Assembly (NCBI RefSeq): GCF_024138125.1
Contig: NZ_CP099993.1
Span: forward strand, 1,488,001-1,552,000
Length of the DNA stretch: 64,000 nucleotides
Direction: 5' to 3'
From: Halorussus salilacus
Lineage (GTDB): Archaea; Halobacteriota; Halobacteria; Halobacteriales; Haladaptataceae
Positions within the stretch are counted from its first letter, which is position 1. The number at the start of each line of letters is the position of its first letter. Below are positions 1 through 64,000 of the stretch, piece after piece. The position numbers and the translations under genes were made by a program. The notes under the pieces were generated by a model that was not told the DNA's origin, did not search any database, and was given only the letters and a program-made list of their open reading frames with translations.

Positions 1-2
1 GC

Positions 3-1109
3 GACCACTGGATCGAGGGGACCTTCCCGACCGACCTCATCCCCGAGATGGGCGAGATGGGGTTCTACGCGCCCAACCTCGACGGGTACGGCCTGCCGAA
101 CGTCAGCGAGAAGGCCTACGGCCTGCTGATGCAGGAACTGGAAGCCGGTGACTCCGGCCTGCGCTCGATGGCGAGCGTTCAGGGCGCGCTCGTGATGTAC
201 CCCATCTACGCCTACGGCTCCGAGGCCCAGAAAGAGCGGTGGCTCCCCGGCCTCGGCACCGGCGAGCTCGTCGGCTGTTTCGGCCTCACCGAGCCCGAAC
301 ACGGCTCGAACCCTTCGGGGATGGAGACCTACGCGGAGAAGCGCGAGGCGCGGAGCGCCTCGGAACGGAGCGGTACCACCGCGGAGAAGGAGGGCGACGA
401 GTACGTCCTCAACGGCTCGAAGACGTGGATCACCAACTCCCCCATCTCGGACGTGGCGGTCGTGTGGGCCCGCGACCGCTCGGCCGAAGGGAATCCGGTC
501 CGGGGGTTCCTCGTCGAGACCGACAGGGACGGCGTCAGTACCAACAAGATAGACGAGAAGCTCTCGCTCCGGGCGTCCATCACGGGCGAGATCGGCCTGA
601 ACAACGTCTACGTCCCCGAGGACGCCGTCCTGCCGGGCGTCGAGGGGATGAAGGGCCCGCTGTCGTGTCTCACGCAGGCCCGCTACGGCATCGCGTGGGG
701 CGCGGTCGGCGCGGCCCGCGACGCCTTCGAGACCGCCCGCGAGTACGCCACCGAGCGCGACCAGTTCGGCGGCCCCATCGGACGCTTCCAGCTCCAGCAG
801 GAGAAGCTCGCGGAGATGGCGACCCAGATAACCACGAGCCAACTGCTCGCCCACCGACTCGCCGACCTCAAGGAGCGCGGGGACCTCCGACCGCAGCACG
901 TCTCGATGGCCAAGCGCAACAACGTCCGGATGGCCCGCGACCAGTCGCGCATCGCCCGCGAGATGCTCGGGGGCAACGGCATCACCGCCGACTACTCGCC
1001 GATGCGCCACATGGCGAACATGGAGACGGTGTACACCTACGAGGGCACCCACGACATCCACACGCTGATTCTGGGCGAGGACCTCACCGGAATCCCCGCC
1101 TACGAGTGA
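3..1109 (+). CDS. Acyl-CoA dehydrogenase, glutaryl-CoA dehydrogenase-like (5' truncated by window edge)
   Basis: FAD enzyme that oxidises an acyl-CoA at the alpha-beta bond, probably passing electrons to ETF. The frame is open to the first base, so the N-terminus lies outside. Family signatures are visible: GCFGLTEPEHGSNPSGM (flavin/substrate region), SKTWITNSP, the GQFGRPI-like stretch DQFGGPIGRFQLQQ, LGGNGI, and the C-terminal YEGTHDIHTLILG carrying the expected catalytic Glu in YEGT. The C-terminal ending is typical of glutaryl-CoA dehydrogenases, but substrate cannot be proved. Between the sequences YAEK and EGDEYVLNG there is a 16-codon insertion (positions 333-380) flanked by a 9-bp direct repeat; removing it restores a normal family sequence. 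Stop at 1107-1109. Confidence 0.93.
   Translation, partial: DHWIEGTFPTDLIPEMGEMGFYAPNLDGYGLPNVSEKAYGLLMQELEAGDSGLRSMASVQGALVMYPIYAYGSEAQKERWLPGLGTGELVGCFGLTEPEHGSNPSGMETYAEKREARSASERSGTTAEKEGDEYVLNGSKTWITNSPISDVAVVWARDRSAEGNPVRGFLVETDRDGVSTNKIDEKLSLRASITGEIGLNNVYVPEDAVLPGVEGMKGPLSCLTQARYGIAWGAVGAARDAFETAREYATERDQFGGPIGRFQLQQEKLAEMATQITTSQLLAHRLADLKERGDLRPQHVSMAKRNNVRMARDQSRIAREMLGGNGITADYSPMRHMANMETVYTYEGTHDIHTLILGEDLTGIPAYE
333..380 (+). repeat. 48-nt palindromic in-frame insertion in acyl-CoA dehydrogenase gene
   Basis: The 9-mer gcggagaag occurs at 333-341 and again at 381-389, exactly 48 nt apart. The intervening 39 nt hold the hairpin gaggcgc-gga-gcgcctc. It encodes REARSASERSGTTAEK, which interrupts an otherwise normal YAEK-EGDEY junction. 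The core matches the insertion at 43944-43991. Confidence 0.75.
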
Positions 1110-1189
1110 CCCGATAGGGTCCGAGTAAAGCGGGGATTCCGGTGAGCGACCGGAATCGCGGCGTGCGAGTGACCCGATAGAGTCCGAGT
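1087..1189 (+). repeat. Direct repeat (2 x ~40 bp, 63-bp offset) covering the end of the acyl-CoA dehydrogenase gene
   Basis: Positions 1087-1126 and 1150-1189 are near-identical, starting accggaatc and ending gatag(g/a)gtccgagt. The first copy contains the last codons and stop of the upstream gene, so the second is a non-coding duplicate of that 3' end. Confidence 0.7.
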
Positions 1190-1204
1190 GGGACCGCAAT
1201 CCCG

Positions 1205-1591
1205 TCAGCGACGAAGCCGACCGCTACGCACCAGTTTCCCGAACCACGCGCGGTGGTCGGCGACCCACCGGTACAGCGGGTCGCGGACGCGCTCGCTCGC
1301 CGGAATCCGGCGGAACGCGCGGGCCGCGAGCGCGACCGGCGAGTCGAGCCGAACGAGTATCTCCTCGGTCGCCTCGCCGCAGGAGTAGACGCCCTCGTCG
1401 GTCAGGAGGTGGGCGCACTCCCGGTAGCCGTCGGGAAGTCGAGCGCGCTCGGCGTCCGAGAGTTCCGAGAACCCCAGCACGTCGAACTCCCCGCGGCGGT
1501 CGGCGAACGCGACGCTCCACGCGCAGAAGCCGCAGTCGTCGTCGTAGACGATGACGGGCAGAGAGTCGGACTCGGGTTCGGAGTTCGACAC
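1205..1591 (-). CDS. DCC-family thiol-disulfide oxidoreductase (DUF393)
   Basis: 128 aa. Starts with GTG at 1591, giving VSNSEPESDSLPVIVYDDDC. The DDDCGFC motif near residue 15-20 is the family's signature Cys-x-x-Cys-like active site in a thioredoxin-like fold; WVADHRAWFGKLV near the end is also typical. The long open frame upstream is antisense to the neighbouring aldo/keto reductase and was excluded. Likely cytoplasmic redox protein; partner unknown. It lies 160 bp downstream of the aldo/keto reductase in the same direction, separated by a hairpin and a tandem repeat. Confidence 0.85.
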   Translation of the reverse strand: MSNSEPESDSLPVIVYDDDCGFCAWSVAFADRRGEFDVLGFSELSDAERARLPDGYRECAHLLTDEGVYSCGEATEEILVRLDSPVALAARAFRRIPASERVRDPLYRWVADHRAWFGKLVRSGRLRR

Positions 1592-1640
1592 GGGCGAGCA
1601 ATGGGTCCCCAGCCGATTAAATCGCGGGGGAATCGCGCGT

Positions 1641-1665
1641 CGAATCCGGCCGTCGGCCGGATTCG
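1641..1665. repeat. Perfect intergenic palindrome, 12-bp arms
   Basis: Arms cgaatccggccg and cggccggattcg separated by a single T. Lies between the aldo/keto reductase stop and the DCC gene start; it could end the upstream transcript, but no T-tract follows. Confidence 0.7.
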
Positions 1666-1680
1666 ACGCGGAGCTATCGG

Positions 1681-1744
1681 GTCCGGGCAGGGCGATGGGG
1701 TCCGGGCAGGGCGATGGGGTCCGGGCAGGGCGGTGGGGTCCGGA
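1681..1744. repeat. 19-bp tandem repeat, about 3.3 copies
   Basis: Unit gtccgggcagggcgatggg starts at 1681, 1700 and 1719 (one a-to-g change in the third), with a partial fourth at 1738. It sits just downstream of the aldo/keto reductase stop. No coding role is apparent. Confidence 0.85.
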
Positions 1745-1752
1745 CCACCCCG

Positions 1753-2544
1753 TCAGTTCCACGCCGCGCCGTCGGGGTCGACGAGGCGCTCGCGGTCCTC
1801 GATTGCGTCGATTCGCGCGACCTCCTCGGCGGTGAGGTCGGGCGCGTCGAGGTTCGCCCGGAGGTGCTCGCGGCCCGTGGCCTTCGGAATCGGGACGACG
1901 CCCTCGCGCTGGGAGAGCCACGCGAGGCTGACCGCCTCGGGCGTGGTGTCGTGGGTCTCGGCGACGTCGGCCAGCGCGTCCACGCGCCCGGCTTCGCCCT
2001 GCATCAGGGGCGCGTAGGCGACGAGGGTGATGTCGCGCTCGCGGCAGTAGTCGAGCAGGTCGTCCTGCGGAAGGAGGGGGTGGCACTCGACCTGATTCGC
2101 GACGATGGGCGCGTCGAGAATCTCGCGGGCCTCTTCGAGCAGTTCGACCGTGAAGTTGCTCACCCCGACGTGGCGGGTCACGCCCGCCTCGCGGAGGTCG
2201 TCGAAGGCCGGAAGCGTCTCCTCGGGGTCGTAGGCCCGCATCGGCCAGTGGACGTAGAAGAGGTCGACCGCTTCGACGCCGAGTCGGTCGAGGCTCTCGC
2301 GGGCGGTCGTCGCCACGTCGTCGGGCGCGAGGTTGGTCGGGTGGACCTTCGTGGCGAGGAACACGTCCTCGCGCGGGACCTCGCTGGTCGCGATGCCCTC
2401 GCCGACGGCCGCCTCGTTGTCGTACATCTGGGCCGTGTCGAGGTGTCGGTAGCCGAGTTCGAGCGCGGTCCGGACGCTCTCGGCGCACTGGTCGGGGTCG
2501 TCGTTCCCGGAGGTGCCGAGGCCGGGACTCGGGATGGTCGTCAT
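1753..2544 (-). CDS. Aldo/keto reductase (2,5-diketogluconate reductase-type)
   Basis: 263 aa, normal length for a TIM-barrel NAD(P)H-dependent carbonyl reductase. Catalytic tetrad elements are visible: Asp and Tyr in DTAQMYDNEAAVGEGI, Lys in FLATKVHPTNL, His in YVHWPM. The NADP-binding end IPKATGREHLRANLDA is present. Substrate unknown; haloarchaeal members probably reduce sugar or short aldehydes. Start ATG at 2544. It diverges from the acyl-CoA synthetase gene at 2725, the two sharing a 180-bp promoter region. Confidence 0.92.
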   Translation of the reverse strand: MTTIPSPGLGTSGNDDPDQCAESVRTALELGYRHLDTAQMYDNEAAVGEGIATSEVPREDVFLATKVHPTNLAPDDVATTARESLDRLGVEAVDLFYVHWPMRAYDPEETLPAFDDLREAGVTRHVGVSNFTVELLEEAREILDAPIVANQVECHPLLPQDDLLDYCRERDITLVAYAPLMQGEAGRVDALADVAETHDTTPEAVSLAWLSQREGVVPIPKATGREHLRANLDAPDLTAEEVARIDAIEDRERLVDPDGAAWN

Positions 2545-2689
2545 GGTCGTGACGTGTTCGGGCGGGCGGAAAAAGCTACGCGCGTCGGCAAGCGAAGCGG
2601 CGAGGGCGCGAGCGGGGAGGCCGGACGGATGTCGACTACGAACACGCCCCGTATAGAAGAACGGAAACCGGCATCACATGTGTCCGATA

Positions 2690-2704
2690 GCGGGATTTAT
2701 GCGC
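2690..2704 (+). promoter_or_regulatory. TATA-like element for the acyl-CoA synthetase gene
   Basis: gggatttat is centred about 28 bp before the ATG at 2725. This spacing predicts an almost leaderless transcript and supports that start over upstream in-frame codons. Confidence 0.5.
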
Positions 2705-2724
2705 CGGTCACGAGTGGGTGTCCC

Positions 2725-4842
2725 ATGGGAGATTCCGTACCACTCGACCCGCTGTTTTCGCCCGACTCCATCGCGGTCGTCGGCGCGAGTCCCGACTCGT
2801 TCTACTCGGCGAACCTCATCGACAACCTCCTCGACTACGGCTTCGACGGGGAGTTCTACCCGGTCAATCCCAGCAGGGACGAGGCGTGGGGACGGACGTG
2901 CTACGACTCCATCGAAGAGGTGCCCGAGACGGTCGACCTCGTCGTCGTGAGCGTTCCGCGCGAGTACGCCGTCGGCGTGGTCCGCGAGGCGGGCGAACTC
3001 GGCGTCCCGGCCGCGCTCGTCATCACCGCGGGGTTCGCCGAGGCCGACGAGGAAGGCGAGCGCCTCCAGTCGGAACTCGCGGCGGTCGCCGACGAGGAGG
3101 ACATCCGGGTCTGCGGACCCAACTGCATCGGACTGGCGAACGCGGTCGACAGCACCGTGCTGACGAGCACCTGCTCGCGACCGCCGGAACCGGGCTCCAT
3201 CGGACTGGTCAGCCAGTCGGGCGCGCTGGCGTTCACCACCTTCTTCGAGCGCGCGGCCGACGAGGACGTAGACTTCGCGTACCTCGCCTCGACCGGCAAC
3301 GAGGCCGACCTCACGGTGAGCGACTACGTCGAGTACATGGCCGACCAGCCCGAGGTCGAGGTCATCTGCGCGTACGTCGAGGGGCTGGCCGACCCCGACC
3401 GGTTCATGACGGTCGTCGACCGCGCGGTCCGAGAGGGGACCCCCGTGTTGACAATCAAGATCGGCCAGTCCGAGACCGCCGAGGCCGCGACGCTCTCGCA
3501 CACCGGGTCGCTGACCGGCGACGACGCCGCGTGGAACGGCGCGTTCGCCCAGACCGGCGTCGAGCGCGTCCCGGACATCCCCGACCTGCTGGGACGCGCG
3601 AGCGTCCATCAGGCGTTCGACCCGCCCGCGTCGAACCGGGTCGCAATCGCCTCGACGAGCGGCGGGCTGGCGAGCCTGCTCGCCGACATGGCGGCCGAGC
3701 GCGGCCTCGAACTCCCCGACATCGACGGCGAGACCGAGCGCGCGCTCGTCGAACACGACGACCTGCTCACCTTCGGCGAGATGCACAACCCCGCCGACAT
3801 CCGCGGCTACGGCGCCGACGTGTTGCCCGACATCGCCGAGGTGCTGTTCGCCGACGACAGCTTCGACGCCTACGTCTTCGCGCTCGGACTGTCGGCGGTC
3901 GACGAGCGGGCCGACCGCATCGTCCCCGACGTGCTGGAGGTCGCCGAGGGGACCGACGACCCGGTGGTGTTCCTGTGGACCGGCCGCAAGGAGCCCGACG
4001 AACCGACCGACGGCCTCCCCTACGAGCGCGTCCGGGAGGAGATTCCGCTGTTCTACGACCCCGAGCGCTGCATGGACGCGCTCGCCTCGCTCGTGGACTT
4101 CGGCGAGGTCAGAGACCGGGTGAGCGAAAAGCCCTCGCGCTCGGAACTCCGGTCGCGGACTCGCGTCGAGGAGCCGCCGGAACTTCCCCCGGGCGGGGTG
4201 CTGGGCTGGTCGGACGCCGAGTCGCTGCTCGACGAGTACGGCATCGAACCGGTCGAGACCCGACTCGCGACCGACGCCGACGAGGCGGCGGCCATCGCCG
4301 CCGAGGTCGGCTTCCCGGTCGCGATGAAGGTCGATTCGCCCGACCTGCCCCACCGGACCGAGGCGGGTGCGGTCGAGACGGGCATCGACGGGGAGGCGGC
4401 CGCCCGCGAGGCGTTCGAGCGAATCGTCGGGAACGCCCGCGAGTACGCGCCGGACGCCGCAATCGCGGGCGTCCTCGTCCAAGAGCAGGTCGAGGGCGGC
4501 GTCGAGGCGCTGGTCGGGGCCTCGACCGACGAGGTGTTCGGGCCGCTCGTGACCGTCGCGCCGGGCGGGACGCTGGTCGAACTGCTCGACGACCGCGCGG
4601 TCCGAGTTCCCCCGATATCCGGCGACGACGCACGGGAGGCCGTCGAGGCGACGAAGCTCGCGGCGCTCCTCGCGGAGCGCCGCGACGGCCCGCCCATCCC
4701 CGTCGAGCCGCTGGCCGACCTCCTCGAACGCGTCGGCGACCTCGTGGTCGAGAACCCCGAGGTGCGGGAGGTCGACCTCAACCCCGTCATCGTCCGGGAG
4801 GACGGCGCGGCCGTCGTTGACGTGCTCGTCAGGACCGAGTAG
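2725..4842 (+). CDS. acd: ADP-forming acetate/acyl-CoA ligase (fused alpha-beta)
   Basis: 705 aa. Converts acyl-CoA + ADP + Pi to acid + ATP + CoA, or the reverse. Domains in order: CoA-binding Rossmann fold from about residue 10 (IAVVGASPDSFYSANLI), succinyl-CoA synthetase-like domains with CGPNCIG and SQSGAL, the phosphohistidine segment TLSHTGSLTGDDAAW, then a C-terminal ATP-grasp domain (FPVAMKVDSPDLPHRTEAGAV). The alpha-beta fusion is the usual haloarchaeal arrangement. The ATG at 2725 is preferred because the protein then starts directly at the CoA-binding domain and a TATA-like box lies 28 bp upstream; the longer open frame is antisense to the aldo/keto reductase. Confidence 0.92.
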   Translation: MGDSVPLDPLFSPDSIAVVGASPDSFYSANLIDNLLDYGFDGEFYPVNPSRDEAWGRTCYDSIEEVPETVDLVVVSVPREYAVGVVREAGELGVPAALVITAGFAEADEEGERLQSELAAVADEEDIRVCGPNCIGLANAVDSTVLTSTCSRPPEPGSIGLVSQSGALAFTTFFERAADEDVDFAYLASTGNEADLTVSDYVEYMADQPEVEVICAYVEGLADPDRFMTVVDRAVREGTPVLTIKIGQSETAEAATLSHTGSLTGDDAAWNGAFAQTGVERVPDIPDLLGRASVHQAFDPPASNRVAIASTSGGLASLLADMAAERGLELPDIDGETERALVEHDDLLTFGEMHNPADIRGYGADVLPDIAEVLFADDSFDAYVFALGLSAVDERADRIVPDVLEVAEGTDDPVVFLWTGRKEPDEPTDGLPYERVREEIPLFYDPERCMDALASLVDFGEVRDRVSEKPSRSELRSRTRVEEPPELPPGGVLGWSDAESLLDEYGIEPVETRLATDADEAAAIAAEVGFPVAMKVDSPDLPHRTEAGAVETGIDGEAAAREAFERIVGNAREYAPDAAIAGVLVQEQVEGGVEALVGASTDEVFGPLVTVAPGGTLVELLDDRAVRVPPISGDDAREAVEATKLAALLAERRDGPPIPVEPLADLLERVGDLVVENPEVREVDLNPVIVREDGAAVVDVLVRTE

Positions 4843-4857
4843 CGGGCGTCCCGCTCG

Positions 4858-4887
4858 GCGGCGGTCGGCGGAACCGCCGACCGCCGC
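4858..4887. terminator. Perfect hairpin between convergent genes
   Basis: 14-bp arms (gcggcggtcggcgg and its complement) with a 2-nt loop, 15 bp after the acd stop and facing the convergent CoA-lyase gene. Position suits a bidirectional terminator; no clear T-tract. Confidence 0.4.
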
Positions 4888-4990
4888 GTCGGGCGTCGGG
4901 AAGAACGACGGGTGAGGAAAAATTAGGGGTGGGAAAAAGCGGTGGGAAGAAGGGGTGGGAAAAAGCGGAAACCGAAAGCGAGTACCGCGG

Positions 4991-5851
4991 TCAGTGGTCG
5001 CTCTCGATGCGCTCGGCGACCGCCACCACGTCGCGATACCGGTCGACGGTGGCGGTGTCGAGGAACACCCCCTCGACCAGCAGCGAGTCGGAGTCGGAGT
5101 CGTCGAACGCCCGGACCAGCCGTCGCGCCTGGGCGACGCGCTCGTCGCTCGGCGTGAACACCTCGTTGATGGTCGCGAGCTGTCCCGGGTGGATGGCGCT
5201 CATCCCCGCGTAGCCGAGTTCCCGGGCGCTCTCGGCGCGCTCGCGCAGTCCCTCCTCGTCGTCGACGTCGAGGTGGGGCGAGGCGAACGCGTCGAGGCCC
5301 CCGAGCGCGGCACAGCCGCGGATGCGGTGTTCGAGGAACTCCCGGACCCGCGCGGAGATGTCGGGCGCGCCGATCTCCCGGCAGTAGTCGGCGATGCCGA
5401 ACGACATGCCGACCACCTCCGGAGCGTCCTCGACGCGCCGAGCGATGTCGTCGGCCGCGAACACGCCCGCTGGCGACTCGAACCCGAGCCGAACCGCGGG
5501 CGGGTCGTCGGTCGCGTCGTCGAGCGCTCCGAGGAGCGTCTCGACTCCCTCGACCGACTCGACCATCGGAACCGCGACCGCGTCGACGCCCGCGGCCACC
5601 GCGGCGTCTACGTCCTCGCGCCAGTGGTCGGTGCCGACCGCGTTGATTCGCGTCCCGACCTCTGTGGCTCCGAAATCGACCTCGTCGAGGACCGCCACGA
5701 GGTTCTCGCGCGCGAGGCCCTTCCTGTCGGGCGCGACCGCGTCTTCGAGGTCGAACGTGAGCGCGTCGGCGTCGGTGTCGGCGGCCTTCTCCATCATCGA
5801 GCGCTGGTCGGCGGGCGTGAACAGCGCCGACCGTCGGACGGTGGTCGTCAT
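4991..5851 (-). CDS. HpcH/HpaI / citrate-lyase-beta-like CoA-ester lyase
   Basis: 286 aa, TIM-barrel aldolase-type family that cleaves or makes beta-hydroxyacyl-CoA esters such as malyl-CoA or citramalyl-CoA. Visible family features: RRSALFTPADQRSMMEKA at the N-terminus, LTFDLEDAVAPDRKG with metal/substrate acidic residues, RINAVGTDHW, VPMVESVEGV, GMSFGIADYC and AIHPGQL near the end. The ATG at 5851 overlaps the stop of the upstream ATPase gene by 4 nt (ATGA), so it is translationally coupled as the last gene of the ABC-transporter operon. That suggests the transported solute feeds CoA-ester metabolism, but the substrate is not identified. Confidence 0.9.
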   Translation of the reverse strand: MTTTVRRSALFTPADQRSMMEKAADTDADALTFDLEDAVAPDRKGLARENLVAVLDEVDFGATEVGTRINAVGTDHWREDVDAAVAAGVDAVAVPMVESVEGVETLLGALDDATDDPPAVRLGFESPAGVFAADDIARRVEDAPEVVGMSFGIADYCREIGAPDISARVREFLEHRIRGCAALGGLDAFASPHLDVDDEEGLRERAESARELGYAGMSAIHPGQLATINEVFTPSDERVAQARRLVRAFDDSDSDSLLVEGVFLDTATVDRYRDVVAVAERIESDH

Positions 5852-7896
5852 CGGTACTCCGCGAGCACCTCCTCGTCGACCTCGTCGACCGGGAAGTAGC
5901 AGGCCGCGCTGTGGTCGCCCCCGTCGACCGATTCCAGTTCGGGGTCGGCCGACAGACACTCCTCGCGTGCCTTCGGACACCGCGGGGCGAAGTTACACCC
6001 GTCGGGCAGGTCGACCGGACTCGGGGGCTCGCCGGGGAGCAACACCCGGGTGCGCTCGACCCGCGGGTCGGTCTTGGGCGACGCCGACAGCAGCGACGCG
6101 ACGTAGGGGTGTTTCGGCCCGGCGATGACCTCCCGGGTCGGTCCCTGCTCGACGATCTGCCCGAGGTACATTATCGCCAGCTTGTCGGCGATCTGGGTGA
6201 GGCTGGCGAGGTCGTGGGAGATGTACATCACCCCGAGGTCGCGCTCGTCGGCGAGCCGTCGCAGGATGTTGAGTATCGACGCCTTCAGCGAGACGTCGAG
6301 CATCGACGCGGGCTCGTCGCAGATGAGCAGTTCGGGCTCGACCACGAGCGCCCGGGCGATGGCGACCCGCTGGCGCTCCCCGCCGCTCAGCTGGTGGGGG
6401 TAGTTGTCGAGGTACTGCTCGGGGGGGTTGAGTCCGACGTCTTCGAGCGTCCTGTCGACCTGCTCGTCGATGCGCTCGGCCGACCATCCCTGTATCTTCA
6501 GGGGTTCGCTCACGATGGACCGGACCTTCTGGCGCGGGTTCAGCGAGTCGAACGGGTCCTGGAAGATGAACTGGAGCTTCGACCGGAACTCCTTGGGGTC
6601 CTCGTCGAGGTACTCGTCGACCGGCCGCCCCTTGAACGATATCTCGCCGTCTGTCCGGGAGTTGAGCAACGCGACGGTCTCCGCGAGGGTCGACTTGCCA
6701 CAGCCGCTCTCGCCCGCGATGCCGAGGATTTCGGACTCGCGAATCTCCAAAGACACGTCCTGGACCGCCTTGACGTAGCTGGGCTCCTTCCCGCTGAGTT
6801 GGTCGAGCAGCGGCTGGGACTGCTCGTACCACTTCGAGAGGCCCTTGGTCTCCAGTATCGTCTCGCCCAGTTCCCGCGAGTCGCGTTCCTCGACCGACAG
6901 CCCCCACGTCTCGGGGTCGGCCGCCGCCGAGCGCATCTCGGCGGCGGCGTCGGCGTGGTGACACGCCGTGTGGCTCTCGCCGACCTCGACGAGGTCGGGA
7001 TGGCTCTGCTGGCACGCCTCGGTCGCGAACGGACACCGCCCCGCGAACACGCACGAGGCGGGGTCGTCGTCGAGGACCGGCGACGACCCCGGAATCGTGA
7101 TGGCGTACTCGTCGAGCTTCTCGATGTCGGGAAACGAGTTCTTCAGCCCCATCGTGTAGGGGTTCGACGGTTCGGCGAGCACCTCGTCGGTGGGGCCCTG
7201 CTCCATCACCTTGCCGCCGTAGAGGACCGATATCTCGTCACTGGTCTCGGCCACGACGCCGATCTCGTGGGTGATGAGGAGCAGGGAGCTGTCGACCTGC
7301 TCCTGAATCTCGAGCATCTTGTCGATGATCTTGTCCTGAACGATGACGTCGAGGCCGGTCGTCGGCTCGTCGGCGATGATGAGGTCGGGTTCGAGCGCGA
7401 GCGCCATCGCGATGGTCACCCGCTGGCGCATCCCGCCCGAGAACTGGTGGGGGTAGTCGTCGATGCGGTCGGTCTCCAGCCCGACCATCTCGAAGACCTC
7501 CCGCGTTCGGTCGCGGGCCTGAGACTTCGAGACGTCGCGGTGTTTCCGGATGGCCTGCACGATCTGGGCCCCGACCGACATCACGGGGTCGAGCGAGTCC
7601 ATGGCGCTCTGGGGGATGTAGGCGATCTCCTCCCAGCGGAGCTGTCGGTACTCCTCGTCCGAGAGTTCGAGGAGGTTCTCGCCCTTGAACCGTATCTCGC
7701 CGCGCTCGATTCTGGCGTTGTCGTCCAACAGTCCGAGGACCGACAGCGCCAGCGTGGACTTGCCACAGCCGCTCTCGCCGACCAGCCCGTAGTTGATTCC
7801 GGCGTCCATCGAGAGCGAGACGTCGTTGACCGCGTGGACCGCACTGTCCTCCGTTTCGTACGTGATCTTCAGATCCTCGATTTCCAGTAGCGTCAT
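5848..7896 (-). CDS. Fused dipeptide/oligopeptide-type ABC transporter ATPase (DppD-DppF fusion)
   Basis: 682 aa, twice the usual ATPase length. Two complete nucleotide-binding domains: first with Walker A GESGCGKST at about 40-48, signature QFSGGMRQRV and DEPTTGLDVIVQ; second with another GESGCGKST, signature HQLSGGERQRVAIARAL and DEPASMLDVSLKA. Each half ends with the Cys-rich oligopeptide-type tail (CVFAGRCPFATEAC and CNFAPRCPKAREEC) that may hold an Fe-S cluster. Powers import through the two permeases encoded upstream. ATG at 7896 overlaps the permease stop by 4 nt; its own stop overlaps the CoA-lyase start. Confidence 0.95.
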   Translation of the reverse strand: MTLLEIEDLKITYETEDSAVHAVNDVSLSMDAGINYGLVGESGCGKSTLALSVLGLLDDNARIERGEIRFKGENLLELSDEEYRQLRWEEIAYIPQSAMDSLDPVMSVGAQIVQAIRKHRDVSKSQARDRTREVFEMVGLETDRIDDYPHQFSGGMRQRVTIAMALALEPDLIIADEPTTGLDVIVQDKIIDKMLEIQEQVDSSLLLITHEIGVVAETSDEISVLYGGKVMEQGPTDEVLAEPSNPYTMGLKNSFPDIEKLDEYAITIPGSSPVLDDDPASCVFAGRCPFATEACQQSHPDLVEVGESHTACHHADAAAEMRSAAADPETWGLSVEERDSRELGETILETKGLSKWYEQSQPLLDQLSGKEPSYVKAVQDVSLEIRESEILGIAGESGCGKSTLAETVALLNSRTDGEISFKGRPVDEYLDEDPKEFRSKLQFIFQDPFDSLNPRQKVRSIVSEPLKIQGWSAERIDEQVDRTLEDVGLNPPEQYLDNYPHQLSGGERQRVAIARALVVEPELLICDEPASMLDVSLKASILNILRRLADERDLGVMYISHDLASLTQIADKLAIMYLGQIVEQGPTREVIAGPKHPYVASLLSASPKTDPRVERTRVLLPGEPPSPVDLPDGCNFAPRCPKAREECLSADPELESVDGGDHSAACYFPVDEVDEEVLAEYR

Positions 7897-8807
7897 TGAT
7901 CGCCCTCCGTCTGAATCTCGGGGTTGATTATCTCTTCGAGCGACCGGCCCACCAGGAACACCGACGTCGTGATGGCCGAGATACCGATGGCGGGCGGCAG
8001 GACCCACCACCACGCGTCACGCATGTCACCCGACTCGAACACCTCCTGAAGCATCGTGCCCCAGCTCGTGGTCGTCGGGTCGCCGAATCCGAGGAACGAC
8101 AGCGACGCCTCGACAGCGATGGACCACGAGACCGCGTAGGCGGTGTACAGGAAGCCGACCGCCAGCACGTTCGGCGCGACGTGGTAGAACATCGTCCGGA
8201 GGTGGCCCGCGCCGCTGGCGCGGGCCGACCGCACGAACGTCCGGTTCTTCACCGACATGACCTCCGACCGGATGACCCTCGCGGGCATCTTCCAGAGGAA
8301 CGTCACGAGCACCAGCACGATTATCGGGGTGCTCGGCTGGACGAACGTCAACACGAGCAACGCCATCGGCAACAGCGGGAGCGCGAACGTCAGGTCGGTC
8401 AGCCGCATCAACACCTCGTCGACCCGGCCGCCGAAGTAGCCGCTCACCAGCCCCACGAGGAAGCCGACGATTCCGGTCCCGATACCGCCGAACAGGCCGA
8501 CGAGGAACGTCGGCCGCGCGCCCGCGAGGAACTGGCTGAACACGTCCTTGCCGAACGCGGTGGTCCCCATGAACGCCTCCTCGCTGGGTGCCTCGGTCCG
8601 GAGCGGCTGATTGTCCTCGCCCCGGAGCGTGTCCCTGATGGGGTCGTGGGGAGCGAGGGCCGGTCCTAGGATGCCCAGCGTCACGAACAGCACGATGACG
8701 ACGAGTCCGGCCGCCGCCCACCGGTCCTTGACGATGACGCCGAGGACGTTTTTTGCCTTCCCGCCGAGTTCGCTGACCCGCTCGGTCGAGAGCGATTCGA
8801 CGCTCAT
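7893..8807 (-). CDS. ABC transporter permease, DppC-like
   Basis: 304 aa inner membrane subunit of a peptide/nickel-type importer. An N-terminal membrane helix (AAAGLVVIVLFVTLGILGPA) and further helices precede the ATPase-coupling EAA-type loop around SARASGAGHLRTMFYHVAPN. It overlaps the downstream ATPase by 4 nt and the upstream permease by 1 nt, so it is co-translated with both. Confidence 0.93.
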   Translation of the reverse strand: MSVESLSTERVSELGGKAKNVLGVIVKDRWAAAGLVVIVLFVTLGILGPALAPHDPIRDTLRGEDNQPLRTEAPSEEAFMGTTAFGKDVFSQFLAGARPTFLVGLFGGIGTGIVGFLVGLVSGYFGGRVDEVLMRLTDLTFALPLLPMALLVLTFVQPSTPIIVLVLVTFLWKMPARVIRSEVMSVKNRTFVRSARASGAGHLRTMFYHVAPNVLAVGFLYTAYAVSWSIAVEASLSFLGFGDPTTTSWGTMLQEVFESGDMRDAWWWVLPPAIGISAITTSVFLVGRSLEEIINPEIQTEGDQ

Positions 8808-9793
8808 CAGCTCTCACCTCCCTCGGCCACGGTCGGGTCGAGGCGCGCGTAGGTGACGTCGGCGAGGAGGTTCGCGAGGATGACCGCGAGCGCCATGATG
8901 AACACCGCGGCCTGCACCGTGGGGTAGTCCTGTTGGTTGATCGCCCGCACGAGCGCGCGACCGATGCCGGGCCAACTGAAGACCACCTCCAGCGTGATGA
9001 CGCCCTGGAACATCATGCCCATCCGGAGCGCGAAGTAGGTCACGACCGGGAGCAGGGAGTTTCGGCCCGCCCGCATCAGCTGTTCGGTGTCCGAGAGGCC
9101 CTTCGCGGCGTGGAGGTTCAGGAACTCCGAGCCCTTCCGCTCGACCACGTTGTTGCGCGCGAGCAGGAGGAAGTCGCCGCTGAAGTACAGCACCGACGTC
9201 AGGAACGGGATGAAGTAGTGCATCGCGAAGTCGGCCGAGACGTACGTCTCGTACCAGCCCTCCGGGTTCGCGGTCGGCGACCGCATGCCGTAGGCCGGGA
9301 AGATTCCGAGCGCGTACGACAGCACCATCAGCAGGAAGATGCCGGTGACGAACGCGGGGGTCGACCGGAAGAACGTCGTGAGCACGATGCTGTACTTCTC
9401 GAAGCGCGAGCCGCGGTTCCAGCCCGCGTACATGCCTGCGAGCGTGCTCACGACCGCGGTCGCGACGAGCGCCGGAATCAGCAGTATCAGCGTGGCCACG
9501 AGGCGCGGGCGGATGACCGCCCACACCGGCTGGCTGTTGGTCAGCGAGTAGCCGAAGTTGAACGTCAGCAGATTGACGACGTACTTGTAGTACTGGACGT
9601 AGAGCGGTTCGTCGAGGCCGTACTGGGCGCGAATCGCGTCGACCTGTTCGGTCGTCAGCCCGCCGCTCGCCACGAGCGAACTGAACGGGTCGCCGGGAAG
9701 CATCCGGAGCGCGACGAAGATGACCGACACCGCGACGAACGTCAGCACGACGGCGATGGTGATTCGCTTGATGAGGAATCGTCGGAAGCTCAT
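8807..9793 (-). CDS. ABC transporter permease, DppB-like
   Basis: 328 aa. Begins with the typical short cytosolic stretch and first helix (RFLIKRITIAVVLTFVAVSVIF), then RMLPGDPF, DEPLYVQYYKYVVNLLTFNFGYSL and a C-terminal EAA-like loop (HAAKGLSDTEQLMRAGRNSLLPV). Forms the membrane channel with the DppC-like subunit. Sits 77 bp downstream of the solute-binding protein gene and shares a TGATG junction with the next permease. Confidence 0.93.
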   Translation of the reverse strand: MSFRRFLIKRITIAVVLTFVAVSVIFVALRMLPGDPFSSLVASGGLTTEQVDAIRAQYGLDEPLYVQYYKYVVNLLTFNFGYSLTNSQPVWAVIRPRLVATLILLIPALVATAVVSTLAGMYAGWNRGSRFEKYSIVLTTFFRSTPAFVTGIFLLMVLSYALGIFPAYGMRSPTANPEGWYETYVSADFAMHYFIPFLTSVLYFSGDFLLLARNNVVERKGSEFLNLHAAKGLSDTEQLMRAGRNSLLPVVTYFALRMGMMFQGVITLEVVFSWPGIGRALVRAINQQDYPTVQAAVFIMALAVILANLLADVTYARLDPTVAEGGES

Positions 9794-9869
9794 TGGTATG
9801 GTTTCATCGAAAGGGTAGTTTCACACTCCGCGAGTCGGTTGTGGGTGAACGCTGGCAACGGTCGGGGAA

Positions 9870-11822
9870 TCAGGAGAAGTCGTCCTGTTCGAGTTCCTCT
9901 CGGGTGGCGTGACCGTCCTCCAGTCGGTCCATGAACGCGTCCCACGCGTCGCCCTCGGGCCAGACGAGCATGTCCTCGTCGTCCCACGTATAGCCCGCCT
10001 TCTCGAGCATCTCCCTGCCGAGTTCGGGGTCGTACTCGTAGTCGTCGGGCTCGTAGTACCAGTCCTCGACCAGCGGCGAAATGAGGTTGTTGCCGGGGGT
10101 GACCGTCGCGTTCCCGTCGAGGACGTCGTCGGTGAACCCCTGCTTGTTGATGGAGTGAGCGACCGCCTTTCGAATCACCTTGTCGCGCCAGACCGGCACG
10201 ATGTGGTTGATGTGAACGTCCAGCGGCGCGAAGTTCTCCGAGACCTGCTTGTCGATGCCGTCGTTCTGCGCGAGTTCGTCGGCCTGCTCGTTGGTGAGGA
10301 TGGAGTCGACGGCGTCGATGTCGCCGCCCTCCAGCGCGCCGAGCAGGGCGTCGGTGTTGCCGACGTTCGACCAGACGATGCCGTCGACGCCCTCGCCCGG
10401 TTCGAAGTACTCGCCGAGTATCTCCTCGCGCTCGTCCTCGTCCCACATCCAGTGGTCCTCGAACTTCTCGACCTCCATGCGCGAGCCCTGGTCCCAGCTA
10501 GCGAACTGGAAGGGGCCGGTCCCGACCGGCTCCTCGGGGTTGTGATTCGCGGGGTCGTCGACGTCCTCCCACTTGTGCTTCGGGATGATGGCGCTCATCA
10601 CGACCCGCTGGGTCATGAACGAGGCGTCGGGACCGTCGAGGTTGAACCTGACCCGCCCGCCGAGGCCCTCCTCGACGACCTCGACGCTGTCGATGGGGTC
10701 GGTGAACACCGCCATGTCCGGCGCGTCGTACTCCTGGAACAGTTCGACCGAGAACTTGACGTCCTCGGGCGTGAAGTCCTCGCCGTCGTGCCACGTCGTC
10801 TCGCGGAGGTCCATCTCGATGGTGGTGTCGTCGACGATCTCGTGGTCGGTCGCGAGCGCGGGTACGACTTCGAGTTGCGGCGAGGCGTCGTACAGTCCGT
10901 CGTAGATGACGGTCATACGCTTCGCGGCTTCTCCGCCCGCCGACCACGGGAGGTTCAGGCCGTTCATCTCGGTGGTCACGCCCTTGACCCATGTGGTGTC
11001 GTCGCCCTGGGGCTGGAGGTTGACGTGGGTCCAGATGAACGAGTCGCGGTTCGTCCCGTTGCCCGGCGTCGGGACGTACCCCGACCAGTTGGCCGTGTTG
11101 GCGGCCTGAATGACGTCGGGGAAGTTGATGGAGTAGCAGAAGACGTCCTCGCTCATGATCTCCTGGAGTTCGTGGACGGTCTCCCGGCGAGCGTCCTGGT
11201 CTTCGACCTCCGCGCTCTCCTCGTCGATGAGGTCTCGGACCTCCTCGTCGTAGTAGTTCATGTAGTTCCCGGAGTCCTCCGGATGCATCCGGAGCAGGAA
11301 CGCGTTCGGGTCGAGCCCCCGCTGGGGGTCCGGCCCGTGGGTGTTCATCGAGATGGGGACGATGTGGCCGGTGTCGGCGGGCCAGTACTCGTCGTACAGC
11401 CGATTGAGCGGCACGTCGTCCATCTCGGTCGGGATGCCGAGTTCCATGAGACTGGACTCGATCATCACCGCGTGTTCCTCCATCCACGGCTCCTCCTCGC
11501 TGGAGTAGTTGATGGTGACCGGGTCCAGCGTCTGGCCCTCGGTCGCCGTGTAGTCGACCGGGACGTTGTCGTTGTTCTTCGTCTCTACGGGCCAGTCCTC
11601 CCAGAACTGGGTCTCGACCGACTCGGCGTCCTCGTCGGCCTCGCCGCTTCCGTTTCCACCGCCACCGAACATCCCGCTACAGCCCGCGATACCGGCCATC
11701 CCGGCGACCGCGGAGGCACTGATAAACCGTCGCCGGTTCAGTCCCGTGTGGTTCGAATGAGAACGTGACTCTCGGCCGTCATTACCTGACATGGTTGGCG
11801 AACGCATGGTAGTAGTTTCCAA
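9870..11822 (-). CDS. Solute-binding lipoprotein of the Dpp-type ABC importer, circularly permuted SBP_bac_5 domain
   Basis: 650 aa. N-terminal Tat-lipoprotein signal: twin arginines in LNRRRFISA at 29-35, hydrophobic stretch, then GIAGC with the lipid-anchored Cys at 48. The order of the binding domain is unusual. Residues about 95-265 (PVTINYSSEEEPWMEEHAVM to SINFPDVIQAANTANWSGY) resemble the part that normally forms the C-terminal end of SBP_bac_5. The usual N-terminal start (YDGL.. at 307, TWHDGEDFTPEDVKF at 343-357, GTGPFQF at 434) follows, and the protein ends at the DPELGREMLEKAGY segment that normally precedes the C-terminal part. Starts at 11822, 11807 and 11792 are all possible; the last gives a shorter Tat n-region. 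Confidence 0.9.
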   Translation of the reverse strand: METTTMRSPTMSGNDGRESRSHSNHTGLNRRRFISASAVAGMAGIAGCSGMFGGGGNGSGEADEDAESVETQFWEDWPVETKNNDNVPVDYTATEGQTLDPVTINYSSEEEPWMEEHAVMIESSLMELGIPTEMDDVPLNRLYDEYWPADTGHIVPISMNTHGPDPQRGLDPNAFLLRMHPEDSGNYMNYYDEEVRDLIDEESAEVEDQDARRETVHELQEIMSEDVFCYSINFPDVIQAANTANWSGYVPTPGNGTNRDSFIWTHVNLQPQGDDTTWVKGVTTEMNGLNLPWSAGGEAAKRMTVIYDGLYDASPQLEVVPALATDHEIVDDTTIEMDLRETTWHDGEDFTPEDVKFSVELFQEYDAPDMAVFTDPIDSVEVVEEGLGGRVRFNLDGPDASFMTQRVVMSAIIPKHKWEDVDDPANHNPEEPVGTGPFQFASWDQGSRMEVEKFEDHWMWDEDEREEILGEYFEPGEGVDGIVWSNVGNTDALLGALEGGDIDAVDSILTNEQADELAQNDGIDKQVSENFAPLDVHINHIVPVWRDKVIRKAVAHSINKQGFTDDVLDGNATVTPGNNLISPLVEDWYYEPDDYEYDPELGREMLEKAGYTWDDEDMLVWPEGDAWDAFMDRLEDGHATREELEQDDFS

Positions 11823-12217
11823 ACTTAAGCATTCCGGTGTGACAGGAAAGATAGTCAGGAAGAACCAAGTATTGCCAATAGAGCTTAGAGTTATTTCGGT
11901 TTTAAATTAAATTCTTTAACCTATAATCCGGTGTCGGTTCGAGGTCGTTCCGCGGGTCCGACCGGCGACGAAACCGCCCGAACGGTCGCGATTCCCGCGA
12001 GGAACACCGCGCCGAGGACCCCGACCGCGAGGACGGGCGTGGCGGCGTCGGCGACGACGCCGCCGAGCAGGTAGAGCGGGAGCCGGACCAGCGCTGGCCT
12101 CGCGCAGGTGCTCGTGACGATACTAACGGTCGGCGCGCTCGGACTCGCGTGGGGGCGGATACGAACAGAGGGGAACGTGGAATAAACAGGAAGTCCGCTT
12201 CGTCTTACCGTTCGGAA
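11823..12217. other. Gene-free stretch with an AT-rich promoter block and a chimeric gene remnant
   Basis: 11823-11935 is AT-rich and carries several TATA-like runs (for example ttaatttaaaa on the minus strand) suited to driving the leftward transporter operon. 11994-12152 is a non-coding relic built from two downstream genes, listed separately. No intact gene is seen. Confidence 0.6.
11994..12152. pseudogene. Chimeric relic of the MFS gene 3' end joined to the 3' end of the small CC-motif protein gene
   Basis: 11994-12094 matches 15262-15362 (3' part of the MFS gene) at about 100 of 101 positions. Directly adjoining, 12096-12152 matches 16657-16713 (3' part of the 85-aa membrane protein gene) with about three mismatches. 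In the intact locus these blocks are 1.3 kb apart, so this is a second, internally deleted copy of that gene pair. Confidence 0.85.
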
Positions 12218-12690
12218 TCACGAGCCAACGGCCAGATCCTCGATTTCATCGATATCAGTGACTTCTAGAACCGTATCTTCTACTCCATCATCGACGAAAT
12301 CGCGGGGATTGACAGTGGCAAATACTGTCTAGCCGTTCCGGGAACGCCCGAGGTCGTGTGCTTCGATACAAATCTGTCGGTCGTTACCGGGAATCATACT
12401 CAGAGAGGCTTCGATGGCGTCGTAACGCTGGTCACATTTCCAGACGGAAACGTTCGAGTCGATTTTCTGCTTTCGTTCAAGTGGGAACGGTTCGATTTCT
12501 GGGGCCATCGTTCGAAGTCGGTGACACAGTTCCGACTTCTGAATAAAGTTTCCGATACTCTCCCCGTAAAAGTCGTAGAGGAACTGATAGGCGTCGTTAT
12601 TCCGAGCTAGAACTCGGTTCTTGAGTCGGTTAAGGTCCACCGGTCCGAGTTGGCCTTGAGACTCATCGCGTTTTACAGCTCGAACGCGCC
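12218..12690 (-). pseudogene. Broken PIN-like toxin gene, homologous to 48645-49325
   Basis: Reading leftward the frame gives ..RLKNRVLARNNDAYQFLYDF.. then QICIEAHDLGRSRNG, an in-frame TAG at 12329-12331, then TVFATVNPRDFVDDG.. up to a TGA at 12218-12220. The intact protein at 48645 has the same layout with identical spacing: ANDAWRYLRDYY, then CIDAHDLACRTPG, then ELVTNNPSDF, then VTDIDKI (here VTDIDEI). So the amber codon replaces one residue. The N-terminal third with the first catalytic Asp is missing and replaced by a transposase scrap. The gene is dead: 5' truncated plus nonsense. Confidence 0.75.
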
Positions 12691-12830
12691 TCCGGACTCC
12701 GTTTGCCAACCGTTGGCTCAGGTCGATTGCAACCTACACCCAAGATAACTCTCCGTTCACCCGGACAGCGGTCTCGTCGACTGCGACCCGCGACAGCGTT
12801 GCCGTCGACGGGTCGCCGACGCTGTCACTC
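12691..12830 (-). mobile_element. Decayed DDE transposase fragment (IS6-like)
   Basis: Reading leftward from about 12817 the frame gives LSRVAVDETAVRVNG, ELSWV, a stop, then VAIDLSQRLANG. The AVDETxVxVNGExSWVYxAID pattern is the first catalytic-Asp region of IS6-family haloarchaeal transposases. Only about 45 codons remain, interrupted by a stop. The fragment runs straight into the truncated PIN pseudogene and abuts the stop of the lipoprotein gene at 12834, so insertion and deletion probably shaped both. Terminal repeats are not recognisable. Confidence 0.6.
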
Positions 12831-12833
12831 TAA

Positions 12834-14042
12834 TTATGCACTTCCATCTGCTGAGACCGTTATATTCTTGTCGTCTTTAGTTACCATGACGGATTCAACG
12901 AACGTCTCGTTCCCGGTGACTACTGCGACTGTCCGTTCATCGATGGTAGATAGCCGATAGCGATCATTGTCAACGGTCCAGCCGTCAGCGGTCTTATTCC
13001 CCCGAGCGTCAAGGTAGTCGGCAAACGCGCTCTCGAACCCATCGGCGTCAGTCTCGGTGTCCCAGCGTAGCACCCAGACGTATCCCTCGGTGTCGCCCGT
13101 GACGGTGAGGAGTCGGTCGTTGCCCCAGCCAGCCGCGGCGTCAGCGGCACGGTCCTCGCTCAGTTCAACGCCAAGGACGGTCCGAATGAACAGTTCGCCC
13201 TGTCGCTCCATCGTGGCCGGCGTGGTCCAGTCCCTAGGCGTCTTGTCGACGACCGTGAGGTTTCTTGGTTGGTCGGTACTCTCGGGGTGGAGCACCTGTT
13301 CGGTCGTATTAGGTAAGCGGAGATCCGGATCAAGGAAATCGCTCGGCGAGTCGAGCGTTTCGGCGAAGTACTCGCCACCGAAGCAGTACGACTGCTGCCA
13401 GTTTCGGGCGTACGGTGAGCCATTCCGGTAGCGTTCACACCGGCGTTCAATCGACGAGAACCCGAGGAATTCCCGCGTGTAGGTGTCCTCAATGTAGACG
13501 GCTCCGCCCTCGATTACGCTCCCGTGTGCGGCACCGTGGGGTGCTCGTTCATTCAGCCCGATCCGCGATTGGATAGCGTGGGCAAACTCGTGGACAAGTA
13601 TGCGCTCAACGTTGTTTCTGGATCCGTTCCGGGGGAAGAATACTACCCGATCCTCATTCGGGAGGTACTGCCCACCGGCTGTCCCATCCGTGTAGGAATC
13701 GGCACCTTCTCCGAGGCCGAGGTGGGCCGCCAGCGGACGCGCCATTGGCTCTCCACTCCGTTGCTGAACTATCACGGATGGCGGCTCGTACGTTTCTCCG
13801 AACAACGACTCAAGGCGCTCCCAGACAAGCGAGGCGTTCACCGCGAGGTCACCATAGACGGAGACTCGATTGTCCGTGGTAGCTGTCCGCTCGGGCGTCG
13901 ACGAATTCGCGTTCGTCGTCGTCGACGCTGTTTCCGGTGTCGCAGTCGGGGATTCTGAGCCACCGAACGCGCCGCAACCAGCCAATACTGTTGCGGAAAC
14001 CACTACCAATGCCGCCAGTACTTGTCGATTCATCGTTATCAC
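12834..14042 (-). CDS. Hvo_1808-type surface lipoprotein with HExxH metalloprotease-like motif
   Basis: 402 aa. Sec/Tat-type lipoprotein signal with lipobox VLAGC, Cys at about 23, followed by a Thr/Ser-rich linker (25-60) as in membrane-tethered halophile proteins. Middle contains ILVHEFAHAIQSR (HExxH at 151-155) and further on GSVIEGGAVYIE, a plausible third metal ligand, suggesting a zinc peptidase-like fold. Resembles haloarchaeal 'Hvo_1808 family' proteins; no function is established. Starts at 14042 or 14033; a TATA-like tataat at 14065-14070 fits. The C-terminus ends right at the transposase relic and may have been trimmed. Confidence 0.75.
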   Translation of the reverse strand: MITMNRQVLAALVVVSATVLAGCGAFGGSESPTATPETASTTTNANSSTPERTATTDNRVSVYGDLAVNASLVWERLESLFGETYEPPSVIVQQRSGEPMARPLAAHLGLGEGADSYTDGTAGGQYLPNEDRVVFFPRNGSRNNVERILVHEFAHAIQSRIGLNERAPHGAAHGSVIEGGAVYIEDTYTREFLGFSSIERRCERYRNGSPYARNWQQSYCFGGEYFAETLDSPSDFLDPDLRLPNTTEQVLHPESTDQPRNLTVVDKTPRDWTTPATMERQGELFIRTVLGVELSEDRAADAAAGWGNDRLLTVTGDTEGYVWVLRWDTETDADGFESAFADYLDARGNKTADGWTVDNDRYRLSTIDERTVAVVTGNETFVESVMVTKDDKNITVSADGSA

Positions 14043-14270
14043 CGTGTTGATTGATTGGGCATGGTATAATACAAACCGTGTAGAGGTTTAGCAACCTCGA
14101 TTGAATAGAATTTGGTTAATAACTTCATACGGTAAACCGTACTTTTCAGCAATCAGCTGTTTTACCCCTCCCTCACATACGCAAAGTTATATTTAAACTG
14201 TGCTGATATAACGACGCCTTGACCATGGTTAATTCTTATTGAAATTCAGGTCTGCTGGTAACCTAGAGAT
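14043..14270. other. AT-rich intergenic stretch
   Basis: No gene seen. It holds the promoter of the lipoprotein gene and a short palindrome tacggtaaaccgta at 14128-14141. Base composition differs strongly from the flanking core genes, as expected for transferred DNA. Confidence 0.5.
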
Positions 14271-14951
14271 CTAACAGGGGCTAGGATCATCTATGCTACA
14301 CTCTTGACAGGTTTGGTCAGTTTGGTGTTCAACACAGCCGGAGGGGCAGTCATAAACCTCGTAAATATAGCAGATTGTGTCGCCACCACCGGCATATCCT
14401 CCGTAACAGGTTTCATAATTTGTATAGCAATCAGCAGTCCCGTGAGCAGTTGTCCCGACACTATCATCTGATTCAGAGCCAGATTGTAGGTCATCAGACG
14501 TTATAATCTGTGGTCCATCTTCTCTCGACACCTTACCATGTGAGCTCTTTTCGCTAGGTTCTACCTGAATTGTGACTAATTCATTTACCTCAATCCTCAG
14601 AAGTGCGCGCCAACTATCTCCGTTAGGCACAACAAGAGTATCTGTCTTCTCAGATTCAGTAGGGTCTTCGACTATTTCGCTCACATCTGTTGTCGAAATA
14701 TCGCCTCGAGAGTGTAGCTCATCAACGACGCCTGATGCATGCGTTTGCACAGCCTCGACGTAGCTTTCTTTAGAGCTGTAACTCTCATAGAGATCTCGCG
14801 CTTCTTGGTCAACTTCGATCTCAGAAGCGGCGACAGACTGCCCAGTTGCCCCGATTAGTCCTGCAACCGCTCCGGCACCCATCTTAGCTAAGACAGACCG
14901 TCGCCGAATTTTGCTATCCATGCTTGAATTACCTTCATTCATCTTTGCCAT
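14271..14951 (-). CDS. Tat-exported protein with Cys-rich C-terminal peptide (halocin-precursor-like candidate)
   Basis: 226 aa. Twin-arginine signal (KIRRRSVLAKMGAGAVAGL, residues 14-32) ending about AAS 41-43. A charged, Ser/Thr-rich middle (44-170) follows, then a compact tail of about 55 residues with eight Cys at 175, 182, 194, 202, 206, 215, 218 and 226 (the last residue). Layout (Tat signal, propeptide-like middle, small disulfide-rich C-terminal module) recalls halocin C8-type precursors, but the Cys pattern is not one I can match to HalC8. AT-rich codon use differs from core genes. Start at 14951 is supported by a TATA-like box ~30 bp upstream. Function is inferred only. Confidence 0.7.
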   Translation of the reverse strand: MAKMNEGNSSMDSKIRRRSVLAKMGAGAVAGLIGATGQSVAASEIEVDQEARDLYESYSSKESYVEAVQTHASGVVDELHSRGDISTTDVSEIVEDPTESEKTDTLVVPNGDSWRALLRIEVNELVTIQVEPSEKSSHGKVSREDGPQIITSDDLQSGSESDDSVGTTAHGTADCYTNYETCYGGYAGGGDTICYIYEVYDCPSGCVEHQTDQTCQECSIDDPSPC

Positions 14952-14975
14952 TACAATCCACTATTTTCATGGCAT

Positions 14976-14986
14976 GTATTAAAGTC
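14976..14986 (-). promoter_or_regulatory. TATA-like box for the Cys-rich Tat protein
   Basis: Minus-strand ctttaata is centred about 30 bp before the ATG at 14951, predicting a near-leaderless mRNA. Confidence 0.45.
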
Positions 14987-15045
14987 TTTACATACGAATA
15001 TATACTTATACAAATATCGAAATAATCAATAATATTTCATATAAT

Positions 15046-15165
15046 CCAGCGTTTATGGCCTACTCAACAGGAGGTGAGAAGCTTCTCACAACGGTCGAGT
15101 CGTTCCTCGGCGCATTATTGATGGCGTTGCTGGTGTTCGTTCTCGGACGCCGAGCGATGTGGTGA
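15046..15165 (+). pseudogene. C-terminal fragment of an ion-channel-like membrane protein
   Basis: Frame ending at TGA 15163-15165 reads YSTGGEKLLTTVESFLGALL then MALLVFVLGRRAMW. A short amphipathic stretch then a final membrane helix ending GRR is typical of the last helix of small haloarchaeal two-helix ion-channel proteins. No start or upstream channel portion exists in the AT-rich DNA before it, so it is a broken remnant. Confidence 0.5.
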
Positions 15166-15194
15166 CTCTCGTATCCCCATCGCTCTGGCTCAAA

Positions 15195-16403
15195 TCATCC
15201 CGACGTAGGACCGGAATCGACACCGCCGACCGGAGAGGAGACCGACCGCACGACAGCGACCCCCGCGAGGAACACCGCGCCGAGGACCCCGACCGCGAGG
15301 ACGGGCGTGGCGGCGTCGGCGACGACGCCGCCGAGCAGGTAGAGCGGGAGCCGAACCAGCGCGTACGCCATCGACACCGCGCTCAGGACGGTCGCGCGCC
15401 CGACCGACTCGACGTGGTCGTTGACGTGCTGGGTCACGATGGGGTGGAGCAACGACCGCGACCCCTTGAGGGCGAAGAACGTCGGGAACGCCAGCAGGGG
15501 CCACGCCACGGGCGCGAGGAGGGAGACTCCGAGCGCGACCGGGACGGCGACCATCGCGCCCCGGACGCCGAGGCGGTCCTTGACCGCCCCGGCGTAGTAG
15601 CTCGCGACCGCCGAGACCCCGGTGAAGGCGGCGTACAGCAGTCCCATCGAGGCCACCGGAACCCCGAGCGTCTCGGTGCTGATGGGCTGGACGTAGGTGT
15701 TGGCCGCCTCGACCACGCCGAAGAACAGCGCGGCGTAGAGGACGAACGACCGGAGGGGCGGGCGGGTCAGCCGGTCGCGGAGGACCGGCAGGGCTTCGAG
15801 GACGGTGAAGTGCGTATCATCCTCGTTACCGTCGGCGTACTGGCGGTTCTTCGGGAGCGCGAACAGGACGAACACCCCCGCGCCGTTCAGGACGCCCGAC
15901 GCGACGAAGGGGTAGGTCGGGTCGATGCCGTAGAGGACCCCGCCCGCGAGCATCGCGACCACGGTCACGGCCTGCCGGACCGACTGGCCGCGCCCCCGGA
16001 CGTGGGCGAACCGGCCCTCGTCGAGTTCGGCTTCGAGGGTGTCGTAGAGCCACGCGTCGCCCGACCCCGAACGGAACACGAGCGAGAGGGTCCACAGGAC
16101 GTACAGCGCGGCGAGACCGAGGTACGACTCCACGACCGCGAACCCGAAGATGGAGACGGTCATGAACGCCGACCCCGCGAGGAGGCTGTTGCGGCGGCCG
16201 ATGCGGTCGCAGACGTAGCCGGTCGGTATCTCGCCGACGACGGTCAACACGGCGTACAGCATGCTCAGCGACGAGATGGCGGTGTAGGTCAGCCCCCTGT
16301 CCAGCAGGAACAGGGTGAAGATTGGCGAGAAGAACCCGAACGAGACGGTCGCCTGATAGCAGTAGTACTCGAACACGGGCGACGGCGGGCGGCGGTCGAA
16401 CAC
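15195..16403 (-). CDS. MFS transporter
   Basis: 402 aa from the GTG at 16403 (VFDRRPPSPVFEYYCYQATV). About 12 membrane helices; the loop between helices 2 and 3 has the MFS signature GYVCDRIGRRNSLLAG. Cytoplasmic mid-loop PKNRQYADGNEDDTHF. Likely a proton-coupled exporter, substrate unknown. The longer open frame upstream of 16403 is antisense to the small + strand gene at 16513 and was not used. The 3' 101 bp is duplicated at 11994-12094. Confidence 0.85.
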   Translation of the reverse strand: MFDRRPPSPVFEYYCYQATVSFGFFSPIFTLFLLDRGLTYTAISSLSMLYAVLTVVGEIPTGYVCDRIGRRNSLLAGSAFMTVSIFGFAVVESYLGLAALYVLWTLSLVFRSGSGDAWLYDTLEAELDEGRFAHVRGRGQSVRQAVTVVAMLAGGVLYGIDPTYPFVASGVLNGAGVFVLFALPKNRQYADGNEDDTHFTVLEALPVLRDRLTRPPLRSFVLYAALFFGVVEAANTYVQPISTETLGVPVASMGLLYAAFTGVSAVASYYAGAVKDRLGVRGAMVAVPVALGVSLLAPVAWPLLAFPTFFALKGSRSLLHPIVTQHVNDHVESVGRATVLSAVSMAYALVRLPLYLLGGVVADAATPVLAVGVLGAVFLAGVAVVRSVSSPVGGVDSGPTSG

Positions 16404-16512
16404 GGCGTTCTCGGACCGGAATTGTCCCCCACCAGTCAAAAGCACTCGCTGAATCGAATTCCTGTAAGTAGTCAGACAAAAAGGAGAAGGCCGTGGACGA
16501 GAATCGTCGGGT

Positions 16513-16770
16513 ATGGTCGAACGCGAGAAGTCGTGGACCGTCCTCGGACTGGGCGGTGCGGCGAGCCTCTGCTGTCTCGGGAGCGCTCTGGTCGGCGGTG
16601 CGGCGGTCGGGGGCGCGGCGCTCACCACCGGCGCGGTCGCCGGAGGACTCGGCGCGGGCCTCGCGCAGGTGCTCGTGACGATACTGACGGTCGGCGCTCT
16701 CGGACTCGCGTGGCGGGTGTTCGGCGGGGGAGCGAGCGGGGACGGCGGGCGAGCGTGTCGTCGCCGCTAG
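16513..16770 (+). CDS. Small membrane protein with CC motif
   Basis: 85 aa. Two hydrophobic segments; the first contains SLCCLGSALVGG and is Gly/Ala-rich, the second is AQVLVTILTVGALGLAWRVF. The vicinal Cys in the first helix recalls MerT-like metal carriers, but the protein is shorter than MerT and the call stays tentative. Its stop overlaps the convergent cupin gene by 3-4 nt. A 57-bp piece of its 3' end is duplicated at 12096-12152, fused to a piece of the MFS gene. Confidence 0.7.
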   Translation: MVEREKSWTVLGLGGAASLCCLGSALVGGAAVGGAALTTGAVAGGLGAGLAQVLVTILTVGALGLAWRVFGGGASGDGGRACRRR

Positions 16771-17234
16771 TCGAACCGGCCCGTCTCCGCGCCGCACTCG
16801 ACGCACCGCGTGAGGAGAGCGTCTGCGTCCTCGGCGCGCGATATCTCGTTCGACGTTCGCTCACCGCACTCGGGACACTCTCGGCGCATGTCGAGGTCGC
16901 CGCTCTCCCGGGGCGCGCCGACGGCGAGCGCGACGACGCGCTCGCCGTCGCGATTGACTCCTCGCTGGTACTCGCCGGGTGCGAACCGGACGACCTCGCC
17001 CGACTCGACCGCGACCTCGCCGTCCTCGGTCTCGAAGGTGACCGTCCCCGACCGGACGCAGAACACCTCCTCCTGGCCGGAGTGTGCGTGATACCCGAAC
17101 GCGAAGCTGTCGCCGGGCGCGAGCTCGAAGTAGTTCATCGAGAGGTCGGTCGCGCCGAGCGCGTCGGTCAGGGGCCGCTTCACGTCGGCCGGACCCGGTC
17201 GCGACCGGACCTCCTCGATTCGGACCTTCTCCAT
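16767..17234 (-). CDS. Cupin-domain protein with C-terminal zinc ribbon
   Basis: 155 aa. Residues about 25-105 form a single cupin barrel (NYFELAPGDSFAFGYHAHSGQEEVFCV, then SGEVVRFAPGEYQRGVNRDGE), with metal-ligand-type His/Glu residues in HAHSGQEE. A C-terminal ribbon has CPECG and CVECG pairs. Probably a small regulatory or binding protein; enzyme activity is not evident. ATG at 17234. Confidence 0.8.
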   Translation of the reverse strand: MEKVRIEEVRSRPGPADVKRPLTDALGATDLSMNYFELAPGDSFAFGYHAHSGQEEVFCVRSGTVTFETEDGEVAVESGEVVRFAPGEYQRGVNRDGERVVALAVGAPRESGDLDMRRECPECGERTSNEISRAEDADALLTRCVECGAETGRFD

Positions 17235-17395
17235 GTCGGGGGATATTCGCCCGACGACAAAGCCGCTTGGGTGGACGGTTCTGACTTAAAGTTCCGCCGG
17301 ACGCTCGGGAGGTCGCACCGACCCACCCCATCACGTCCCGCGTTTTTAGCCCGACCTAAACCTCTCGCGTCGTCGACAGTTTTAAGTTAGGGACC

Positions 17396-17762
<367 letters not shown>

Positions 17763-17799
17763 TCCGGCGATTTTTCGGCGAACGACGGGGCGAGAGTCG

Positions 17800-17964
17800 C
17801 TACTCCGGCCGGTCCACGTCGAGTTCCTGTCGGAGCGACGCGAGCGCGTCGGTCTCGGCGAGGTTCTCGAACTGCTCGCGGAAGTGGCGGTCGCAGAGGC
17901 CGACCCTGACGCCGCCTTTCTCGGGGGCGAACGTGGCTTCCCGGTCGCAGTAGTGACACCGCAT
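17800..17964 (-). CDS. Small zinc-binding protein (DUF6757-like)
   Basis: 54 aa starting MRCHYCDREATFAPE at 17964. Cys pairs CHYC and C..H in LCDRHF form a likely zinc site. Such short proteins are common in haloarchaea; no function is known. The shorter start is chosen because it begins at the conserved CxxC module. Confidence 0.75.
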   Translation of the reverse strand: MRCHYCDREATFAPEKGGVRVGLCDRHFREQFENLAETDALASLRQELDVDRPE

Positions 17965-18063
17965 ACCTCGGGATACGTCCTGCATCGAATTGAACCCTGC
18001 GCTCGGACCCCTTGAACCCACCGCCGATAGCGACCGCACCGACAGCGACACCGCCGGGCCCGC

Positions 18064-18852
18064 TTACAGCGACACCGCAGACCGGAAGTGGCGGTACTCG
18101 GGCTTCGAGAGGCCAGCGCGCCCCAGAACGTCGTCGTGGGCGTCGCTCCCGCCCGTGGGAACGAGGTCGTGTTCGGCGACCGCGCGCTCGACCGGTCGCT
18201 CGTCGACCTCCCGGTCGTAGGGGTAGTAGCGCTCGACCGCGCCGAGGTGCTCGGTGAGTTCGAGCGCGGCCTCTGGGTCGTCGTACCGGTAGGGGTGGGC
18301 CAGCCCGACCAGCCCGCAGGCGTCGGTGAGGAGTTCGACGCCGCGCTCGAAGGAGGTCACCTCACGGCCGACGAAGCAGGGGCCGTCGTTCCCGATGAGT
18401 TCGTCGAAGGCTTCCCCGTAGTCGTGGCCGCTGTCGGGATGCTCGTCGATGGCGCGGGCGATGTGGGGCCTGCCGAGCCCCTCGCGGGCCTCGATACCGA
18501 GGTCGACGCCGAGGCGCTCCTCGACGTTCTCGATAATCTTCCGACCGCGCTCTTCGCGGTCGGTCTGGATGCGGTCGAGTTCCTCGACCAGTTCGGGCGT
18601 CGGGGTGACGCCGTAGCCCAGCAGGTCGACTCGCTCTCCCCCCTCGGGCTCGACTCGGAGTTCGATGCCGTGGACGACGGTCACGCCCTCCAGCACGCCG
18701 ACGGGCGTCGGGAGGTCTGGGTGGAGACGGTCGTGGTCGGTGACCGCGACGACCGAGACGCCCGCGTCGCGGGCGGCCGACGGCAGCCCGGAGAGTTCCA
18801 GCTCGCCGTCGGAGTTGGTCGTGTGGACGTGGAGGTCGGCGAAGACGCTCAT
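18064..18852 (-). CDS. PHP-domain metal-dependent phosphoesterase
   Basis: 262 aa. N-terminal DLHVHTTNSDGEL carries the HxH metal-binding motif, followed by VAVTDHDRL and later GLAHPYRYDD and PTGGSDAHDDVLG, the remaining metal-ligand motifs of PHP phosphatases/nucleases. Probably hydrolyses a phosphomonoester or nucleotide; histidinol-phosphatase or RNase AM-like activity are possibilities. Confidence 0.9.
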   Translation of the reverse strand: MSVFADLHVHTTNSDGELELSGLPSAARDAGVSVVAVTDHDRLHPDLPTPVGVLEGVTVVHGIELRVEPEGGERVDLLGYGVTPTPELVEELDRIQTDREERGRKIIENVEERLGVDLGIEAREGLGRPHIARAIDEHPDSGHDYGEAFDELIGNDGPCFVGREVTSFERGVELLTDACGLVGLAHPYRYDDPEAALELTEHLGAVERYYPYDREVDERPVERAVAEHDLVPTGGSDAHDDVLGRAGLSKPEYRHFRSAVSL

Positions 18853-18976
18853 ACGCCCCGATGGAAGCCGAGTACCGAAAGCGCTTCGGGACGAAAACGC
18901 GCCATTAAACGACCTTAAGGACTACCCTACCGTATGGCGGCAACCTTTATCATTAACTTCCATGTAGAATACGTCG

Positions 18977-19261
18977 ATGTCACTGAAACAGGCGACGACC
19001 CTGCTCGACCGCCACGACTACCCCGCGACCTCCGCCCAGCTCGCCGACTCGTACGGCGACTACGAACTCGACCTCCCCAACGGCACCGAGACCCTCGGCG
19101 AGGTGTTCGCCCGGGTCGATTCGGAGACCTTCGCCGACTCCCGGGAGGCCGAGGAGACGATGTACTCCGCGGTCAGCCGCAAGGCCATCGGCCGCGAGGG
19201 GTACAGCGACCGCGACCCGACGGTGCTCGGGACCGACGGGCCGGGACAGGTCTCGTTCTGA
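18977..19261 (+). CDS. DUF5789-like small haloarchaeal protein
   Basis: 94 aa, cytoplasmic, no cofactor motif. Conserved-looking segments KQATTLLDRHDYPATSAQL and AVSRKAIGREGYSDRDP match the haloarchaeal DUF5789 pattern as I recall it. A TATA-like ctttatcat is centred ~25 bp before the ATG, indicating a leaderless transcript. Function unknown. Confidence 0.8.
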   Translation: MSLKQATTLLDRHDYPATSAQLADSYGDYELDLPNGTETLGEVFARVDSETFADSREAEETMYSAVSRKAIGREGYSDRDPTVLGTDGPGQVSF

Positions 19262-19297
19262 ATCGAGAGGACAGTCGGACCCCGTTTTTTCGGAGAC

Positions 19298-20278
19298 TCA
19301 CACCCGCTTCACGGCCCCGCCAAGGTCCAGCGGCACCGACCCCTTGCTGTAGGCCTCGACCTCGCCCGAGGGCCGGGCCCGGAACACCACCGCGGGCCGG
19401 TGGTGGACGCCGGGCTGTTCGCCCTTGACCGCACGCCACTCGTCGTCGCGGAAGCTCGAACAGTCCACGAACAGCACCGCGCCGCCGCCGTGCTTCTTGA
19501 GCTGGCCGGAGGTCTTGGTCTCTGCCGTCTCTCTGACCGCGGCGACAGGGGTGCTCGCGTTCCGGCGGGTCGGCGGGCGCGGCCGGGTCACTTCCACGAG
19601 GGGCGACTCGCCGCCCTTGGGCGATTCCGCGTGGAAGTCGAGCGAGTGGCCGGTCGTGACCTCGATTTCCGGCGTGACCTCGTACCCCGCGTCGGTCAGC
19701 AGTTTCGCGGCGGTGAACTCGGTCATCGCCGAGGCCATCCGGACGGGGTCGACCTGCGGGCTGGTCCCGAGCTTCGAGGACATGGTGTACCGGTAGTCGT
19801 CGAGCACGCCGGTCGAGAGGAACTCCTCGTAGAACGAGAGGGCCCCCTCGCGGGTCGCGTCGGGGAACCCGGCGGCGTGTTCGCGGAAGAACCTCCGGGT
19901 GGACTCGCGGCCGTCCTTCGAGAAGAAGACGGGGAGGAAGAACCACGAGAGGTGGTCGTACTCGGCCAGCCACGGGTCCTCGACCTGCAGGTCGGCGAGG
20001 AGTTCGCGCTGGGCCCACCGCGCGACGGGGTAAGGGACCTCGTCGAAGGTGTACTTCTCGGTGCGCCAGAGGGTCGAGGGCGTCTCGGTGTTACCGAGCC
20101 AGAAGGCCGCCTCGTCGTTCCATGTGAAGAGCGCGAGGTCGCCGTTTCCCATCTCGATGCGGCGGGTCTCGTAGCCGTTCGGCCCCGCGTAGTGGGGCGT
20201 CAGGAGGTCTGCGCCGAACTTCTCGTCGAGGGGCCGAAGCAGGTCGCGTTCGATTCGGTCGTCGGTCCACCGCTCCAT
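19298..20278 (-). CDS. Conserved haloarchaeal protein (DUF5784-like) with nuclease-fold-like segment
   Basis: 326 aa starting MERWTDDRIERDLL at 20278. Residues about 185-250 contain EFTAAKLLTDAGYEVTPEIE, GHSLDFHAE and PLVEVTRPRPP: a helix, then strands with D..E-V-T spacing like the core of PD-(D/E)xK nucleases, though Lys is replaced. It ends with SGSVPLDLGGAVKRV-like sequence. I recognise the family only as a conserved haloarchaeal DUF; no role is established. Confidence 0.8.
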   Translation of the reverse strand: MERWTDDRIERDLLRPLDEKFGADLLTPHYAGPNGYETRRIEMGNGDLALFTWNDEAAFWLGNTETPSTLWRTEKYTFDEVPYPVARWAQRELLADLQVEDPWLAEYDHLSWFFLPVFFSKDGRESTRRFFREHAAGFPDATREGALSFYEEFLSTGVLDDYRYTMSSKLGTSPQVDPVRMASAMTEFTAAKLLTDAGYEVTPEIEVTTGHSLDFHAESPKGGESPLVEVTRPRPPTRRNASTPVAAVRETAETKTSGQLKKHGGGAVLFVDCSSFRDDEWRAVKGEQPGVHHRPAVVFRARPSGEVEAYSKGSVPLDLGGAVKRV

Positions 20279-20480
20279 GGAGCGGCGAAAGCGGAGCGGG
20301 CTTGCCACGCCTCGTGGTAGTCGGCCGAGGGATTTACGTGTTGTGTCGCTCGCGAGCGAGACGGCCGCCCGCGTGAGGTCCCCGCCGGTGGGGCATTTCG
20401 ACATCATTTCGACGAGTGGAAAGAATGTGATTATCCGTTACATTCATTACCTCTCCTTCCCAAGCATGAGTGTGGTTGTC

Positions 20481-20657
20481 ATGTCAATGGGTGCCTATGA
20501 CGAAGACGAACACGAGCGCCGGGAACGGAAGAACAACACGGTCGACGTCAGCGACGACGACGACCGGACGACCTACCACGGCACGGTAGAGTACGATTCC
20601 GGCGACTCCGCGGAGGACCTGCTCGACCAGTTCCAGCAAATCAAGTCGGGCAAGTAG
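20481..20657 (+). CDS. DUF5786-like small acidic protein
   Basis: 58 aa from MSMGAYDEDEHERRERK at 20481. Strongly acidic with a conserved-looking DDDDRTTYHGTVEYDSGDSA core and C-terminal helix LLDQFQQIKSG. Upstream in-frame ATG at 20466 is possible, but the MSMGAYDEDE start is the form usual in this family. Function unknown. Confidence 0.8.
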   Translation: MSMGAYDEDEHERRERKNNTVDVSDDDDRTTYHGTVEYDSGDSAEDLLDQFQQIKSGK

Positions 20658-20691
20658 CTCTGAATCCTGTCCTGCGTCTCGCGTCCTTCCA

Positions 20692-21603
20692 TCATTCCTG
20701 CCAACCGGGCGTCCCGGGAGCGCCGCGGTCGTCCTCGACGCGCTCGGCGACCACGGGGTCGGGAGCGCTCGCGCCGGATTCTCCGGCGCGGCGCTCCCAG
20801 TCGGCGACGGCCCGCCCGACCCACGAATCGGCCTCGCGGGCCTCGGCGAGCGCCGACTCGAACGTCTCGTCGTCGACCGCCCCGGTGCCGGGCGCGGAGG
20901 CGACGGCGGCCGCGACGAACAGCGCGCGGTCCTCGTCGGTCGGGTCGTCGCGCGCGATGCGCGCGACGACGCCCTCCAGCCGGTCGGGGTCGGGGAAGGC
21001 GAACACCTTCTGGCCGACCGCCTGCGGGCCGAACAGGAGCGCCGAGAGGTCTTCTGGCGGGTCGTCGTCGAGCAGGCGCTCACCGCCGTCGGACTCGTCC
21101 GACGAGACTCGGGAACCGTCGGTTCCCTCACCCCCGAACGCCTCCTCGACGCGCTCGCACTCGGTCTCGCTCCCGAGTTCGAGGTTGTGGCCCGGGTACT
21201 CGGAACACTCCTCGGGGTAGGTCTCCTCGCCGTGAATCCGACACTGGAGGGTCGTCGGGTCGAGGAACGCGCAGGTGGGGAGCCACGTCGGTTCGGTCCC
21301 GAAGGGGCCGACCGGCTTGGGTGGCTTGCGGAGTCCGAGGAAGAAGACGGGCCGCTCGGCGATTGCGGCGACCGAGACGCCGTCTATCTCGACGCCGTCC
21401 TCGTCGCGCCAGAGCCGGGGCGTCGTCGCGTCGGCCAGCCCCGCGTCGAGGAGCGCGCGGGCGTCGTCGCGGGTCAGCGGGACGAGGTTGTACGCGTCGT
21501 CCAGCGGGGTCCGCGGCCCCCTGCGCTCGTGGTCGCTGGGGTCGGGCGCGATGGGTCGCCAGTCGATGCAACAGCCAGCACAGCCCTCGCAATTCACCTC
21601 CAT
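20692..21603 (-). CDS. YkgJ-type cysteine-cluster protein
   Basis: 303 aa. N-terminal CEGCAGCC (Cys-rich) plus C..C..YP..C (CAFLDPTTLQCRIHGEETYP, EEC) form the Cys cluster typical of YkgJ/UPF0153 proteins that may bind Zn or Fe-S. The ATG at 21603 begins MEVNCEGC, directly at this motif. The middle has a 16-codon insertion at 21079-21126 (GEGTDGSRVSSDESDG) that splits an otherwise regular EEAFGG-ERLLDD stretch. Function unknown. Confidence 0.85.
   Translation of the reverse strand: MEVNCEGCAGCCIDWRPIAPDPSDHERRGPRTPLDDAYNLVPLTRDDARALLDAGLADATTPRLWRDEDGVEIDGVSVAAIAERPVFFLGLRKPPKPVGPFGTEPTWLPTCAFLDPTTLQCRIHGEETYPEECSEYPGHNLELGSETECERVEEAFGGEGTDGSRVSSDESDGGERLLDDDPPEDLSALLFGPQAVGQKVFAFPDPDRLEGVVARIARDDPTDEDRALFVAAAVASAPGTGAVDDETFESALAEAREADSWVGRAVADWERRAGESGASAPDPVVAERVEDDRGAPGTPGWQE
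21079..21126 (-). repeat. 48-nt palindromic in-frame insertion in the YkgJ-type gene
   Basis: The hexamer ggtgag (minus strand) occurs at 21132-21127 and 21084-21079, exactly 48 nt apart. Between them lie the palindromes ggaacc-gac-ggttcc and a tcgtc/gacga inverted repeat. The reading frame stays open. Same length and flanking-repeat layout as the insertions at 333 and 43944. Confidence 0.65.
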
Positions 21604-21867
21604 GTCCCGCGGCGGTACGCGTCGAGAGAGCATAAGCGTAGGGCGGCGAGAGAGCAGAGGCGTAGGACGAGGCCCGCTCGCGACCGAGACCCGCTCGTGC
21701 GACCGATGTGCGAACCGCAAGCGGCGAACCGCGACCGTCCGGCATGGAGCCGAATCGGACCGCCGGGACCCGAACACGGTCGCCATCGAGGTGTCTGCCG
21801 ACCGGCGCGAGCGCTACGTCGCGGAGGCGGGCCGGTTGGCCGACCGCCACGGCCCCGACGACGAGGT

Positions 21868-22194
21868 CTAGACCACCCGGCGGACGAAGACGCGCCCGTC
21901 GGCGTGGACCGTCACCGCGAACTCGCCGACCGCGAACGAGACGCGCCCCTCGTCGCGGCGCGCGCCGCGGCGAGTCGGTTCGAAGAGGGCGTCGAGCGCG
22001 TCGGGGTCGACGCTGTCGTAGAGCCGGACGCTCATCTCGTCGGCGGGACGGTCGGAGGCGTCCTCCAGCGCGTCGAGGACCGTCGCGACGAGCGACCGGT
22101 CGCTCGTCGCGTCGTGGTGCGCCTGCGAAACGTTCGAGGTGTGTTCGCCGAGCGCGGCCGCCGTCTCGGTCGGGGAGTCTGATTCGTGGCTCAT
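21868..22194 (-). CDS. HalOD1 output-domain protein
   Basis: 108 aa. Matches the haloarchaeal HalOD1 domain pattern: SLVATVLDALEDASDRPADE, then LYDSVDPDALDALFEP and the closing strands VSFAVGEFAVTVHADGRVFV. These stand-alone domains are thought to act as outputs in haloarchaeal signalling, but no biochemical role is proven. Its stop overlaps by 3 nt the end of a short open frame on the + strand. Confidence 0.85.
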   Translation of the reverse strand: MSHESDSPTETAAALGEHTSNVSQAHHDATSDRSLVATVLDALEDASDRPADEMSVRLYDSVDPDALDALFEPTRRGARRDEGRVSFAVGEFAVTVHADGRVFVRRVV

Positions 22195-22307
22195 TGGTTT
22201 CTCCGTCGGACGGACCGACACTGATACCCAGTCTCACAACGAACCCGTATAAATACGGTTCGGAATCCGTCGGCAGGGCTTTCACCCTGCGCCCGCACTG
22301 GGGAGAC

Positions 22308-22508
22308 ATGGCCACGCAGACCTGCGAGGGGTGCGGCGACCGGGTGACCATCGCGGGGGGCATCGCCAACCTCTGGACGCTGGAGAAGGAGTCGACCGGC
22401 GGGATGACCCTGGAGTTCGAGGGCGACGGGACCGAGCACTTCCTGTGTTTCGACTGCGTCGAGCGACTGCCCGACGACCCGAGCGCCGAGGACGTGGCGG
22501 CGCTTTGA
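22308..22508 (+). CDS. Small zinc-ribbon protein
   Basis: 66 aa. CEGCG near the N-terminus and CFDC in FLCFDCVERLP form a four-Cys zinc ribbon around a GGIANLWTLEKESTGGMTLEF core. Common haloarchaeal orphan type; function unknown. Confidence 0.8.
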   Translation: MATQTCEGCGDRVTIAGGIANLWTLEKESTGGMTLEFEGDGTEHFLCFDCVERLPDDPSAEDVAAL

Positions 22509-22678
22509 TGCAGGAACGTGGCCGACGTTCCAGTATGATGAATTGAATATTTAGAAACATTTTTGTCGAGCGAAAACATAGTATACGATGAGGATGCGAC
22601 GTTGGCGGTTAGCGTAACGCGCCGCCGCGTCGGCGAGGGCAGTGAGGTAGTAGCTCACGGCCCGATGACATCCGGTTT

Positions 22679-23578
22679 TCAGAACTCGTCGAGTAGATAA
22701 TCACGCACAGTCGAGTCCGGGAGCCGTTTGACCTGTTCACGAAACGGGTCGTAGCCGCTCGGGTCCGGTTCCGGGGGGATGGCCCGTCCCATCAGCCAAC
22801 ACAGGATTCGAGACCGGAGCTCTTTTTCTTCGACTGGGCGGAGTGATTCGAGACGGTAGACCGGTGTCGGAGTGCCCGCTTTCCGAATCCAGGACGAGTC
22901 CAACTCGTGGACGGTCTCGTGTTCTATACCCTCGACAGTCCCGTTATTCGACAGTTTCTTCCGGAGATAGCCCGCGATGTAATCTGCGGCGTTCGACTGC
23001 GGATAGGTCCGATCAGCGTCCTGTAGGAAGGTGAGATAGACCGGGCAGATTGCCTGCTGGAAACTCGTATCGAACTCCATGGCGAGTTGCTTCCGGAGAT
23101 GTTCACTGTAGGAACTGTATCCATCTCGTTTGCCATCGTGAAGCAGGACTGCGGGGTCGCTCTTACCGTCGAATATTCTTTGGTCGAGCGCATCCGTCAT
23201 CGCCTTCTTGGTGGCGACACTCACCGCCGTTGCTCGGTCCTCTTGGTCGAAGCCGCCCGCACAGACGACTGCGGCCCACGTAATCGGAGTCGTCGAAAGT
23301 GCGTCGACGAAGCTTCGAACGCTGCGTTGACGCTCGGCCTGGTTTGCTGGACCGTGTCGGACGAGGGTCGATGATTTGTGTTCGAACGGCTTGAGGCCGT
23401 TTTCGATCATCGTCCGAACCAATTGTACGTCGTTCTCGCGATGGGTTCGGACTGCAACCGTCACACAGAGGCCATCCGAGGACGCCTCGTTTCCGGACTC
23501 ATCGACACCGACGAGGTGGTTTGCACGGACATGATGGTCTTCGTTCGTAATGCAAACCGGGCGGAGAGAGGGTGGCAT
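22679..23578 (-). CDS. DUF3800-like RNase H-fold protein
   Basis: 299 aa. NHLVGVDESGNEASSDGLCV contains the DESG motif of DUF3800/RNase H-like proteins, and later DADRTYPQSNAADYIAGYL supplies the expected acidic residue near the C-terminal helix. DUF3800 proteins are often found next to defence or mobile genes. Here it diverges from the helicase gene at 23693 with 115 bp between. GC content is a little lower than in neighbours. Catalytic activity is inferred only. Confidence 0.7.
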   Translation of the reverse strand: MPPSLRPVCITNEDHHVRANHLVGVDESGNEASSDGLCVTVAVRTHRENDVQLVRTMIENGLKPFEHKSSTLVRHGPANQAERQRSVRSFVDALSTTPITWAAVVCAGGFDQEDRATAVSVATKKAMTDALDQRIFDGKSDPAVLLHDGKRDGYSSYSEHLRKQLAMEFDTSFQQAICPVYLTFLQDADRTYPQSNAADYIAGYLRKKLSNNGTVEGIEHETVHELDSSWIRKAGTPTPVYRLESLRPVEEKELRSRILCWLMGRAIPPEPDPSGYDPFREQVKRLPDSTVRDYLLDEF

Positions 23579-23692
23579 TCAGGCTACCGAACACTAATCC
23601 GATACGTTTCCTTTAGTTGTTCGTCTTCCGAACGATGGTCGAACCACCGGAACCAGCAGGCTTTATCCATCGCACTCTCGTGAATTAGGACA

Positions 23693-25531
23693 GTGAACCC
23701 CGAGCGGATATTCGAGGAGTTCCCCGCGCCCTCCTTCCGCGGCAACCAACGCGAGGCGCTCGCCGACATCCGGGACGCCTTCGCGGCGGGCAACGACGTG
23801 GTGCTGGTTCGCGCGCCCACCGGGAGCGGCAAGTCCCTGCTCGCCCGGTCAATCGCGGGGTGCGCCAGACGCCCCGACGAGGCCGCGCCGAGCGACGCGA
23901 CCGGCGCGTACTACACCACGCCGCAGGTCTCCCAGCTCGACGACGTGGCCGAGGACGACCTGCTCGACGACCTCAAAATTATCCGGGGCAAGCGCAACTA
24001 CTCCTGTATCCTGCCGGGCGAGACCGACACGCCGGTGAATCGGGCCCCCTGCGCCCGCGAGAAGGGCTACGACTGCTCGGTCAAGCACCGGTGTCCGTAC
24101 TTCTCGGACCGCGCCATCGCGAGCAACCGAGAAATCGCGGCGATGACGCTGGCGTACTTCATGCGGACCGCGGGGTCGGAGGTGTTCCGAAAGCGCGACG
24201 TGGTGGTAATAGACGAGGCCCACGGCCTCGCGGAGTGGGCCGAGATGTACGCCACCATCGACCTGAACCCCCGGACGGTCCCCGTCTGGGACGACCTCAA
24301 GGTGCCCGAGATCACCGGACTGGACCGCGCGGTCCGGTACGCAGACAATCTGGTCGAGACCCTTCGACACCGCAAGGACGACCTCGTCGCCAAGCCGGAA
24401 CTCGACCCCCACGAGGCCGCCGAGCGCGACCGCCTGCAGGAACTCATCGGCGAACTCGACTGGTTCGTCGAGGACTACCGCGATGCCGAGAGCGCGACGA
24501 CGTGGGTCGTCGACCAGCAGGACGAGAGGGGCGGAGGCGGGAGCGGGGCCGACGGGGGCGGCCCCATCACCATCAAGCCGATGAACCCCGAGCGCTACCT
24601 CAGCCACACCGTCTGGGAGCGCGGGAACAGGTTCGCGCTCCTCTCGGCGACCATCCTCAACAAGGAGGCGTTCTGTCGGCAGGTGGGGCTCGACCCCGAC
24701 AACGTCGCGCTGGTCGACGTGGGCCACACCTTCCCGGTCGAGAACCGGCCGCTCTACGACGTGACGCAGGGCAAGATGACCTACGAGCACCGCGAGGACA
24801 CCCTGCCGGACATCGCCCGCGTGCTGGTCCGGGTGATGCAGGCCCATCGGGGCGAGAAAGGGATAGTTCACGCCCACTCCTACGCGATTCAGGAGCGACT
24901 CGCCGACCTGCTCGACCGGTTCGGCGTCGGCGACCGAATCCGGACCCACGGCAAGGACGACCGCGACGCCCAGCTGGAGTCGTGGAAGGCGACCGACGGC
25001 GAGGAGGTGTTCCTCTCGGTCAAGATGGAGGAGGCCCTCGACCTGAAGGGCGACCTCGCGCGCTGGCAGGTCATCTGCAAGGCCCCGTTCCTCAACACGG
25101 GCGATTCGCGGGTCGCCCACCGCCTCGAAGACGGACAGTGGGCGTGGTACTACCGGGCCGCGCTCCGGACCGTGATTCAGGCCTGCGGTCGGGTGATTCG
25201 AGCCCCCGACGACCACGGCGCGACCTACCTCGCGGATTCGAGCCTCCTGCAGGTGTTCGACCGCGCGGCGAGCGACACTCCGCCGTGGTTCACCGAGCAG
25301 GTCGAGCGGATGAGTCGGCCCGACCTCCCGGAGTTCGACCCCGCGAGCGCGAGCGAGTCGGCGGGCGGTGCGGGCAGAAGGTCGAGGAATCGTCGGCGCT
25401 CGCGGTCGGAGTCGAGAGCGGGGTCGGAATCGCGCTCGGGGTCGCAGTCGGGGACCAGTTCGCGGTCCGGGTCGTCGGGCGGAACGAGCAGGAAGAGTCC
25501 GATGGCCGACGTGTGGGACGACAGCATGTGA
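23693..25531 (+). CDS. XPD/DinG-type superfamily 2 helicase with Fe-S cysteines
   Basis: 612 aa, GTG start. Walker A VRAPTGSGKSLL at 39-50; four Cys at 105, 120, 128 and 134 placed like the Fe-S cluster domain of XPD; DEAH box at 174-177; motif III-like ALLSATIL; C-terminal helicase half ending QACGRVIRAPDDHG. Probably a 5'-to-3' DNA helicase for repair. The last 60 residues are an Arg/Ser-rich low-complexity tail (RSRNRRRSRSESR, SGSQSGTSSRSGSSGG), unusual for this acidic proteome and perhaps nucleic-acid-binding. Followed 65 bp later by a structured repeat. Confidence 0.92.
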   Translation: MNPERIFEEFPAPSFRGNQREALADIRDAFAAGNDVVLVRAPTGSGKSLLARSIAGCARRPDEAAPSDATGAYYTTPQVSQLDDVAEDDLLDDLKIIRGKRNYSCILPGETDTPVNRAPCAREKGYDCSVKHRCPYFSDRAIASNREIAAMTLAYFMRTAGSEVFRKRDVVVIDEAHGLAEWAEMYATIDLNPRTVPVWDDLKVPEITGLDRAVRYADNLVETLRHRKDDLVAKPELDPHEAAERDRLQELIGELDWFVEDYRDAESATTWVVDQQDERGGGGSGADGGGPITIKPMNPERYLSHTVWERGNRFALLSATILNKEAFCRQVGLDPDNVALVDVGHTFPVENRPLYDVTQGKMTYEHREDTLPDIARVLVRVMQAHRGEKGIVHAHSYAIQERLADLLDRFGVGDRIRTHGKDDRDAQLESWKATDGEEVFLSVKMEEALDLKGDLARWQVICKAPFLNTGDSRVAHRLEDGQWAWYYRAALRTVIQACGRVIRAPDDHGATYLADSSLLQVFDRAASDTPPWFTEQVERMSRPDLPEFDPASASESAGGAGRRSRNRRRSRSESRAGSESRSGSQSGTSSRSGSSGGTSRKSPMADVWDDSM

Positions 25532-25595
25532 GTTCTCGCGGTGACGCGGTCCACGCGAATCGGCCGATGACGCAAACAACGGGGTGGGAATGAAA

Positions 25596-25710
25596 GGGGC
25601 CGCCCGGTCGCGTACAGTTTAGTCGCCTCAGCGACCCCTATCCGCGGCGGGCTGTGCGGAGAGCCGCGGATATGTCGCTGAGCGACCGCGACCGGGCGGG
25701 GGCTTTCGAG
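25596..25710 (+). repeat. Dispersed structured element, copy 1 (three-part hairpin)
   Basis: Nested stems: P1 gccgcccggtcgcg with cgcgaccgggcgg; P2 cctcagcgac with gtcgctgag; P3 tatccgcggc with gccgcggata; apical loop gggctgtgcggaga. Copy 2 at 33949-34062 keeps every stem by paired changes. The strand is not determined; the element may be RNA or DNA structure. Confidence 0.75.
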
Positions 25711-25829
25711 GACCTCACGGTGTTTTCTGTTCAGTCACGTAGCGACCGGGCGGGGGCTTTCGAGGACCTCACGGTGTTTTCTGTTCAGTCACGTAGCGAC
25801 CGGGCGGGGGCTTTCGAGGACCGATTCGC
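25681..25829 (+). repeat. 54-bp tandem repeat derived from the 3' arm of the structured element
   Basis: A 60-bp first unit (25681-25740), a 54-bp unit (25741-25794) and a partial unit from 25795. Each begins agcgacc, contains gggcgggggctttcgagg and ends tgttcagtcacgt. The unit starts inside the 3' arm of the structured element, so that arm was amplified. Confidence 0.85.
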
Positions 25830-26111
25830 GTCGTATCCCCTGATGAAACTGATTCTCACGCGAGACGCTAGCTACTCCCGGTACCTATGAGACCGCGACC
25901 GCACAGCACCGCCACTGCACCGCACCGCGCCCCGTGCCTCCCCGCGTACGCGCTCGGTCGCGCCCGCACCGCAATCGCGACCGAGCGCGCGGCGCATCCG
26001 GTGGTGAAAGGCCGGTTTCGCGGAAACCGGTTGGCGGAGTTCCACTCGGAACACTCGCGTCCGACCCGTGACGTAGCTTTATGGCCATCGGTAGCGAACC
26101 GCACTCCGACC

Positions 26112-26975
26112 ATGGGGGGTTTCCGAAACGACACCGAGAGGGGAGAATCGACCGCGAAACGCCGAAGCGTCCTTCGCGCGCTCGGAGGCGCGGGGGCCGT
26201 CGCGGCGCTCGGGAGCGCGGGTGCGGCCGCCGCGGGCACGCCCGCGGCGGCGCGAGCGCGGGCCAGACAGGACGGCGAGATAGACCCGGTGTACGGCTAT
26301 CCGGCCCAGTCAGGGGAGGAGGAACCGCCGGTCAGCCCGAACGTCGAGGTGACGCTCGAAATCCGGCCCCGGGACGCGCCGATTCCGGAGTTCGTCTTCG
26401 AGCCGACCGGCCTCTACCTCGAACCCGGCGACACGGTCCGGTTCAGCTACGAGTCGCCACACCACACGGTCACCGCCTACCACCCCGAGTTCGGGTACGT
26501 CCCGCGCGTGCCGGAGGGGGTCCCGCCGTTCTCGGCCCCGCCGCTCCCGGTGGGCGGGTACTGGCTGTACACGTTCGAGCAGGAGGGCGTCTACGAGCTC
26601 CACTGCGCGCCCCACGAGATATTCGGCCACGCGATGCGCATCGTCGTCGGGTCGCCGAGCGGCCCGGCCGCCGACCCCCTGCCAGACGTGTGCGAGACGG
26701 CGGGGACGGCCACGACCGAGGAAACGGAAGCGGAGACGGCCACGGCCGAAGGGATGGATACCGAGACGACGGAGGTGGAGACGACGCCCGACGAAGGCGG
26801 GGGAGAAGGCGAGGAAGAGGGACCGGCGCTACCGCGGTTCGGCGCGTACACCGTCCTGCGCGACCCGGCGCTCGAACCCGACAACATCGTCGACGAGCGC
26901 CGGGTCAGGTGGGACGACCTCGACCCGGAGAGCAAGCGGTTATTCCTCCGCGTCGAAGGGTTCCCGCCCTGCTGA
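26112..26975 (+). CDS. Tat-exported blue copper (plastocyanin/halocyanin-like) protein
   Basis: 287 aa. Tat signal with KRRSVLRALGG and an Ala-rich core. Residues about 75-180 form a cupredoxin domain: first Cu-ligand His in ESPHHTVTAYH, then the Cys-x-x-His...Met cluster in YELHCAPHEIFGHAMRI. A Thr/Glu-rich linker (about 195-245) precedes a C-terminal tail with FGAYTVLRDPALEPDNIV. Likely an extracytoplasmic electron carrier. ATG at 26112 places the twin Arg correctly. Confidence 0.9.
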   Translation: MGGFRNDTERGESTAKRRSVLRALGGAGAVAALGSAGAAAAGTPAAARARARQDGEIDPVYGYPAQSGEEEPPVSPNVEVTLEIRPRDAPIPEFVFEPTGLYLEPGDTVRFSYESPHHTVTAYHPEFGYVPRVPEGVPPFSAPPLPVGGYWLYTFEQEGVYELHCAPHEIFGHAMRIVVGSPSGPAADPLPDVCETAGTATTEETEAETATAEGMDTETTEVETTPDEGGGEGEEEGPALPRFGAYTVLRDPALEPDNIVDERRVRWDDLDPESKRLFLRVEGFPPC

Positions 26976-27035
26976 GTCGGATCGACCGGAGCGCCGCGCG
27001 GGCCACGGTGGTCGCTCGCGCGGGCGCGACGCCGC

Positions 27036-27128
27036 TCAGAAGAACGAGGCGGCGTAGGCGACCCCCGACGTGATCATCAGTAGCACGAGGAACAGCGAGA
27101 TGAGCTTCTGGCGCGTGTCGTCGTCCAT
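27036..27128 (-). CDS. 30-residue single-helix membrane protein
   Basis: MDDDTRQKLISLF followed by a hydrophobic helix (LVLLMITSGVAYAASFF) that ends the protein. Such MDDDTR-type mini-proteins are conserved in haloarchaea, and the acidic N-tail plus one helix is coherent despite the short length. Sits 38 bp upstream of the Taw2-like gene's stop, on the same strand. Function unknown. Confidence 0.7.
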   Translation of the reverse strand: MDDDTRQKLISLFLVLLMITSGVAYAASFF

Positions 27129-27166
27129 ATTCGACCGGAGCGTATCGAGCGAAATAATTCTTCGGG

Positions 27167-28210
27167 TCAGTCGACGCGAGCGTCCACGACGACGTGCCAG
27201 ACCCCTTCGCTGTGGCTCTTGACTCGGCGGCGGTCGAGCACCTCGACCTCGCGGCCGCGCTCGCTCGCGGCCGCGTGGAGGCGCGAGACCGGCCGATTCC
27301 AGAGCAGTTCCTCGGGCGTTGCCTCGTGGAGGTGGACGACGCCGCCGGGTTTCAGCGCCGCGAGCGCCGAATCGAGGTACTCGTGGGCTTCGTAATAGCC
27401 CATCACCACGCGGTCGGCGGCGGGGTCCAGTTGCACGTCCCGGCAGTCGGCGCGGAACGCCGAGACCCGGTCGGACACGTCGTTGAGCATCGCGTTCTCG
27501 ATGAGGTAGCGGAACGACGCGGGGTTCTTCTCGGTCGCGGTCACGTCGGCACCCGCGCGGGCCATCGGGAGGGTGAAGTAGCCGATGCCCGCGAACATGT
27601 CGAAGACGCGCTCGCCGGGGGCGACGACCTCGCCCATCCGGGCGCGCTCGGCCTTGTTGCCCGGCGAGAACATCACCTCCGAGAAGTCGAGCGCGTACCG
27701 GGTGCCGTGCTCGGCGTGGACCGTCTCGGTGTCGCCAGTCCCCGCGACGACCTCGACCGAGGGCTCGCGGAGTTCGCCGGAGACGCCCTCGCGGGCCAGC
27801 ACGGTGTCGGCCTCGCCGTGGAGGTCGAGCAGGGCCTCGCCGACCTCTCCGCGGTCGAGGTCCCCCCGGTCGGGGTCGAACGCCGCCCCGTCGAAGGTCA
27901 CGAGGACCACGCTCCCGACGACCGCCCACGACCCCGGCGCGCGCGCTATCTCGTCGTCGGACCACCCGCGCTCGCGGAGGTGGGCGTCGAGGTCCGGCAG
28001 TCTGCGCTCGGGAGCGACCTGCTCGACCACGTCCAGCACCGCGGTCTCGGTCGGCGGGTCGGTGACCGGGAGTTCGACCGTCTCGTCGTCGCGCTCCCGG
28101 ACCTTCCGGGCCGGGTCGTAGACGCCCTCCTCGCGGAGCGCGGCGATGATCGCCTCGCTCTCGGGCTTGCCGACCACCGCGGCGAGGGCCGGGTCGGGAC
28201 TGCTCGTCAT
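27167..28210 (-). CDS. Taw2/Trm5-family tRNA-modifying class I SAM enzyme
   Basis: 347 aa. SAM-binding motif VFDMFAGIGYFTLPMA at about 203; the GIGYFTLP form is characteristic of TYW2/Taw2 (aminocarboxypropyl transfer in wyosine synthesis) rather than Trm5 (GVGPF). Other matches: FSPGNKAERARM and TEKNPASFRYLIENA. N-terminal ~100 residues form the THUMP-less recognition part. ATG at 28210 overlaps the NMD3 stop by 4 nt, so the two are coupled. Whether it acts on tRNA-Phe G37 in this organism is inference. Confidence 0.85.
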   Translation of the reverse strand: MTSSPDPALAAVVGKPESEAIIAALREEGVYDPARKVRERDDETVELPVTDPPTETAVLDVVEQVAPERRLPDLDAHLRERGWSDDEIARAPGSWAVVGSVVLVTFDGAAFDPDRGDLDRGEVGEALLDLHGEADTVLAREGVSGELREPSVEVVAGTGDTETVHAEHGTRYALDFSEVMFSPGNKAERARMGEVVAPGERVFDMFAGIGYFTLPMARAGADVTATEKNPASFRYLIENAMLNDVSDRVSAFRADCRDVQLDPAADRVVMGYYEAHEYLDSALAALKPGGVVHLHEATPEELLWNRPVSRLHAAASERGREVEVLDRRRVKSHSEGVWHVVVDARVD

Positions 28211-29331
28211 CGCTCGGGCACGACGTGGAGGCCCGCCCGCGTCTTGACCACCGGCACGGTCTCGGCGTCGGGGTCGAGGTAGTCTGGGCGGGCGACCGTC
28301 TCGGCGCGGTACGTCTCGGGGTCGAGCACCTGCACCGCGCGCTCGTCCTCGACCGTGACGAGGGTCGTCTCCGCGGCGTCGTCGAGGTCGGCGAGGCGAC
28401 GCGCCTCGGGCGCGTCGCCCTCCTCGAACGACGCCTCGTAGGGTTCGCCCGTGGTGAGTCTGGTCCCCTTGAGGTTCCCGCGGACGCTCCGGACGAGGAC
28501 CGGGCCGTCGCCGTCCTCGGGGTCGATTATCTCGCCGGGCGCGTACGGCGGCAGGCGAATCGCGTAGGTCACCCGGTAGACCTCGTTGCCGTCCTCGTCC
28601 TCGGTGACCAGCGTCTCCGAATCCGAGTAGCTCCCGCCGAACTCCTCGACGACCTTCCGGGCGACCTTCATCCCGATTTTGTTGGTCGAGACCTTGAGGT
28701 CGACGCCGTCGTCGGTCTCGTTGACCTCGGTCACGAACGCGTCGCGGTCGCCGGTCGCCTCCATGTCGGCGACGATTTCGTGGGCGATCTCCTCGGCGCG
28801 CTCGACCTCCTCGGCGGTCGGCGTCCGGTCCTCGGCGCGGACCTGCACGATGCTGGCGTAGTAGTCGCCCGCGATGCGACCGCATCGGGTGCAGGTCTCT
28901 CTGGAGATTTTCACGGGGACGACGACCTCCTCCTCGACGAAGGTGTCGCGGACGAGTCCCGAGAAGCGACAGTGCATCCGGATGGTGTTCTGGTCGACCT
29001 GCTCGGGGTCGACCTGCCACGACACGTCGCGGGCATCGAGGTGGACCCCGAGCGACTCGCTGACCGCCTCGATGGCGACGTCGGTGTAGTCGCGGGCGTC
29101 CACGTCGACCCAGCGGTTGCCGCGGTGGACCGCCCCGCAGCGCGAGCAGACCCGGACCTCGATGCGGTCGGGCGCGTCCACGAGGTCGAACCGGTCGAAG
29201 TAGCACGCGTCGCAGAGCTTCTGCTCCTTGCCCCGCATCCCGGCCGCATCCGGTACCACCGGGCGCTCGGCGGGGTCGTTCTCGATGGGGTCCCCGCAGT
29301 TCGGGCAGAACTCGCGGGTCTCTGTCGTCAT
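28207..29331 (-). CDS. nmd3: NMD3-family ribosome-biogenesis protein
   Basis: 374 aa. Zinc-ribbon N-terminus typical of NMD3: CPNCG near residue 9, CDAC near 40, CSRCG near 62, and CTRCG near 150. Archaeal NMD3 binds the large ribosomal subunit. No signal or membrane segment. ATG at 29331 chosen because it starts MTTETREFCPNCG directly at the first ribbon. Downstream gene is the Taw2-like enzyme, linked through an ATGA overlap, joining ribosome and tRNA maturation. Confidence 0.9.
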   Translation of the reverse strand: MTTETREFCPNCGDPIENDPAERPVVPDAAGMRGKEQKLCDACYFDRFDLVDAPDRIEVRVCSRCGAVHRGNRWVDVDARDYTDVAIEAVSESLGVHLDARDVSWQVDPEQVDQNTIRMHCRFSGLVRDTFVEEEVVVPVKISRETCTRCGRIAGDYYASIVQVRAEDRTPTAEEVERAEEIAHEIVADMEATGDRDAFVTEVNETDDGVDLKVSTNKIGMKVARKVVEEFGGSYSDSETLVTEDEDGNEVYRVTYAIRLPPYAPGEIIDPEDGDGPVLVRSVRGNLKGTRLTTGEPYEASFEEGDAPEARRLADLDDAAETTLVTVEDERAVQVLDPETYRAETVARPDYLDPDAETVPVVKTRAGLHVVPER

Positions 29332-29395
29332 GGTGCGCGGTAGGGGTCTCGCGGGTTTAAGTCTGAAGAAGCGGTCGGAACGGTGTACGACGGGG

Positions 29396-30100
29396 TCAGT
29401 CATCTTCGGCCGGGTCCGAGTCCTGAAGGGAATTCAACGTATGCCGAACGCGGGCGTATCCGAAAAACGAGAGAACGGCGACCGTAAACGAGAAGACGGT
29501 TAGCACTCGCTCCCAGTTGCTCAGGAGCCAGTCGGCGGCGTTCGAGAGCGCGCGCGACAACCGGCACGGAATCCTGCAGTCGTCGCGTATCCGAACCGTC
29601 GCCGTCGCGTTCTCCCTCGTGAGGGTCGACTCTTCGACGTAAATGGCCGTGGCGTTCATCGTGTGCGTTCCCTCGGAGGAATCGCCGTACACGGTCATCG
29701 GAAACACGCGGGAACCGCCGGGTGTCAGATCGAACTGGAGGAGTGTGCCGTACATCTGCTGGTACGGGGTATCCGGAGGGGTCGCCGCTACCGTCACGTT
29801 GATCGAATCGGGAGGGGGTTCGTATCCCGCGTAGAGAAACCCGGAGACCTGCTCGTCGTTGTCCGGCGGGTTCGAGACGACCAACTGGAACGATTTCGAG
29901 CGACTCCACAGGTCGGTCTCGGGGCGGTCCAGTTCCACTTCGACCGGGGTGAGACGCACTTCCAGAGAGCCATCCGAAGCGTAGGCGGTCCCCTGTCTCG
30001 GTTCCGCGTCAGAGCCGACTGCTGAAGAAGCCCCACCGGGAAGAATCGGGTACCCGAGGACTATCAAACCGAGCAGAAATAGCGCCACGGTTCGATTCAT
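29396..30100 (-). CDS. Secreted membrane-anchored protein of unknown function
   Basis: 234 aa. N-terminal signal helix (ALFLLGLIVLGYPILPGG), an extracellular beta-rich portion with glycosylation-like NVT/NAT sites (SINVTVAA, HTMNATAIY, RENATATV), two Cys in DDCRIPCRL, and a C-terminal membrane helix (VLTVFSFTVAVLSFFGYA) with a short charged tail. Not recognised as a family. Codon use slightly less GC-biased than neighbours. Confidence 0.8.
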   Translation of the reverse strand: MNRTVALFLLGLIVLGYPILPGGASSAVGSDAEPRQGTAYASDGSLEVRLTPVEVELDRPETDLWSRSKSFQLVVSNPPDNDEQVSGFLYAGYEPPPDSINVTVAATPPDTPYQQMYGTLLQFDLTPGGSRVFPMTVYGDSSEGTHTMNATAIYVEESTLTRENATATVRIRDDCRIPCRLSRALSNAADWLLSNWERVLTVFSFTVAVLSFFGYARVRHTLNSLQDSDPAEDD

Positions 30101-30223
30101 CTAGTTCCCCAAGCGCTCTAGTGCGACATTATAGGATATTAACCTTTTGCGACCGGGCAGACGCTCGATACGTTCCCGAAGAGAGCCGAAGCGAGTACCG
30201 CCGGAACCGTCCAGACTCTCGCC

Positions 30224-31546
30224 CTACCCGAACACCTCGCCCACGGCGTCGCCCAGCACGCCGACTGCCTCGCGAATCTCGGCCTCGCCGACGCACAGCG
30301 GCGGCGCGATTATGAGCTGGATGTCGGGCCGCCCGCCGCCGACCAGCACGCCCTTCTCCGTGGCGACCTCCCGGACCTCGGCGACGGGGTTGTCGCCCTC
30401 CTCGCCCTGGTCGCCCGCCCACGGGTCCACGAAGGGGTCGCCCGTCTCGGGGTCGGCGAACTCGACGCCCCAGAGCAAGCCCCTGCCGCGAACGTCCGAA
30501 ATCGCGTCGTAAGCCTCCGCGAGGCCGCGGAGTTCGGATTCGAGGACGGGCGCGAGGTCCCGACAGTTGTCGACGAGGCCGTCGTCGTAGGCGTCCATCG
30601 CGGCGACCCCCGCGGCGCACGCGACCGGGTGGCCCGCGAAGGTCTGGCCCAGGTCCACGCCCTCGGCGCGGAGTTCCGCGCCGAGGGCGTCGTTCACGAG
30701 GACGCCCGCGAGCGGCGCGTAGGCGCTCGTGACGCCCTTCGCGAAGGTGATCGCGTCCGGAGTCACGCCCTCGGTCTGGATGCCGAACCAGTCGCCACAC
30801 CGGCCGAATCCGGTGATGACCTCGTCCGAAATCAGGAGGACGTCGTACTCGTCGCAGATGTCGCGGACGCGCTCGAAGTAGCCCGGCGGCGCGGGGTAGG
30901 CCCCGCTGGTCCCGCCGATGGGTTCGGTGAGGACCGCGGCGACCGAGTCGGGACCCTCGTTTCGGATCACGAATTCGAGGTGGTCGGCCGCCTGCTCGGC
31001 CAGTTCTTCGGGCGTCTCGGCGTCGAACGCGCCGGGAAGCGGCGGGAGGAACTTCCCGGACCCCGAGGTCGCGGCGTGGCGTTCGAGGGTCGCGCGCGTG
31101 CCGGGGTCGCCGGTGAGCGCGCCAGCGCCGTAGGTGCCGCCGTGGTACGACCGCCAGCGGGTCAGGACCTTGTGGGCGTCCTGATGGGCGCGGGCGAACT
31201 GGACGGCCGACTCGTTGGCCTCGCTTCCGGAGACCGCGAAGTACACGTCCGAGAGGCCGTCGGGCGCGACCTCCGCGAGTCGGTCGGCCAGCGCCGAGCG
31301 CGCGTCGTTGTGCTTCGACGAGGAGACGTACGGAATCCGGCGGGCCTGTTCGGCCATCGCCTCGACGATGGCGTCGTTGCTGTGGCCCGCGTTGACGCAG
31401 TAGAGTTGCGAGAGGAAGTCGAGGTACTCGGTGCCCTCCTCGTCGTAGACGTACGCGCCCTCTCCGCGGGTGACGGTCGGGACCTCCCCGTCGCCGTCCG
31501 ACCAGTGCGGGACCGGGCCGGTGGACGTCGCCAGTTGCTCGCTCAT
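30224..31546 (-). CDS. Class-III PLP-dependent aminotransferase
   Basis: 440 aa from MSEQLATS at 31546 (an ATG 6 nt further up is also possible). Family features: YLDFLSQLYCVNAGHS, SGSEANESAV, RSYHGGTYG, LLISDEVITGFGRCG with the PLP-phenol Asp, ITFAKGVTSAYAPLAG with the Schiff-base Lys, and QTFAGHPVACAAG. An omega-amino acid or taurine-type donor is likely; exact substrate unknown. Confidence 0.9.
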   Translation of the reverse strand: MSEQLATSTGPVPHWSDGDGEVPTVTRGEGAYVYDEEGTEYLDFLSQLYCVNAGHSNDAIVEAMAEQARRIPYVSSSKHNDARSALADRLAEVAPDGLSDVYFAVSGSEANESAVQFARAHQDAHKVLTRWRSYHGGTYGAGALTGDPGTRATLERHAATSGSGKFLPPLPGAFDAETPEELAEQAADHLEFVIRNEGPDSVAAVLTEPIGGTSGAYPAPPGYFERVRDICDEYDVLLISDEVITGFGRCGDWFGIQTEGVTPDAITFAKGVTSAYAPLAGVLVNDALGAELRAEGVDLGQTFAGHPVACAAGVAAMDAYDDGLVDNCRDLAPVLESELRGLAEAYDAISDVRGRGLLWGVEFADPETGDPFVDPWAGDQGEEGDNPVAEVREVATEKGVLVGGGRPDIQLIIAPPLCVGEAEIREAVGVLGDAVGEVFG

Positions 31547-31681
31547 AGCCACATGTTGACGTACGACCCGATAAGTATTCTCGACCGGACAGACGGCGGC
31601 AGGCAGGTACGAGACCCCTTCGGAGCGACGGTCAGGCGACCCCTTCGGAACGGCGGTCGAGCGACCGCTCCGGAGCCACGG

Positions 31682-32422
31682 TCAGGCGACCACCGTCGGA
31701 AGACCGTCCGAGGAGAGGGCCGCGTACGCCAGCGCGAACAGGAGAGCGTCGTAGAAGCCGTGGACCAGAATCGGCACGAGGAGGTTGTCGGTCCAGACGT
31801 AGAGGTAGCCCAGCAACATCGACAGGCCGAACAGGATGGCGAGGGTCACGCCCACCGCGAGCGGGTCGGGCGTCGCCACGAACGTGGTCGGGACGTGGAC
31901 GAGCGCGAACAGGACGCTGGCGAGCGCGACCGCGCCGAACTCCGGGAGCGACTCGGCGAGGTACCGCTGGACCACGCCGCGGAACAGGAGTTCCTCGGCC
32001 GGGCCGATGACGAGTATCGACAGCGGGACCAGCGCGAGCAGGGTCACCAGCAGGCCCTCCTCGGCGAGCTGGGTGACAGAGTTGCCCGCGAGCGGGAGGC
32101 CCGCCGCCTGCGCGGCGAGGATGGCGGCGATACGAAAGACGAACAGGCCGACGGTCCCGGCGATGACGAATCCGAGCGCCCGGCGGTCCAGCAGTCCGAT
32201 ATCGAGGTAGCCCAGCCCCCGACGCGTCACGCGGAGGAAGACGAGCGCGGCCGCCACGAATCCCAGTTCCGAGAGGACGAGCGCCGCGACGAACTGGGTC
32301 ACGAGGTCGAGCGAGACCACGAACACGGGAATCGACAGCAGGACGCTGAACACGACCCCGAGGGCCGAGACGCCGGTCGCGGTGGCGATGCTCCGGACCG
32401 GCCCGGCAGTGCGGTGGGACAT
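31682..32422 (-). CDS. CPBP-family intramembrane glutamic protease
   Basis: 246 aa with about seven or eight membrane helices. Motif 1 GPAEELLFRGVVQRYL (Glu pair at about 144) and motif 2 LFALVHVP with the His are the catalytic signatures of ABI/CPBP proteases. Some relatives process prenylated proteins, others bacteriocin immunity; role here unknown. Divergent from htpX (32558) with a 135-bp gap. Confidence 0.9.
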   Translation of the reverse strand: MSHRTAGPVRSIATATGVSALGVVFSVLLSIPVFVVSLDLVTQFVAALVLSELGFVAAALVFLRVTRRGLGYLDIGLLDRRALGFVIAGTVGLFVFRIAAILAAQAAGLPLAGNSVTQLAEEGLLVTLLALVPLSILVIGPAEELLFRGVVQRYLAESLPEFGAVALASVLFALVHVPTTFVATPDPLAVGVTLAILFGLSMLLGYLYVWTDNLLVPILVHGFYDALLFALAYAALSSDGLPTVVA

Positions 32423-32557
32423 CGTGACCCTTCGACGACGTGTGCGGGTAAATACGTTCGGCGGGTCGTCGCGGCGATGGGAGAGCGGCCGAAAATCGGG
32501 GGAGAAAGCCCGTCTCGGCGACGAACGTTTAAAAGGTGCTGACCCCTATGGTCGAAC

Positions 32558-33430
32558 ATGAAGTGGAAAGCAGACTGGGGACTTCGGGCACGCATGGTGC
32601 TGACGATGTTCCTGCTGTTCGCGCTGTACATCGTCTTCATCGGCGTGCTCTCGCGGTTCGCGAGCCTGCTCGGACTGGTGCTGGTGATGGGCGCGTTCTC
32701 GCTGGGCCAGTTCTTCTTCAGCGACAAGCTCACGCTGTGGAGCATGGGCGCGAAGGAAGTGAGCGAAGACGACTATCCGGAACTCCACCGGATGGTCGGG
32801 CGGCTCTCCCAGCAGGCCGACCTGCCCAAGCCGAAGGTCGCGGTCGTCGACAGCCGGGTCCCGAACGCGTTCGCCACGGGGCGCTCGCAGAAGAACGCCG
32901 CGGTCGCGGTGACGACCGGGCTGATGCGGTCGCTCGACCAGGAGGAGTTGGAGGGCGTGCTGGCCCACGAGCTCGCCCACGTCAAGAACCGCGACATGAT
33001 GGTGATGACCATCGCGTCGTTCCTCTCGACCATCGCGTTCCTCGTGGTCCGGTGGGGCTGGTGGTTCGGCGGTGGCGGCGACAGTCGGAATCAGGCCCCC
33101 GTGTGGGTCGCCATCGTCGCCTCGCTCGTGGTGTGGGTCGTGAGCTTCTTCCTCATCCGGGCGCTCTCGCGGTACCGCGAGTTCGCGGCCGACCGGGGCG
33201 CGGCGACCATCACCGGCAAGCCCGCGGCGCTCGCGTCGGCGCTGATGAAGATCTCGGGCGAGATGGACAAGGTGCCGAAAGACGACCTCCGCTCGGAGTC
33301 GGAGATGAACGCGTTCTTCATCATCCCCATCAAGAGCGGTCTCATCAGCAAGCTGTTCAGCACCCACCCTGACACAGAAAAGCGCATCGAGGCGCTGCGT
33401 GACCTCGAACGCCAGATGGAGTCGGCCTGA
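32558..33430 (+). CDS. htpX: HtpX-type M48 membrane zinc protease
   Basis: 290 aa. Two N-terminal helices (MVLTMFLLFALYIVFIGVL region), then HELAHVKNRD at 137-146 with HExxH zinc ligands, two more helices, and the third ligand Glu in RYREFAADRG near 206. Expected role: quality control of misfolded membrane proteins. The PspAB-like gene lies 770 bp downstream, a pairing common in haloarchaea. A second HtpX gene occurs at 38299. Confidence 0.93.
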   Translation: MKWKADWGLRARMVLTMFLLFALYIVFIGVLSRFASLLGLVLVMGAFSLGQFFFSDKLTLWSMGAKEVSEDDYPELHRMVGRLSQQADLPKPKVAVVDSRVPNAFATGRSQKNAAVAVTTGLMRSLDQEELEGVLAHELAHVKNRDMMVMTIASFLSTIAFLVVRWGWWFGGGGDSRNQAPVWVAIVASLVVWVVSFFLIRALSRYREFAADRGAATITGKPAALASALMKISGEMDKVPKDDLRSESEMNAFFIIPIKSGLISKLFSTHPDTEKRIEALRDLERQMESA

Positions 33431-33454
33431 GACGACGGTTCGATTTTCGCGGTT

Positions 33455-33793
33455 TCACGGCACCTTGACGTAGGCGTGGCCGTCGGCCTGCCGTTTGACT
33501 ACTTCGCCCACGCCCGCGGGCACGCGCTCGACCCCGTCGAGCAGGTCGGCCTCCGAGAGGTCCCGACTCTTGAGGCTGTTCGCGCAGGCGCGCAGGGCCA
33601 CGCCCGCCTCGGCCAGCGACTCGACCGACCCCGGGTCGGTCGAGTCGCTGGTGAGCAGGGCGACCCCGTCGCCGTTCGCCACGAGGACGACCGACTCGAC
33701 CGCGGTCGAGTCGTCTTCGAGGAGGTTCCGGGCGTTCGCAATCGCGTGGGCCTGCTGGCTCTCGTCGCCGCTGAAGTGGAGTACCGCGTTCAT
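33455..33793 (-). CDS. DsrE-like protein
   Basis: 112 aa starting MNAVLHFSGDESQQAHAIAN at 33793. Rossmann-like DsrE/F fold pattern with VVLVANGDGVALLTSDS and ALRACANSLKSRDL, where Cys in RACANSL is the position used by DsrE proteins for sulfur transfer. Likely cytoplasmic sulfur-relay or regulatory protein. Convergent with htpX. Confidence 0.85.
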   Translation of the reverse strand: MNAVLHFSGDESQQAHAIANARNLLEDDSTAVESVVLVANGDGVALLTSDSTDPGSVESLAEAGVALRACANSLKSRDLSEADLLDGVERVPAGVGEVVKRQADGHAYVKVP

Positions 33794-34197
33794 GGCGCTC
33801 ACTAGGTCGGTTTCGATGGCCGTGGTCGTTTCGGCCGCGTTCGAGGAGTCTCGAAGGGAAACGACCGGCCGAACAGTCAACGGAAGCGCTATCCCGGCAT
33901 CCACCATCGACGCGAATCCTCACTAGCCGTCGTCTGGGTGGACTGGAAGGGGCCGCCCGCTCGCGCACAGTTCAGTCGTCTCAGCGACCCCTATCTCGGC
34001 CGGGTGGTGCGGAGAGGCCGAGATATGTCGCTGAGCGACCGCGAGCGGGCGGGGGCTTTCGGGGTGTTCGCGTCTTCTCTGAAATTCGCAGTAGCAGTGG
34101 GTGTTTATCTAACTCTGGACGACGTATCAACGGATTAGAATCAGTCTGTCACCCATAGGACGCCTCCCTTTTTATCGACGCCCCCATACACACGCCC
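33794..34197. other. Non-coding stretch holding structured element copy 2
   Basis: 33949-34062 is the second structured element. The rest (AT-richer 34063-34140) contains promoter-like sequence (ctttttatc near 34167-34175) before the PspAB-like gene. No protein gene seen. Confidence 0.7.
33949..34062 (+). repeat. Dispersed structured element, copy 2 (three-part hairpin)
   Basis: P1 gccgcccgctcgcg with cgcgagcgggcgg; P2 ctcagcgac with gtcgctgag; P3 tatctcggcc with ggccgagata; loop gggtggtgcggaga. Compared with copy 1, the bases that differ in P1 and P3 change on both arms, preserving pairing. The loop and the trailing gggggctttcg are conserved. Confidence 0.75.
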
Positions 34198-34803
34198 ATG
34201 GGACTGTTCGACGGAATCCGGGAGGTGCTCGGCATCCGCGCGGAGGCCGACGCGACCCGGAACGCCGACCCCGAGGACCTGTTCGGGATGAGCACGGCGT
34301 ACATCACGATGGAGGCCGAACTGGGCTACGAGGCGGTCGGCGAGGCGGCGCTGTGCTTCTCGGAGGTGGACAACACCGACTTCCGGGCCGCCGTGGACGA
34401 GGTCCACGAGATACTGGAGTTCGGCGCGGAGGAGACCGGCACCGAGGCCGAGGGCCACACCGACGACTACGGCTACTCGTGGGTCGTCCTGCGCGACGAC
34501 GACTACGAGGACCTCGTGACCAGCCTCCACTTCGCGGCCGACACGCTCATCGAGCACGGCTACGGCTCGCGACTGCTCGCGGCCGTCTTCGGATTCGAGC
34601 GTGACGGCGACCCCGCCTACTGGGTGTACTCGTTCCGCAGGGGTTCGTACTACCCGTTCGCTCCGACGGGGACGAGCGACCGCGACTCGGGCGCGGAGTT
34701 CAAACTGGAGAGCAACCTCGACGGCGAACTCGAGGTCGAGAGCGACAAGGAGTACTGGTACCCGCTGTGGCCCGACGCGCCCGGCAAGCACCCCTGGGAG
34801 TGA
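34198..34803 (+). CDS. PspAB-like (PspA-associated) protein
   Basis: 201 aa, cytoplasmic, acidic. MGLFDGIREVLGIRAEADATRNADPEDLFGMS start, central DDYGYSWVVLRDDDYEDLV and ESDKEYWYPLWPDAPGKHPWE end fit the 'PspA-associated protein PspAB' family seen beside HtpX or PspA in haloarchaea and actinobacteria. Suggested role in membrane-stress response; direct evidence lacking. A TATA-like ctttttatc ~25-30 bp upstream suggests a leaderless message. Confidence 0.75.
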   Translation: MGLFDGIREVLGIRAEADATRNADPEDLFGMSTAYITMEAELGYEAVGEAALCFSEVDNTDFRAAVDEVHEILEFGAEETGTEAEGHTDDYGYSWVVLRDDDYEDLVTSLHFAADTLIEHGYGSRLLAAVFGFERDGDPAYWVYSFRRGSYYPFAPTGTSDRDSGAEFKLESNLDGELEVESDKEYWYPLWPDAPGKHPWE

Positions 34804-34909
34804 GCGGTCGCGTCCCTCGCCGCCGACTCTTCTCGTTTTAAATGCCGTCCGACGTTCGTCACACCCACGCCGCCGTCCGGCATTTTCACTTTCACTCCCC
34901 TGTTAACGG

Positions 34910-34922
34910 GGGTTTATATGAC
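34910..34922 (+). promoter_or_regulatory. radA promoter (TATA box)
   Basis: ggtttatatga is centred ~27 bp before the radA ATG at 34943, giving a leaderless or near-leaderless transcript. A near-palindrome around gttaac (34897-34910) lies just upstream and could be a regulatory site. Confidence 0.6.
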
Positions 34923-34942
34923 GAGGGGCACAAGCGGAGAGT

Positions 34943-35977
34943 ATGGCAGCAGACGAAGACCTCGAGGAACTCCCGGGCGTCGGCCCGGCGACCGCAGAGA
35001 AGCTCAGAGACGCAGGTTTCGACTCCTACCCCGGACTCGCGGTCGCGAGCCCCGGCGAGCTCTCGAACACCGCCGACGTGGGCGAGTCGACCGCCGCCGA
35101 CATCGTACAGGCGGCCCGCGAGGCCGCCGACGTGGGCGGCTTCGAGACCGGCGCGGCCGTGCTGGAGCGCCGCGAGAAGATCGGGAAGCTCGAATGGAAG
35201 ATCGAGGAGGTCGACGAACTGCTGGGCGGCGGCGTCGAGACCCAGTCCATCACCGAAGTGTACGGCGAGTTCGGTGCCGGGAAGTCTCAGGTCACCCACC
35301 AGCTCGCGGTCAACGTCCAGCTCCCGCGCGAACACGGCGGGCTCGGCGGGAGCGCCATGTTCGTCGACAGCGAGGACACCTTCCGGCCCGAGCGCATCGA
35401 CGACATGGTCCGGGGACTCCCCGACGAGGCCATTCAGGCCGCGATGGACGAGCGCGAGATCGACGGGTCGCCCGGCGACGACGAGGCGATGGAGGCGCTG
35501 GTCGAGGACTTCCTCGACAAGATTCACGTCGCCAAGGCGTTCAACTCCAACCATCAGATGCTGCTCGCGGAGAAGGCACAGGAACTCGCGAGCGAGACCC
35601 AGGACGACGAGTACCCCGTCCGACTGCTCTGCGTCGACTCGCTCACCGCCCACTTCCGCGCGGAGTACGTCGGCCGTGGCGAACTCGCCGAGCGCCAGCA
35701 GAAGCTCAACAAGCACCTCCACGACCTCGACAAGGTCGGCAACCTCCACAACACCGCCGTCGTCGTGACGAATCAGGTCGCCTCGAACCCCGACTCGTTC
35801 TTCGGCGACCCGACCCAGCCCATCGGGGGCAACATCCTCGGCCACAAGTCGACCTTCCGCATCTACCTCCGGAAGTCGAAGGGCGAAAAGCGCATCGTCC
35901 GGCTGGTGGACGCGCCGAACCTCGCCGACGGCGAGGCCGTCATGCGCGTCGAGGACGGCGGGCTGAAGCCCGAGTAG
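34943..35977 (+). CDS. radA: RadA recombinase
   Basis: 344 aa, normal archaeal RadA length. N-terminal helix-hairpin-helix ([20 protein letters not shown]), Walker [10 protein letters not shown] at about 108-116, Walker [12 protein letters not shown] at about 228, and L1/L2-region [23 protein letters not shown]-dependent strand exchange protein of homologous recombination. No intein is present. Own promoter upstream. Confidence 0.98.
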
Positions 35978-36006
35978 ACCGACCGGTTCTCCCGGCCCCG
36001 TTACCG

Positions 36007-36041
36007 CGCGAAGAATCGCGGCTCCGCCGCGATTCTTCGCG
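36007..36041. repeat. Perfect hairpin, 15-bp arms
   Basis: Arms cgcgaagaatcgcgg and ccgcgattcttcgcg with a 5-nt loop, 30 bp after the radA stop. May terminate radA transcription, though no T-tract follows. Confidence 0.6.
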
Positions 36042-36147
36042 ACGAGCTCGCTGGTCGCTCGCGTGACGCTCGCATCCCGACGGCAGAGCCGACCTGATCG
36101 CCGATCCGGCCGGTTCGCCTTTACACCGAACCCTCGTGTTTTCAGAC

Positions 36148-37143
36148 ATGAAAGCGCGAACGGGGTTCGCAATCGTCGTGGTCGGGACGCTGGCGATACT
36201 GTCGTTTCTCGTCGTGCGACCGTTCCTCGGCTACGTCCTCGGGGCGATACTGCTGGCGTTCGTGTTCACTCCCCTCCAGCGGCGGCTGGCTCCCGCGGTG
36301 GGCAAGCAGGTGTCGGCGGTCGTGCTCGTCGTCCTCGCGGCGGTGCTCGTCATCGGGCCGGTCGTCGGCCTCGTGGCGGTCGGGCTGGTGGAGGTCGAGA
36401 GCATCCCGACCTCCGTCGACGACCTCCGCGGATTGCGGTCGGTGCAGGAAAGCGTCGAGTCCCTCCTCGGAATCCAGCTCGAACCCATCATCGACCGGGT
36501 GTTCTCGGGGCTCACCGCGGGAATCGGAGAGCAGACGTCCCGTATCGCGGAGGCCGGAGTCCACGCGTTTCTGGGCCTCCTCCTGCTCGTGTTCCTGCTC
36601 TACTACCTGCTCAAGGACGGCGACGAGTTCGTGGCGTGGACCAAGCGCGTCACGCCGCTCCCCCGGGACGTGCAGGACGAACTCTACGCGGAGGCCGAGG
36701 ACGCGACGTGGGCCGTGCTGAAGGGCCACATCTTCGTCGCACTGGTGCAGGGGTTCGTCGCGGGACTGGGTCTGTTCGCGACCGGCGTGCCCAACGCCGC
36801 GTTCTGGACCGGCGTGATGGTGTTCCTGGCGCTGGTCCCCATCGTCGGCGTCGCACCGGTGCTGGGCGGGGCGGCGGTCTATCTGGCGATAGAGGGCAGA
36901 CCGCTCGCGGGCGTGCTGGTCGTGGTGTACGGACTCACCATCGTCGCGCTCGTCGACGACTACCTGCGGGCGATGGTCATCGAGAAGGGGTCGTCGCTCC
37001 ACTCGGCGGTGATACTGCTGGGCGTGTTCGGCGCGGCGTACTTCCTCGGCCCCATCGGGCTGTTCGTCGGGCCGATAATCCTCGCGCTGTTCAAGGCGAC
37101 CGTCGAGGTGTTCAGCGAGTACTACGGCCTGTCGGCGTTCTGA
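36148..37143 (+). CDS. AI-2E family membrane transporter
   Basis: 331 aa from MKARTGFAIV. Eight or so helices in the AI-2E/PerM layout: two N-terminal pairs, a soluble segment (IPTSVDDLRGLRSVQESVESLL), then four C-terminal helices with the PIVGVAPVLGGAAVYL and GPIGLFVGPIILALFK signatures. Substrate in archaea unknown. ATG at 36148 preferred over GTG at 36136 because a TATA-like ctttaca is centred ~26 bp upstream. Confidence 0.88.
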   Translation: MKARTGFAIVVVGTLAILSFLVVRPFLGYVLGAILLAFVFTPLQRRLAPAVGKQVSAVVLVVLAAVLVIGPVVGLVAVGLVEVESIPTSVDDLRGLRSVQESVESLLGIQLEPIIDRVFSGLTAGIGEQTSRIAEAGVHAFLGLLLLVFLLYYLLKDGDEFVAWTKRVTPLPRDVQDELYAEAEDATWAVLKGHIFVALVQGFVAGLGLFATGVPNAAFWTGVMVFLALVPIVGVAPVLGGAAVYLAIEGRPLAGVLVVVYGLTIVALVDDYLRAMVIEKGSSLHSAVILLGVFGAAYFLGPIGLFVGPIILALFKATVEVFSEYYGLSAF

Positions 37144-37203
37144 GGCCGGACCGAGCGTCGTCGCGCGGGGAATCTATTTCAGCCCTCCGAGAGATGACCA
37201 CTC

Positions 37204-37581
37204 GTGACTCGCCGAACCGCCCTCCTCGCGCTCGCCACCGGGCTGTCGGCGTTCCTGGTCGTCGGCGTCGCCGTGACCGAACTCCTCAGCGCCCGCATCT
37301 GGCCGTCGCTGTTGGTGGGGATTCCGGTGGGAATCGCGGCCGGACTCGCCGGGGCCGCGTTCGTCTACGGGGGTCTCGTCCCGGAGAGCCCGCGGCCGCG
37401 ACGGCGGTTCGCCGTCGCGGCCGCGGGCTTCGGCGTCGCGTTCCTCGCGGTCCTGCCGGTCGCGGCGCTCGGACTGGGAGTACGGAACACCGTCGCGCTC
37501 GTGCTCGCTGGCGGGGTCGGCGCTGTCGTCGCCCTCGCGGCGTACGCTCGCCCGTCGGTGGTCGAATCGCGAGTGGGATGA
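37204..37581 (+). CDS. Four-helix membrane protein of unknown function
   Basis: 125 aa, GTG start. Four hydrophobic helices (LLALATGLSAFLVVGVAV, LLVGIPVGIAAGLAGAAF, FAVAAAGFGVAFLAVLPVAAL, VALVLAGGVGAVVALAAYA) with a short basic loop PRPRRR. Follows the AI-2E gene by 60 bp and may share its transcript. No family recognised. Confidence 0.75.
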   Translation: MTRRTALLALATGLSAFLVVGVAVTELLSARIWPSLLVGIPVGIAAGLAGAAFVYGGLVPESPRPRRRFAVAAAGFGVAFLAVLPVAALGLGVRNTVALVLAGGVGAVVALAAYARPSVVESRVG

Positions 37582-37617
37582 AAACCGAGAACCGGTGAAA
37601 CGGTCGGAACCGCCCGC

Positions 37618-38040
37618 TCAGTCCTCTTCGGTCGTCGTCTTGTCCAGTTCCTTCTCGCCCTCGTAGATCTCCGCGCCGTCCTGAACGACCTTCTCGGCGA
37701 GAACCGCGCACTTGACCCGCATCGGGCTGATGTCCACCCCGAGCATGTCGATGACGTCGTCGCGGTCCATCTCGCGCATCTCCGCGACCGACATGCCCGC
37801 CAGCTTCTGGGAGAGCATGCTCGCGCTGGCCTGACTGATGGCACAGCCGTCGCCCCGGAAGGCGACGCGTTCGATGGTCTCCTCGTCGTCGTCGAGTTTC
37901 ACGTCGATGGCGATCTCGTCGCCGCACATCGGGTTCTCGCCAGCGTGGGAGTAGGTCTTCTCGTCCAGTTCCCCGTAGTTCCGGGGGTTCTTGTAGTGGT
38001 CGAGAATCTGCTGGCGATACATGTCCGAGCCCATGCCCAT
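37618..38040 (-). CDS. sufU: Fe-S cluster assembly scaffold SufU/IscU
   Basis: 140 aa. Cluster/zinc Cys at 39 (NPMCGDE), 66 (GDGCAIS) and 111 (VKCAVLA), with the N-terminal MYRQQILDHYKNPRNYG typical of SufU. Receives sulfur from cysteine desulfurase; the sufS gene lies 3.6 kb downstream (41654-42901). Two adjacent ATGs (38040, 38034); the first is taken. Confidence 0.93.
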   Translation of the reverse strand: MGMGSDMYRQQILDHYKNPRNYGELDEKTYSHAGENPMCGDEIAIDVKLDDDEETIERVAFRGDGCAISQASASMLSQKLAGMSVAEMREMDRDDVIDMLGVDISPMRVKCAVLAEKVVQDGAEIYEGEKELDKTTTEED

Positions 38041-38115
38041 TGTTGGTAGCGAGTAGGCGAGTCGGGCGTAAAAGCCTACCGCCAACCGTTTCCTGTGCTC
38101 CGGGCCCGCCACCCG

Positions 38116-38162
38116 TTTCCTGCGCTCCCGGCCGCGCTCGGCGCGGCCGGGAGCGCAGGAAA
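38116..38162. repeat. Perfect 47-nt palindrome, 22-bp arms
   Basis: Arms from 38116-38137 and 38141-38162 (core gctcccggccgcgc and complement) with a 3-nt tcg loop. It sits between divergent genes (sufU and the second HtpX), where a terminator is not expected. A shorter direct repeat, cgtttcctg(t/c)gctcc, starts at 38087 and 38114. Confidence 0.8.
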
Positions 38163-38298
38163 ATCGAGAGCGCGCCCACCGCGACGGCGACTGGACAGAG
38201 GGAAGACTTATGATAGCCACCAGTCAGGTATCGGATATGGTCCCCGAAATTCCCCTCCGCGAGACGACCAGCAGACGCGCCGGGCGGTGGTTCCCGGG

Positions 38299-39327
38299 AT
38301 GAACTGGGAGTCCGACAGGAGCCTGCAGGTCCGGATGGTGCTGACGCTGGCGTTCGTCCTCGCGCTCCCGTTCGGGTTCGTCTACACCCTCCTGTTCCTG
38401 CTCAACACGGTGGGGCTGGACCTCCTCGAATTCGCCACGAACGAGCCGTGGAACGGGCAGTTCTACGTGAATCCGGTCGTGCTCACCGCGGTCGTCCTCG
38501 GCGGGTTCGCCGCGCAGTACGCCTTCGGTCGGCGCGTCGCGCTCCGGTCGGCCGGTGCGCGGGAGGTCGACGCCGAGGAGTACCCCGACCTCCACGCGAC
38601 GGTGACGCGGCTCGCCGCCCGTCTCGACCTGCCGACGCCGACGGTGGCGGTGAGCCGGACGGCGGTCCCGAACGCCTTCACCGTGGGTCGGTCGCCCGAG
38701 AGCGCGACGGTGGTCGTGACCGAGGGCCTGCTCGACCGACTCGACGACGAGGAACTGGCGGCCGTGCTGGCCCACGAACTCGCCCACGTCAAGAACCGCG
38801 ACGTGGCGGTGATGACGCTCGCGTACTTCCTGCCGACGCTGACCTACTTCGTGGCGATGGGCGCGTACTTCGTGCTCAAGGGCGTCTTCCACGGTCTCGG
38901 CGGGATGGGCCGGAGCAACGGCGACGGCAAGGGGCTCGCGGTCGCCGTCGTCGTGCTCGTGGTGAGCAGCGTGCTGACGCTCGCGGTCTCGGCGGCGTTC
39001 TGGGTCGGGAGCTTCCTCTTTTTCCGACTCCTCTCGCGGTACCGCGAGTTCGCCGCCGACCGCGGTGCCGTGAGCCTCACGGGCGAGCCGCTGGCGCTCG
39101 CGAGCGCGCTGCGGACCCTCGACGACACGATGACCGAACTCCCCGACCGGGACCTCCGCGAGCAGGACGGCGGCCTCGAAGCGCTCTACGTCGCGCCGAT
39201 AGACGCCCCGAAGTTCGGCTCCGACCGGGAGCTGATAAGCCGCGACCTGTTCCCCGAGACCCACCCCCCGACCGCCGAGCGCATCGAGCGGCTCCGGGAC
39301 CTCGACGCGGAGCTGGAAGGGCGATGA
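38299..39327 (+). CDS. Second HtpX-like M48 membrane zinc protease
   Basis: 342 aa. Two N-terminal helices, VPNAFTVGRSPESATVVVTEGLL, zinc motif HELAHVKNRD at 159-168, two further helices, and third-ligand RYREFAADRGAVSLTG near 249. Longer than the copy at 32558. Its TGA overlaps the start of the PQQ-propeller lipoprotein by 4 nt, suggesting they act together at the membrane. Confidence 0.92.
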   Translation: MNWESDRSLQVRMVLTLAFVLALPFGFVYTLLFLLNTVGLDLLEFATNEPWNGQFYVNPVVLTAVVLGGFAAQYAFGRRVALRSAGAREVDAEEYPDLHATVTRLAARLDLPTPTVAVSRTAVPNAFTVGRSPESATVVVTEGLLDRLDDEELAAVLAHELAHVKNRDVAVMTLAYFLPTLTYFVAMGAYFVLKGVFHGLGGMGRSNGDGKGLAVAVVVLVVSSVLTLAVSAAFWVGSFLFFRLLSRYREFAADRGAVSLTGEPLALASALRTLDDTMTELPDRDLREQDGGLEALYVAPIDAPKFGSDRELISRDLFPETHPPTAERIERLRDLDAELEGR

Positions 39328-40433
39328 CCCCGCACCCCTCCCGACGTCGGTTCCTCTCGCTGGCGTCGCTCGCCACCGCAGGAATCGGGGCACTCGCTGG
39401 CTGTGGCTACCGACCCGGCGGTGGCGACGTCCGGTGGGAGGGGGGAATCGGCACGGGAAGCTACCTCCCCGACGACGTGCTCGCCGGAGCCGACGGCGAG
39501 ACGGTGTTCACCGTGAGCCGGTCCTCGCGGGACTTCGACTGGGAGACCGAGGAGTGGGGCCAGTACGCCGACCTCGCGGCCCGAGACGCCGCCACGGGCG
39601 GGGTTCGCGGGGAGAGCCAGACCGAACCGGTCGGGGCGGTCGCGGTCGGGGACGGGACGCTGTACGTCGGCCACGAGGACGGCGGGCTGTCGGCGTTCGC
39701 CGCCGACGGCGAGGTCGGCTGGCGGGTCGAGACCGACGACGTTATCCGGGAACTCGCGGCGAGTGGCGACCGCGTCTACGCCGCGACCGACGGCGGTGAG
39801 CTCGTCGCGTTCGCGGCCGACGACGGCGACCCGCTCTGGAACACCGAACTGGAGGTTTCCGAACGCGGGGTCGCGCTCGTCGCGTCCGGAGACGGCGCGT
39901 TCGCCCACCGGGAGGACACCGCGACCTCGACGGCGGTGACGGCGTTCGGCTCGGACGGGCGAGAGCGGTGGCACGCGACCCTTGCGGACGACGGAGTCGG
40001 GAACGACCCGCCGGTCGCCGGGAGCGACGCGCTCTACGTCCCGACGCGAGGGAAGCTGTTCGCGGTCGGCCTCGGAGACGGCGAGGAGCGATGGTCGCGG
40101 GAACTCGACCGTCGTCGCGGTCGGCCCGCCGTCACCGACGGCGCGGTCGTTTCCGCCGACGACGAGACGCTCTACGCCTTCGACCCCGGCGACGGCGAGG
40201 AGCGCTGGCGCTTCCGGCCGGAGGGCCGGTGGCCGGACGTGACCCCGCCGGGCGCGGCCGAGGGAGTCGTCTGCGTCGGCGGAAGCGACGACCTCCACGC
40301 GCTCGACGCCGCCGACGGGAGCGCGCGCTGGCGGGCCGAGAGCGAACCGGTGGAGGGCGAACCGGTCGTCGTCGGGGAGACGGTGGTCGTCGCGACCGAC
40401 GACGGCCACTTCAGGGGCCACTGGCGGGAGTGA
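39324..40433 (+). CDS. PQQ-type beta-propeller lipoprotein
   Basis: 369 aa. Tat-lipoprotein signal SRRRFLSLASLATAGIGALAGC with Cys at about 27. Then repeated propeller strands with the A/W-docking pattern (GTLYVGHEDGGLSAFAADGEVGWRV, DRVYAATDGGELVAFAADDGDPLW, ALYVPTRGKLFAVGLGDGEERW and more). Probably a structural or BamB-like scaffold outside the membrane. Coupled to the upstream protease by the ATGA overlap. Confidence 0.88.
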   Translation: MTPHPSRRRFLSLASLATAGIGALAGCGYRPGGGDVRWEGGIGTGSYLPDDVLAGADGETVFTVSRSSRDFDWETEEWGQYADLAARDAATGGVRGESQTEPVGAVAVGDGTLYVGHEDGGLSAFAADGEVGWRVETDDVIRELAASGDRVYAATDGGELVAFAADDGDPLWNTELEVSERGVALVASGDGAFAHREDTATSTAVTAFGSDGRERWHATLADDGVGNDPPVAGSDALYVPTRGKLFAVGLGDGEERWSRELDRRRGRPAVTDGAVVSADDETLYAFDPGDGEERWRFRPEGRWPDVTPPGAAEGVVCVGGSDDLHALDAADGSARWRAESEPVEGEPVVVGETVVVATDDGHFRGHWRE

Positions 40434-40443
40434 GGCCGAGACC

Positions 40444-40890
40444 TCACACGACGTAGCCGATGACGGAGGCGTTGAGAACGAGCAGGGTGGCGACCAGCGC
40501 GTTCGTCCGGAACGACATCTTGAGCCGGGTCGGGAGCGCCGAGACGCCGTCTTCGCGGGCGTTCTTCGTCTCCCACCACGACCAGAGGCTGGTCAGCGCG
40601 AAGACGCCGTAGAGGGACATCATCGCGATGAGGGCGGTCCCGCGCGCGCCCTCGGGGAGGCTGTTGTCGTAGATGACCCAGACCGCCGCGCCACCCGACG
40701 CGCCCATCAGGACGACGCCGCCGAGCGCGAACCACTTCAGCGAGTCGAGCACGTCGAGCGCGAACTCCGGGGCGTCGTGTCGCCCGGCCGCGGGCACGAC
40801 CAGCATCGACGTGACCAGATAGCCGCCCGCCCAGAGGACGGCCATCAGCGTGTGCGAACCCATCACGGCGGCGAGAGTCCAGTCTACCAT
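40444..40890 (-). CDS. Four-helix CopD-like membrane protein
   Basis: 148 aa, four helices (LAAVMGSHTLMAVLWAGGYLV; WFALGGVVLMGASGGAAVWVI; TALIAMMSLYGVFALTSLW; TNALVATLLVLNASVIGYVV). His in the first helix and the overall layout resemble haloarchaeal CopD/DUF-type transporters. Function uncertain. Convergent with the PQQ lipoprotein gene. Confidence 0.75.
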   Translation of the reverse strand: MVDWTLAAVMGSHTLMAVLWAGGYLVTSMLVVPAAGRHDAPEFALDVLDSLKWFALGGVVLMGASGGAAVWVIYDNSLPEGARGTALIAMMSLYGVFALTSLWSWWETKNAREDGVSALPTRLKMSFRTNALVATLLVLNASVIGYVV

Positions 40891-40980
40891 GTTCGGGAAC
40901 AGGTACTTCTCGGATAAAATACGGCCGGTTCGCGGTCGCGGCGGTGGCTGGCGTCGGGGGCGCTGACGGCCTGCAGCGTC

Positions 40981-41613
40981 TCAGACCTCGCCGCCGACTT
41001 CGCGCTCGAAGCGGTCGAGGAACTCGACGACGAACGCCCTGCGTTCCTCGGCGAGTTCGCGACCGGCCTCGGTGTACATCCGGTCGGGGAGACGGAGGAT
41101 CTTCTTGTGGAAGTGGTTGAACTGGGTCGCCCCGGCGGTCGAGTCGTCGGCCTCGGGCGGCAGGTCGGGGTCGTGGAGGGTCTGGCCGAGTTCGCCGCCG
41201 TACGCGAAACACCGCGCGATTCCGACCGCGCCGAGCGCGTCGAGGTTGTCGGCGTCCGAGAGGAGTTCTGCCTCGCGGGTCCGGGGTTCCACGTCGTTCG
41301 AGAAGCGATGTGCCCGGATGCAGTGCTGGACCGCGCCGACGGTCTCGGCGCGAGCGCCGAGACCGTCGGCGAGGATCTCGCCCGCCTCCCGCGCGCCCCA
41401 CTCGGCGTGGTCCTCGATTTCACCGCGGTCTTCCCTCGCCCGGCCGATGTCGTGGAGCCACGTCGCGGCGAACAACACGGTCTCGTCGACCTCGTACTCC
41501 TCGGCGAGCGTCGTCGCGAGCGCGGCGACGCGCTCGACGTGGTACCAGTCGTGGGCGGGAGCGATGTCGGCGTCGAAGTAGGTCTGGGCGCGCGCTCGGA
41601 CTTCTTCTAACAT
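40981..41613 (-). CDS. HD-domain phosphohydrolase
   Basis: 210 aa. HD-type metal motifs: HDWYHVERV (first His), ATWLHDIGRA (the HD pair), HCIRAHRFSND, and LSDADNLDALG (last Asp). Probably hydrolyses a nucleotide or other phosphate ester. ATG at 41613 follows the family start MLEEVRARAQTYF. Confidence 0.9.
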   Translation of the reverse strand: MLEEVRARAQTYFDADIAPAHDWYHVERVAALATTLAEEYEVDETVLFAATWLHDIGRAREDRGEIEDHAEWGAREAGEILADGLGARAETVGAVQHCIRAHRFSNDVEPRTREAELLSDADNLDALGAVGIARCFAYGGELGQTLHDPDLPPEADDSTAGATQFNHFHKKILRLPDRMYTEAGRELAEERRAFVVEFLDRFEREVGGEV

Positions 41614-41653
41614 GTCTGACACGGCGGCTACCGGAGACAAAAAGCAATCGACT

Positions 41654-42901
41654 TCAGGCGAACAGCTCTCGGGCGTCGTCCATCGCGTCCAACAGCACGT
41701 CTATCTCGTCGGTCGTGTTGTAGACGTAGAACGACGCCCGCGCGGTCGCCGCCACGCCGAGCTTGTCGTGGAGGGGCTGAGTGCAGTGGTCGCCCGCCCG
41801 GATGGCGACGCCGTGGTCGTTCGTGATGGAGGCCAGGTCGTGGGCGTGGACGCCGTCGAGGTTGAACGAGACGAGACCGCCGCGGTCGGTCGGGTCGTCG
41901 GGGCCGTACACCTCGATGTCGTCGAACTCCGCCATCCGGTCGAGCGCGTACGCCGCGAGGTGTTCCTCGTGGCGCTTGACCGACTCCATGCCGATGTCTT
42001 CGAGGTACTCGACCGCCTCGGCGAAGCCGACCGCCTGCGCGATGCTCGGGGTTCCGGCCTCGAACTTCCACGGCAGGTCGTTCCACGTCGTCTCGTCGAA
42101 CGAGACCTTCCGGATCATCCCGCCGCCGTAGAGGTACGGCTCCATCTCCTCCAGAATCTCCTCCTTGCCGTAGAGCGCGCCGATGCCGGTCGGTCCGGCC
42201 ATCTTGTGGGCCGAGAAGGCGTAGAAGTCAGCGTCGATGGCCGCCACGTCCACCGGGCGCGTCGGCACCGCCTGCGCGCCGTCGAGGAAGACGTAGGCGT
42301 CGTGGTCGTGGGCGAGGTCGGCGAGTTCCCGCGCGGGGTTGACGGTCCCGAGGGTGTTCGAGACGTGGACGGCGCTCACCATCGCGGTGTCGTCGGTGAC
42401 GAGGTCTGCCGCGGCGTCCATGTCGAGGGTGCCCTCGTCGGTCACCGGGATGTACTTCACGTCGGCACCCGCGCGCTCGGCGATCTGCTGCCATGTGACG
42501 AACGACGAGTGGTGTTCCATCTCCGTGAGGACCACCTCGTCGCCCGGGCCGAGTTCGTTCAGGCCCCACGAGTAGGCCACGAGGTTCTCGGCCTCGGTGG
42601 TGTTCTTGGTGAAGACGATCTCCTCGCGGCCGTCGGCACCGACGAAGTCGGCGACCGCGTCGTGGGCCTCCTCGTAGGCGATGGAGGCCTCCTGACTGAG
42701 CTGGTGGATGCCCCGGTGAACGTTGGCGTTGTACGTCCGGTAGTACTCCGAGATGGCGTCGACGACCCGGTCTGGCGTCTGGGTCGTCGCGCCGTTGTCG
42801 AGGTAGACCAGCGGCCGACCGTCGCCGACCTCCCGTTCGAGGATGGGGAAGTCCTCCCGGATGCGCTCGACGTCGAGCGCGTCTGATTGCTGAAGTCCCA
42901 T
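41654..42901 (-). CDS. sufS: Cysteine desulfurase SufS
   Basis: 415 aa. PLP Lys in FSAHKMAGPTGIG (about residue 230), catalytic Cys in RAGDHCTQPLHD (about 370), plus EMEHHSSFVTWQ and LDGAQAVPTRP as in group II desulfurases. Supplies sulfur for Fe-S assembly with SufU (37618). Start MGLQQSDALDVERIREDFP at 42901. Confidence 0.95.
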   Translation of the reverse strand: MGLQQSDALDVERIREDFPILEREVGDGRPLVYLDNGATTQTPDRVVDAISEYYRTYNANVHRGIHQLSQEASIAYEEAHDAVADFVGADGREEIVFTKNTTEAENLVAYSWGLNELGPGDEVVLTEMEHHSSFVTWQQIAERAGADVKYIPVTDEGTLDMDAAADLVTDDTAMVSAVHVSNTLGTVNPARELADLAHDHDAYVFLDGAQAVPTRPVDVAAIDADFYAFSAHKMAGPTGIGALYGKEEILEEMEPYLYGGGMIRKVSFDETTWNDLPWKFEAGTPSIAQAVGFAEAVEYLEDIGMESVKRHEEHLAAYALDRMAEFDDIEVYGPDDPTDRGGLVSFNLDGVHAHDLASITNDHGVAIRAGDHCTQPLHDKLGVAATARASFYVYNTTDEIDVLLDAMDDARELFA

Positions 42902-43018
42902 TACCCGAAGAGAGGGGTTCGAGCAAGAACATTCCTTCGGTCTCGACACTCTCGCGTAACTGGAATCGGTTTCGTCGGGGCCGGGAACGCGGAACCGAAG
43001 GGAGAACGGAACCGAAAT

Positions 43019-43064
43019 CGCTCGGGGCGCGCTCGGAGGCGAGCCTCCGAGCGCGCCGCCCGAG
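43019..43064. repeat. 46-nt near-perfect palindrome between divergent genes
   Basis: Inner arms ggcgcgctcggaggc and complement with a 2-nt loop; the outer gctcggg/cccgagc also pair, with a 1-nt bulge. Located upstream of both sufS and the 60-aa membrane protein gene. Confidence 0.75.
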
Positions 43065-43103
43065 CAGGGACGCCGTTAAGGGACTCGGCTCCAAGGTGAG
43101 GAT

Positions 43104-43286
43104 ATGGTCTCGAAGCGACGGCTCGCCGCGAGCCTCCTGCTCCTCGGACTCGTCTTCGTCGGCGCGTTCCACGCGGTACTGGCGGTCGCGTTCGACACCG
43201 GACTCGCCTCGGTCGGTCTGGGACTGGTGGGACTATCGATGCTGACCCTGCTGGTGGTCAATCTCCCCGCGCTCGGGGAGGGGTAG
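43104..43286 (+). CDS. Two-helix small membrane protein
   Basis: 60 aa: KRRLAASLLLLGLVFVGAFHAVLAVAF-type first helix and GLGLVGLSMLTLLVVNLPAL second helix, separated by a short Gly-rich loop. Coherent small membrane protein typical of haloarchaeal genomes; function unknown. Confidence 0.65.
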   Translation: MVSKRRLAASLLLLGLVFVGAFHAVLAVAFDTGLASVGLGLVGLSMLTLLVVNLPALGEG

Positions 43287-43308
43287 AGGAGAGACCGGCG
43301 GTCCGACG

Positions 43309-43602
43309 CTACATCCGGAGGTACTGGGCGTGGCGGGTCGACTCTATGTCGAGGACGTTGGCCTCGTCGACGAACCCCTCGCGGACCGCGAGTTCGACCG
43401 CCTCGGTCCCCACGAGGTTCGCCACCGACGCGCGAGCGAGGCTGGCGACCACCGCCTGCTCGTCGGCCTCCTCCCCGCCGTAGAACTCCTCGGTGACGGT
43501 GAGCGAGACGCCGTCTTCCTCGAACGTCTCGCCGAGGACCTCGGCGTCGCAGACCGCCACCAGCAGTCCCTCGTCGGTCTCGCGCTCGGTGAGTAGCATC
43601 AT
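43309..43602 (-). CDS. DUF424 family protein
   Basis: 97 aa. Pattern LLTERETDEGLLVAVCDAEVLGETFEE, then ASVANLVGTEAVELAVREGFVDE and VLDIESTRHAQYLRM is the archaeal DUF424 fold, conserved near translation genes but without a known role. Start overlaps the TPR gene stop (ATGATGA), so it is the second gene of that operon. Confidence 0.85.
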   Translation of the reverse strand: MMLLTERETDEGLLVAVCDAEVLGETFEEDGVSLTVTEEFYGGEEADEQAVVASLARASVANLVGTEAVELAVREGFVDEANVLDIESTRHAQYLRM

Positions 43603-44387
43603 TCCCGTCTGCTCTCGATGAGCTCCTGCTCGGCCTGCTCGCGCATCTGTTCGGCCTCCTCGGCGATCTCCTCGGCCTCGTCGTACTGGCCGAGTTCTTC
43701 GAGCGCGCGGGCCTTCTCGTCCAGCACCTCGGAGTTGCGCAGGCCCAGCCGGATGGCGTTCTCGATGCTGTTCAGCGCGTCCTCCGCCAGCCCGCGCTCC
43801 AGCAGGAAGAACCCGCGGTTGAACCACGCCTCGGCGAACCGCTCGTCGATTTCGACCGCGCGCTCGGCGTGTTCGAGCGCCTGCTCGCTACGGCCCGACT
43901 CCCACAGCGCGTAGGCGAGGTTGGTCTCGGCGGTGGCGGCGTGCTCGCCTGCTCGCGGGCGTTGCCCGCTCTCGTTCGAGGCGCGTCGCGCCTCGCCGTC
44001 CTCGTCGACGTGGAGGGCCTCCCGATACGCGCCGATGGCCTCGTCCCACTCCTCCAGTTCGGCGTGGGCGACGCCCTTGTTCGTCCACGCCTCCTGTTCG
44101 AGCGCGCTCCCGTCGGGAGCGAACTGGGCGACCCGCTCGAAGGTGTCGGCGGCCTGCTCGAACCGGTTTATCTGCATGTAGTTCAGGCCCACGTCGAGGA
44201 GTTCCTCGACGTCGACCTCGTCGGCCGGGACGTTCCCCTCGTCGAGCAGGTCGGCGACGACCCGCGAGTCGACGGGGTCGACCTTGTCGGGGTCGACGTC
44301 GAGCTCGGGCGGGTCGAGGTCGAACGCCTCGTAGGGGTCGTCGAAGCGGTCGCCCTCGGAGAAGTCGTGGTCCTCTGGGTCGGTCAT
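43599..44387 (-). CDS. TPR-repeat protein
   Basis: 262 aa. Acidic N-terminus (1-60) followed by about five tetratricopeptide repeats (e.g. EEAWTNKGVAHAELEEWDEA, AWFNRGFFLLERGLAEDA, VLDEKARALEELGQYDEA). Protein-interaction scaffold, partner unknown. A 16-codon insertion (GEARRASNESGQRPRA) lies between VDED and GEHAATAETNL, at the edge of a repeat; it is one of the 48-nt palindromic insertions. Confidence 0.9.
   Translation of the reverse strand: MTDPEDHDFSEGDRFDDPYEAFDLDPPELDVDPDKVDPVDSRVVADLLDEGNVPADEVDVEELLDVGLNYMQINRFEQAADTFERVAQFAPDGSALEQEAWTNKGVAHAELEEWDEAIGAYREALHVDEDGEARRASNESGQRPRAGEHAATAETNLAYALWESGRSEQALEHAERAVEIDERFAEAWFNRGFFLLERGLAEDALNSIENAIRLGLRNSEVLDEKARALEELGQYDEAEEIAEEAEQMREQAEQELIESRRE
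43944..43991 (-). repeat. 48-nt palindromic in-frame insertion in the TPR gene
   Basis: ctcgcc at 43944-43949 recurs at 43992-43997, 48 nt apart. Contains gaggcgc-gtc-gcgcctc. Read on the coding strand, gcgaggcgcg..gcgcctcg and the following agcgg align with the insertion at 333-380 in an unrelated gene. Confidence 0.75.
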
Positions 44388-44470
44388 GTGACCGGATTGG
44401 CGTCGAGCGGTGTTAAGGCCTACGCCATGGGGATTCGGGACAAATTCTGCGACGATTCCCCCTAGTAAAG

Positions 44471-44481
44471 ACTTATAAAGT
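44471..44481 (+). promoter_or_regulatory. TATA-like box for the small acidic protein gene
   Basis: acttataaag is centred ~29 bp before the ATG at 44505. Confidence 0.5.
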
Positions 44482-44504
44482 TCTGCGTGGTAACTGGAAT
44501 CAGC

Positions 44505-44666
44505 ATGGCCTACTCGTCCGAGTCACCCGACCGCGAGACGGAAGTCAGAGACGACGAGGAGGACTTCGACTCCGAGTACGTGGTCGAACCCGGACGGATG
44601 CGCGAGGGCGATTTTAAGACGCTCGACGACGTGCGAGACGCTCTCGACGACGAGGAATCCGACTGA
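44505..44666 (+). CDS. Small acidic protein, possible antitoxin
   Basis: 53 aa: MAYSSESPDRETEVRDDEED then EYVVEPGRMREGDFKTLDDV. Highly acidic, with a C-terminal helix (FKTLDDVRDALDDEE). Good codon use and a well-placed TATA box make it a credible gene although it is short. It precedes the RelE-like gene by 81 bp on the same strand, an antitoxin-toxin-like order. No family recognised. Confidence 0.6.
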   Translation: MAYSSESPDRETEVRDDEEDFDSEYVVEPGRMREGDFKTLDDVRDALDDEESD

Positions 44667-44747
44667 GGAACGTCGGCTATACGACGACTGATTCGTTTAG
44701 TCGAAATCGACAATATTTTTCGTCGGTCGCCGACTACAGTCGAGTAG

Positions 44748-45155
44748 ATGGGCGTCTGCTACGTACTCTCGGACGCGTTCTACGAGAAGCTGGTCAAGCG
44801 CATCGACCCCAGAGAGGCCAGCGAACTCGTCGATGGGCTCGAAGCCCGGAAGCGAAACGCAGACGAAGCCGAAGAGATACTCGAATCGAAAACGCTCCGA
44901 GGGACGAAGCACGTTCGGCAGATGAAAATCGGCCAGTGGCGTATCGCTTCGCTCTACGTCAGAGGTATCGAAATCGCCGAAGTAGTGCAGCTCTGCTACC
45001 TCTACAACAAGAACAAGAACACCGAACCCGACCGGAGCGTTCTGCAGGAAATCGACGCCGCGGCGGAACGGCTCTTCGCCGAAGCGCCTGACTGGCCGCC
45101 GGACGAAGAATCCGAATACCTCGAAGCGATGCAGACCCAGCTTCCTGAAGTGTAG
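44748..45155 (+). CDS. RelE/ParE-like small protein, possible toxin
   Basis: 135 aa. The core ESKTLRGTKHVRQMKIGQWRIASLYV followed by a strand (EIAEVVQLCYLY) and NKNKNTEP resembles the KIGxWRIxY...VVxLxxV pattern of RelE/ParE-type toxins. The N-terminal part (SDAFYEKLVKRIDPREASELVDGLE) is helical. Own AT-rich promoter-like sequence lies upstream (caatattttt). Toxicity is inferred from fold-like pattern only. Confidence 0.6.
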   Translation: MGVCYVLSDAFYEKLVKRIDPREASELVDGLEARKRNADEAEEILESKTLRGTKHVRQMKIGQWRIASLYVRGIEIAEVVQLCYLYNKNKNTEPDRSVLQEIDAAAERLFAEAPDWPPDEESEYLEAMQTQLPEV

Positions 45156-45200
45156 TCACGCCCACCAACCTTCAAGCCCGGACCCGCCCAACGTCACCCC

Positions 45201-45758
45201 ATGCGACTGTTCGTCAGCATCGACCTGCCCGACGACCTCGCCGACGAGGTGCGGGCGGTCCAGGAGGAGTTCGCCGGGGCCTCCGGCCTCGACTTCACCG
45301 ACCCCGAGCAGGCCCACGTCACCCTAAAGTTCCTCGGCGACGTGACCGCCGGGAAGACCTCGCGCGTCAAGAACGCCCTCCGGCGGGCGGTCGAGCAGGC
45401 GGGCGTCGGACCGTTCGAGGCGTCTTACGAGGGGCTGGGCGTCTTCCCCAGCATGGGGTACATCAACGTCGTCTGGCTCGGGGTGAGCGAGGGCAGCGAG
45501 CAGATGACCCGGCTCCACGAGGCCGTCGAGCGCGAGGTGACGAGGCTCGGCTTCGACCCCGAGGACCACGACTTCACCCCCCACGTCACCCTCGCGCGGA
45601 TGAACCACGCGGGCGGCAAGGAGCTGGTCCAGGAGAACGTCGAGGAGCTGGAGCCGACCGTGGGCACGGCCGAGGTGACCGAGATTCGGCTGACCGAGAG
45701 CGTCCTCACCGACGAGGGGCCGGAGTACTCGACCGTGGAGGCGTTCGAACTCGGATGA
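45201..45758 (+). CDS. thpR: RNA 2',3'-cyclic phosphodiesterase ThpR
   Basis: 185 aa 2H phosphoesterase. Two HxTx motifs: HVTLKFLGD (His ~40) and HVTLARMNH (His ~128). MRLFVSIDLPDDL start is classic. Opens 2',3'-cyclic phosphates on RNA ends; ligase activity in vitro is known for relatives. Stop overlaps the GNAT gene by 4 nt. Confidence 0.94.
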   Translation: MRLFVSIDLPDDLADEVRAVQEEFAGASGLDFTDPEQAHVTLKFLGDVTAGKTSRVKNALRRAVEQAGVGPFEASYEGLGVFPSMGYINVVWLGVSEGSEQMTRLHEAVEREVTRLGFDPEDHDFTPHVTLARMNHAGGKELVQENVEELEPTVGTAEVTEIRLTESVLTDEGPEYSTVEAFELG

Positions 45759-46408
45759 GGATTCGGCTCGCGGAGGAGGCCGACGCGCCCGCCCTGCGGG
45801 ACATCTACGCGCCCGTGGTCGAGGAGACCGCCGTCTCCTTCGAGGAGGAGCCACCGAGCGCGTCGGCGATGCGCGAGCGCATCGCCGACGCGCGTCCGGC
45901 GTATCCTTGGGTGGTCTGCGAGCGCGATTCCGAAATCCTCGGCTACGCCTACGCGGGCCAGCACCGAACGCGCCCCGCCTACCGCTGGTCGGTGGACGTG
46001 TCGGTGTACGTCGCCGCCGAGCACCGCCGGAGGGGAGTCGGCCAGGGACTCTACGAGTCGCTGTTCGAACTCCTCCGGCTTCAGGGGTTCTACAACGCCT
46101 ACGCGGGAATCGCCCTCCCGAGCCCCGCGAGCGTCGGCCTCCACGAGTCGCTGGGGTTCGAGCGGGTGGGCGTCTACGAGTCGGTGGGGTACAAGCGGGG
46201 GAAGTGGCGCGACGTGGGCTGGTGGGGGCTACGGTTGCAGGACCCGGCCGCGTCGTCGGCTGATGCCGACGACGCGGCCGACTCGGACGACCGCGTCGAT
46301 TCGGACGACCCCGCCCGCCCCGCCGACCCGCGCTCGGTCGCCGAGGTTCGGGACGACGCGGCGTTCCGGGCGGCGCTGTCGGCGGGCGAGGAGTCGGTGG
46401 GCGGCTGA
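45755..46408 (+). CDS. GNAT acetyltransferase, phosphinothricin-acetyltransferase-like
   Basis: 217 aa. First 165 residues match the PAT subgroup: [35 protein letters not shown], acetyl-CoA loop [16 protein letters not shown], and [37 protein letters not shown]. Acetylates an amine, possibly an amino-acid analogue. The C-terminal 50 residues are an acidic tail containing a perfect 15-bp palindrome at 46246-46279. Translationally coupled to thpR. Confidence 0.88.
46246..46279 (+). repeat. Intragenic palindrome, 15-bp arms, in the GNAT tail
   Basis: Arms ggccgcgtcgtcggc and complement, loop tgat. Lies in the low-complexity acidic tail. A weak 48-nt-spaced repeat (gacc at 46241 and 46289) is present, so it may be a degenerate member of the insertion class. 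Confidence 0.5.
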
Positions 46409-46433
46409 CGCGACCGAACGGCCTCAAAGGAAC

Positions 46434-46446
46434 AAGATTTTAAGCC
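46434..46446 (+). promoter_or_regulatory. Promoter of the rpl39e-rpl31e-eif6 operon
   Basis: agattttaag is centred ~28 bp before the rpl39e ATG at 46470. Confidence 0.55.
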
Positions 46447-46469
46447 ACGGCGGGGAAACTTGGGGTACC

Positions 46470-46622
46470 ATGAGCAAGAAGTCGAAGGCGAAGAAAAAGC
46501 GCCTCTCGAAACTCGACCGGCAGAACAGCCGCGTTCCCGCGTGGGTCATCATGAAGACCGACCGAGAGACGCAGCGCAACCCCAAGCGCCGCAACTGGCG
46601 GCGTAACGACACCGACGAATAA
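46470..46622 (+). CDS. rpl39e: Ribosomal protein L39e
   Basis: 50 aa, basic: [19 protein letters not shown], then VPAWVIMKT and [15 protein letters not shown]. Large-subunit protein lining the exit tunnel. Stop TAA overlaps the L31e ATG by 1 nt. First gene of the conserved L39e-L31e-aIF6 operon. Confidence 0.97.
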
Positions 46623-46900
46623 TGAGTGCGAGCGACTTCGAGGAGCGCGTCATCACGGTGCCGCTCCGGGACGTCAAGGCCGAAGCGAAGCACAAGCGCG
46701 CCGACAAGGCGATGTCGCTGATCCGCGACCACCTCGCCCAGCACTTCAAGGTCGACGGCGACGAGGTGCGCCTGGACCCCTCCATCAACGAGGCCGTCTG
46801 GTCGAGAGGCCGCAAGAAGCCCCCGAGCAAGCTCCGCGTTCGGGCCGCCCGATTCGAGGAAGAGGGCGAGACGGTCGTCGAAGCGGAACACGCCGAGTAG
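46622..46900 (+). CDS. rpl31e: Ribosomal protein L31e
   Basis: 92 aa. [22 protein letters not shown] and [20 protein letters not shown] are characteristic of archaeal L31e, located near the tunnel exit. Operonic with L39e (1-nt overlap) and aIF6 (4 nt gap). Confidence 0.97.
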
Positions 46901-46904
46901 AGCT

Positions 46905-47570
46905 TTGCTCCGCGCCGCCTTTTTCGGTTCGTCGTACGTCGGCGTGTTCGCCCGCGCGACCGACGAGTACCTGCTGGTCCGGCCCGACCTCGACGACGGA
47001 CTGGTCGCCGACCTCGGCGACGAACTCGGCGTCGAGACCGTCGAGACCAACGTGGCCGGGTCGGCGACGGTGGGCGCGCTCGCGGTCGGCAACGAGAACG
47101 GCCTGCTCGTCAGCAGTCGGGTCACCGACCGCGAGCGCGAGTTCATCGAGGACGCCGTCGACGCGACCGTGACCGAACTCCCCGGCCGCATCAACGCCGC
47201 CGGGAACGTCGTCCTCGCCAACGACGAGGGCGCGTACGTCCACCCCGACCTCCCGCGGGAGGCGGTGCAGGCGGTACAGGAGGCGCTCGACGTGGACGTG
47301 ACCCGCGGCGAACTCGCGGGCGTCCGGACCGTCGGCACCGCCGCCGTCGCGACGAACGACGGCGTGCTCTGTCACCCCAAGACGACCGACGACCAGCTCG
47401 ACCGACTGGAGGACGCACTGGGCGTGCCCGCCGACATCGGTACCGTCAATTACGGCGCGCCGCTGGTCGGGTCGGGCCTGCTCGCGAACGAACACGGCTA
47501 CGTGGTGGGTCAGGAGACGACGGGTCCCGAACTCGGCCGTATCGACCAGGCGCTCGGCTACATCGAGTAA
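46905..47570 (+). CDS. eif6: Translation initiation factor 6 (aIF6)
   Basis: 221 aa, TTG start ([16 protein letters not shown]) immediately after rpl31e. Five-fold pseudosymmetric repeats are visible ([59 protein letters not shown]). Binds the 50S subunit to prevent premature joining and in ribosome maturation. Confidence 0.96.
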
Positions 47571-47658
47571 TCGCGCGCCGGTGCCGACTGTCTTTCCGCC
47601 GAAGAAGACAGATCATAGCAAGATACTTGTCGAATCGTAAGTAACGTTTTCACCAGTA

Positions 47659-48642
47659 ATGTCTATGGATAGCCGGGACTCCCGCGAAAGCGATGTCGGT
47701 GGTAGTCGAACGGAATCTGCCAGCGACAAGGGTTCGGAAAGACTGGGTCCACCGGAGTTCCTTGGCTATCGAATCATTCGAGAACGAGAAGAACAGGACG
47801 AAAGTCCGACTTCCCGTTCGAAGTTTTGGAAACTCTGCTGTATCGCTGACCGATATTTAGTTGAAGAACTAAACCACGACATCGGATTCCCTCGGCATTG
47901 GTATAAGTACGGGGAGGTCGGTGAGCCTCACTCGGTCAACCGTGGGTTTCTGAACGCTCCGAGAGCCCGATTTTGGGAAGGTCAAGAATTATTCTCGGAC
48001 CGGAAGATTCCGATTACAGAATTCGATATTTCGGGGGAAGATCAACGACTGATTCGGAGAGCGGCATCCAAAATCGTGGGCGAATTTGGTAAACGCCCCA
48101 CCAAAGAACTCAAAAAACACCAATATAACAACGATGCGCCGGAGCCATTTATTGAGGCATACAGTAAGCTCCGTGCACAATTCGAGGCAGTTGACTTGGA
48201 CCAGCAAAAACTCTTGCCCGATTACAGTCAAGGGCCTTCAAGCACCATCGAAAATTTGCTCGATGAGATGTTAGTGACATATCCGTGTGATAGGTATGAA
48301 GATGTCTATGGTATGTACCTAAACTGGGACGACACGATGCGGCTTATGTACGAGACCGGAGGAACTGCTCCGGAAATGAAGTCCTTCCTTGAATTTTTCG
48401 TAGAGAAAATAAGCGAGATTACGCTTCGGTTCGAACACAATCGTAATATTCCGGAAGATAGGCTCGATAGTTGGCGGGAAGAGAGAGAAGAGAAGATAAG
48501 AGTACTCGACACAGGGATAGAAGAGACTCGTCGAGCACTCTTAGAAGGATACGAGCCGCCCGAGGTACTTGAATCCGTTTCCGATTCGTTCGACCGGTCG
48601 ATGACCGAAGAGTTGGATGAATTGAATCCCGCCGAAGAGTAA
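47659..48642 (+). CDS. Panacea/DUF4065-like protein, candidate antitoxin of a PIN toxin
   Basis: 327 aa, AT-richer codon use than the flanking core genes. Ser/Asp-rich N-terminus (1-40); residues about 50-150 contain SRSKFWKLCCIADRYLVEE, HWYKYGEVGEPHSV and LIRRAASKIVGEFGKRPTKEL, reminiscent of the SocA/Panacea antitoxin domain (K-LLY-ADR ... YGPV ... ). A C-terminal charged helical region (LRFEHNRNIPEDRLDSWREE) follows. Stop is 2 nt before the PIN gene's ATG, so the two are an operon. Antitoxin role is inference. Confidence 0.6.
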   Translation: MSMDSRDSRESDVGGSRTESASDKGSERLGPPEFLGYRIIREREEQDESPTSRSKFWKLCCIADRYLVEELNHDIGFPRHWYKYGEVGEPHSVNRGFLNAPRARFWEGQELFSDRKIPITEFDISGEDQRLIRRAASKIVGEFGKRPTKELKKHQYNNDAPEPFIEAYSKLRAQFEAVDLDQQKLLPDYSQGPSSTIENLLDEMLVTYPCDRYEDVYGMYLNWDDTMRLMYETGGTAPEMKSFLEFFVEKISEITLRFEHNRNIPEDRLDSWREEREEKIRVLDTGIEETRRALLEGYEPPEVLESVSDSFDRSMTEELDELNPAEE

Positions 48643-48644
48643 CA

Positions 48645-49325
48645 ATGGTGGACACCTCGTTTCTTGACAAAGGAATCCTTCTCGGGTACTGTTTTACCGT
48701 TCACACTCATCACGAGAAGTGCGAAGAGTACCTATCGGATGCTGATGCCGTATTTTACGTCACGAAGTACATCGATGACGTGTATGAGGAGAAGAAACGG
48801 GAAGTAATCAAGCAACATCGGACCGCAATTTTAGATCACATTACGAGACTAAAGCGCGCAGATGAGTTCTCGGAGGAACTCGACCCAGACGATATAGACG
48901 AAATCCGAAGATGGATGATAACTACAGCGAACGACGCTTGGCGGTATCTCCGTGATTACTATGACGGTTTGTCGTATACAACAGTGCGCGACGTGGAGAA
49001 TGACCTACGTAGTCTCGCCAGAGAATTGGATAAACTCACTAGGAGAAGGAAAGAGAAGTTCGACAGTCGAGTGGAGAGTTGGACGCGAGACCGTGAGTAT
49101 CCGGGGCTCGAAGATAATCTGGGCGATTTGAAACAGGAAGAAGAAGAGGATTACTGGGTTTGTATCGACGCTCACGACCTAGCTTGTAGAACGCCAGGTA
49201 CGACGGAACTCGTAACGAACAATCCATCGGACTTCGGAGAGCAAGCCTACGGGTCGGTGATTAAACAAGTGACGGATATTGACAAAATAAGAATACTTGT
49301 GGCAAATCCAACGACCAAAGCGTGA
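48645..49325 (+). CDS. PIN-like nuclease, candidate toxin
   Basis: 226 aa. PIN-type acidic residues: Asp3 in MVDTSFLDKGILL, Asp/Glu in KYIDDVYEEKKR, Asp in WVCIDAHDLAC, and Asn-Pro-Ser-Asp in VTNNPSDFG. A long helical middle (EIRRWMITTANDAWRYLRD, ENDLRSLARELDKL) interrupts the fold. Homologous to the pseudogene at 12218-12690. RNase activity is expected for PIN proteins but not shown here. AT-rich; ends at 49325 just before the GC-rich arsenic cluster. Confidence 0.7.
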   Translation: MVDTSFLDKGILLGYCFTVHTHHEKCEEYLSDADAVFYVTKYIDDVYEEKKREVIKQHRTAILDHITRLKRADEFSEELDPDDIDEIRRWMITTANDAWRYLRDYYDGLSYTTVRDVENDLRSLARELDKLTRRRKEKFDSRVESWTRDREYPGLEDNLGDLKQEEEEDYWVCIDAHDLACRTPGTTELVTNNPSDFGEQAYGSVIKQVTDIDKIRILVANPTTKA

Positions 49326-49381
49326 TAAGTTGCAGCCACCCTGTACACGGTACCTGAATTGAGAACGAATCCGACAGGCGG

Positions 49382-49840
49382 CTATTCTGCGACGACCTCG
49401 TCGAACAGGTCGCTCACGCGCGCTTCTATCTCGTCGCGTATCTCGCGGACTCGCTCGGGGTCCTTCCCGTCGGGGTCGTCGAGCGCCCAGTCGCGCACGT
49501 CGACGCCGTCTCCGACCGCGCCGACGTCGAGCGTCGAACAGCCCATCGTCGCGACGTAGTCGCAGGACCGGAGTTCCTCGGTCGTGATCTCCCGCGGGGT
49601 CCGGTCCGAGAGGTCGATTCCGACCTCGGCCATGGCTTCGATCACCCCCTCGTGGACGCGGTCGGCCGGGAGCGTCCCGCCCGTCAGGAGTTCGATCCGG
49701 TCGCCGAGGCCGCGTCGGTCGCGTTCGCGCTCGGCGAACGCGACCGACATCTGAGAGCGACCGGCGTTCTGAACGCAGACGAAGGCGATGCGAGTCGGGT
49801 CGGTCGAGTCGGTTTCGTCGGAATCGGGTTCGGTGGACAT
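49382..49840 (-). CDS. arsC: Arsenate reductase, low-molecular-weight phosphatase type
   Basis: 152 aa. P-loop FVCVQNAGRSQMS with catalytic Cys22; later CDYVATMGCSTLDV and DWALDDPDGKD supply the second redox Cys and general-acid Asp. Reduces arsenate to arsenite for export by the adjacent Acr3. Last gene of the leftward ars operon. Confidence 0.9.
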   Translation of the reverse strand: MSTEPDSDETDSTDPTRIAFVCVQNAGRSQMSVAFAERERDRRGLGDRIELLTGGTLPADRVHEGVIEAMAEVGIDLSDRTPREITTEELRSCDYVATMGCSTLDVGAVGDGVDVRDWALDDPDGKDPERVREIRDEIEARVSDLFDEVVAE

Positions 49841-49861
49841 GGTTCTCGATTTGGATGCTCG

Positions 49862-51046
49862 TCAGTCGTCGTTCGCGGTCGTCTCGCGAGCGGTCGAATC
49901 GGGTGCAGGCGTCGATTCGCGCCAGTCGAACTTCCGCTGGAAGTACAGCGCGACGTTGACCAGCGCGAGCAGGACCGGGACCTCGATGAGCGGCCCGACG
50001 ACGGTCGCGAACGCGACTCCGGAGCCGACGCCGAACACCGCGACCGCGACCGCGATGGCCAGCTCGAAGTTGTTGCTCGCCGCGGTGAAGCCGATGGCGG
50101 TCGTCGTCGAGTAGTCGGCACCGATACCCCTTCCCATCCCGAAGCTCACGAGGAACATCACGACGAAGTAGATCGTCAGCGGGACGGCGATGAGCAGGAC
50201 GTCTCCGGGGGCGGCGACGATGCTCTCGCCCTGCGTGGCGAACATCACGACGACGGTGAACAGCAGTGCGACCAGCGTCAGGGGGTCGATTCTGGGGACG
50301 AACTCCTCGTCGTACCACTCCTCGCTCTTGGCCCGGGTCCCGACGTACCGGGTCAGGAAGCCGCCAGCGAAGGGGATGCCGAGGAAGACCACGATGGCCT
50401 CGAACACCTGCATCGGCGTCACGTCGAAGGTGGTGATGCCCGCGACGAGCGTCTCCATGCCCAACAGCGGGGGGAGGACGAGGCCGAAGAACCAGACGTA
50501 CACCCCGTAGGTGACGATCTGGAAGAGGCTGTTGAACGCGACCAGTCCGGTGACGTACTCGGTCGAGCCCTCCGCGAGCTCGTTCCAGACGAGCACCATC
50601 GCGATACACCGGGCCATCCCGATGAAGACGAGGCCGAGGAAGAACTCCGGACGGGCCGGGAGCCCGGGGACGACGCCGCCGAAGAAGACCACCGCAAGTC
50701 CGAACATCAGGGTCGGGCCGATGAGCCAGTTCTGGACGAGGCTCAGCCCGAGGACTCGCCAGTTGCGGAACACGGTCGGGAGCCGCGAGTAGTCGGCCTT
50801 CGCCAGCGGCGGGTACATCATCACCACGAGCCCGATCTCCACGAGGTGGAGGTCCCGAATCGGCTCGGTCACCGACGGCGCGACGAACCCCAGCCCGACG
50901 CCGACAGCCATCGCGCCGAATATCCAGAGGGTCAGGTACTTGTCGAGGAAGTCCATCGAGCGCGGGTCGCCACAGCTCTCACAGCCGCAGTCGGGCCCGT
51001 GGTCGTGCCCCCCGTCGTGCCCGCCGTCGTGGGTAGCGCTACTCAT
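49862..51046 (-). CDS. arsB: Acr3 arsenite efflux transporter
   Basis: 394 aa, ten helices. [23 protein letters not shown] contains the conserved Cys of Acr3; [19 protein letters not shown] and [15 protein letters not shown] follow. An unusual N-terminal tail ([19 protein letters not shown]) is His/Cys-rich and could bind arsenite or metal before transport. ATG at 51046 overlaps arsR by 8 nt. Confidence 0.93.
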
Positions 51047-51437
51047 CGTCCACGCTCCCTTCGAGGACCGTGACGAGCGCGACGGCGCGGTTGGTCGCCC
51101 GGTACTTCTTCCAGCGGCCGTCCTTGCGGGCCGAGACGAGGCCCGCCTCGACGAGCGCCGAGAGCGCGTGGCTGAGCCCGCTCTCGGTCACGTCGACGAC
51201 CGCGTTCAGCTCGCAGACGCAGAGTTCCTCGCGCGCCGCGACCAGCACCCGGACGAGCGTGTAGCGCGTCTCGTTGGCGAGCGCCGAGAGCACGTCGAGT
51301 TCGGCGTCGAGACGCGCGGTTCCGAGCGTCGATTCGAGGGTTCGGAGTTCCGCGAGTCGGCGCTCGACGTCTTCGCTTCGACACGCGCCGAGTTCGTCGT
51401 CGAGGTATCGCCGGAGTCGGTCAGTGGCTTGTCCCAT
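51039..51437 (-). CDS. arsR: ArsR-family arsenite-responsive repressor
   Basis: 132 aa winged-helix protein. [28 protein letters not shown] has the ELCVCEL metalloid-binding Cys pair (73 and 75), then the DNA-recognition helix region [19 protein letters not shown]. Represses the ars operon until arsenite binds. An inverted repeat overlaps its start region. Confidence 0.93.
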
Positions 51438-51772
51438 CGAGAATCAATTGAGTATTCTCTCAAATAATGGTTCCGGCATCCCTCGGTGGCTGTTCGATAT
51501 AGTGGCTTCAAAAGCAGTATATAGTGAGAATACCGGTATTGATTCGTCCCCCGCCGATAGATGATTGAGATATTTCTAAACTGTCTCTGCGGACCAGAGC
51601 GAGCCGGGAGACGCGAAGCGTCGCCCGGTCCGGCGGAATCAGGCGGTACGAGCCAACGGGAGCCCGTCCCCGGAACCACGCCGGAGTCGGCGAATTAGAA
51701 TCCTCCGACGGAATCGAGGTCCAGCGTCACCGAGTAGGAAAATACTTCCCTCCGCGTACCCCACGTTGGCCC
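51438..51772. other. Intergenic stretch between arsR and rpl18ae
   Basis: Holds the ars operator, an AT-rich segment (51465-51580) without a gene, a 10-bp imperfect hairpin ccgggagacgc/gcgtcgcccgg near 51608-51632, and the rpl18ae promoter region (aaaatactt near 51739-51747). Confidence 0.6.
51439..51468 (-). promoter_or_regulatory. Candidate ArsR operator and promoter
   Basis: Inverted repeats gagaat..attctc (51439-51459) and ttgag..ctcaa (51448-51463) lie directly before the arsR ATG, overlapping a TATA-like attattt ~29 bp upstream. This suits autorepression of the ars operon. Confidence 0.55.
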
Positions 51773-51949
51773 ATGAGCGAGTTCACTGTTCGCGGTCGCT
51801 TCAAGTCCCGAGACGGATGGCAGGAGTTCGAGACGGAGGTCGACGCCGAGAACGAGGACGTGGCGCGCGAGCGCACCTACGCCAACTTCGGCGGACGCTA
51901 CAGCCTGAAGCGTACCCAGATCGAGGTCGAGGAGGTAGAAGCCCGATGA
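51773..51949 (+). CDS. rpl18a: Ribosomal protein L18Ae (LX)
   Basis: 58 aa: MSEFTVRGRFKSRDGWQEFE, DVARERTYANFGGRYSLKR. Matches archaeal LX/L18Ae in length and sequence. Stop overlaps the prefoldin alpha start. First gene of the conserved rpl18ae-pfdA-ftsY cluster. Confidence 0.95.
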   Translation: MSEFTVRGRFKSRDGWQEFETEVDAENEDVARERTYANFGGRYSLKRTQIEVEEVEAR

Positions 51950-52407
51950 TGGGCGGTGGCGGCAACCCCGAACTTCAGGAGCTGTCCCAGCAACTGCAGG
52001 AACTCGAACAGCACAAGGAGGAGCTCCAGGCCGAAATCGAGAGCCTCCGCGAGGAGAAGACGGAGATCGACGAGGCCATCGAGACCATCGACGCGCTCGA
52101 AAGCGGGTCGGTCGTTCAGGTCCCCCTCGGCGGCGGCGCGCACGTCCGCGCGGAGGTCGAGGACCTCGACGAGATAATCGTGGAGCTCGGCGGCGGGTAC
52201 GCCGCCGAGCGCGAGGAGGACGACGCGGTCGGGACCCTCGAAACCAAGCAGGACACCCTCGACGAGCGCATCGCCGACCTCCAAGACGAGGTCGGCGAGG
52301 TCGAAGACGAGAGCGCCGAACTCGAAGAGAGGGCCCAACAGCTCCAGCAACAGCAGATGCAACAGCAGATGCAACAGATGCAACAGCAGAGCGACGACGA
52401 CGAGTAA
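51946..52407 (+). CDS. pfdA: Prefoldin alpha subunit
   Basis: 153 aa. N- and C-terminal coiled-coil helices (QELSQQLQELEQHKEELQAEI and DERIADLQDEVGEVEDESAEL) flank the beta-hairpin core (SGSVVQVPLGGGAHVRAEV). Ends in a Gln/Met-rich tail (QQQQMQQQMQQM). ATG at 51946 or 51949, overlapping rpl18ae. Confidence 0.94.
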   Translation: MMGGGGNPELQELSQQLQELEQHKEELQAEIESLREEKTEIDEAIETIDALESGSVVQVPLGGGAHVRAEVEDLDEIIVELGGGYAAEREEDDAVGTLETKQDTLDERIADLQDEVGEVEDESAELEERAQQLQQQQMQQQMQQMQQQSDDDE

Positions 52408-52413
52408 TCGCCG

Positions 52414-53511
52414 ATGTTCGACAGCCTGAAGGACAAGCTCGGGAGTTTCCGCGAGGACGTGGAGGAGACGACCGAGGAGAAGGCCGAGGAAGCCGAAGCC
52501 GCGGAGGCCGAAACCGAGGAAGCCGAGGCAACCGAAACCCCGGCGGCTTCGGCCGAACGGGACGCCGCGGCGTCCGAGACGAGCGAGCCGGAGGGCGAGG
52601 AGAACGGAGGCGGCTCCGTGAACGGGTTCGCCAAGAAGGCAAAATCGTTCGCGAGGGGCGAGATCGTCATCGAGGAGCAGGACCTCGAAAACCCGCTCTG
52701 GGAGCTGGAGATGGCGCTGTTGGAGAGCGACGTGGAACTCAGCGTCACCAACGAGATCATCGAGAGCATCCGCGAGGACCTCACGGGCGCGACCCGGTCG
52801 TTCAGCGACGAGACCGCCGACGTGGTCGAGCAGGCGCTGGCCGACTCGCTGTTGAAGGTCATCTCGGTCGGCCAGTTCGACTTCGACCGGCGCATCGCCG
52901 AGGCCGACAAGCCGGTCACCATCATCTTCACCGGCGTCAACGGCGTGGGCAAGACGACGACCATCGCGAAGCTCTCGAAGTACCTCGAAGACCGGGGCTA
53001 CTCGACGGTGCTGGCGAACGGCGACACCTACCGCGCGGGTGCCAACGAGCAGATACAGGAGCACGCCGACAACCTCGACAAGAAGCTCATCGCCCACGAG
53101 CAGGGCGGCGACCCCGCGGCGGTCATCTACGACGCCGTCGAGTACGCCGAGTCCCACGACGTGGACGTGGTGCTTGGCGACACCGCGGGTCGGCTCCACA
53201 CCGACGAGGGACTGATGGACCAGTTGGAGAAGATCGGTCGCGTGGTCGGCCCGGACATGGTGCTGTTCGTCGACGAGGCCGTCGCGGGACAGGACGCGGT
53301 CCAGCGCGCCGAGAAGTTCGACGAGGCCGCCGAGATCGACGGCGCGATACTCACGAAGGCCGACGCAGACTCCCAGGGCGGGGCGGCCATCTCCATCGCC
53401 CACGTCACGGGCAAGCCCATCCTCTTCCTCGGCGTCGGGCAGGGCTACGACGACGTAGAGAAGTTCGAGCCCGAGCGGTTGGTCGACAGCCTGCTCGGGG
53501 ACGGGGAGTAG
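52414..53511 (+). CDS. ftsY: Signal recognition particle receptor FtsY
   Basis: 365 aa. Long acidic linker (EEKAEEAEAAEAETEEAEA) at 20-70, then NG domain: GVNGVGKTTTIAKLS (Walker A ~173-181), DTAGRLHTDEGLMD at about 255 and TKADADSQGGAAIS. GTPase that docks the SRP-ribosome complex to the membrane. Seven nt after pfdA. Confidence 0.96.
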   Translation: MFDSLKDKLGSFREDVEETTEEKAEEAEAAEAETEEAEATETPAASAERDAAASETSEPEGEENGGGSVNGFAKKAKSFARGEIVIEEQDLENPLWELEMALLESDVELSVTNEIIESIREDLTGATRSFSDETADVVEQALADSLLKVISVGQFDFDRRIAEADKPVTIIFTGVNGVGKTTTIAKLSKYLEDRGYSTVLANGDTYRAGANEQIQEHADNLDKKLIAHEQGGDPAAVIYDAVEYAESHDVDVVLGDTAGRLHTDEGLMDQLEKIGRVVGPDMVLFVDEAVAGQDAVQRAEKFDEAAEIDGAILTKADADSQGGAAISIAHVTGKPILFLGVGQGYDDVEKFEPERLVDSLLGDGE

Positions 53512-53525
53512 TCGGGCGGGGCGTC

Positions 53526-53915
53526 TCAGAACGCGCCGTCTTCGACGGTCACGTCGGCACGGAGCGACGGTTCGAGCGAGTTGTTGACGTGACAGTATTC
53601 TTCGGCGGCTTCGACGAGAGCCTCGGGGTCGTCGAGGTCCGCCTCGACGGCCAGCGTGAAGGAGGTCGATTCGAGGCCGTCGTCGCTCTGTTCGGCGACT
53701 GCGTCTATCTCGATGCGGCCGACGTCGCGGATACCGTTGCGCTTCGTGGCCATACGGAACGCCGCGAGGAAGCAGGAAGTGTACGTGGTGACGAGCATCT
53801 CGACCGGCGAGGGCGCGTCGGCTCCGCCAGCGTCGATGTGAACCTCGTGGTCGCTGACTGTGGATAGCGTCTTGTACCCCTCGTCCGATTCAGTCGTGAC
53901 TTCGATGTCGGACAT
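53526..53915 (-). CDS. OsmC-family protein
   Basis: 129 aa. Fold residues AGGADAPSPVEMLVTTYTSCFLAAF and EEYCHVNNSLEPSL hold the two Cys of OsmC/Ohr proteins, spaced as in OsmC-type peroxide/ hydroperoxide-stress proteins. Convergent with ftsY. Confidence 0.88.
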   Translation of the reverse strand: MSDIEVTTESDEGYKTLSTVSDHEVHIDAGGADAPSPVEMLVTTYTSCFLAAFRMATKRNGIRDVGRIEIDAVAEQSDDGLESTSFTLAVEADLDDPEALVEAAEEYCHVNNSLEPSLRADVTVEDGAF

Positions 53916-54068
53916 AGTTGTGCGTATTATCCACTATACTGCGAACATTTGAGTCCGTCGACTTCGTCGGGGTCGCGTGACGTGCGAACGTTCGACAGGG
54001 AGAGTTGCGACGCCGGACTGCTCGACGAGGGCCGGGAGGCCCGTCGTTCATCCGGGCGTCACGTCGTC

Positions 54069-54344
54069 CTACCGGTACCAGCGCCGTACCGCCACTAGCC
54101 CGTTCACCGCGGCGAGGACCACGGCGGCGAGTCCGAGCGTGAACAGCTCCACCGGGAGTCCCCGGAAGAGCAACCAGTACGACAGCGAGAGGATGGCGAG
54201 CGCCACCACGATGTTGTAGGTGTCGGTCGCCAGTTCGCCTGCCAGTTCGCCGGGCGACCGTCCTCGGGGTTCGCCCGTCACTTCGGTGCGGTCACCGTTC
54301 GTTGCTACCGAGTCGTTGCGTGCCTTGTTTAAATCGCGTGCCAT
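54069..54344 (-). CDS. Two-helix membrane protein
   Basis: 91 aa from MARDLNKARNDSVATNGDR at 54344. A charged N-terminus, then two helices (YNIVVALAILSLSYWLLF and LFTLGLAAVVLAAVNGLVAV) with a basic end RRWYR. Unknown function. The longer in-frame start at 54401 is possible. Confidence 0.65.
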   Translation of the reverse strand: MARDLNKARNDSVATNGDRTEVTGEPRGRSPGELAGELATDTYNIVVALAILSLSYWLLFRGLPVELFTLGLAAVVLAAVNGLVAVRRWYR

Positions 54345-54596
54345 GCATTGAATGAGGACGGGCGTGGATTTCCGAGGAACCATTATAAGTTTATCGGCCA
54401 CCTTGAAGGAAGGTTGGGTCGCCGACCGTCGTAACGTTTATCGACGGTTGAACCTTCCACGAACGACGAAATCCGGCTCCAAAGGAGACACTTGGCCGTT
54501 CTCGTGAGCGTCGAAAGCGGCTACGGCGCGAACTCCAGCACCGCCGCTACGAAGGGTCTAAAGTTAGAACTAGCCAAGTCATTGGATAGAGAACCC

Positions 54597-54690
54597 GCGC
54601 GGTGCTAGGACACCGCGCAACCGTGATGGGATAGTTCTACTTCTGGTTGCGACGACTAAGTCTGTCTTAGTCTTCGGCTACAGTGTAGCG
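54597..54690 (+). pseudogene. Copy A of hairpin plus decayed mini-gene
   Basis: Hairpin gcgcggtg-ctagga-caccgcgc at 54597-54618 is identical to copy B. It is followed at 54635-54657 by the same 23-bp block (ttctacttctggttgcgacg..) and by cttagtcttcggct. The frame lacks a start codon and diverges afterwards, so this is a degenerate duplicate. Confidence 0.65.
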
Positions 54691-54816
54691 TACATCTCGA
54701 TGATTTATATCTCTTTCGGCGTCATACGAGATTCACGTTAGATGGCGTAATAAAGAAGACTGGGGCATAGAGGCCGCACAGAAGACTTAATAAAAGAATA
54801 GGAGAACCGCACTAAT

Positions 54817-54838
54817 GCGCGGTGCTAGGACACCGCGC
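54817..54838 (+). promoter_or_regulatory. Hairpin copy B, leader of the 50-aa membrane protein gene
   Basis: 8-bp perfect stem with a 6-nt loop (ctagga), 11 nt before the mini-gene ATG. The 54597 copy shares stem and loop exactly. Confidence 0.6.
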
Positions 54839-54849
54839 GTGAGAAGTCG

Positions 54850-55002
54850 ATGATATGGATACTTCTACTTCTGGTTGCGACGACTATCGTCGGTGTTCTT
54901 AGTCTTCGGCTCGTGCCGAAGCGTTGGGACAGCGTTGACGTGAAGGTCAGGCCATGGGGTCTGACCGTGTCGGCGGACAGCGACCCCGAGAACCCCGAGT
55001 AG
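54850..55002 (+). CDS. 50-residue single-helix membrane protein
   Basis: MIWILLLLVATTIVGVLSLR then LVPKRWDSVDVKVRPWGLTV and SADSDPENPE. One N-terminal helix with a charged exterior-like tail; not on usual ORF lists because of its size. Preceded by a hairpin and a plausible promoter; followed by srp54. A decayed relative of its 5' part sits at 54635. Function unknown. Confidence 0.5.
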   Translation: MIWILLLLVATTIVGVLSLRLVPKRWDSVDVKVRPWGLTVSADSDPENPE

Positions 55003-55093
55003 GGCGAGGGGTCTCCGCCTTGGTCGGTTTCACGGGGGCGAGCGACGTTTTCGAGCGATTCGACGGGACCACCCAACTCGCGGGCTAGAAAAA

Positions 55094-55104
55094 GCCTTTA
55101 ACGA
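55094..55104 (+). promoter_or_regulatory. srp54 promoter
   Basis: gcctttaac is centred ~30 bp before the ATG at 55129. Confidence 0.5.
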
Positions 55105-55128
55105 CTACGCGGTCTAACTTCACTAAGA

Positions 55129-56517
55129 ATGGTACTCGACGACTTGGGCAACTCTCTCCGCGACTCCCTCGGCAAACTCAGCGGGCAGTCCCGCGTGACC
55201 GAGGAGGACGTAGAGGAGATTGTCAAGGAGATTCAGCGGTCGCTCCTGCAGGCCGACGTGGAGGTCAGCCTCGTGATGGAGCTTTCGGACTCCATCAAGG
55301 AGCGCGCGCTGGAGGAAGAATCACCTGCCGGAACCTCGGCGCGGGACCACGTCCTCAGCATCGTCTACGAGGAGATGGTCGACCTCGTGGGCGACAGCAC
55401 CGACCTGCCGCTCGAAGAGCAGACCATCCTGCTCGCGGGGCTCCAGGGGTCAGGGAAGACCACCACGTCGGCGAAGATGGCATGGTGGTTCGCCAAGAAG
55501 GGCCTGCGGCCCGCGGTCATCCAGACCGACACCTTCCGGCCCGGCGCGTACGACCAGGCCAAGGAGATGACCGAGCGCGCCGAGGTCGACTTCTACGGCG
55601 ACCCGGACTCCGAGGACCCGGTCGAAATCGCGCGCGAGGGACTGGAAGCCACGAGCGAGGCCGACGTTCACATCGTCGACACCGCGGGTCGCCACGCGCT
55701 CGAAGACGACCTAATCGCCGAAATCGAGGAGATAGAGGGTGTCGTGAACCCCGACCGGAGCCTGCTCGTCCTCGACGCCGCCATCGGGCAGGGCGCGAAA
55801 GACCAGGCCCGCCAGTTCGAGGCGTCCATCGGCATCGACGGCGTCGTCATCACGAAACTCGACGGGACCGCGAAGGGTGGCGGTGCGCTGACCGCGGTCA
55901 ACGAGACCGATTCGTCCATCGCGTTCCTCGGGACCGGCGAGACGGTCCGGGACATCGAGCGCTTCGAACCCTCGGGGTTCATCTCGCGCCTGCTCGGGAT
56001 GGGCGACCTCAAACAGCTCACCGAGCGTGTCGAACGCGCCATGCAGGAGACCCAGGAACAGGAGGAGGACTGGGACCCCGAGGACATGCTGAAGGGCGAG
56101 TTCACCCTGAAGGACATGCGCAGACAGATGCAGGCGATGAACAACATGGGACCGCTCGACCAGGTCATGGACATGATTCCGGGGATGGGTGGCGGTCTGA
56201 TGGACGAACTCCCGGACGACGCGATGGACGTGACTCAGGACCGGATGCGGCGCTTCGAGGTCATCATGGACTCGATGACCGAGGCCGAACTCGAACACCC
56301 CCGCGCAATCGGCGCGAGTCAGGTCGAGCGCATCGCGCGCGGGAGCGGGACCGACGAGGAGACGGTCCGCGAACTCCTCGAACAGCACAAGATGATGTCC
56401 CAGACGCTCAAGCAGTTCCAGGGGATGGGTCAGGGCAACATGGAGCGCATGATGAAGAAGATGCAGGGCGGCGGTGGCGGAGGCGGCGGCATGGGCGGGA
56501 TGGGTCCGTTCGGGTAG
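55129..56517 (+). CDS. srp54: Signal recognition particle SRP54
   Basis: 462 aa. N domain (1-90), GTPase domain with [15 protein letters not shown] (Walker A ~104-112), [12 protein letters not shown] and [15 protein letters not shown], then a Met-rich M domain ([54 protein letters not shown]) for signal-peptide and 7S RNA binding, and a Gly/Met tail. Partner of FtsY at 52414. Confidence 0.97.
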
Positions 56518-56598
56518 TCGACCGGCGGAGTCCACCGAGTTCCGACCCCACGGGCCGACGCATCGCTTTTTTGGTCCGGGAACGCGACGTACCGAGAG

Positions 56599-57177
56599 AT
56601 GTCCGTCCGCGACGTGGCCGAGCGGGCCTACCGCGAAGCCCTCCCGGTGCTGGCGGCGAGTGCGGTCGGCGGCCTGTTCGCGGGGCTCGTCCTCGGCGGC
56701 ATGCAGTCGGACCTCCGGTCGGTCTCCGGCCTGCTCGCGCTCGTTCCCGCGCTGTTGGCGACCCGCGGCAACGTCTACGGCGCGATGGGCGCGAAGCTCT
56801 CGACCGCGCTCCACCAGGGGCTCATCGAGCCCCGTCCCGTGCCCGACGACCGCCGGGTGTACGCCGCGGCGACCGCGGCGATGCTCAACGGGGTCGCAAT
56901 CAGCGTGTTCGCCGCGGTCGTGGCCTACGCGGCGCTGGTCGCGCTCGCTCGCCCCTCGGCCTCGCTCGCGACGCTGGCCGCGGTGGCGCTCGTGGCCGGA
57001 GTCCTCTCCGGTATCGCGCTGACGGTCATCGTCGTCGCGGCCGTCTTCGCGGGCTACCGGCGCGGGCTCGACCCCGACACGCTGGTCGGGCCCGTGGTCA
57101 CGACCACGGGCGACGTGTTCGGGATGGCCGCGCTGCTGGTCGCGGTCCGACTCGTGGTCTCGCTCGGGGGTGGGTAG
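56599..57177 (+). CDS. MgtE/SLC41-type half-size transporter, first subunit
   Basis: 192 aa membrane protein with about five helices. LLALVPALLATRGNVYGAMGAKLSTALHQG is the MgtE divalent-cation transport domain core. Lacks the cytosolic CBS/N domains of bacterial MgtE. Ends directly at the next gene's start: the two half-proteins likely form a heterodimeric Mg2+ carrier. Confidence 0.88.
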   Translation: MSVRDVAERAYREALPVLAASAVGGLFAGLVLGGMQSDLRSVSGLLALVPALLATRGNVYGAMGAKLSTALHQGLIEPRPVPDDRRVYAAATAAMLNGVAISVFAAVVAYAALVALARPSASLATLAAVALVAGVLSGIALTVIVVAAVFAGYRRGLDPDTLVGPVVTTTGDVFGMAALLVAVRLVVSLGGG

Positions 57178-57747
57178 ATGGCGGCCCAGTCGCACGCGAC
57201 GTGGACCGTCCGGGAAATCACCCGCGCGATGGCCCCCCTGCTCGTGGTGCTGGCGGTCGTCGAGGTCGGGAGCGGCCTCGTCCTCGACACCTTCGAGAAC
57301 CAGCTCGTCCGGTATCCGTCCCTGCTGATTCTGGTGCCGGTGATGATCGGCACCGCGGGCAACCTCGGGAGCATCCTCGCCGCGCGACTCTCGACCGCGT
57401 TCCACCTCGGCACGCTGTCGTTCGACCCCACCGACGACGAGCTCGCGGGCAACGCGGTCGCCACCGTCGCGCTCGCCGCGACGGTGTTTCCGGCGGTCGG
57501 CCTCGGCGCGTGGATTCTGACGTTTCTCACTGGCGGCGCGCGACTGTTCGTCGGCACCGTCGTCGCGGTGGCGCTGGTCTCGGGAGTCGCGCTCGCGGTC
57601 GTGGCGGTGGTCGTGACGCTCCTCGCGGCCTACGCCGCCTACCGGTTCGAACTCGACCCCGACGACGTGGTGGTTCCGGTGGTGACGAACGTCTGCGACG
57701 TGCTGGGCGTGGTGGTGTTGCTCGGGGTGGTTCGGCTACTGGTGTGA
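57178..57747 (+). CDS. MgtE/SLC41-type half-size transporter, second subunit
   Basis: 189 aa, same family: LLILVPVMIGTAGNLGSILAARLSTAFHLG, then DPDDVVVPVVTNVCDVLGVVVLLGVVRLLV near the end. Adjoins the preceding paralogue with no gap. Paired half-transporters are typical of archaeal MgtE relatives. Convergent with kynureninase. Confidence 0.88.
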   Translation: MAAQSHATWTVREITRAMAPLLVVLAVVEVGSGLVLDTFENQLVRYPSLLILVPVMIGTAGNLGSILAARLSTAFHLGTLSFDPTDDELAGNAVATVALAATVFPAVGLGAWILTFLTGGARLFVGTVVAVALVSGVALAVVAVVVTLLAAYAAYRFELDPDDVVVPVVTNVCDVLGVVVLLGVVRLLV

Positions 57748-57757
57748 GTCGGGCGAG

Positions 57758-59074
57758 TCAGGTCACTCCACCACCGCGCTTCTCGAACGCCTCGTACTCC
57801 GCGTGTTCCAGCACCGCGCGCAGTTCCTGCACCATCTCCCACACGTCCTCGTAGCCGACGTACAGCGGCGACGGGCAGATTCGGACCACGTTCGGCGGCC
57901 GGAAGTCGACGACGACGCCCCGAGCCTTGAGGGCCTCGCTCACCCGGTAGGCCTCGGGATGCTCTATCGCGACGTGGCCGCCCCGGCGGTCGGGGTCGCG
58001 GGGCGACCCGACCGCGCAGTCGTCGAGGAGCTCGTCGGCGAGGAAGACGAGGTACTCGGTGAGCGCGACCGACTTCTCGCGGACCGCCTCGACGCCGGTC
58101 CGGACGCTCCCGTCCCCGGCGTCCTCGAACACGTCGAGCGACCCCGCGAGCGGCGCGGCCGAGAGGACGGGCACCGTGCCGATCTGGTAGGCCCCGGCGG
58201 TCTCGGCCGGGGTGTAGGTCGGGTTCATCTCGAACTGGGTCTCCTTCTCGTGGCCCCACCACCCCGCGAGGGCGGGCGTCTCGCCGAAGAACCGGTCGTT
58301 CACGTACAGCCCCGCGATGGCTCCGGGTCCGGCGTTGAGGTACTTGTAACTGCACCAGACCGCGAAGTCGACGCCGACCGAAGAGAGGTCGTGGGGGACC
58401 GCGCCGACCGAGTGGGCGAGGTCGAAGCCCGCGAGCGCGCCGCGCTCGTGGGCGGTCTCGGTGATGCGTTCGAGGTCGAGCAGCTGGCCGCTCCGGTAGA
58501 GCACGGAGGGCATGAAGACGATGGCGGTGTCGTCGTCGATGGCGTCGATCACGTCCTCCTCCGCGACGGTCCGGCCGTCACGGCTCTCGACCACGGTGAG
58601 CGCCTCGTCGGGGTCGGCACCGTGCTGGCGCAACTGGGCGCGAATCGCGTAGTGGTCGGTCGGGAAGTCGAGTTCGTTCACGACGACCGTCGACCCCTCC
58701 GCTCGGTCGTAGAAGGTCCCCACGAGCGTGTGGATGTTGACCGTCGTGGAGTTGGCGACCACGACCTCTTCGGGGTCCGCGCCGACGAGGGGCGCGAGGC
58801 GGGCCCCCAGTTGCTCGCCGTAGCGGAACCACGGCGGGTCGGCGTCGGTCCACCCGCGGATGGCGAGGTCGCGCCACTCCTCGACCGCCGAGTCGAGCGC
58901 CGCCTCGGCGTCGGCCGAGAGCAGGCCGAGCGAGTTGCCGTCGGCGTACAGCGCGTCGTCGGGGTCGTAGAACCGGTCGGCGAGACCCGCGAGCGGGTCT
59001 CGCTCGTCGCGGCGGGCCGCGAAGTCGGCCCCGAGTTCGAAGTCCATGCCGGAATCGAGCGCCGCGTCGGGCAT
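57758..59074 (-). CDS. kynU: Kynureninase
   Basis: 438 aa PLP enzyme of tryptophan breakdown (kynurenine to anthranilate + alanine). RFYDPDDALYADGNSLGLLS, ELDFPTDHYAIRAQL, FDLAHSVGAVPHDL, WCSYKYLNAGPGAIAG with the PLP Lys, and GWWGHEKETQFEMNPTY match the family. Stands alone here without other kynurenine-pathway genes. Confidence 0.93.
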   Translation of the reverse strand: MPDAALDSGMDFELGADFAARRDERDPLAGLADRFYDPDDALYADGNSLGLLSADAEAALDSAVEEWRDLAIRGWTDADPPWFRYGEQLGARLAPLVGADPEEVVVANSTTVNIHTLVGTFYDRAEGSTVVVNELDFPTDHYAIRAQLRQHGADPDEALTVVESRDGRTVAEEDVIDAIDDDTAIVFMPSVLYRSGQLLDLERITETAHERGALAGFDLAHSVGAVPHDLSSVGVDFAVWCSYKYLNAGPGAIAGLYVNDRFFGETPALAGWWGHEKETQFEMNPTYTPAETAGAYQIGTVPVLSAAPLAGSLDVFEDAGDGSVRTGVEAVREKSVALTEYLVFLADELLDDCAVGSPRDPDRRGGHVAIEHPEAYRVSEALKARGVVVDFRPPNVVRICPSPLYVGYEDVWEMVQELRAVLEHAEYEAFEKRGGGVT

Positions 59075-59107
59075 AGTCCTTTGGCAATCGGGCGTCTACG
59101 CCGAGTC

Positions 59108-60091
59108 ATGACCGAACCCCTGCGCAGCGAACTGGACCCGGAGGCGGCCGCCGTCGTCCGGGAGATCGAAGCCGAGGGCGTCCCCGAGTGGTCGTCGCTG
59201 TCGGTCGAGTCGGCCCGGCGAGTCGAGGACGAGGTCTTCTCGGGCGGCGACCCGCCCGAAGTGGAGTTCGTCCGCGACCTCTCGATACCGGGTTCCGAGA
59301 GCGAGATTCCGATCCGAGTCTACCGGCCCGGGGTCGCCTCGGGCGACCCCGGGCCGGAAGGTACCGACTCCGCCTTCGGCGACGACCTGCCCGTCCTCGT
59401 CTACTACCACGGCGGTGGGTGGGTCCTCGGGACGCTCGACTCCATCGACGGGGTGTGTCGCCGACTCGCCCGCCGCGGGGAGTGCGTGGTGGTCTCGGTC
59501 GACTACCGACTCGCGCCCGAACACCCCTTCCCCGCGGCGGTCGAGGACGCCCGCGCCGCGCTCCGGTGGGTCGCCGAGAACGCGGGAGCGTTCGGCGGCG
59601 ACCCCGAGCGAGTCGCGGTCGGCGGCACGAGCGCGGGTGGGAACCTCGCGGCGGTCACCGCGCTCGGGGCCCGAGCGTCGGGAGGCCGACCGACCCCCGC
59701 CCGACAGTTCCTGTTCTACCCCATCACCGACCGCGCCTTCGACACCGATTCGTACGCCGAGAACGCCGAGGGCCCGCTCCTGACGCGGGCCGACATGGAG
59801 TGGTTCTGGGACCACTACCTCCGCAGCGAGGTCGACGCCGCGAACCCCTACGCGTCGCCGCTGCGGGCGCGGGACCTCTCGGGGCTTCCCCCGGCGACGG
59901 TCCTCACCGCCGGGTTCGACCCCCTCCGCGACGAGGGAATCGCCTACGCCGAGCGACTCGCCGACGCTGGCGTCGAGGTCCGACACGACCACTACCCCGG
60001 CATGGTCCACGGCTTCCTCAGCGCGAGCGAGTCGATAGCGGTCGCCGACGAGGCGCTCGACGAGGTCGCAGAAGAATTGCGCGCGCTGTGA
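59108..60091 (+). CDS. Alpha/beta-hydrolase, HSL-type esterase
   Basis: 327 aa. Oxyanion-hole motif YYHGGGWVLG, nucleophile elbow GGTSAGGN with Ser, GFDPLRDEG with Asp, and MVHGFL with His. Hormone-sensitive-lipase family; substrate short-chain esters. A 16-codon segment (GVASGDPGPEGTDSAF, 59330-59377) interrupts the RP-GDDLPVLVYYHGG region and contains a palindrome. Confidence 0.93.
   Translation: MTEPLRSELDPEAAAVVREIEAEGVPEWSSLSVESARRVEDEVFSGGDPPEVEFVRDLSIPGSESEIPIRVYRPGVASGDPGPEGTDSAFGDDLPVLVYYHGGGWVLGTLDSIDGVCRRLARRGECVVVSVDYRLAPEHPFPAAVEDARAALRWVAENAGAFGGDPERVAVGGTSAGGNLAAVTALGARASGGRPTPARQFLFYPITDRAFDTDSYAENAEGPLLTRADMEWFWDHYLRSEVDAANPYASPLRARDLSGLPPATVLTAGFDPLRDEGIAYAERLADAGVEVRHDHYPGMVHGFLSASESIAVADEALDEVAEELRAL
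59330..59377 (+). repeat. Possible fourth 48-nt palindromic in-frame insertion (esterase gene)
   Basis: Contains most of cccggggtcgcc-tcg-ggcgaccccggg (59327-59353). Removing 16 codons leaves a normal VYRPGDDLPVLVYYHGG sequence. The flanking direct repeat is weak (ccgggg versus tcggcg), so it is either old or coincidental. Confidence 0.4.
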
Positions 60092-60541
60092 CTACCGGTC
60101 GGTGTCGGGGGACGAGTCGCCGGGGACCGTCCCGTCGTCGGTGACGGGCTTTCCGTCCTCGGTCGGAGGCGCGATGAAGTCGACGAACTCCTCGACGCTC
60201 GGGTCCTCGACCCGGACCCGGACGTGGATGTCGCCGAGTTCGTCGGGGTTGCCGACCGCGAAGTTGACGACGCCCTGGAAGGCGGCCTGCTTCTTCAAGT
60301 CGAACGAGAAGGTGTCTCCCCGCCGGGACCCGAAGAACTCCCCGCGGGCGGTGTCGAGTATCTCCCGGCGGTGGAGCAGTTCCGAGAAGTGGTCGAGCGA
60401 GTGGGTCTCGGCGACGAGTTCGCCGTGGCCCTCCTCTATCTCTGCGCCGGGGAAGACGTTCGTGACGGCGTCGGCGACGCGGTCGGGTATCTCGGTGTCG
60501 TTGACGGGCGCGGTCACCTGCACGTCGACGCTGTATATCAT
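60092..60541 (-). CDS. RNA-binding COG1325 family protein (exosome-related)
   Basis: 149 aa. IYSVDVQVTAPVNDTEIPDRV start, then HGELVAETHSLDHFSELLHRR and SFDLKKQAAFQGVVNFAVGN are typical of the archaeal COG1325/exosome-associated proteins. Start overlaps the UPF0200 gene by 4 nt. Exact RNA role uncertain. Confidence 0.8.
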   Translation of the reverse strand: MIYSVDVQVTAPVNDTEIPDRVADAVTNVFPGAEIEEGHGELVAETHSLDHFSELLHRREILDTARGEFFGSRRGDTFSFDLKKQAAFQGVVNFAVGNPDELGDIHVRVRVEDPSVEEFVDFIAPPTEDGKPVTDDGTVPGDSSPDTDR

Positions 60542-61107
60542 GGCGTCTCCGTGGGTTCGAGCGCCTCGACGCCCTCGGTCAGCAGGGCGCGAATCTCCTC
60601 GTGGAACGATTCGAGCGACGAGGTGTTGCGAATCGACACGTCGGCGCGCGCGATGGCGTCGTCCATGCCGAACCCGCGCTCGCGCTCGTCGCGCTCGTGC
60701 AACGACTCGCCGTCGTCGGTGTTGTCCCGACCGCGCTCGGAGACGCGCTCGGCCCGGAGGTCGAATGGGGCCTCGATGCTGACCAGCACGAACGCGCCGC
60801 CGAACGCCTCCTCGAACCGCTCGACCTCGACGCCCGCGCGGATGCCGTCGACGAGGACGGTGTCGCTGTCTTCGAGCGCCTCCTCGATGACGGGCAACGA
60901 GCGCTGGGCGATGGCGTCCGGCCCGTTCTCCTCGCGGAGCGCGGAGGCGATCTCGCCGTGGTGCTCGGCCGGGTCGAGACCGCGGTCCCGACACTCCCGG
61001 CGAATCACGTCGCCCATCGTGACCACCGGAACGCCGAGGTCCTCGGCGACCGAGGCGGCCTCGCTCTTGCCGCTTCCGGGCAGGCCCACGGTTCCGATTA
61101 CTCTCAT
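60538..61107 (-). CDS. UPF0200 P-loop kinase-like protein
   Basis: 189 aa. MRVIGTVGLPGSGKSEAASVA (Walker A), IRRECRDRGLDP and VDGIRAGVEVERFEEAFG resemble dephospho-CoA-kinase-like/UPF0200 proteins. Substrate not established. Coupled to the COG1325 protein by ATGA overlap, a pairing usual in archaea. Confidence 0.85.
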   Translation of the reverse strand: MRVIGTVGLPGSGKSEAASVAEDLGVPVVTMGDVIRRECRDRGLDPAEHHGEIASALREENGPDAIAQRSLPVIEEALEDSDTVLVDGIRAGVEVERFEEAFGGAFVLVSIEAPFDLRAERVSERGRDNTDDGESLHERDERERGFGMDDAIARADVSIRNTSSLESFHEEIRALLTEGVEALEPTETP

Positions 61108-61228
61108 CGGGTTGGGATAGTGCGGAGTTGGGCATAAGCGCTGTGTTCCGGCGTCCCGGGAACGCCCCGTTCCGGGAGGAAGTGGAATCCTAAGACCTTT
61201 TGACGGGGCGGTCCGAATGAAGCGGTGA

Positions 61229-61358
61229 GGGCACGTAGCTCAGTCTGGATAGAGCGTCGGACTTCTATCCCGGTCGGTGTCTGTGAGGCGATTCTCGCCT
61301 CGCCGTTCCGGACGGGGAAGACATCCGACGGTCGTGGGTTCAAATCCCATCGTGCCCG
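61229..61358 (+). tRNA. tRNA-Arg (anticodon TCT) with intron
   Basis: Acceptor gggcacg/cgtgccc, D-arm gctc..gagc, anticodon stem tcgga/tccga, T-arm gtggg-ttcaaat-cccat. Loop reads c-t-TCT-a then a 55-nt intron (about 61268-61322) holding a gaggcga/tcgcctc hairpin, as expected for archaeal bulge-helix-bulge splicing. The intron is longer than the usual few dozen nt. The CCA end is not encoded. Confidence 0.88.
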
Positions 61359-61664
61359 TGCAGGACACTCTTATTTTGGATTTCGTTCATTAGTTGAAAA
61401 GTGCGGCCCACTCTGTTCGTTGCAGTGCTTTGACCGCTGGACTGAGGAGTATTTGCAGTAGAACTTGACCATGATATGGAGGAGATTGTTGATCACTTGT
61501 ACGCCTCATGAAAATCAAGTGTTCCTCAGGAAAATGTTGAACGTATGGTTCAGAACGGTGGTGATATCTCCCTATCTTGATAGTCAGGGTAGAAATTCAA
61601 AGGCGACGGAGTGGTCAACTACCATATTAAAGACACCACCTACAATCACTGGCTCGAGCACTAG
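61359..61664. other. AT-rich segment after the tRNA with a decayed reading frame
   Basis: No intact gene. One frame gives MEEIVDHLYAS, a stop, SSVPQENVERMVQNGGDISL, two stops, then KFKGDGVVNYHIKDTTYNHW ending TAG just before the next ATG. This looks like a broken small gene that once preceded the GHKL gene. No duplicate of the tRNA 3' end was found, so the att-site idea is unproven. Confidence 0.45.
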
Positions 61665-63620
61665 ATGGTTTCTATAAGTGAGGTTACAATACAGGCTAGT
61701 TTTATTGACCCCTTGTACGTCAGAGAGGTCATGGATGAGTTTGAACGATTTGATCCGCTAGAGAAAGCGAGGGAAGGACTTCAAAAGGAAGCAATGAAAC
61801 AGCGGGTAAAAAACATTATCCGTAGTTATCGGTCAGCGGCGGACGTATTAGCAGAGCCTGTTCAAAACGCGATGGACGAATTGGAAAGGGCACAGAACGA
61901 AGGCTTAGATGATGCTGACCGGATTGAAGTCCGCATTAACGTCCAGAAAAATGAGATTGAAGTAGTGGACACTGGTCGCGGAATGGCTTCAGAGAACCTC
62001 CAAGAATGGATTGCGCCGGATTTCACAGATAAGCGATCACTTTTTCGGGAAGGCAGAGTTAGGGGCCATAAAGGCGTAGGAATGACTTTTCTGGCGTATG
62101 GTTTTAACCACTTTGTTGTGGAATCAAAGACTAATTCAGAACATTATAGACTACGATTGGAGGATGGAAGGTCCTGGGTGGAAAATCCAGACGATACTGC
62201 GCCTGCGCCAGAAGCCGAAATCGAACGAGATATCACAGACGGGCTTGATACTCATGGCACACTTATCCGCATTAGGACAGATAATCAATCTCAACCCAGT
62301 AACCTTCCCAAAACTTTCAATAACGTAGACATGACCGCGGCCCTGATAGAGCGTCAAACAGCTATCGGGGTTGTCTCCCCACCCAACCGATATGAAGCAA
62401 ATGTTGAAGCAAATCTAGTATATACTGATAGCAGTGGTGATACCGAAAGTAGGGAACTAAATGCAGAATATCGCTATCCTCATCAAAAGATTCCGGAAGA
62501 ATGGGAGGCATTTGATCTTGGCAAGTATATCGAATCATTGACTGAAGAAGAGAATATCGAGCCAGATACTAAGGATAAGAATCGCTACAGAGCAGTCTAT
62601 CGGTATTTCAAACCAGAGAAACTTAAGGAATATGTTGGTGAATCTGAGGGGGAAGAACTGGGAAGCCCAGAAGAGATTAAGAACTATATTGACAAACATG
62701 AAGTACACGCTTATGTTTTGTTCGCATACAGTGTGAATTATAGAGAAAGGATAGAAGAATACTGGGAGGTCCCAGGGAATAGACGGCTTCATTATCCCGG
62801 TGTAAGAGTCGCTACGGACGGAATGGTATCATCTTGGAGACGTGACGTGAGTTTAACTCGAGCTGCGGGGAACAAGGACCGCACTTGGATTGTCTATCAT
62901 TTCAGAGATGTCGAACCAGACTTAGGAAGGAAGAATTTCCCCCAAGAGGTACATGACATAATCGCTACAACCCAGCAACGATTTGTGAGGGAGATGGTTA
63001 ATAAGGGACGTGTATTCTTACTCCCTGCTCGTGATCCAACCGGACCGCCGGAACCCGAAGACGAGGACCCACCAGCTGTCAAAGCGTATAAACGTAGAGA
63101 GACTCCATTAACCCCCACCCATATTACAGAGATCGGTGATATTTACTATGGTTCAGAGCCAAAAAAAGAACAAGATGTGATCGCACTTTTCAATCAATTA
63201 GTTGGAATGGGGTTTTTAAATGGCTACCAACCAGTTTACTTTGATGAAACCTACACATATGATTCATATATTGACTTTTCTTATGAGAAAGTCCACTCTA
63301 AGATCCTTGACACTCTCCCAGGGGATGATGACAGAGACGGTGCCGAACTGGTCACAGAATTCAAATATAACGGCTCGTCTATTCTGGATGATATAGTTAA
63401 CCAAACGAAGGATTGGGGGGACATAGATCTGTTAGTGTGCTGGAATGTCGAACGGAAGAAACGTTCAACTAGCGGTGATGATATCGAATTTATCCATCCT
63501 ACATCACCAACGGAGCGTGAATTCCCGGGTGTAACTCATGTTGCAACAGTAGGAAGCAAAGGTGATGAACCAGTATATACAATTAGTCTAAAAGAATTAT
63601 TGGAGACAACCACTTCGTAG
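61665..63620 (+). CDS. GHKL ATPase with nuclease-like C-terminus (MORC-like, candidate defence protein)
   Basis: 651 aa, AT-rich. N-terminal GHKL domain: EPVQNAMDELE (N-box, ~64), VVDTGRGM (G1, ~102) and GRVRGHKGVGMTFLAYGF (G2, ~129), as in MORC/HSP90-like ATPases. Residues 160-520 include a transducer-like region. Near the C-terminus YDSYIDFSYEKVH (~533) and ELVTEFKYNG (~565) have the D...ExK spacing of PD-(D/E)xK nucleases. Lone gene in a tRNA-adjacent insertion, so a phage-defence role is plausible but unproven. Confidence 0.75.
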   Translation: MVSISEVTIQASFIDPLYVREVMDEFERFDPLEKAREGLQKEAMKQRVKNIIRSYRSAADVLAEPVQNAMDELERAQNEGLDDADRIEVRINVQKNEIEVVDTGRGMASENLQEWIAPDFTDKRSLFREGRVRGHKGVGMTFLAYGFNHFVVESKTNSEHYRLRLEDGRSWVENPDDTAPAPEAEIERDITDGLDTHGTLIRIRTDNQSQPSNLPKTFNNVDMTAALIERQTAIGVVSPPNRYEANVEANLVYTDSSGDTESRELNAEYRYPHQKIPEEWEAFDLGKYIESLTEEENIEPDTKDKNRYRAVYRYFKPEKLKEYVGESEGEELGSPEEIKNYIDKHEVHAYVLFAYSVNYRERIEEYWEVPGNRRLHYPGVRVATDGMVSSWRRDVSLTRAAGNKDRTWIVYHFRDVEPDLGRKNFPQEVHDIIATTQQRFVREMVNKGRVFLLPARDPTGPPEPEDEDPPAVKAYKRRETPLTPTHITEIGDIYYGSEPKKEQDVIALFNQLVGMGFLNGYQPVYFDETYTYDSYIDFSYEKVHSKILDTLPGDDDRDGAELVTEFKYNGSSILDDIVNQTKDWGDIDLLVCWNVERKKRSTSGDDIEFIHPTSPTEREFPGVTHVATVGSKGDEPVYTISLKELLETTTS

Positions 63621-63934
63621 TAGACGAGTCTTCATTCTCTATCCATTATGTATTTTGTTGTTATCTGTCGTTAAAGTCTGCTGATCTTTCTTGCACTCCA
63701 AATCAGAGCGTAGTCGCTCGTTTTGGAGAGGACCGTCGGCGTTGCGGACGGCGCGCCGTACACCGCGAGATACCGAATCGGCGGGACGGTGACCTAACTG
63801 GTTCGAATGGAGGTCGGCAGAAACGCTACGACCACCTTTGTCGCGGGCTGACGGTCGCCGTGAGAGGGAGAGCGATAGCGGGTCGTTCCGGCAGAACAGA
63901 AAGCTTACGTTCCGACTGTGGGACGCCTCGCGAG
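63621..63934. other. Intergenic stretch at the island's right edge
   Basis: AT-rich to about 63700, then a sharp return to GC-rich DNA. No gene or repeat recognised. A TATA-like cttacgtt near 63905-63912 lies ~27 bp before the next start. Confidence 0.5.
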
Positions 63935-64000
63935 TGTCCAGCCCTCCCGATTCCCGCTATCGATTCAGCACCGCCACGCTCGACTGGGCGCGAGACGAAC
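63935..64000 (+). CDS. Start of an unidentified protein (truncated by window edge)
   Basis: GTG at about 63935 opens a frame of about 22 codons to the window end, beginning VSSPPDSRYR. The TATA-like element upstream and GC-rich codon pattern support a real gene start, but identity cannot be told. Confidence 0.4.

Follow-up and report, generated by a model that had tools for sequence, protein, structure and literature searches.

Organization of the locus

The DNA analysed, hereafter called the window, was a stretch of 64,000 nucleotides from Halorussus salilacus. On its minus strand, the open reading frame 9870-11822 encodes a 650-aa SBP_bac_5 solute-binding protein, and the genes of its ABC importer lie next to it. 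The features of the locus are given below, with residue numbers referring to the 650-aa protein.

9870-11822, minus strand: gene of the swapped-order, very probably circularly permuted, SBP_bac_5 (cluster C) Tat-lipoprotein; 650 codons
11679-11741, minus strand: Tat signal and lipobox (NRRRFISASAVAGMAGIAGC), residues ~28-48; read from the sequence
11541-11678, minus strand: linker (residues 49-94) between the lipid-anchor Cys and the SBP block that comes first
11064-11540, minus strand: canonical C-terminal half, placed first (profile 371-520), residues 95-253; E 3.6e-14
11013-11063, minus strand: new linker joining the former C- and N-termini, residues 254-270; from profile limits and low AlphaFold confidence
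9972-11012, minus strand: canonical N-terminal part, placed second (profile 43-367), residues 271-617; E 1.1e-58
9870-9971, minus strand: subfamily-specific C-terminal tail, residues 618-650, and stop codon
8807-9793, minus strand: cognate permease 1, OppB/DppB type; Pfam BPD_transp_1, synteny
7893-8807, minus strand: cognate permease 2, OppC/DppC type; Pfam BPD_transp_1 and OppC_N, synteny
5848-7896, minus strand: fused double ATPase, DppD-DppF type; two ABC_tran and two oligo_HPY matches, synteny
4991-5851, minus strand: HpcH/HpaI-type CoA-ester lyase, with which the apparent operon ends; Pfam
2767-4842, plus strand: acetate--CoA ligase (ADP-forming) type gene, convergent; Pfam

The TTG start of the 9870-11822 frame is the one giving the longest reading, and in-frame ATGs are present as codons 6 and 11; the start of the double ATPase is an in-frame ATG picked by eye. 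The original prediction, made from the sequence of the gene, had described an intact Tat-lipobox and normal partner permease and ATPase genes. The lipobox was indeed seen in the sequence, the Pfam TAT_signal match to residues 28-45 being weak and below cut-off. The partner genes were found to be normal by Pfam and by synteny, the binding protein, both permeases and the double ATPase being found together in 40 of the 41 named loci, the remaining one being cut by a contig end. The linker that follows the anchor cysteine is conserved in the subfamily from about residue 66 on, with W77 and Y91 invariant. The C-terminal tail is also conserved and nearly always ends in ..LxQxDFS; part of it is predicted to be ordered in the AlphaFold model, with one helix at 625-636.

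The two halves of the binding protein are in swapped order

With Pfam, residues 318-619 were aligned to positions 1-286 of the 368 positions of SBP_bac_5 (PF00496; 185.8 bits, gathering score 32.4), and the protein ends soon after. A broad profile was built from 37 normal-order family-5 (cluster C) proteins, with no permuted one among them. This profile matched the protein in two blocks, positions 371-520 lying ahead of positions 43-367 (residue limits and E-values listed above), so that both halves of the fold are present but not in the canonical N-to-C order. The same profile detected no second C-terminal half in the gene, and residues 618-650 hold no lobe. Alignments obtained with phmmer against the PDB gave two blocks in swapped order for both 5u4o (query 305-612 to chain 74-360, query 183-253 to chain 441-509) and 5isu (query 315-611 to chain 54-336, query 168-245 to chain 402-478), among the best matches listed. 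The open reading frame 9870-11822 was thus confirmed as coding for a swapped-order SBP. The circular permutation that had been proposed for it, with blocks at 95-265 and 290-650, is in agreement with the profile limits of 95-253 and 271-617: the order is not collinear, and residues 95-253 are a canonical half with no other copy in the gene rather than an unrelated domain accompanied by a full C-terminal lobe elsewhere.

A small profile made of four E. coli proteins (DppA, OppA, GsiB and NikA) split the nine SBP_bac_5 genes of the genome into five normal and four swapped ones, and the normal-order controls (the same E. coli proteins and proteins from other archaea) gave single collinear matches. 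When the 650-aa protein was rotated in silico, its blocks fused into one match to positions 50-500 of the E. coli profile, with a best-domain score rising from 97 to 102 bits only. Among the rotated paralogues, the score of L075 went from 101 to 143 and that of L077 from 78 to 96, L076 showing no rise; three canonical controls scored best unrotated. As the gain of the 650-aa protein is weak, the argument rests on the order of the blocks and on the relatives. In the other permuted proteins the first block is the canonical C-terminal half, the lowest E-values being about 1e-12 or 1e-13. The E-values, together with dozens of orthologues having an identical block order, exclude chance.

Break point and predicted structure

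In the permuted relatives, the break nearly always follows the 'EAGY' helix of the C-terminal lobe. In a set of 117 permuted sequences, which is redundant since some were fetched repeatedly under different loci, the first block starts at a median profile position of 381 and never before 358, and the end of the second block has its median at position 368, with one outlier at 186. On the alignment to the 37-protein profile, the break corresponds to residues ~369-377 of the DppA precursor, after 'LLKEAGLEKG', a region that we take, from the standard descriptions of OppA and DppA, to be in the C-terminal lobe.

The AlphaFold prediction (35 sequences) yielded a moderate model, with a mean pLDDT of 70.8 and a pTM of 0.66; confidence was low in the first 64 residues, in the junction region (247-289) and in parts of 295-320. 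A Foldseek search of the PDB placed cluster C proteins first, with partial matches and sequential TM scores of at most 0.48 among the matches listed. Such low sequential scores would be expected of a permuted fold, but a poor model would give them likewise. Among the best 60 PDB chains, none gave a collinear match to the permuted profile.

Distribution of the permuted proteins

Matches at E≤1e-40 were obtained in 71 of 293 genomes of the same taxonomic order. About 50 places hold close relatives, which are 40-62% identical (the gene itself excepted), nearly all full length and collinear with the gene; the remaining matches of this search belong to a shorter permuted subfamily. The scan of named genomes returned 41 loci, Halobacteria without exception. 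In the relatives examined, the C-terminal half leads; the exceptions are L003 and L005, two normal-order paralogues of the same genome which surface as weak partial matches. Three more permuted SBP genes were located in this genome: L006 (G000:C1:1248316-1249680), L004 (G000:C1:1273903-1275288), whose open frame carries about 280 residues ahead of the first SBP block, and L002 (G000:C2:73494-75182).

At the level of the phylum (Halobacteriota, E≤1e-35), no matches beyond the same taxonomic order were found. A restriction to Halobacteriota was nevertheless ruled out by the alphaproteobacterial members revealed by tblastn of plasmid records, the only records through which bacterial spread was assessed. 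A check against the E. coli profile established the permuted order for Roseomonas, Nitratireductor, Maritalea, Ketogulonicigenium and Neorhizobium, and Microvirga gave a full-length match in one piece. The matches in Cytobacillus, Meiothermus, Paroceanicella, Rhizobium sp. 11515TR and one Roseomonas (L159) turned out to be in normal order, as did the incomplete match in G317, a more distant archaeon. The search for relatives of the same order, which had been proposed with the original prediction, thus returned many haloarchaea and alphaproteobacteria. Judged by these homologues, the permuted protein is one member of a widespread clade and not an isolated oddity of one gene, and the recurrence of the swap at the same point across many haloarchaea and some bacteria argues for an old, working and apparently undescribed branch of the family.

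Phylogenetic analysis and alternative explanations

Quick trees were computed with SH-aLRT branch support (no bootstrap) from permuted sequences that had been rotated in silico and aligned to the normal profile, together with normal-order bacterial and archaeal proteins. In the tree containing all rows, L004 and L006 group with the normal-order, long-branched L005 (support 88), a grouping that requires the order to have changed twice. The permutation could then have occurred more than once, the L004/L006-type haloarchaeal proteins representing a separate event. We regard this as improbable, for L005 is a long branch and, once the three longest rows are removed, a single branch separates all 18 permuted rows from the others (SH-aLRT 99); moreover, L004 and L006 are broken at the same place as the other permuted proteins. 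A single permuted clade was not rejected by the AU test (p 0.47), which falls short of proof. Without the three long rows, the same split between permuted and normal proteins was recovered from the N-part alone (support 96) and, with weak support (66), from the C-part alone. The two trees agree, hence the split is independent of the rotated junction, suggesting that the permuted clade has a single origin. The agreement also bears on the idea that two binding proteins were fused, one contributing its C-terminal half and the other, placed behind it, its N-terminal part, giving a chimera of two ancestors. The unequal similarity of the two halves to canonical profiles (E 3.6e-14 versus 1.1e-58) would fit such a fusion, and the authors of the TpMglB-2 study raised the same doubt for their own protein (PMC4990184). 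Each half taken separately nevertheless parts the permuted from the normal proteins in the same way, the C-part with the weak support given above, and a fusion seems unlikely to us.

An ordinary collinear SBP preceded by an unrelated extra N-terminal domain and ending in a truncated C-terminal lobe is what Pfam alone would evoke, as its best match is a single stretch, profile 1-286, in the last part of the protein. This reading is hardly credible: residues 95-253 match the canonical C-terminal half, which rules out an unrelated domain, and Pfam itself places SBP_bac_5 positions 287-367 upstream in several permuted relatives. An assembly or annotation artefact has a negligible probability, the order and the neighbours recurring in dozens of independent genomes, complete plasmids included. 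The gene very probably encodes a cluster C (SBP_bac_5) solute-binding protein that is a genuine circular permutant, as had been proposed. At the sequence level, the swapped order, the shared break, the intact Tat-lipobox, the normal cognate permeases and ATPase and the conservation in many genomes are established.

Members from alphaproteobacteria and from haloarchaea are intermingled in the trees, a pattern pointing to gene transfer. The cognate permeases cluster as well (support 99), with one normal-order system, that of L005, inside. L005 (G000:C4:33973-34836) is a normal-order SBP which lies beside or inside the permuted clade, as does its permease; it may be the nearest normal-order relative, or its position may be a long-branch effect.

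Neighbouring genes and candidate substrates

The HpcH/HpaI CoA-ester lyase gene after the transporter and the convergent CoA-ligase gene are found in the window and in close relatives. At L101, L102, L114 and L119, the SBP and the permeases are separated by genes for an HpcH-type lyase and a CaiB/BaiF-like CoA-transferase, the latter recognized in the sequence by eye; the arrangement at L102:7994-10109 hints at a CoA-activated substrate. Near other permuted subfamilies, genes for M20 or M28 peptidases (the M20-type gene at L002 was named by eye), a creatininase-family protein or hydantoinase/oxoprolinase were observed. These neighbours suggest amides, N-acyl amino acids or organic acids as much as peptides.

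In DppA, the dipeptide ends are contacted by R383 and D436 (PMC12136057). On a loop alignment that is uncertain, R383 is not conserved in the aligned permuted proteins and corresponds to S108 of the 650-aa protein, which lacks this DppA-type contact, and D436 is aligned to D165. The charged pair E41-R42 of the DppB scoop loop is absent from the cognate permeases examined, an absence that is not specific because GsiC lacks the pair too. The label 'peptide-binding' of the original prediction did not fare well: besides R383 not being conserved on this alignment, some close operons carry a CoA-ester lyase with a CoA ligase or CoA-transferase, and the adjoining CoA-ligase and CoA-ester-lyase genes argue against a plain label of this kind. 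A CoA-activated small organic acid or amide is as likely a candidate substrate as a peptide, and the annotation 'peptide' may be wrong for some permuted proteins.

Comparison with known binding proteins

The permuted protein is homologous over both halves to DppA, OppA, NikA, GsiB and AppA (cluster C, PF00496), and it shares with the DppA/OppA-type systems an export signal and the same kind of operon, with two permeases and two ATPase domains. It differs from this family in its swapped halves and in new termini located in the C-terminal lobe, and from DppA in that the dipeptide contact R383 is, on the alignment used, not conserved. As the homology covers both halves but the defining order fails, it was filed as a permuted variant of SBP_bac_5.

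Descriptions of entire ABC-importer binding proteins that are naturally circularly permuted are very rare, and no report of a permuted family-5 (cluster C) protein was found in the open-access literature. The nearest precedent, and the sole parallel found there, is TpMglB-2 (Tp0684), a lipid-tethered natural circular permutant of ABC-importer type for which the authors proposed a permuted subclass, 'Cluster Bc' (PMC4990184). TpMglB-2 is a sugar-binding cluster B protein of treponemes and Gram-positives in which strands of the N-terminal lobe are permuted (PMC4990184), whereas the 9870-11822 protein is of cluster C, is broken in the C-terminal lobe and occurs in haloarchaea and alphaproteobacteria. 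It does not have the permuted order of the cluster B fold and, being homologous to cluster C, is analogous to 'Cluster Bc' rather than a member of it. An adaptation to tethering was put forward by the same authors as a possible reason for permutation (PMC4990184). In the alphaproteobacterial proteins that were looked at, no lipobox could be made out by eye in the signal peptide; tethering therefore cannot account for the permuted clade as a whole and is unsupported as a general cause of the permutation.

Proposed mechanism

The old N- and C-termini would have been joined via a short linker, and new termini would have been opened in the loop following the 'LLxEAGY' helix of the C-terminal lobe. 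The trees support a single origin, after which the gene, accompanied by a permease clade of its own, would have spread between Halobacteria and Alphaproteobacteria. The protein is expected to adopt the normal bilobed cluster C fold, to close on its ligand like a Venus flytrap and to deliver it to the adjacent permease and ATPase. Physically, the main change would be that the N-terminus is attached to the C-terminal lobe rather than to the N-terminal one; the lipid anchor of the haloarchaeal proteins would thus be carried by the C-terminal lobe through a partly conserved linker of ~45 residues. More tentatively, one ancient permutation could have founded a cluster C importer class of its own ('Cluster Cc'), held or docked by the C-terminal lobe, with co-evolved permeases and a changed docking or release step, a proposal that we consider possible but rather doubtful.

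The permuted proteins sit in the family of the models DppA and OppA, are common in haloarchaea and also exist in bacteria. The effects of moving the termini on folding, hinge, anchor and docking could hence be studied against normal-order paralogues of the same cell. As these proteins cut the PF00496 model at ~286, domain annotation and structure templates misread them.

Other genes in the window

Two further minus-strand genes were noted. The first, at 12834-14042, encodes a 402-aa lipoprotein with a HEFAH zinc-protease motif, for which all Pfam matches to metallopeptidase families were sub-threshold. The second, at 14271-14951, encodes a secreted protein of 226 aa that is of Tat type and cysteine-rich at its C-terminus (..CYTNYETCYGGYAGGGDTICYIYEVYDCPSGCVEHQTDQTCQECSIDDPSPC); Pfam gave no match to it, and its layout is reminiscent of secreted halocin-like precursors.

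Follow-up and report, generated by a model that had tools for sequence, protein, structure and literature searches.

Why should a hairpin be spelled out twice ahead of a gene of only 50 codons, when just one of the two copies leads into a reading frame? The question is raised by a locus upstream of srp54 in a 64,000-nucleotide stretch of the Halorussus salilacus genome (the window). According to the original prediction, hairpin and mini-gene had been copied as one unit, the promoter lying so that the hairpin would form the 5' end of the mRNA, and the proximity of srp54 and ftsY made a link to membrane targeting conceivable. The analysis below distinguishes the following features at this locus, copy 1 being the upstream and copy 2 the downstream copy of the repeat.

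54584..54684, minus strand: predicted antisense RNA gene and antitoxin candidate (copy 1), with putative 5' end at about 54684 and 3' end at about 54584; covariance model R1 matches over the full model (window sequence in training set), with covariation and wobble asymmetry
54597..54618, minus strand: 3' hairpin of the antisense RNA; minus-strand loop UCCUAG, complementary to the mRNA loop CUAGGA
54654..54672, minus strand: 5' hairpin of the antisense RNA, GACTAAG-acaga-CTTAGTC (minus strand), missing from the mRNA copy
54703..54719, minus strand: promoter-like block of the antisense RNA; BRE CCGAAA at 54719-54714, TATA-like TATAAAT at 54709-54703
54785..54794, plus strand: TATA-like element of the toxin-candidate mRNA; predicted transcription start about 54812-54817
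54817..54838, plus strand: 5' hairpin of the mRNA, loop CUAGGA
54816..54914, plus strand: mRNA segment pairing with the antisense RNA; predicted 80 bp, longest perfect run 24
54850..55002, plus strand: 50-aa protein, toxin candidate; predicted transmembrane helix 2-20, then a polar tail that may form a beta hairpin (low confidence)

Anatomy of the repeat

The 22-nt hairpin, GCGCGGTGCTAGGACACCGCGC, occurs at 54597-54618 and again at 54817-54838 with 22 of 22 nucleotides identical, just as the original prediction had it. The 23-bp block described after each hairpin is also there, as part of a longer block of 30 nt in which 29 positions (97%) match (54629-54658 against 54857-54886), and a further element, TCTTAGTCTTCGGCT, agrees in 15 of 15 nt between 54665-54679 and 54897-54911. 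The spacing between the two copies is 220-232 nt. An ORF with a start codon is present in copy 2 only (54850-55002, 50 aa, with a hydrophobic N-terminus), and a three-frame translation of the copy-1 stretches of ten loci gave no common open frame with a start, which bears out the claim that the open frame is limited to the second copy. Searched against the host genome of 3.6 Mb, the 461-base stretch gave a single match at E ≤ 0.001. Since the two-copy layout is conserved at nine loci in seven genomes, six of them besides the window's own, the repeat is not a product of chance.

Two minor observations concern the surroundings. The 3' flank of the ORF (55003..55030, plus strand; GGCGAGGGGTCTCCGCCTTGGTCGG...) looks alike by eye in several paralogues. 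Between ftsY and srp54 lies a 110-aa ORF (54069-54401, minus strand), by eye a membrane protein, which has no match in Pfam or NCBIfam and whose DNA is similar by eye among several Halorussus relatives.

A conserved small protein

Related genomes, where the original prediction suggested looking, do hold homologues of the 50-aa protein with a conserved frame. Used as a query, it found strong matches (E ≤ 2.5e-19) in 7 of 58 other genomes, all of the same genus, and a profile of 12 members (profile A1), run over 18 Halorussus genomes, placed 12 ORF loci in eight of them, with no convincing ORF in the other ten. Eight of these loci lie upstream of srp54, three elsewhere in H. ruber (G015) and one elsewhere in G002. 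The 12 ORFs encode 48-59 aa, have 19-aa hydropathy maxima of 2.05-2.89, and carry the tail pattern LRxVPxRWxxxDxxV after the N-terminal hydrophobic helix. The ORF is under purifying selection: over the 28 pairs of the eight srp54-locus members, the Nei-Gojobori method gives a mean pN of 0.165 versus a pS of 0.335, with much stronger constraint in the tail (pN 0.078, pS 0.282) than in the helix (pN 0.325, pS 0.413). AlphaFold2 predicts a helix at residues 2-20 with fair confidence (pLDDT 82-88), and strands at 29-34 and 37-42 in the tail with low confidence (pLDDT 53-55, pTM 0.35), in line with the earlier description of the product as one helix plus tail. Scans of the 12 members returned no family match in Pfam (best E 0.06) or NCBIfam (best E 0.083).

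A hairpin is also found within the coding region (54945-54966, plus strand; GGTCAGGCC-atgg-GGTCTGACC); it recurs in most srp54-locus members and in G015b, and G015c and G002b have hairpins of other spelling near this position. Structure in the coding region is at most weakly unusual, with a negative z in 10 of 12 members by within-ORF permutation but no z < -0.7 against host-codon draws, and the idea of selection on it was set aside. In H. ruber, the final 20 codons and the adjoining 3' flank, without the helix part, occur once more about 1 kb downstream of G015c (G015:C3:312529-312588, minus strand). In G002, the srp54 match is split into residues 1-392 and 404-462 (G002:C1:2960479-2961872), so that a frame break or an assembly error is possible.

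Copy 1 as a probable antisense RNA gene

If only copy 2 encodes a protein, what is copy 1? Both copies, each with its hairpin, are kept at nine of the 12 ORF loci (G000, G014, G005, G011, G015a, G007, G015c, G002b and G015d), while G002a, as the tenth locus, keeps the non-coding copy and has lost the mRNA leader together with its hairpin. At nine of these ten loci the non-coding copy lies upstream and, taken as a minus-strand unit, faces away from the ORF; the exception is G015d, where it lies downstream and is directed towards the ORF (convergent). All seven srp54-locus members with a copy 1 share a minus-strand block, acCaAAA..caTAta, in the same register before its 5' end, where five or more of the seven members agree at 13 of 15 columns, compared with 3 of 45 columns in the remainder of the 60 nt. 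The block reads CCGAAAGAGATATAAAT in the window, and the elements given for haloarchaea in the consulted part of PMC4983044 are BRE CGAAA and TATA TTWT. A regular expression for it occurs five times on the two strands of the window; the fit is poorer for the corresponding elements of G002b, G015c and G015d. On the mRNA side, a TATA-like YTTAA element (TTTAA at six loci, CTTAA at two) starts 29-31 nt ahead of the hairpin at eight of the nine two-copy loci, the background density of YTTAA in the window being 3.6e-4 per position and strand; G015d has no YTTAA ahead of its hairpin, though it keeps both copies. The proposal that the hairpin forms the 5' end of the mRNA is thus probably correct.

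The ten putative antisense RNA sequences (alignment A2) fold into two hairpins. In this structure, which was derived from the same sequences, standard pairs fill 98.0% of 149 cells, and 8 of 15 pairs show compensatory changes, that is, changes on both sides. Among 500 shuffles, which keep the kinship between sequences, one reached the observed value on one of five measures and none did on the other four, and six slid versions of the structure all stayed far from the observed pairing. The wobble pairs are distributed asymmetrically, with 16 GU cells on the minus strand versus 2 AC cells; locus by locus, seven speak for the minus strand, none for the plus strand and three are tied, and all five one-strand-only pairs in the copy-1 terminal stems form on the minus strand. 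Since the wobble pairs form there, the minus strand would be the one that is read into RNA. As for the coding-side hairpin, G011 and G002b each have a pair that is possible only on the plus strand, and G015b and an outer pair of G015d show the opposite, with pairing possible only on the minus strand. An Rfam scan of 53000-56600 on both strands returned no matches at E ≤ 5.

Judging from these sequence features, we consider it very probable that copy 1 is a gene for an antisense RNA of about 100 nt on the minus strand, diverging from the ORF. Of the idea that the unit was copied as a whole, the relatedness of the two copies stands, but copy 1 has a promoter-like block and a structure of its own on the minus strand and is more than a copied leader.

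Locus-specific complementarity

The hairpin loop is the same in both copies at nine of nine two-copy loci, and it differs between loci, even inside one genome. Five loop types occur: CTAGGA (four loci), TCCTAG (two), TTGCAG, CTGCAA and CTACAA. Among 362,880 assignments, 48 match throughout, a figure that kinship among the srp54-locus members inflates. CTAGGA and TCCTAG are reverse complements of each other, as are CTGCAA and TTGCAG; the loop is flipped between species in both copies jointly, and the members with a flipped loop, G014, G011 and G010 (TCCTGG), do not form one group on the srp54 tree. Copy 1 is closest to its own copy 2 at seven of nine loci, with G014 and G005 as exceptions, and 1 of 100,000 permutations matched this resemblance, although gene conversion between the repeats could account for part of the within-locus match.

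The duplexes predicted between antisense RNA and mRNA comprise 74-80 bp. Folding energies were computed for 37 °C and standard salt, the haloarchaeal cytoplasm being at molar salt; on this scale, cognate binding at three loci of H. ruber is predicted at -57.0, -48.4 and -18.3 kcal/mol, and the six cross pairs among these loci at -2.4 to -25.8 kcal/mol. For each of the three antisense RNAs, the strongest predicted partner is its own mRNA; with the fourth mRNA of the same genome (G015b), they gave -27.3, -13.2 and -3.3 kcal/mol. Two antisense RNAs of other species are exceptions, that of G005 being predicted to bind more strongly to the G000 mRNA (-36.2) than to its own (-26.3), and that of G014 to the G010 mRNA (-44.3) than to its own (-38.9). 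A sense-sense contact between two palindromic loops was also considered and rejected: it fails for the CTACAA loop of G015d, and is needless with copy 1 on the minus strand.

Scattered presence, losses and putative lone antisense genes

On the srp54 tree, in which 7 of 17 inner branches are well supported, presence of the ORF is scattered, with seven changes, of which at least three are forced by well-supported branches. Presence and absence labels are not clustered (409 of 500 shuffles were as low), and within Halorussus absence is as widespread as presence. With ten of 18 genomes lacking the ORF, and with paralogous loci after serA and a zinc-ribbon-like gene, the link to membrane targeting through srp54 and ftsY was rejected.

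The arrangement is incomplete at three of the 12 ORF loci. G010 has neither the antisense copy nor the YTTAA element, apparently because the sequence flanking its first hairpin has been joined to the second; G002a has lost the toxin leader and retained the antisense gene; and G015b has one hairpin, with no second copy found and no YTTAA, and a TATGTATAG nearby. All eight ORFs with a YTTAA element have an antisense copy; among the four that lack the element, the antisense gene is present in G002a and G015d and absent in G010 and G015b. Though the numbers are small, an antisense gene beside each of the eight YTTAA-bearing ORFs is what one would expect if the protein were harmful.

A covariance model of the antisense RNA, run over the 18 genomes, recovered all ten training loci and, among the matches listed, two further loci away from known ones at E < 1e-3. 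One of them (G007:C4:572581-572677, E 2.3e-9) follows serA (phosphoglycerate dehydrogenase, TIGR01327), which also adjoins the full pairs G015c and G002b. The other (G005:C1:374889-374988, E 1.5e-4) follows a gene of 77 aa, whose zinc-ribbon matches are weak and fall below curated cut-offs, and which also adjoins the full pair G015d. Both keep the two hairpins and, by eye, a promoter-like element; the protein profile found no ORF at either, and no second copy was found nearby. Predicted binding energies did not enter the covariance model. Tried against 11 mRNAs, each lone RNA is predicted to bind best to the mRNAs that other species have at the same position, with -33.2 and -29.5 for the G007 RNA and serA-position mRNAs (others -23.1 or weaker), and -29.8 for the G005 RNA and its same-position mRNA (others -18.2 or weaker). 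Weak antisense matches within the genus, in G003, G016 and G010, showed neither repeat nor likeness.

Relatives beyond the genus

A search of 72,556 plasmid records gave a match in one, pGSL19_54.9 of Halobacterium sp. GSL-19 (NZ_CP070376.1), where ORF 2991-3137 encodes a 49-aa relative (50% identity in alignment A3; tblastn E 1e-3). The PLSDB table, which is incomplete, has no gene at this ORF. Ahead of it lies a hairpin with the loop TCCTAG, a type shared with Halorussus loci, and annotated genes for a capsid protein and an XkdF-like protease lie 2-3 kb away; no second copy of the repeat was found on the plasmid. By eye, a possible cis-antisense promoter, CCGAAAATATGG, follows the ORF on the minus strand. 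The G015d protein as query had no match among plasmids, and the family was not found in viral contigs, by pattern scans, or in phages.

Among 392 genomes of the order, those of Halorussus included, the protein had only weak partial matches outside the genus (best E 3.1e-4, over 23 positions), and a single-sequence match in G056 (E 0.0015) covers 45 residues inside a 192-aa frame. The antisense RNA, searched in 195 genomes of the order, matched 18 genomes of other genera with E ≤ 0.01 (best 7.5e-6); in G039, G120 and G176, neither repeat nor likeness was seen.

A possible type I toxin-antitoxin module

How might these parts work together? A pair of divergent promoters would produce a short mRNA rightward and the antisense RNA of about 100 nt, from copy 1, leftward. 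The mRNA would begin with the hairpin and encode the 50-aa single-helix membrane protein. Since the two RNAs would be copied from direct repeats, one in each direction, the antisense RNA would be complementary to the mRNA in trans over a region that starts at the 5' hairpin, includes the start codon and ends within the codons for the helix. First contact may be made between the complementary loops CUAGGA and UCCUAG, from which the duplex would spread, blocking translation and opening the mRNA to decay. When the antisense RNA became scarce, the protein would be made, enter the membrane, and slow or stop growth. We infer transcription of both RNAs, repression and toxicity from what can be read in the DNA, namely the repeat anatomy, the conserved protein, the minus-strand promoter-like block, the apparently structured antisense RNA and the locus-specific complementarity. 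Given the antisense RNA, we think there is a good chance that the protein is toxic; that the locus is a type I-like toxin-antitoxin module as a whole seems fairly likely.

Type I toxins are small proteins, usually hydrophobic and below 60 aa, a range into which the 12 ORFs (48-59 aa) fall, and an antisense RNA from the opposite strand is predicted at the nine of 12 ORF loci that have both parts. Described type I families in Rfam, Pfam and NCBIfam gave no significant match. The bacterial pairs tisB/istR-1, dinQ/agrB and zorO/orzO are divergent type I systems with a trans-pairing antisense RNA. The candidate resembles them in its small hydrophobic peptide, in the separate antisense gene nearby on the opposite strand, and in complementarity near the 5' part of the toxin mRNA; unlike them, it has archaeal promoters, matched hairpins with locus-specific loops, and a predicted complementarity of 74-80 bp rather than short stretches. 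In Fst/RNAII of plasmid pAD1, which is convergent, oppositely read direct repeats provide the complementarity. The same source of complementarity is proposed here, and G015d is convergent too, whereas the remaining loci are divergent and the protein is without a Pfam or NCBIfam match. In hok/Sok, a toxin of about 50 aa with an N-terminal helix and a polar tail is controlled with loop contacts, and Sok is encoded within the hok leader. Size, protein layout and the proposed loop contacts are similar in the present candidate, but its antisense gene is a separate, diverged copy.

Trans action is attributed to tisB/IstR1 and dinQ/AgrB by name in the consulted passages of PMC8309996. The CreTA module of haloarchaea, as summarized in passages of PMC9458426 and PMC8501985, has a toxic RNA, CreT, repressed through Cascade. 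Like CreTA, the present candidate would be an RNA-controlled toxin module in haloarchaea; unlike CreTA, its candidate toxin is a conserved protein, the ORF being under purifying selection, rather than a small RNA, and its putative antitoxin an antisense RNA. The cyanobacterial pair msoT1/msoA1 was also found from sequence and its toxicity tested in E. coli; its host is a bacterium, and its authors claim that type I pairs had until then been known from Proteobacteria, Firmicutes and Tenericutes only (PMC12390103, 2025). Passages returned by a full-text search of the open-access PMC literature, including PMC12390103, PMC3510493, PMC6523106, PMC8309996 and PMC10767807, describe no archaeal type I toxin-antitoxin system. 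TADB 3.0, in the part consulted, reports predictions of types I to VIII run also on 532 archaeal genomes, and antisense RNAs to type II pairs are reported for Halobacterium in a passage of PMC6523106.

The broader picture, to which we give even chances, is of a first archaeal family of type I modules. A genome would hold several orthogonal versions, their specificity set by a hexanucleotide loop; some species would have lost the module or kept just the antitoxin, and kinship with a plasmid gene near virus genes may point to a role in addiction or against viruses in haloarchaea. If so, antisense-silenced membrane toxins would extend to another domain of life, the question would arise which archaeal nuclease handles such duplexes, and the three natural RNA pairs of H. 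ruber, predicted to be mutually orthogonal, would suit direct tests of loop-based specificity.

Alternative readings

One could also speculate that the antisense mechanism is the same and the protein non-toxic, a regulator or stress protein that does no harm and whose amount is adjusted. The antisense evidence says nothing about toxicity, conservation of the tail is strong (pN 0.078), above that of many very short type I toxins, and G010, G002a and G015b retain the ORF without an intact pair. We nevertheless hold this to be rather unlikely: presence is scattered in close relatives, one genome has four paralogous ORF loci with differing loops, antisense genes are retained without an ORF, and a homologue sits on a plasmid with virus genes, which together form the pattern of addiction or defence modules.

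Alternatively, the locus could be a plain tandem duplication, in which copy 1 is a decaying, functionless pseudo-copy whose similarity is kept by gene conversion. Such conversion would give a loop type common to both copies at each locus, and the frame is indeed lost in copy 1, but a pseudo-copy sits poorly with a minus-strand promoter-like block, a second hairpin in copy 1 only, compensatory changes, wobble asymmetry, and the retention of a lone copy 1 at two syntenic loci, so that we regard this account as very improbable.

A third reading, in which the hairpins act at the level of DNA, as transposon ends, recombination sites or REP-like palindromes, and the ORF is a passenger, is scarcely credible and was rejected. 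In its favour are palindromic arms, a loop orientation flipped between genomes, and recombination between hairpins that may (by eye) have removed sequence in G010 and at the G005 zinc-ribbon-like locus. On the other side, three filled/empty-site alignments, by eye, lack target duplications and terminal repeats, and synteny conserved at three positions, strand-specific wobble pairs and promoter-like blocks speak against it. REP-like, GC-rich palindromes of the form GCGCGGCGC-4 nt-GCGCCGCGC were seen at seven places in G002 and one in G007; their core is unlike that of the hairpin described here.
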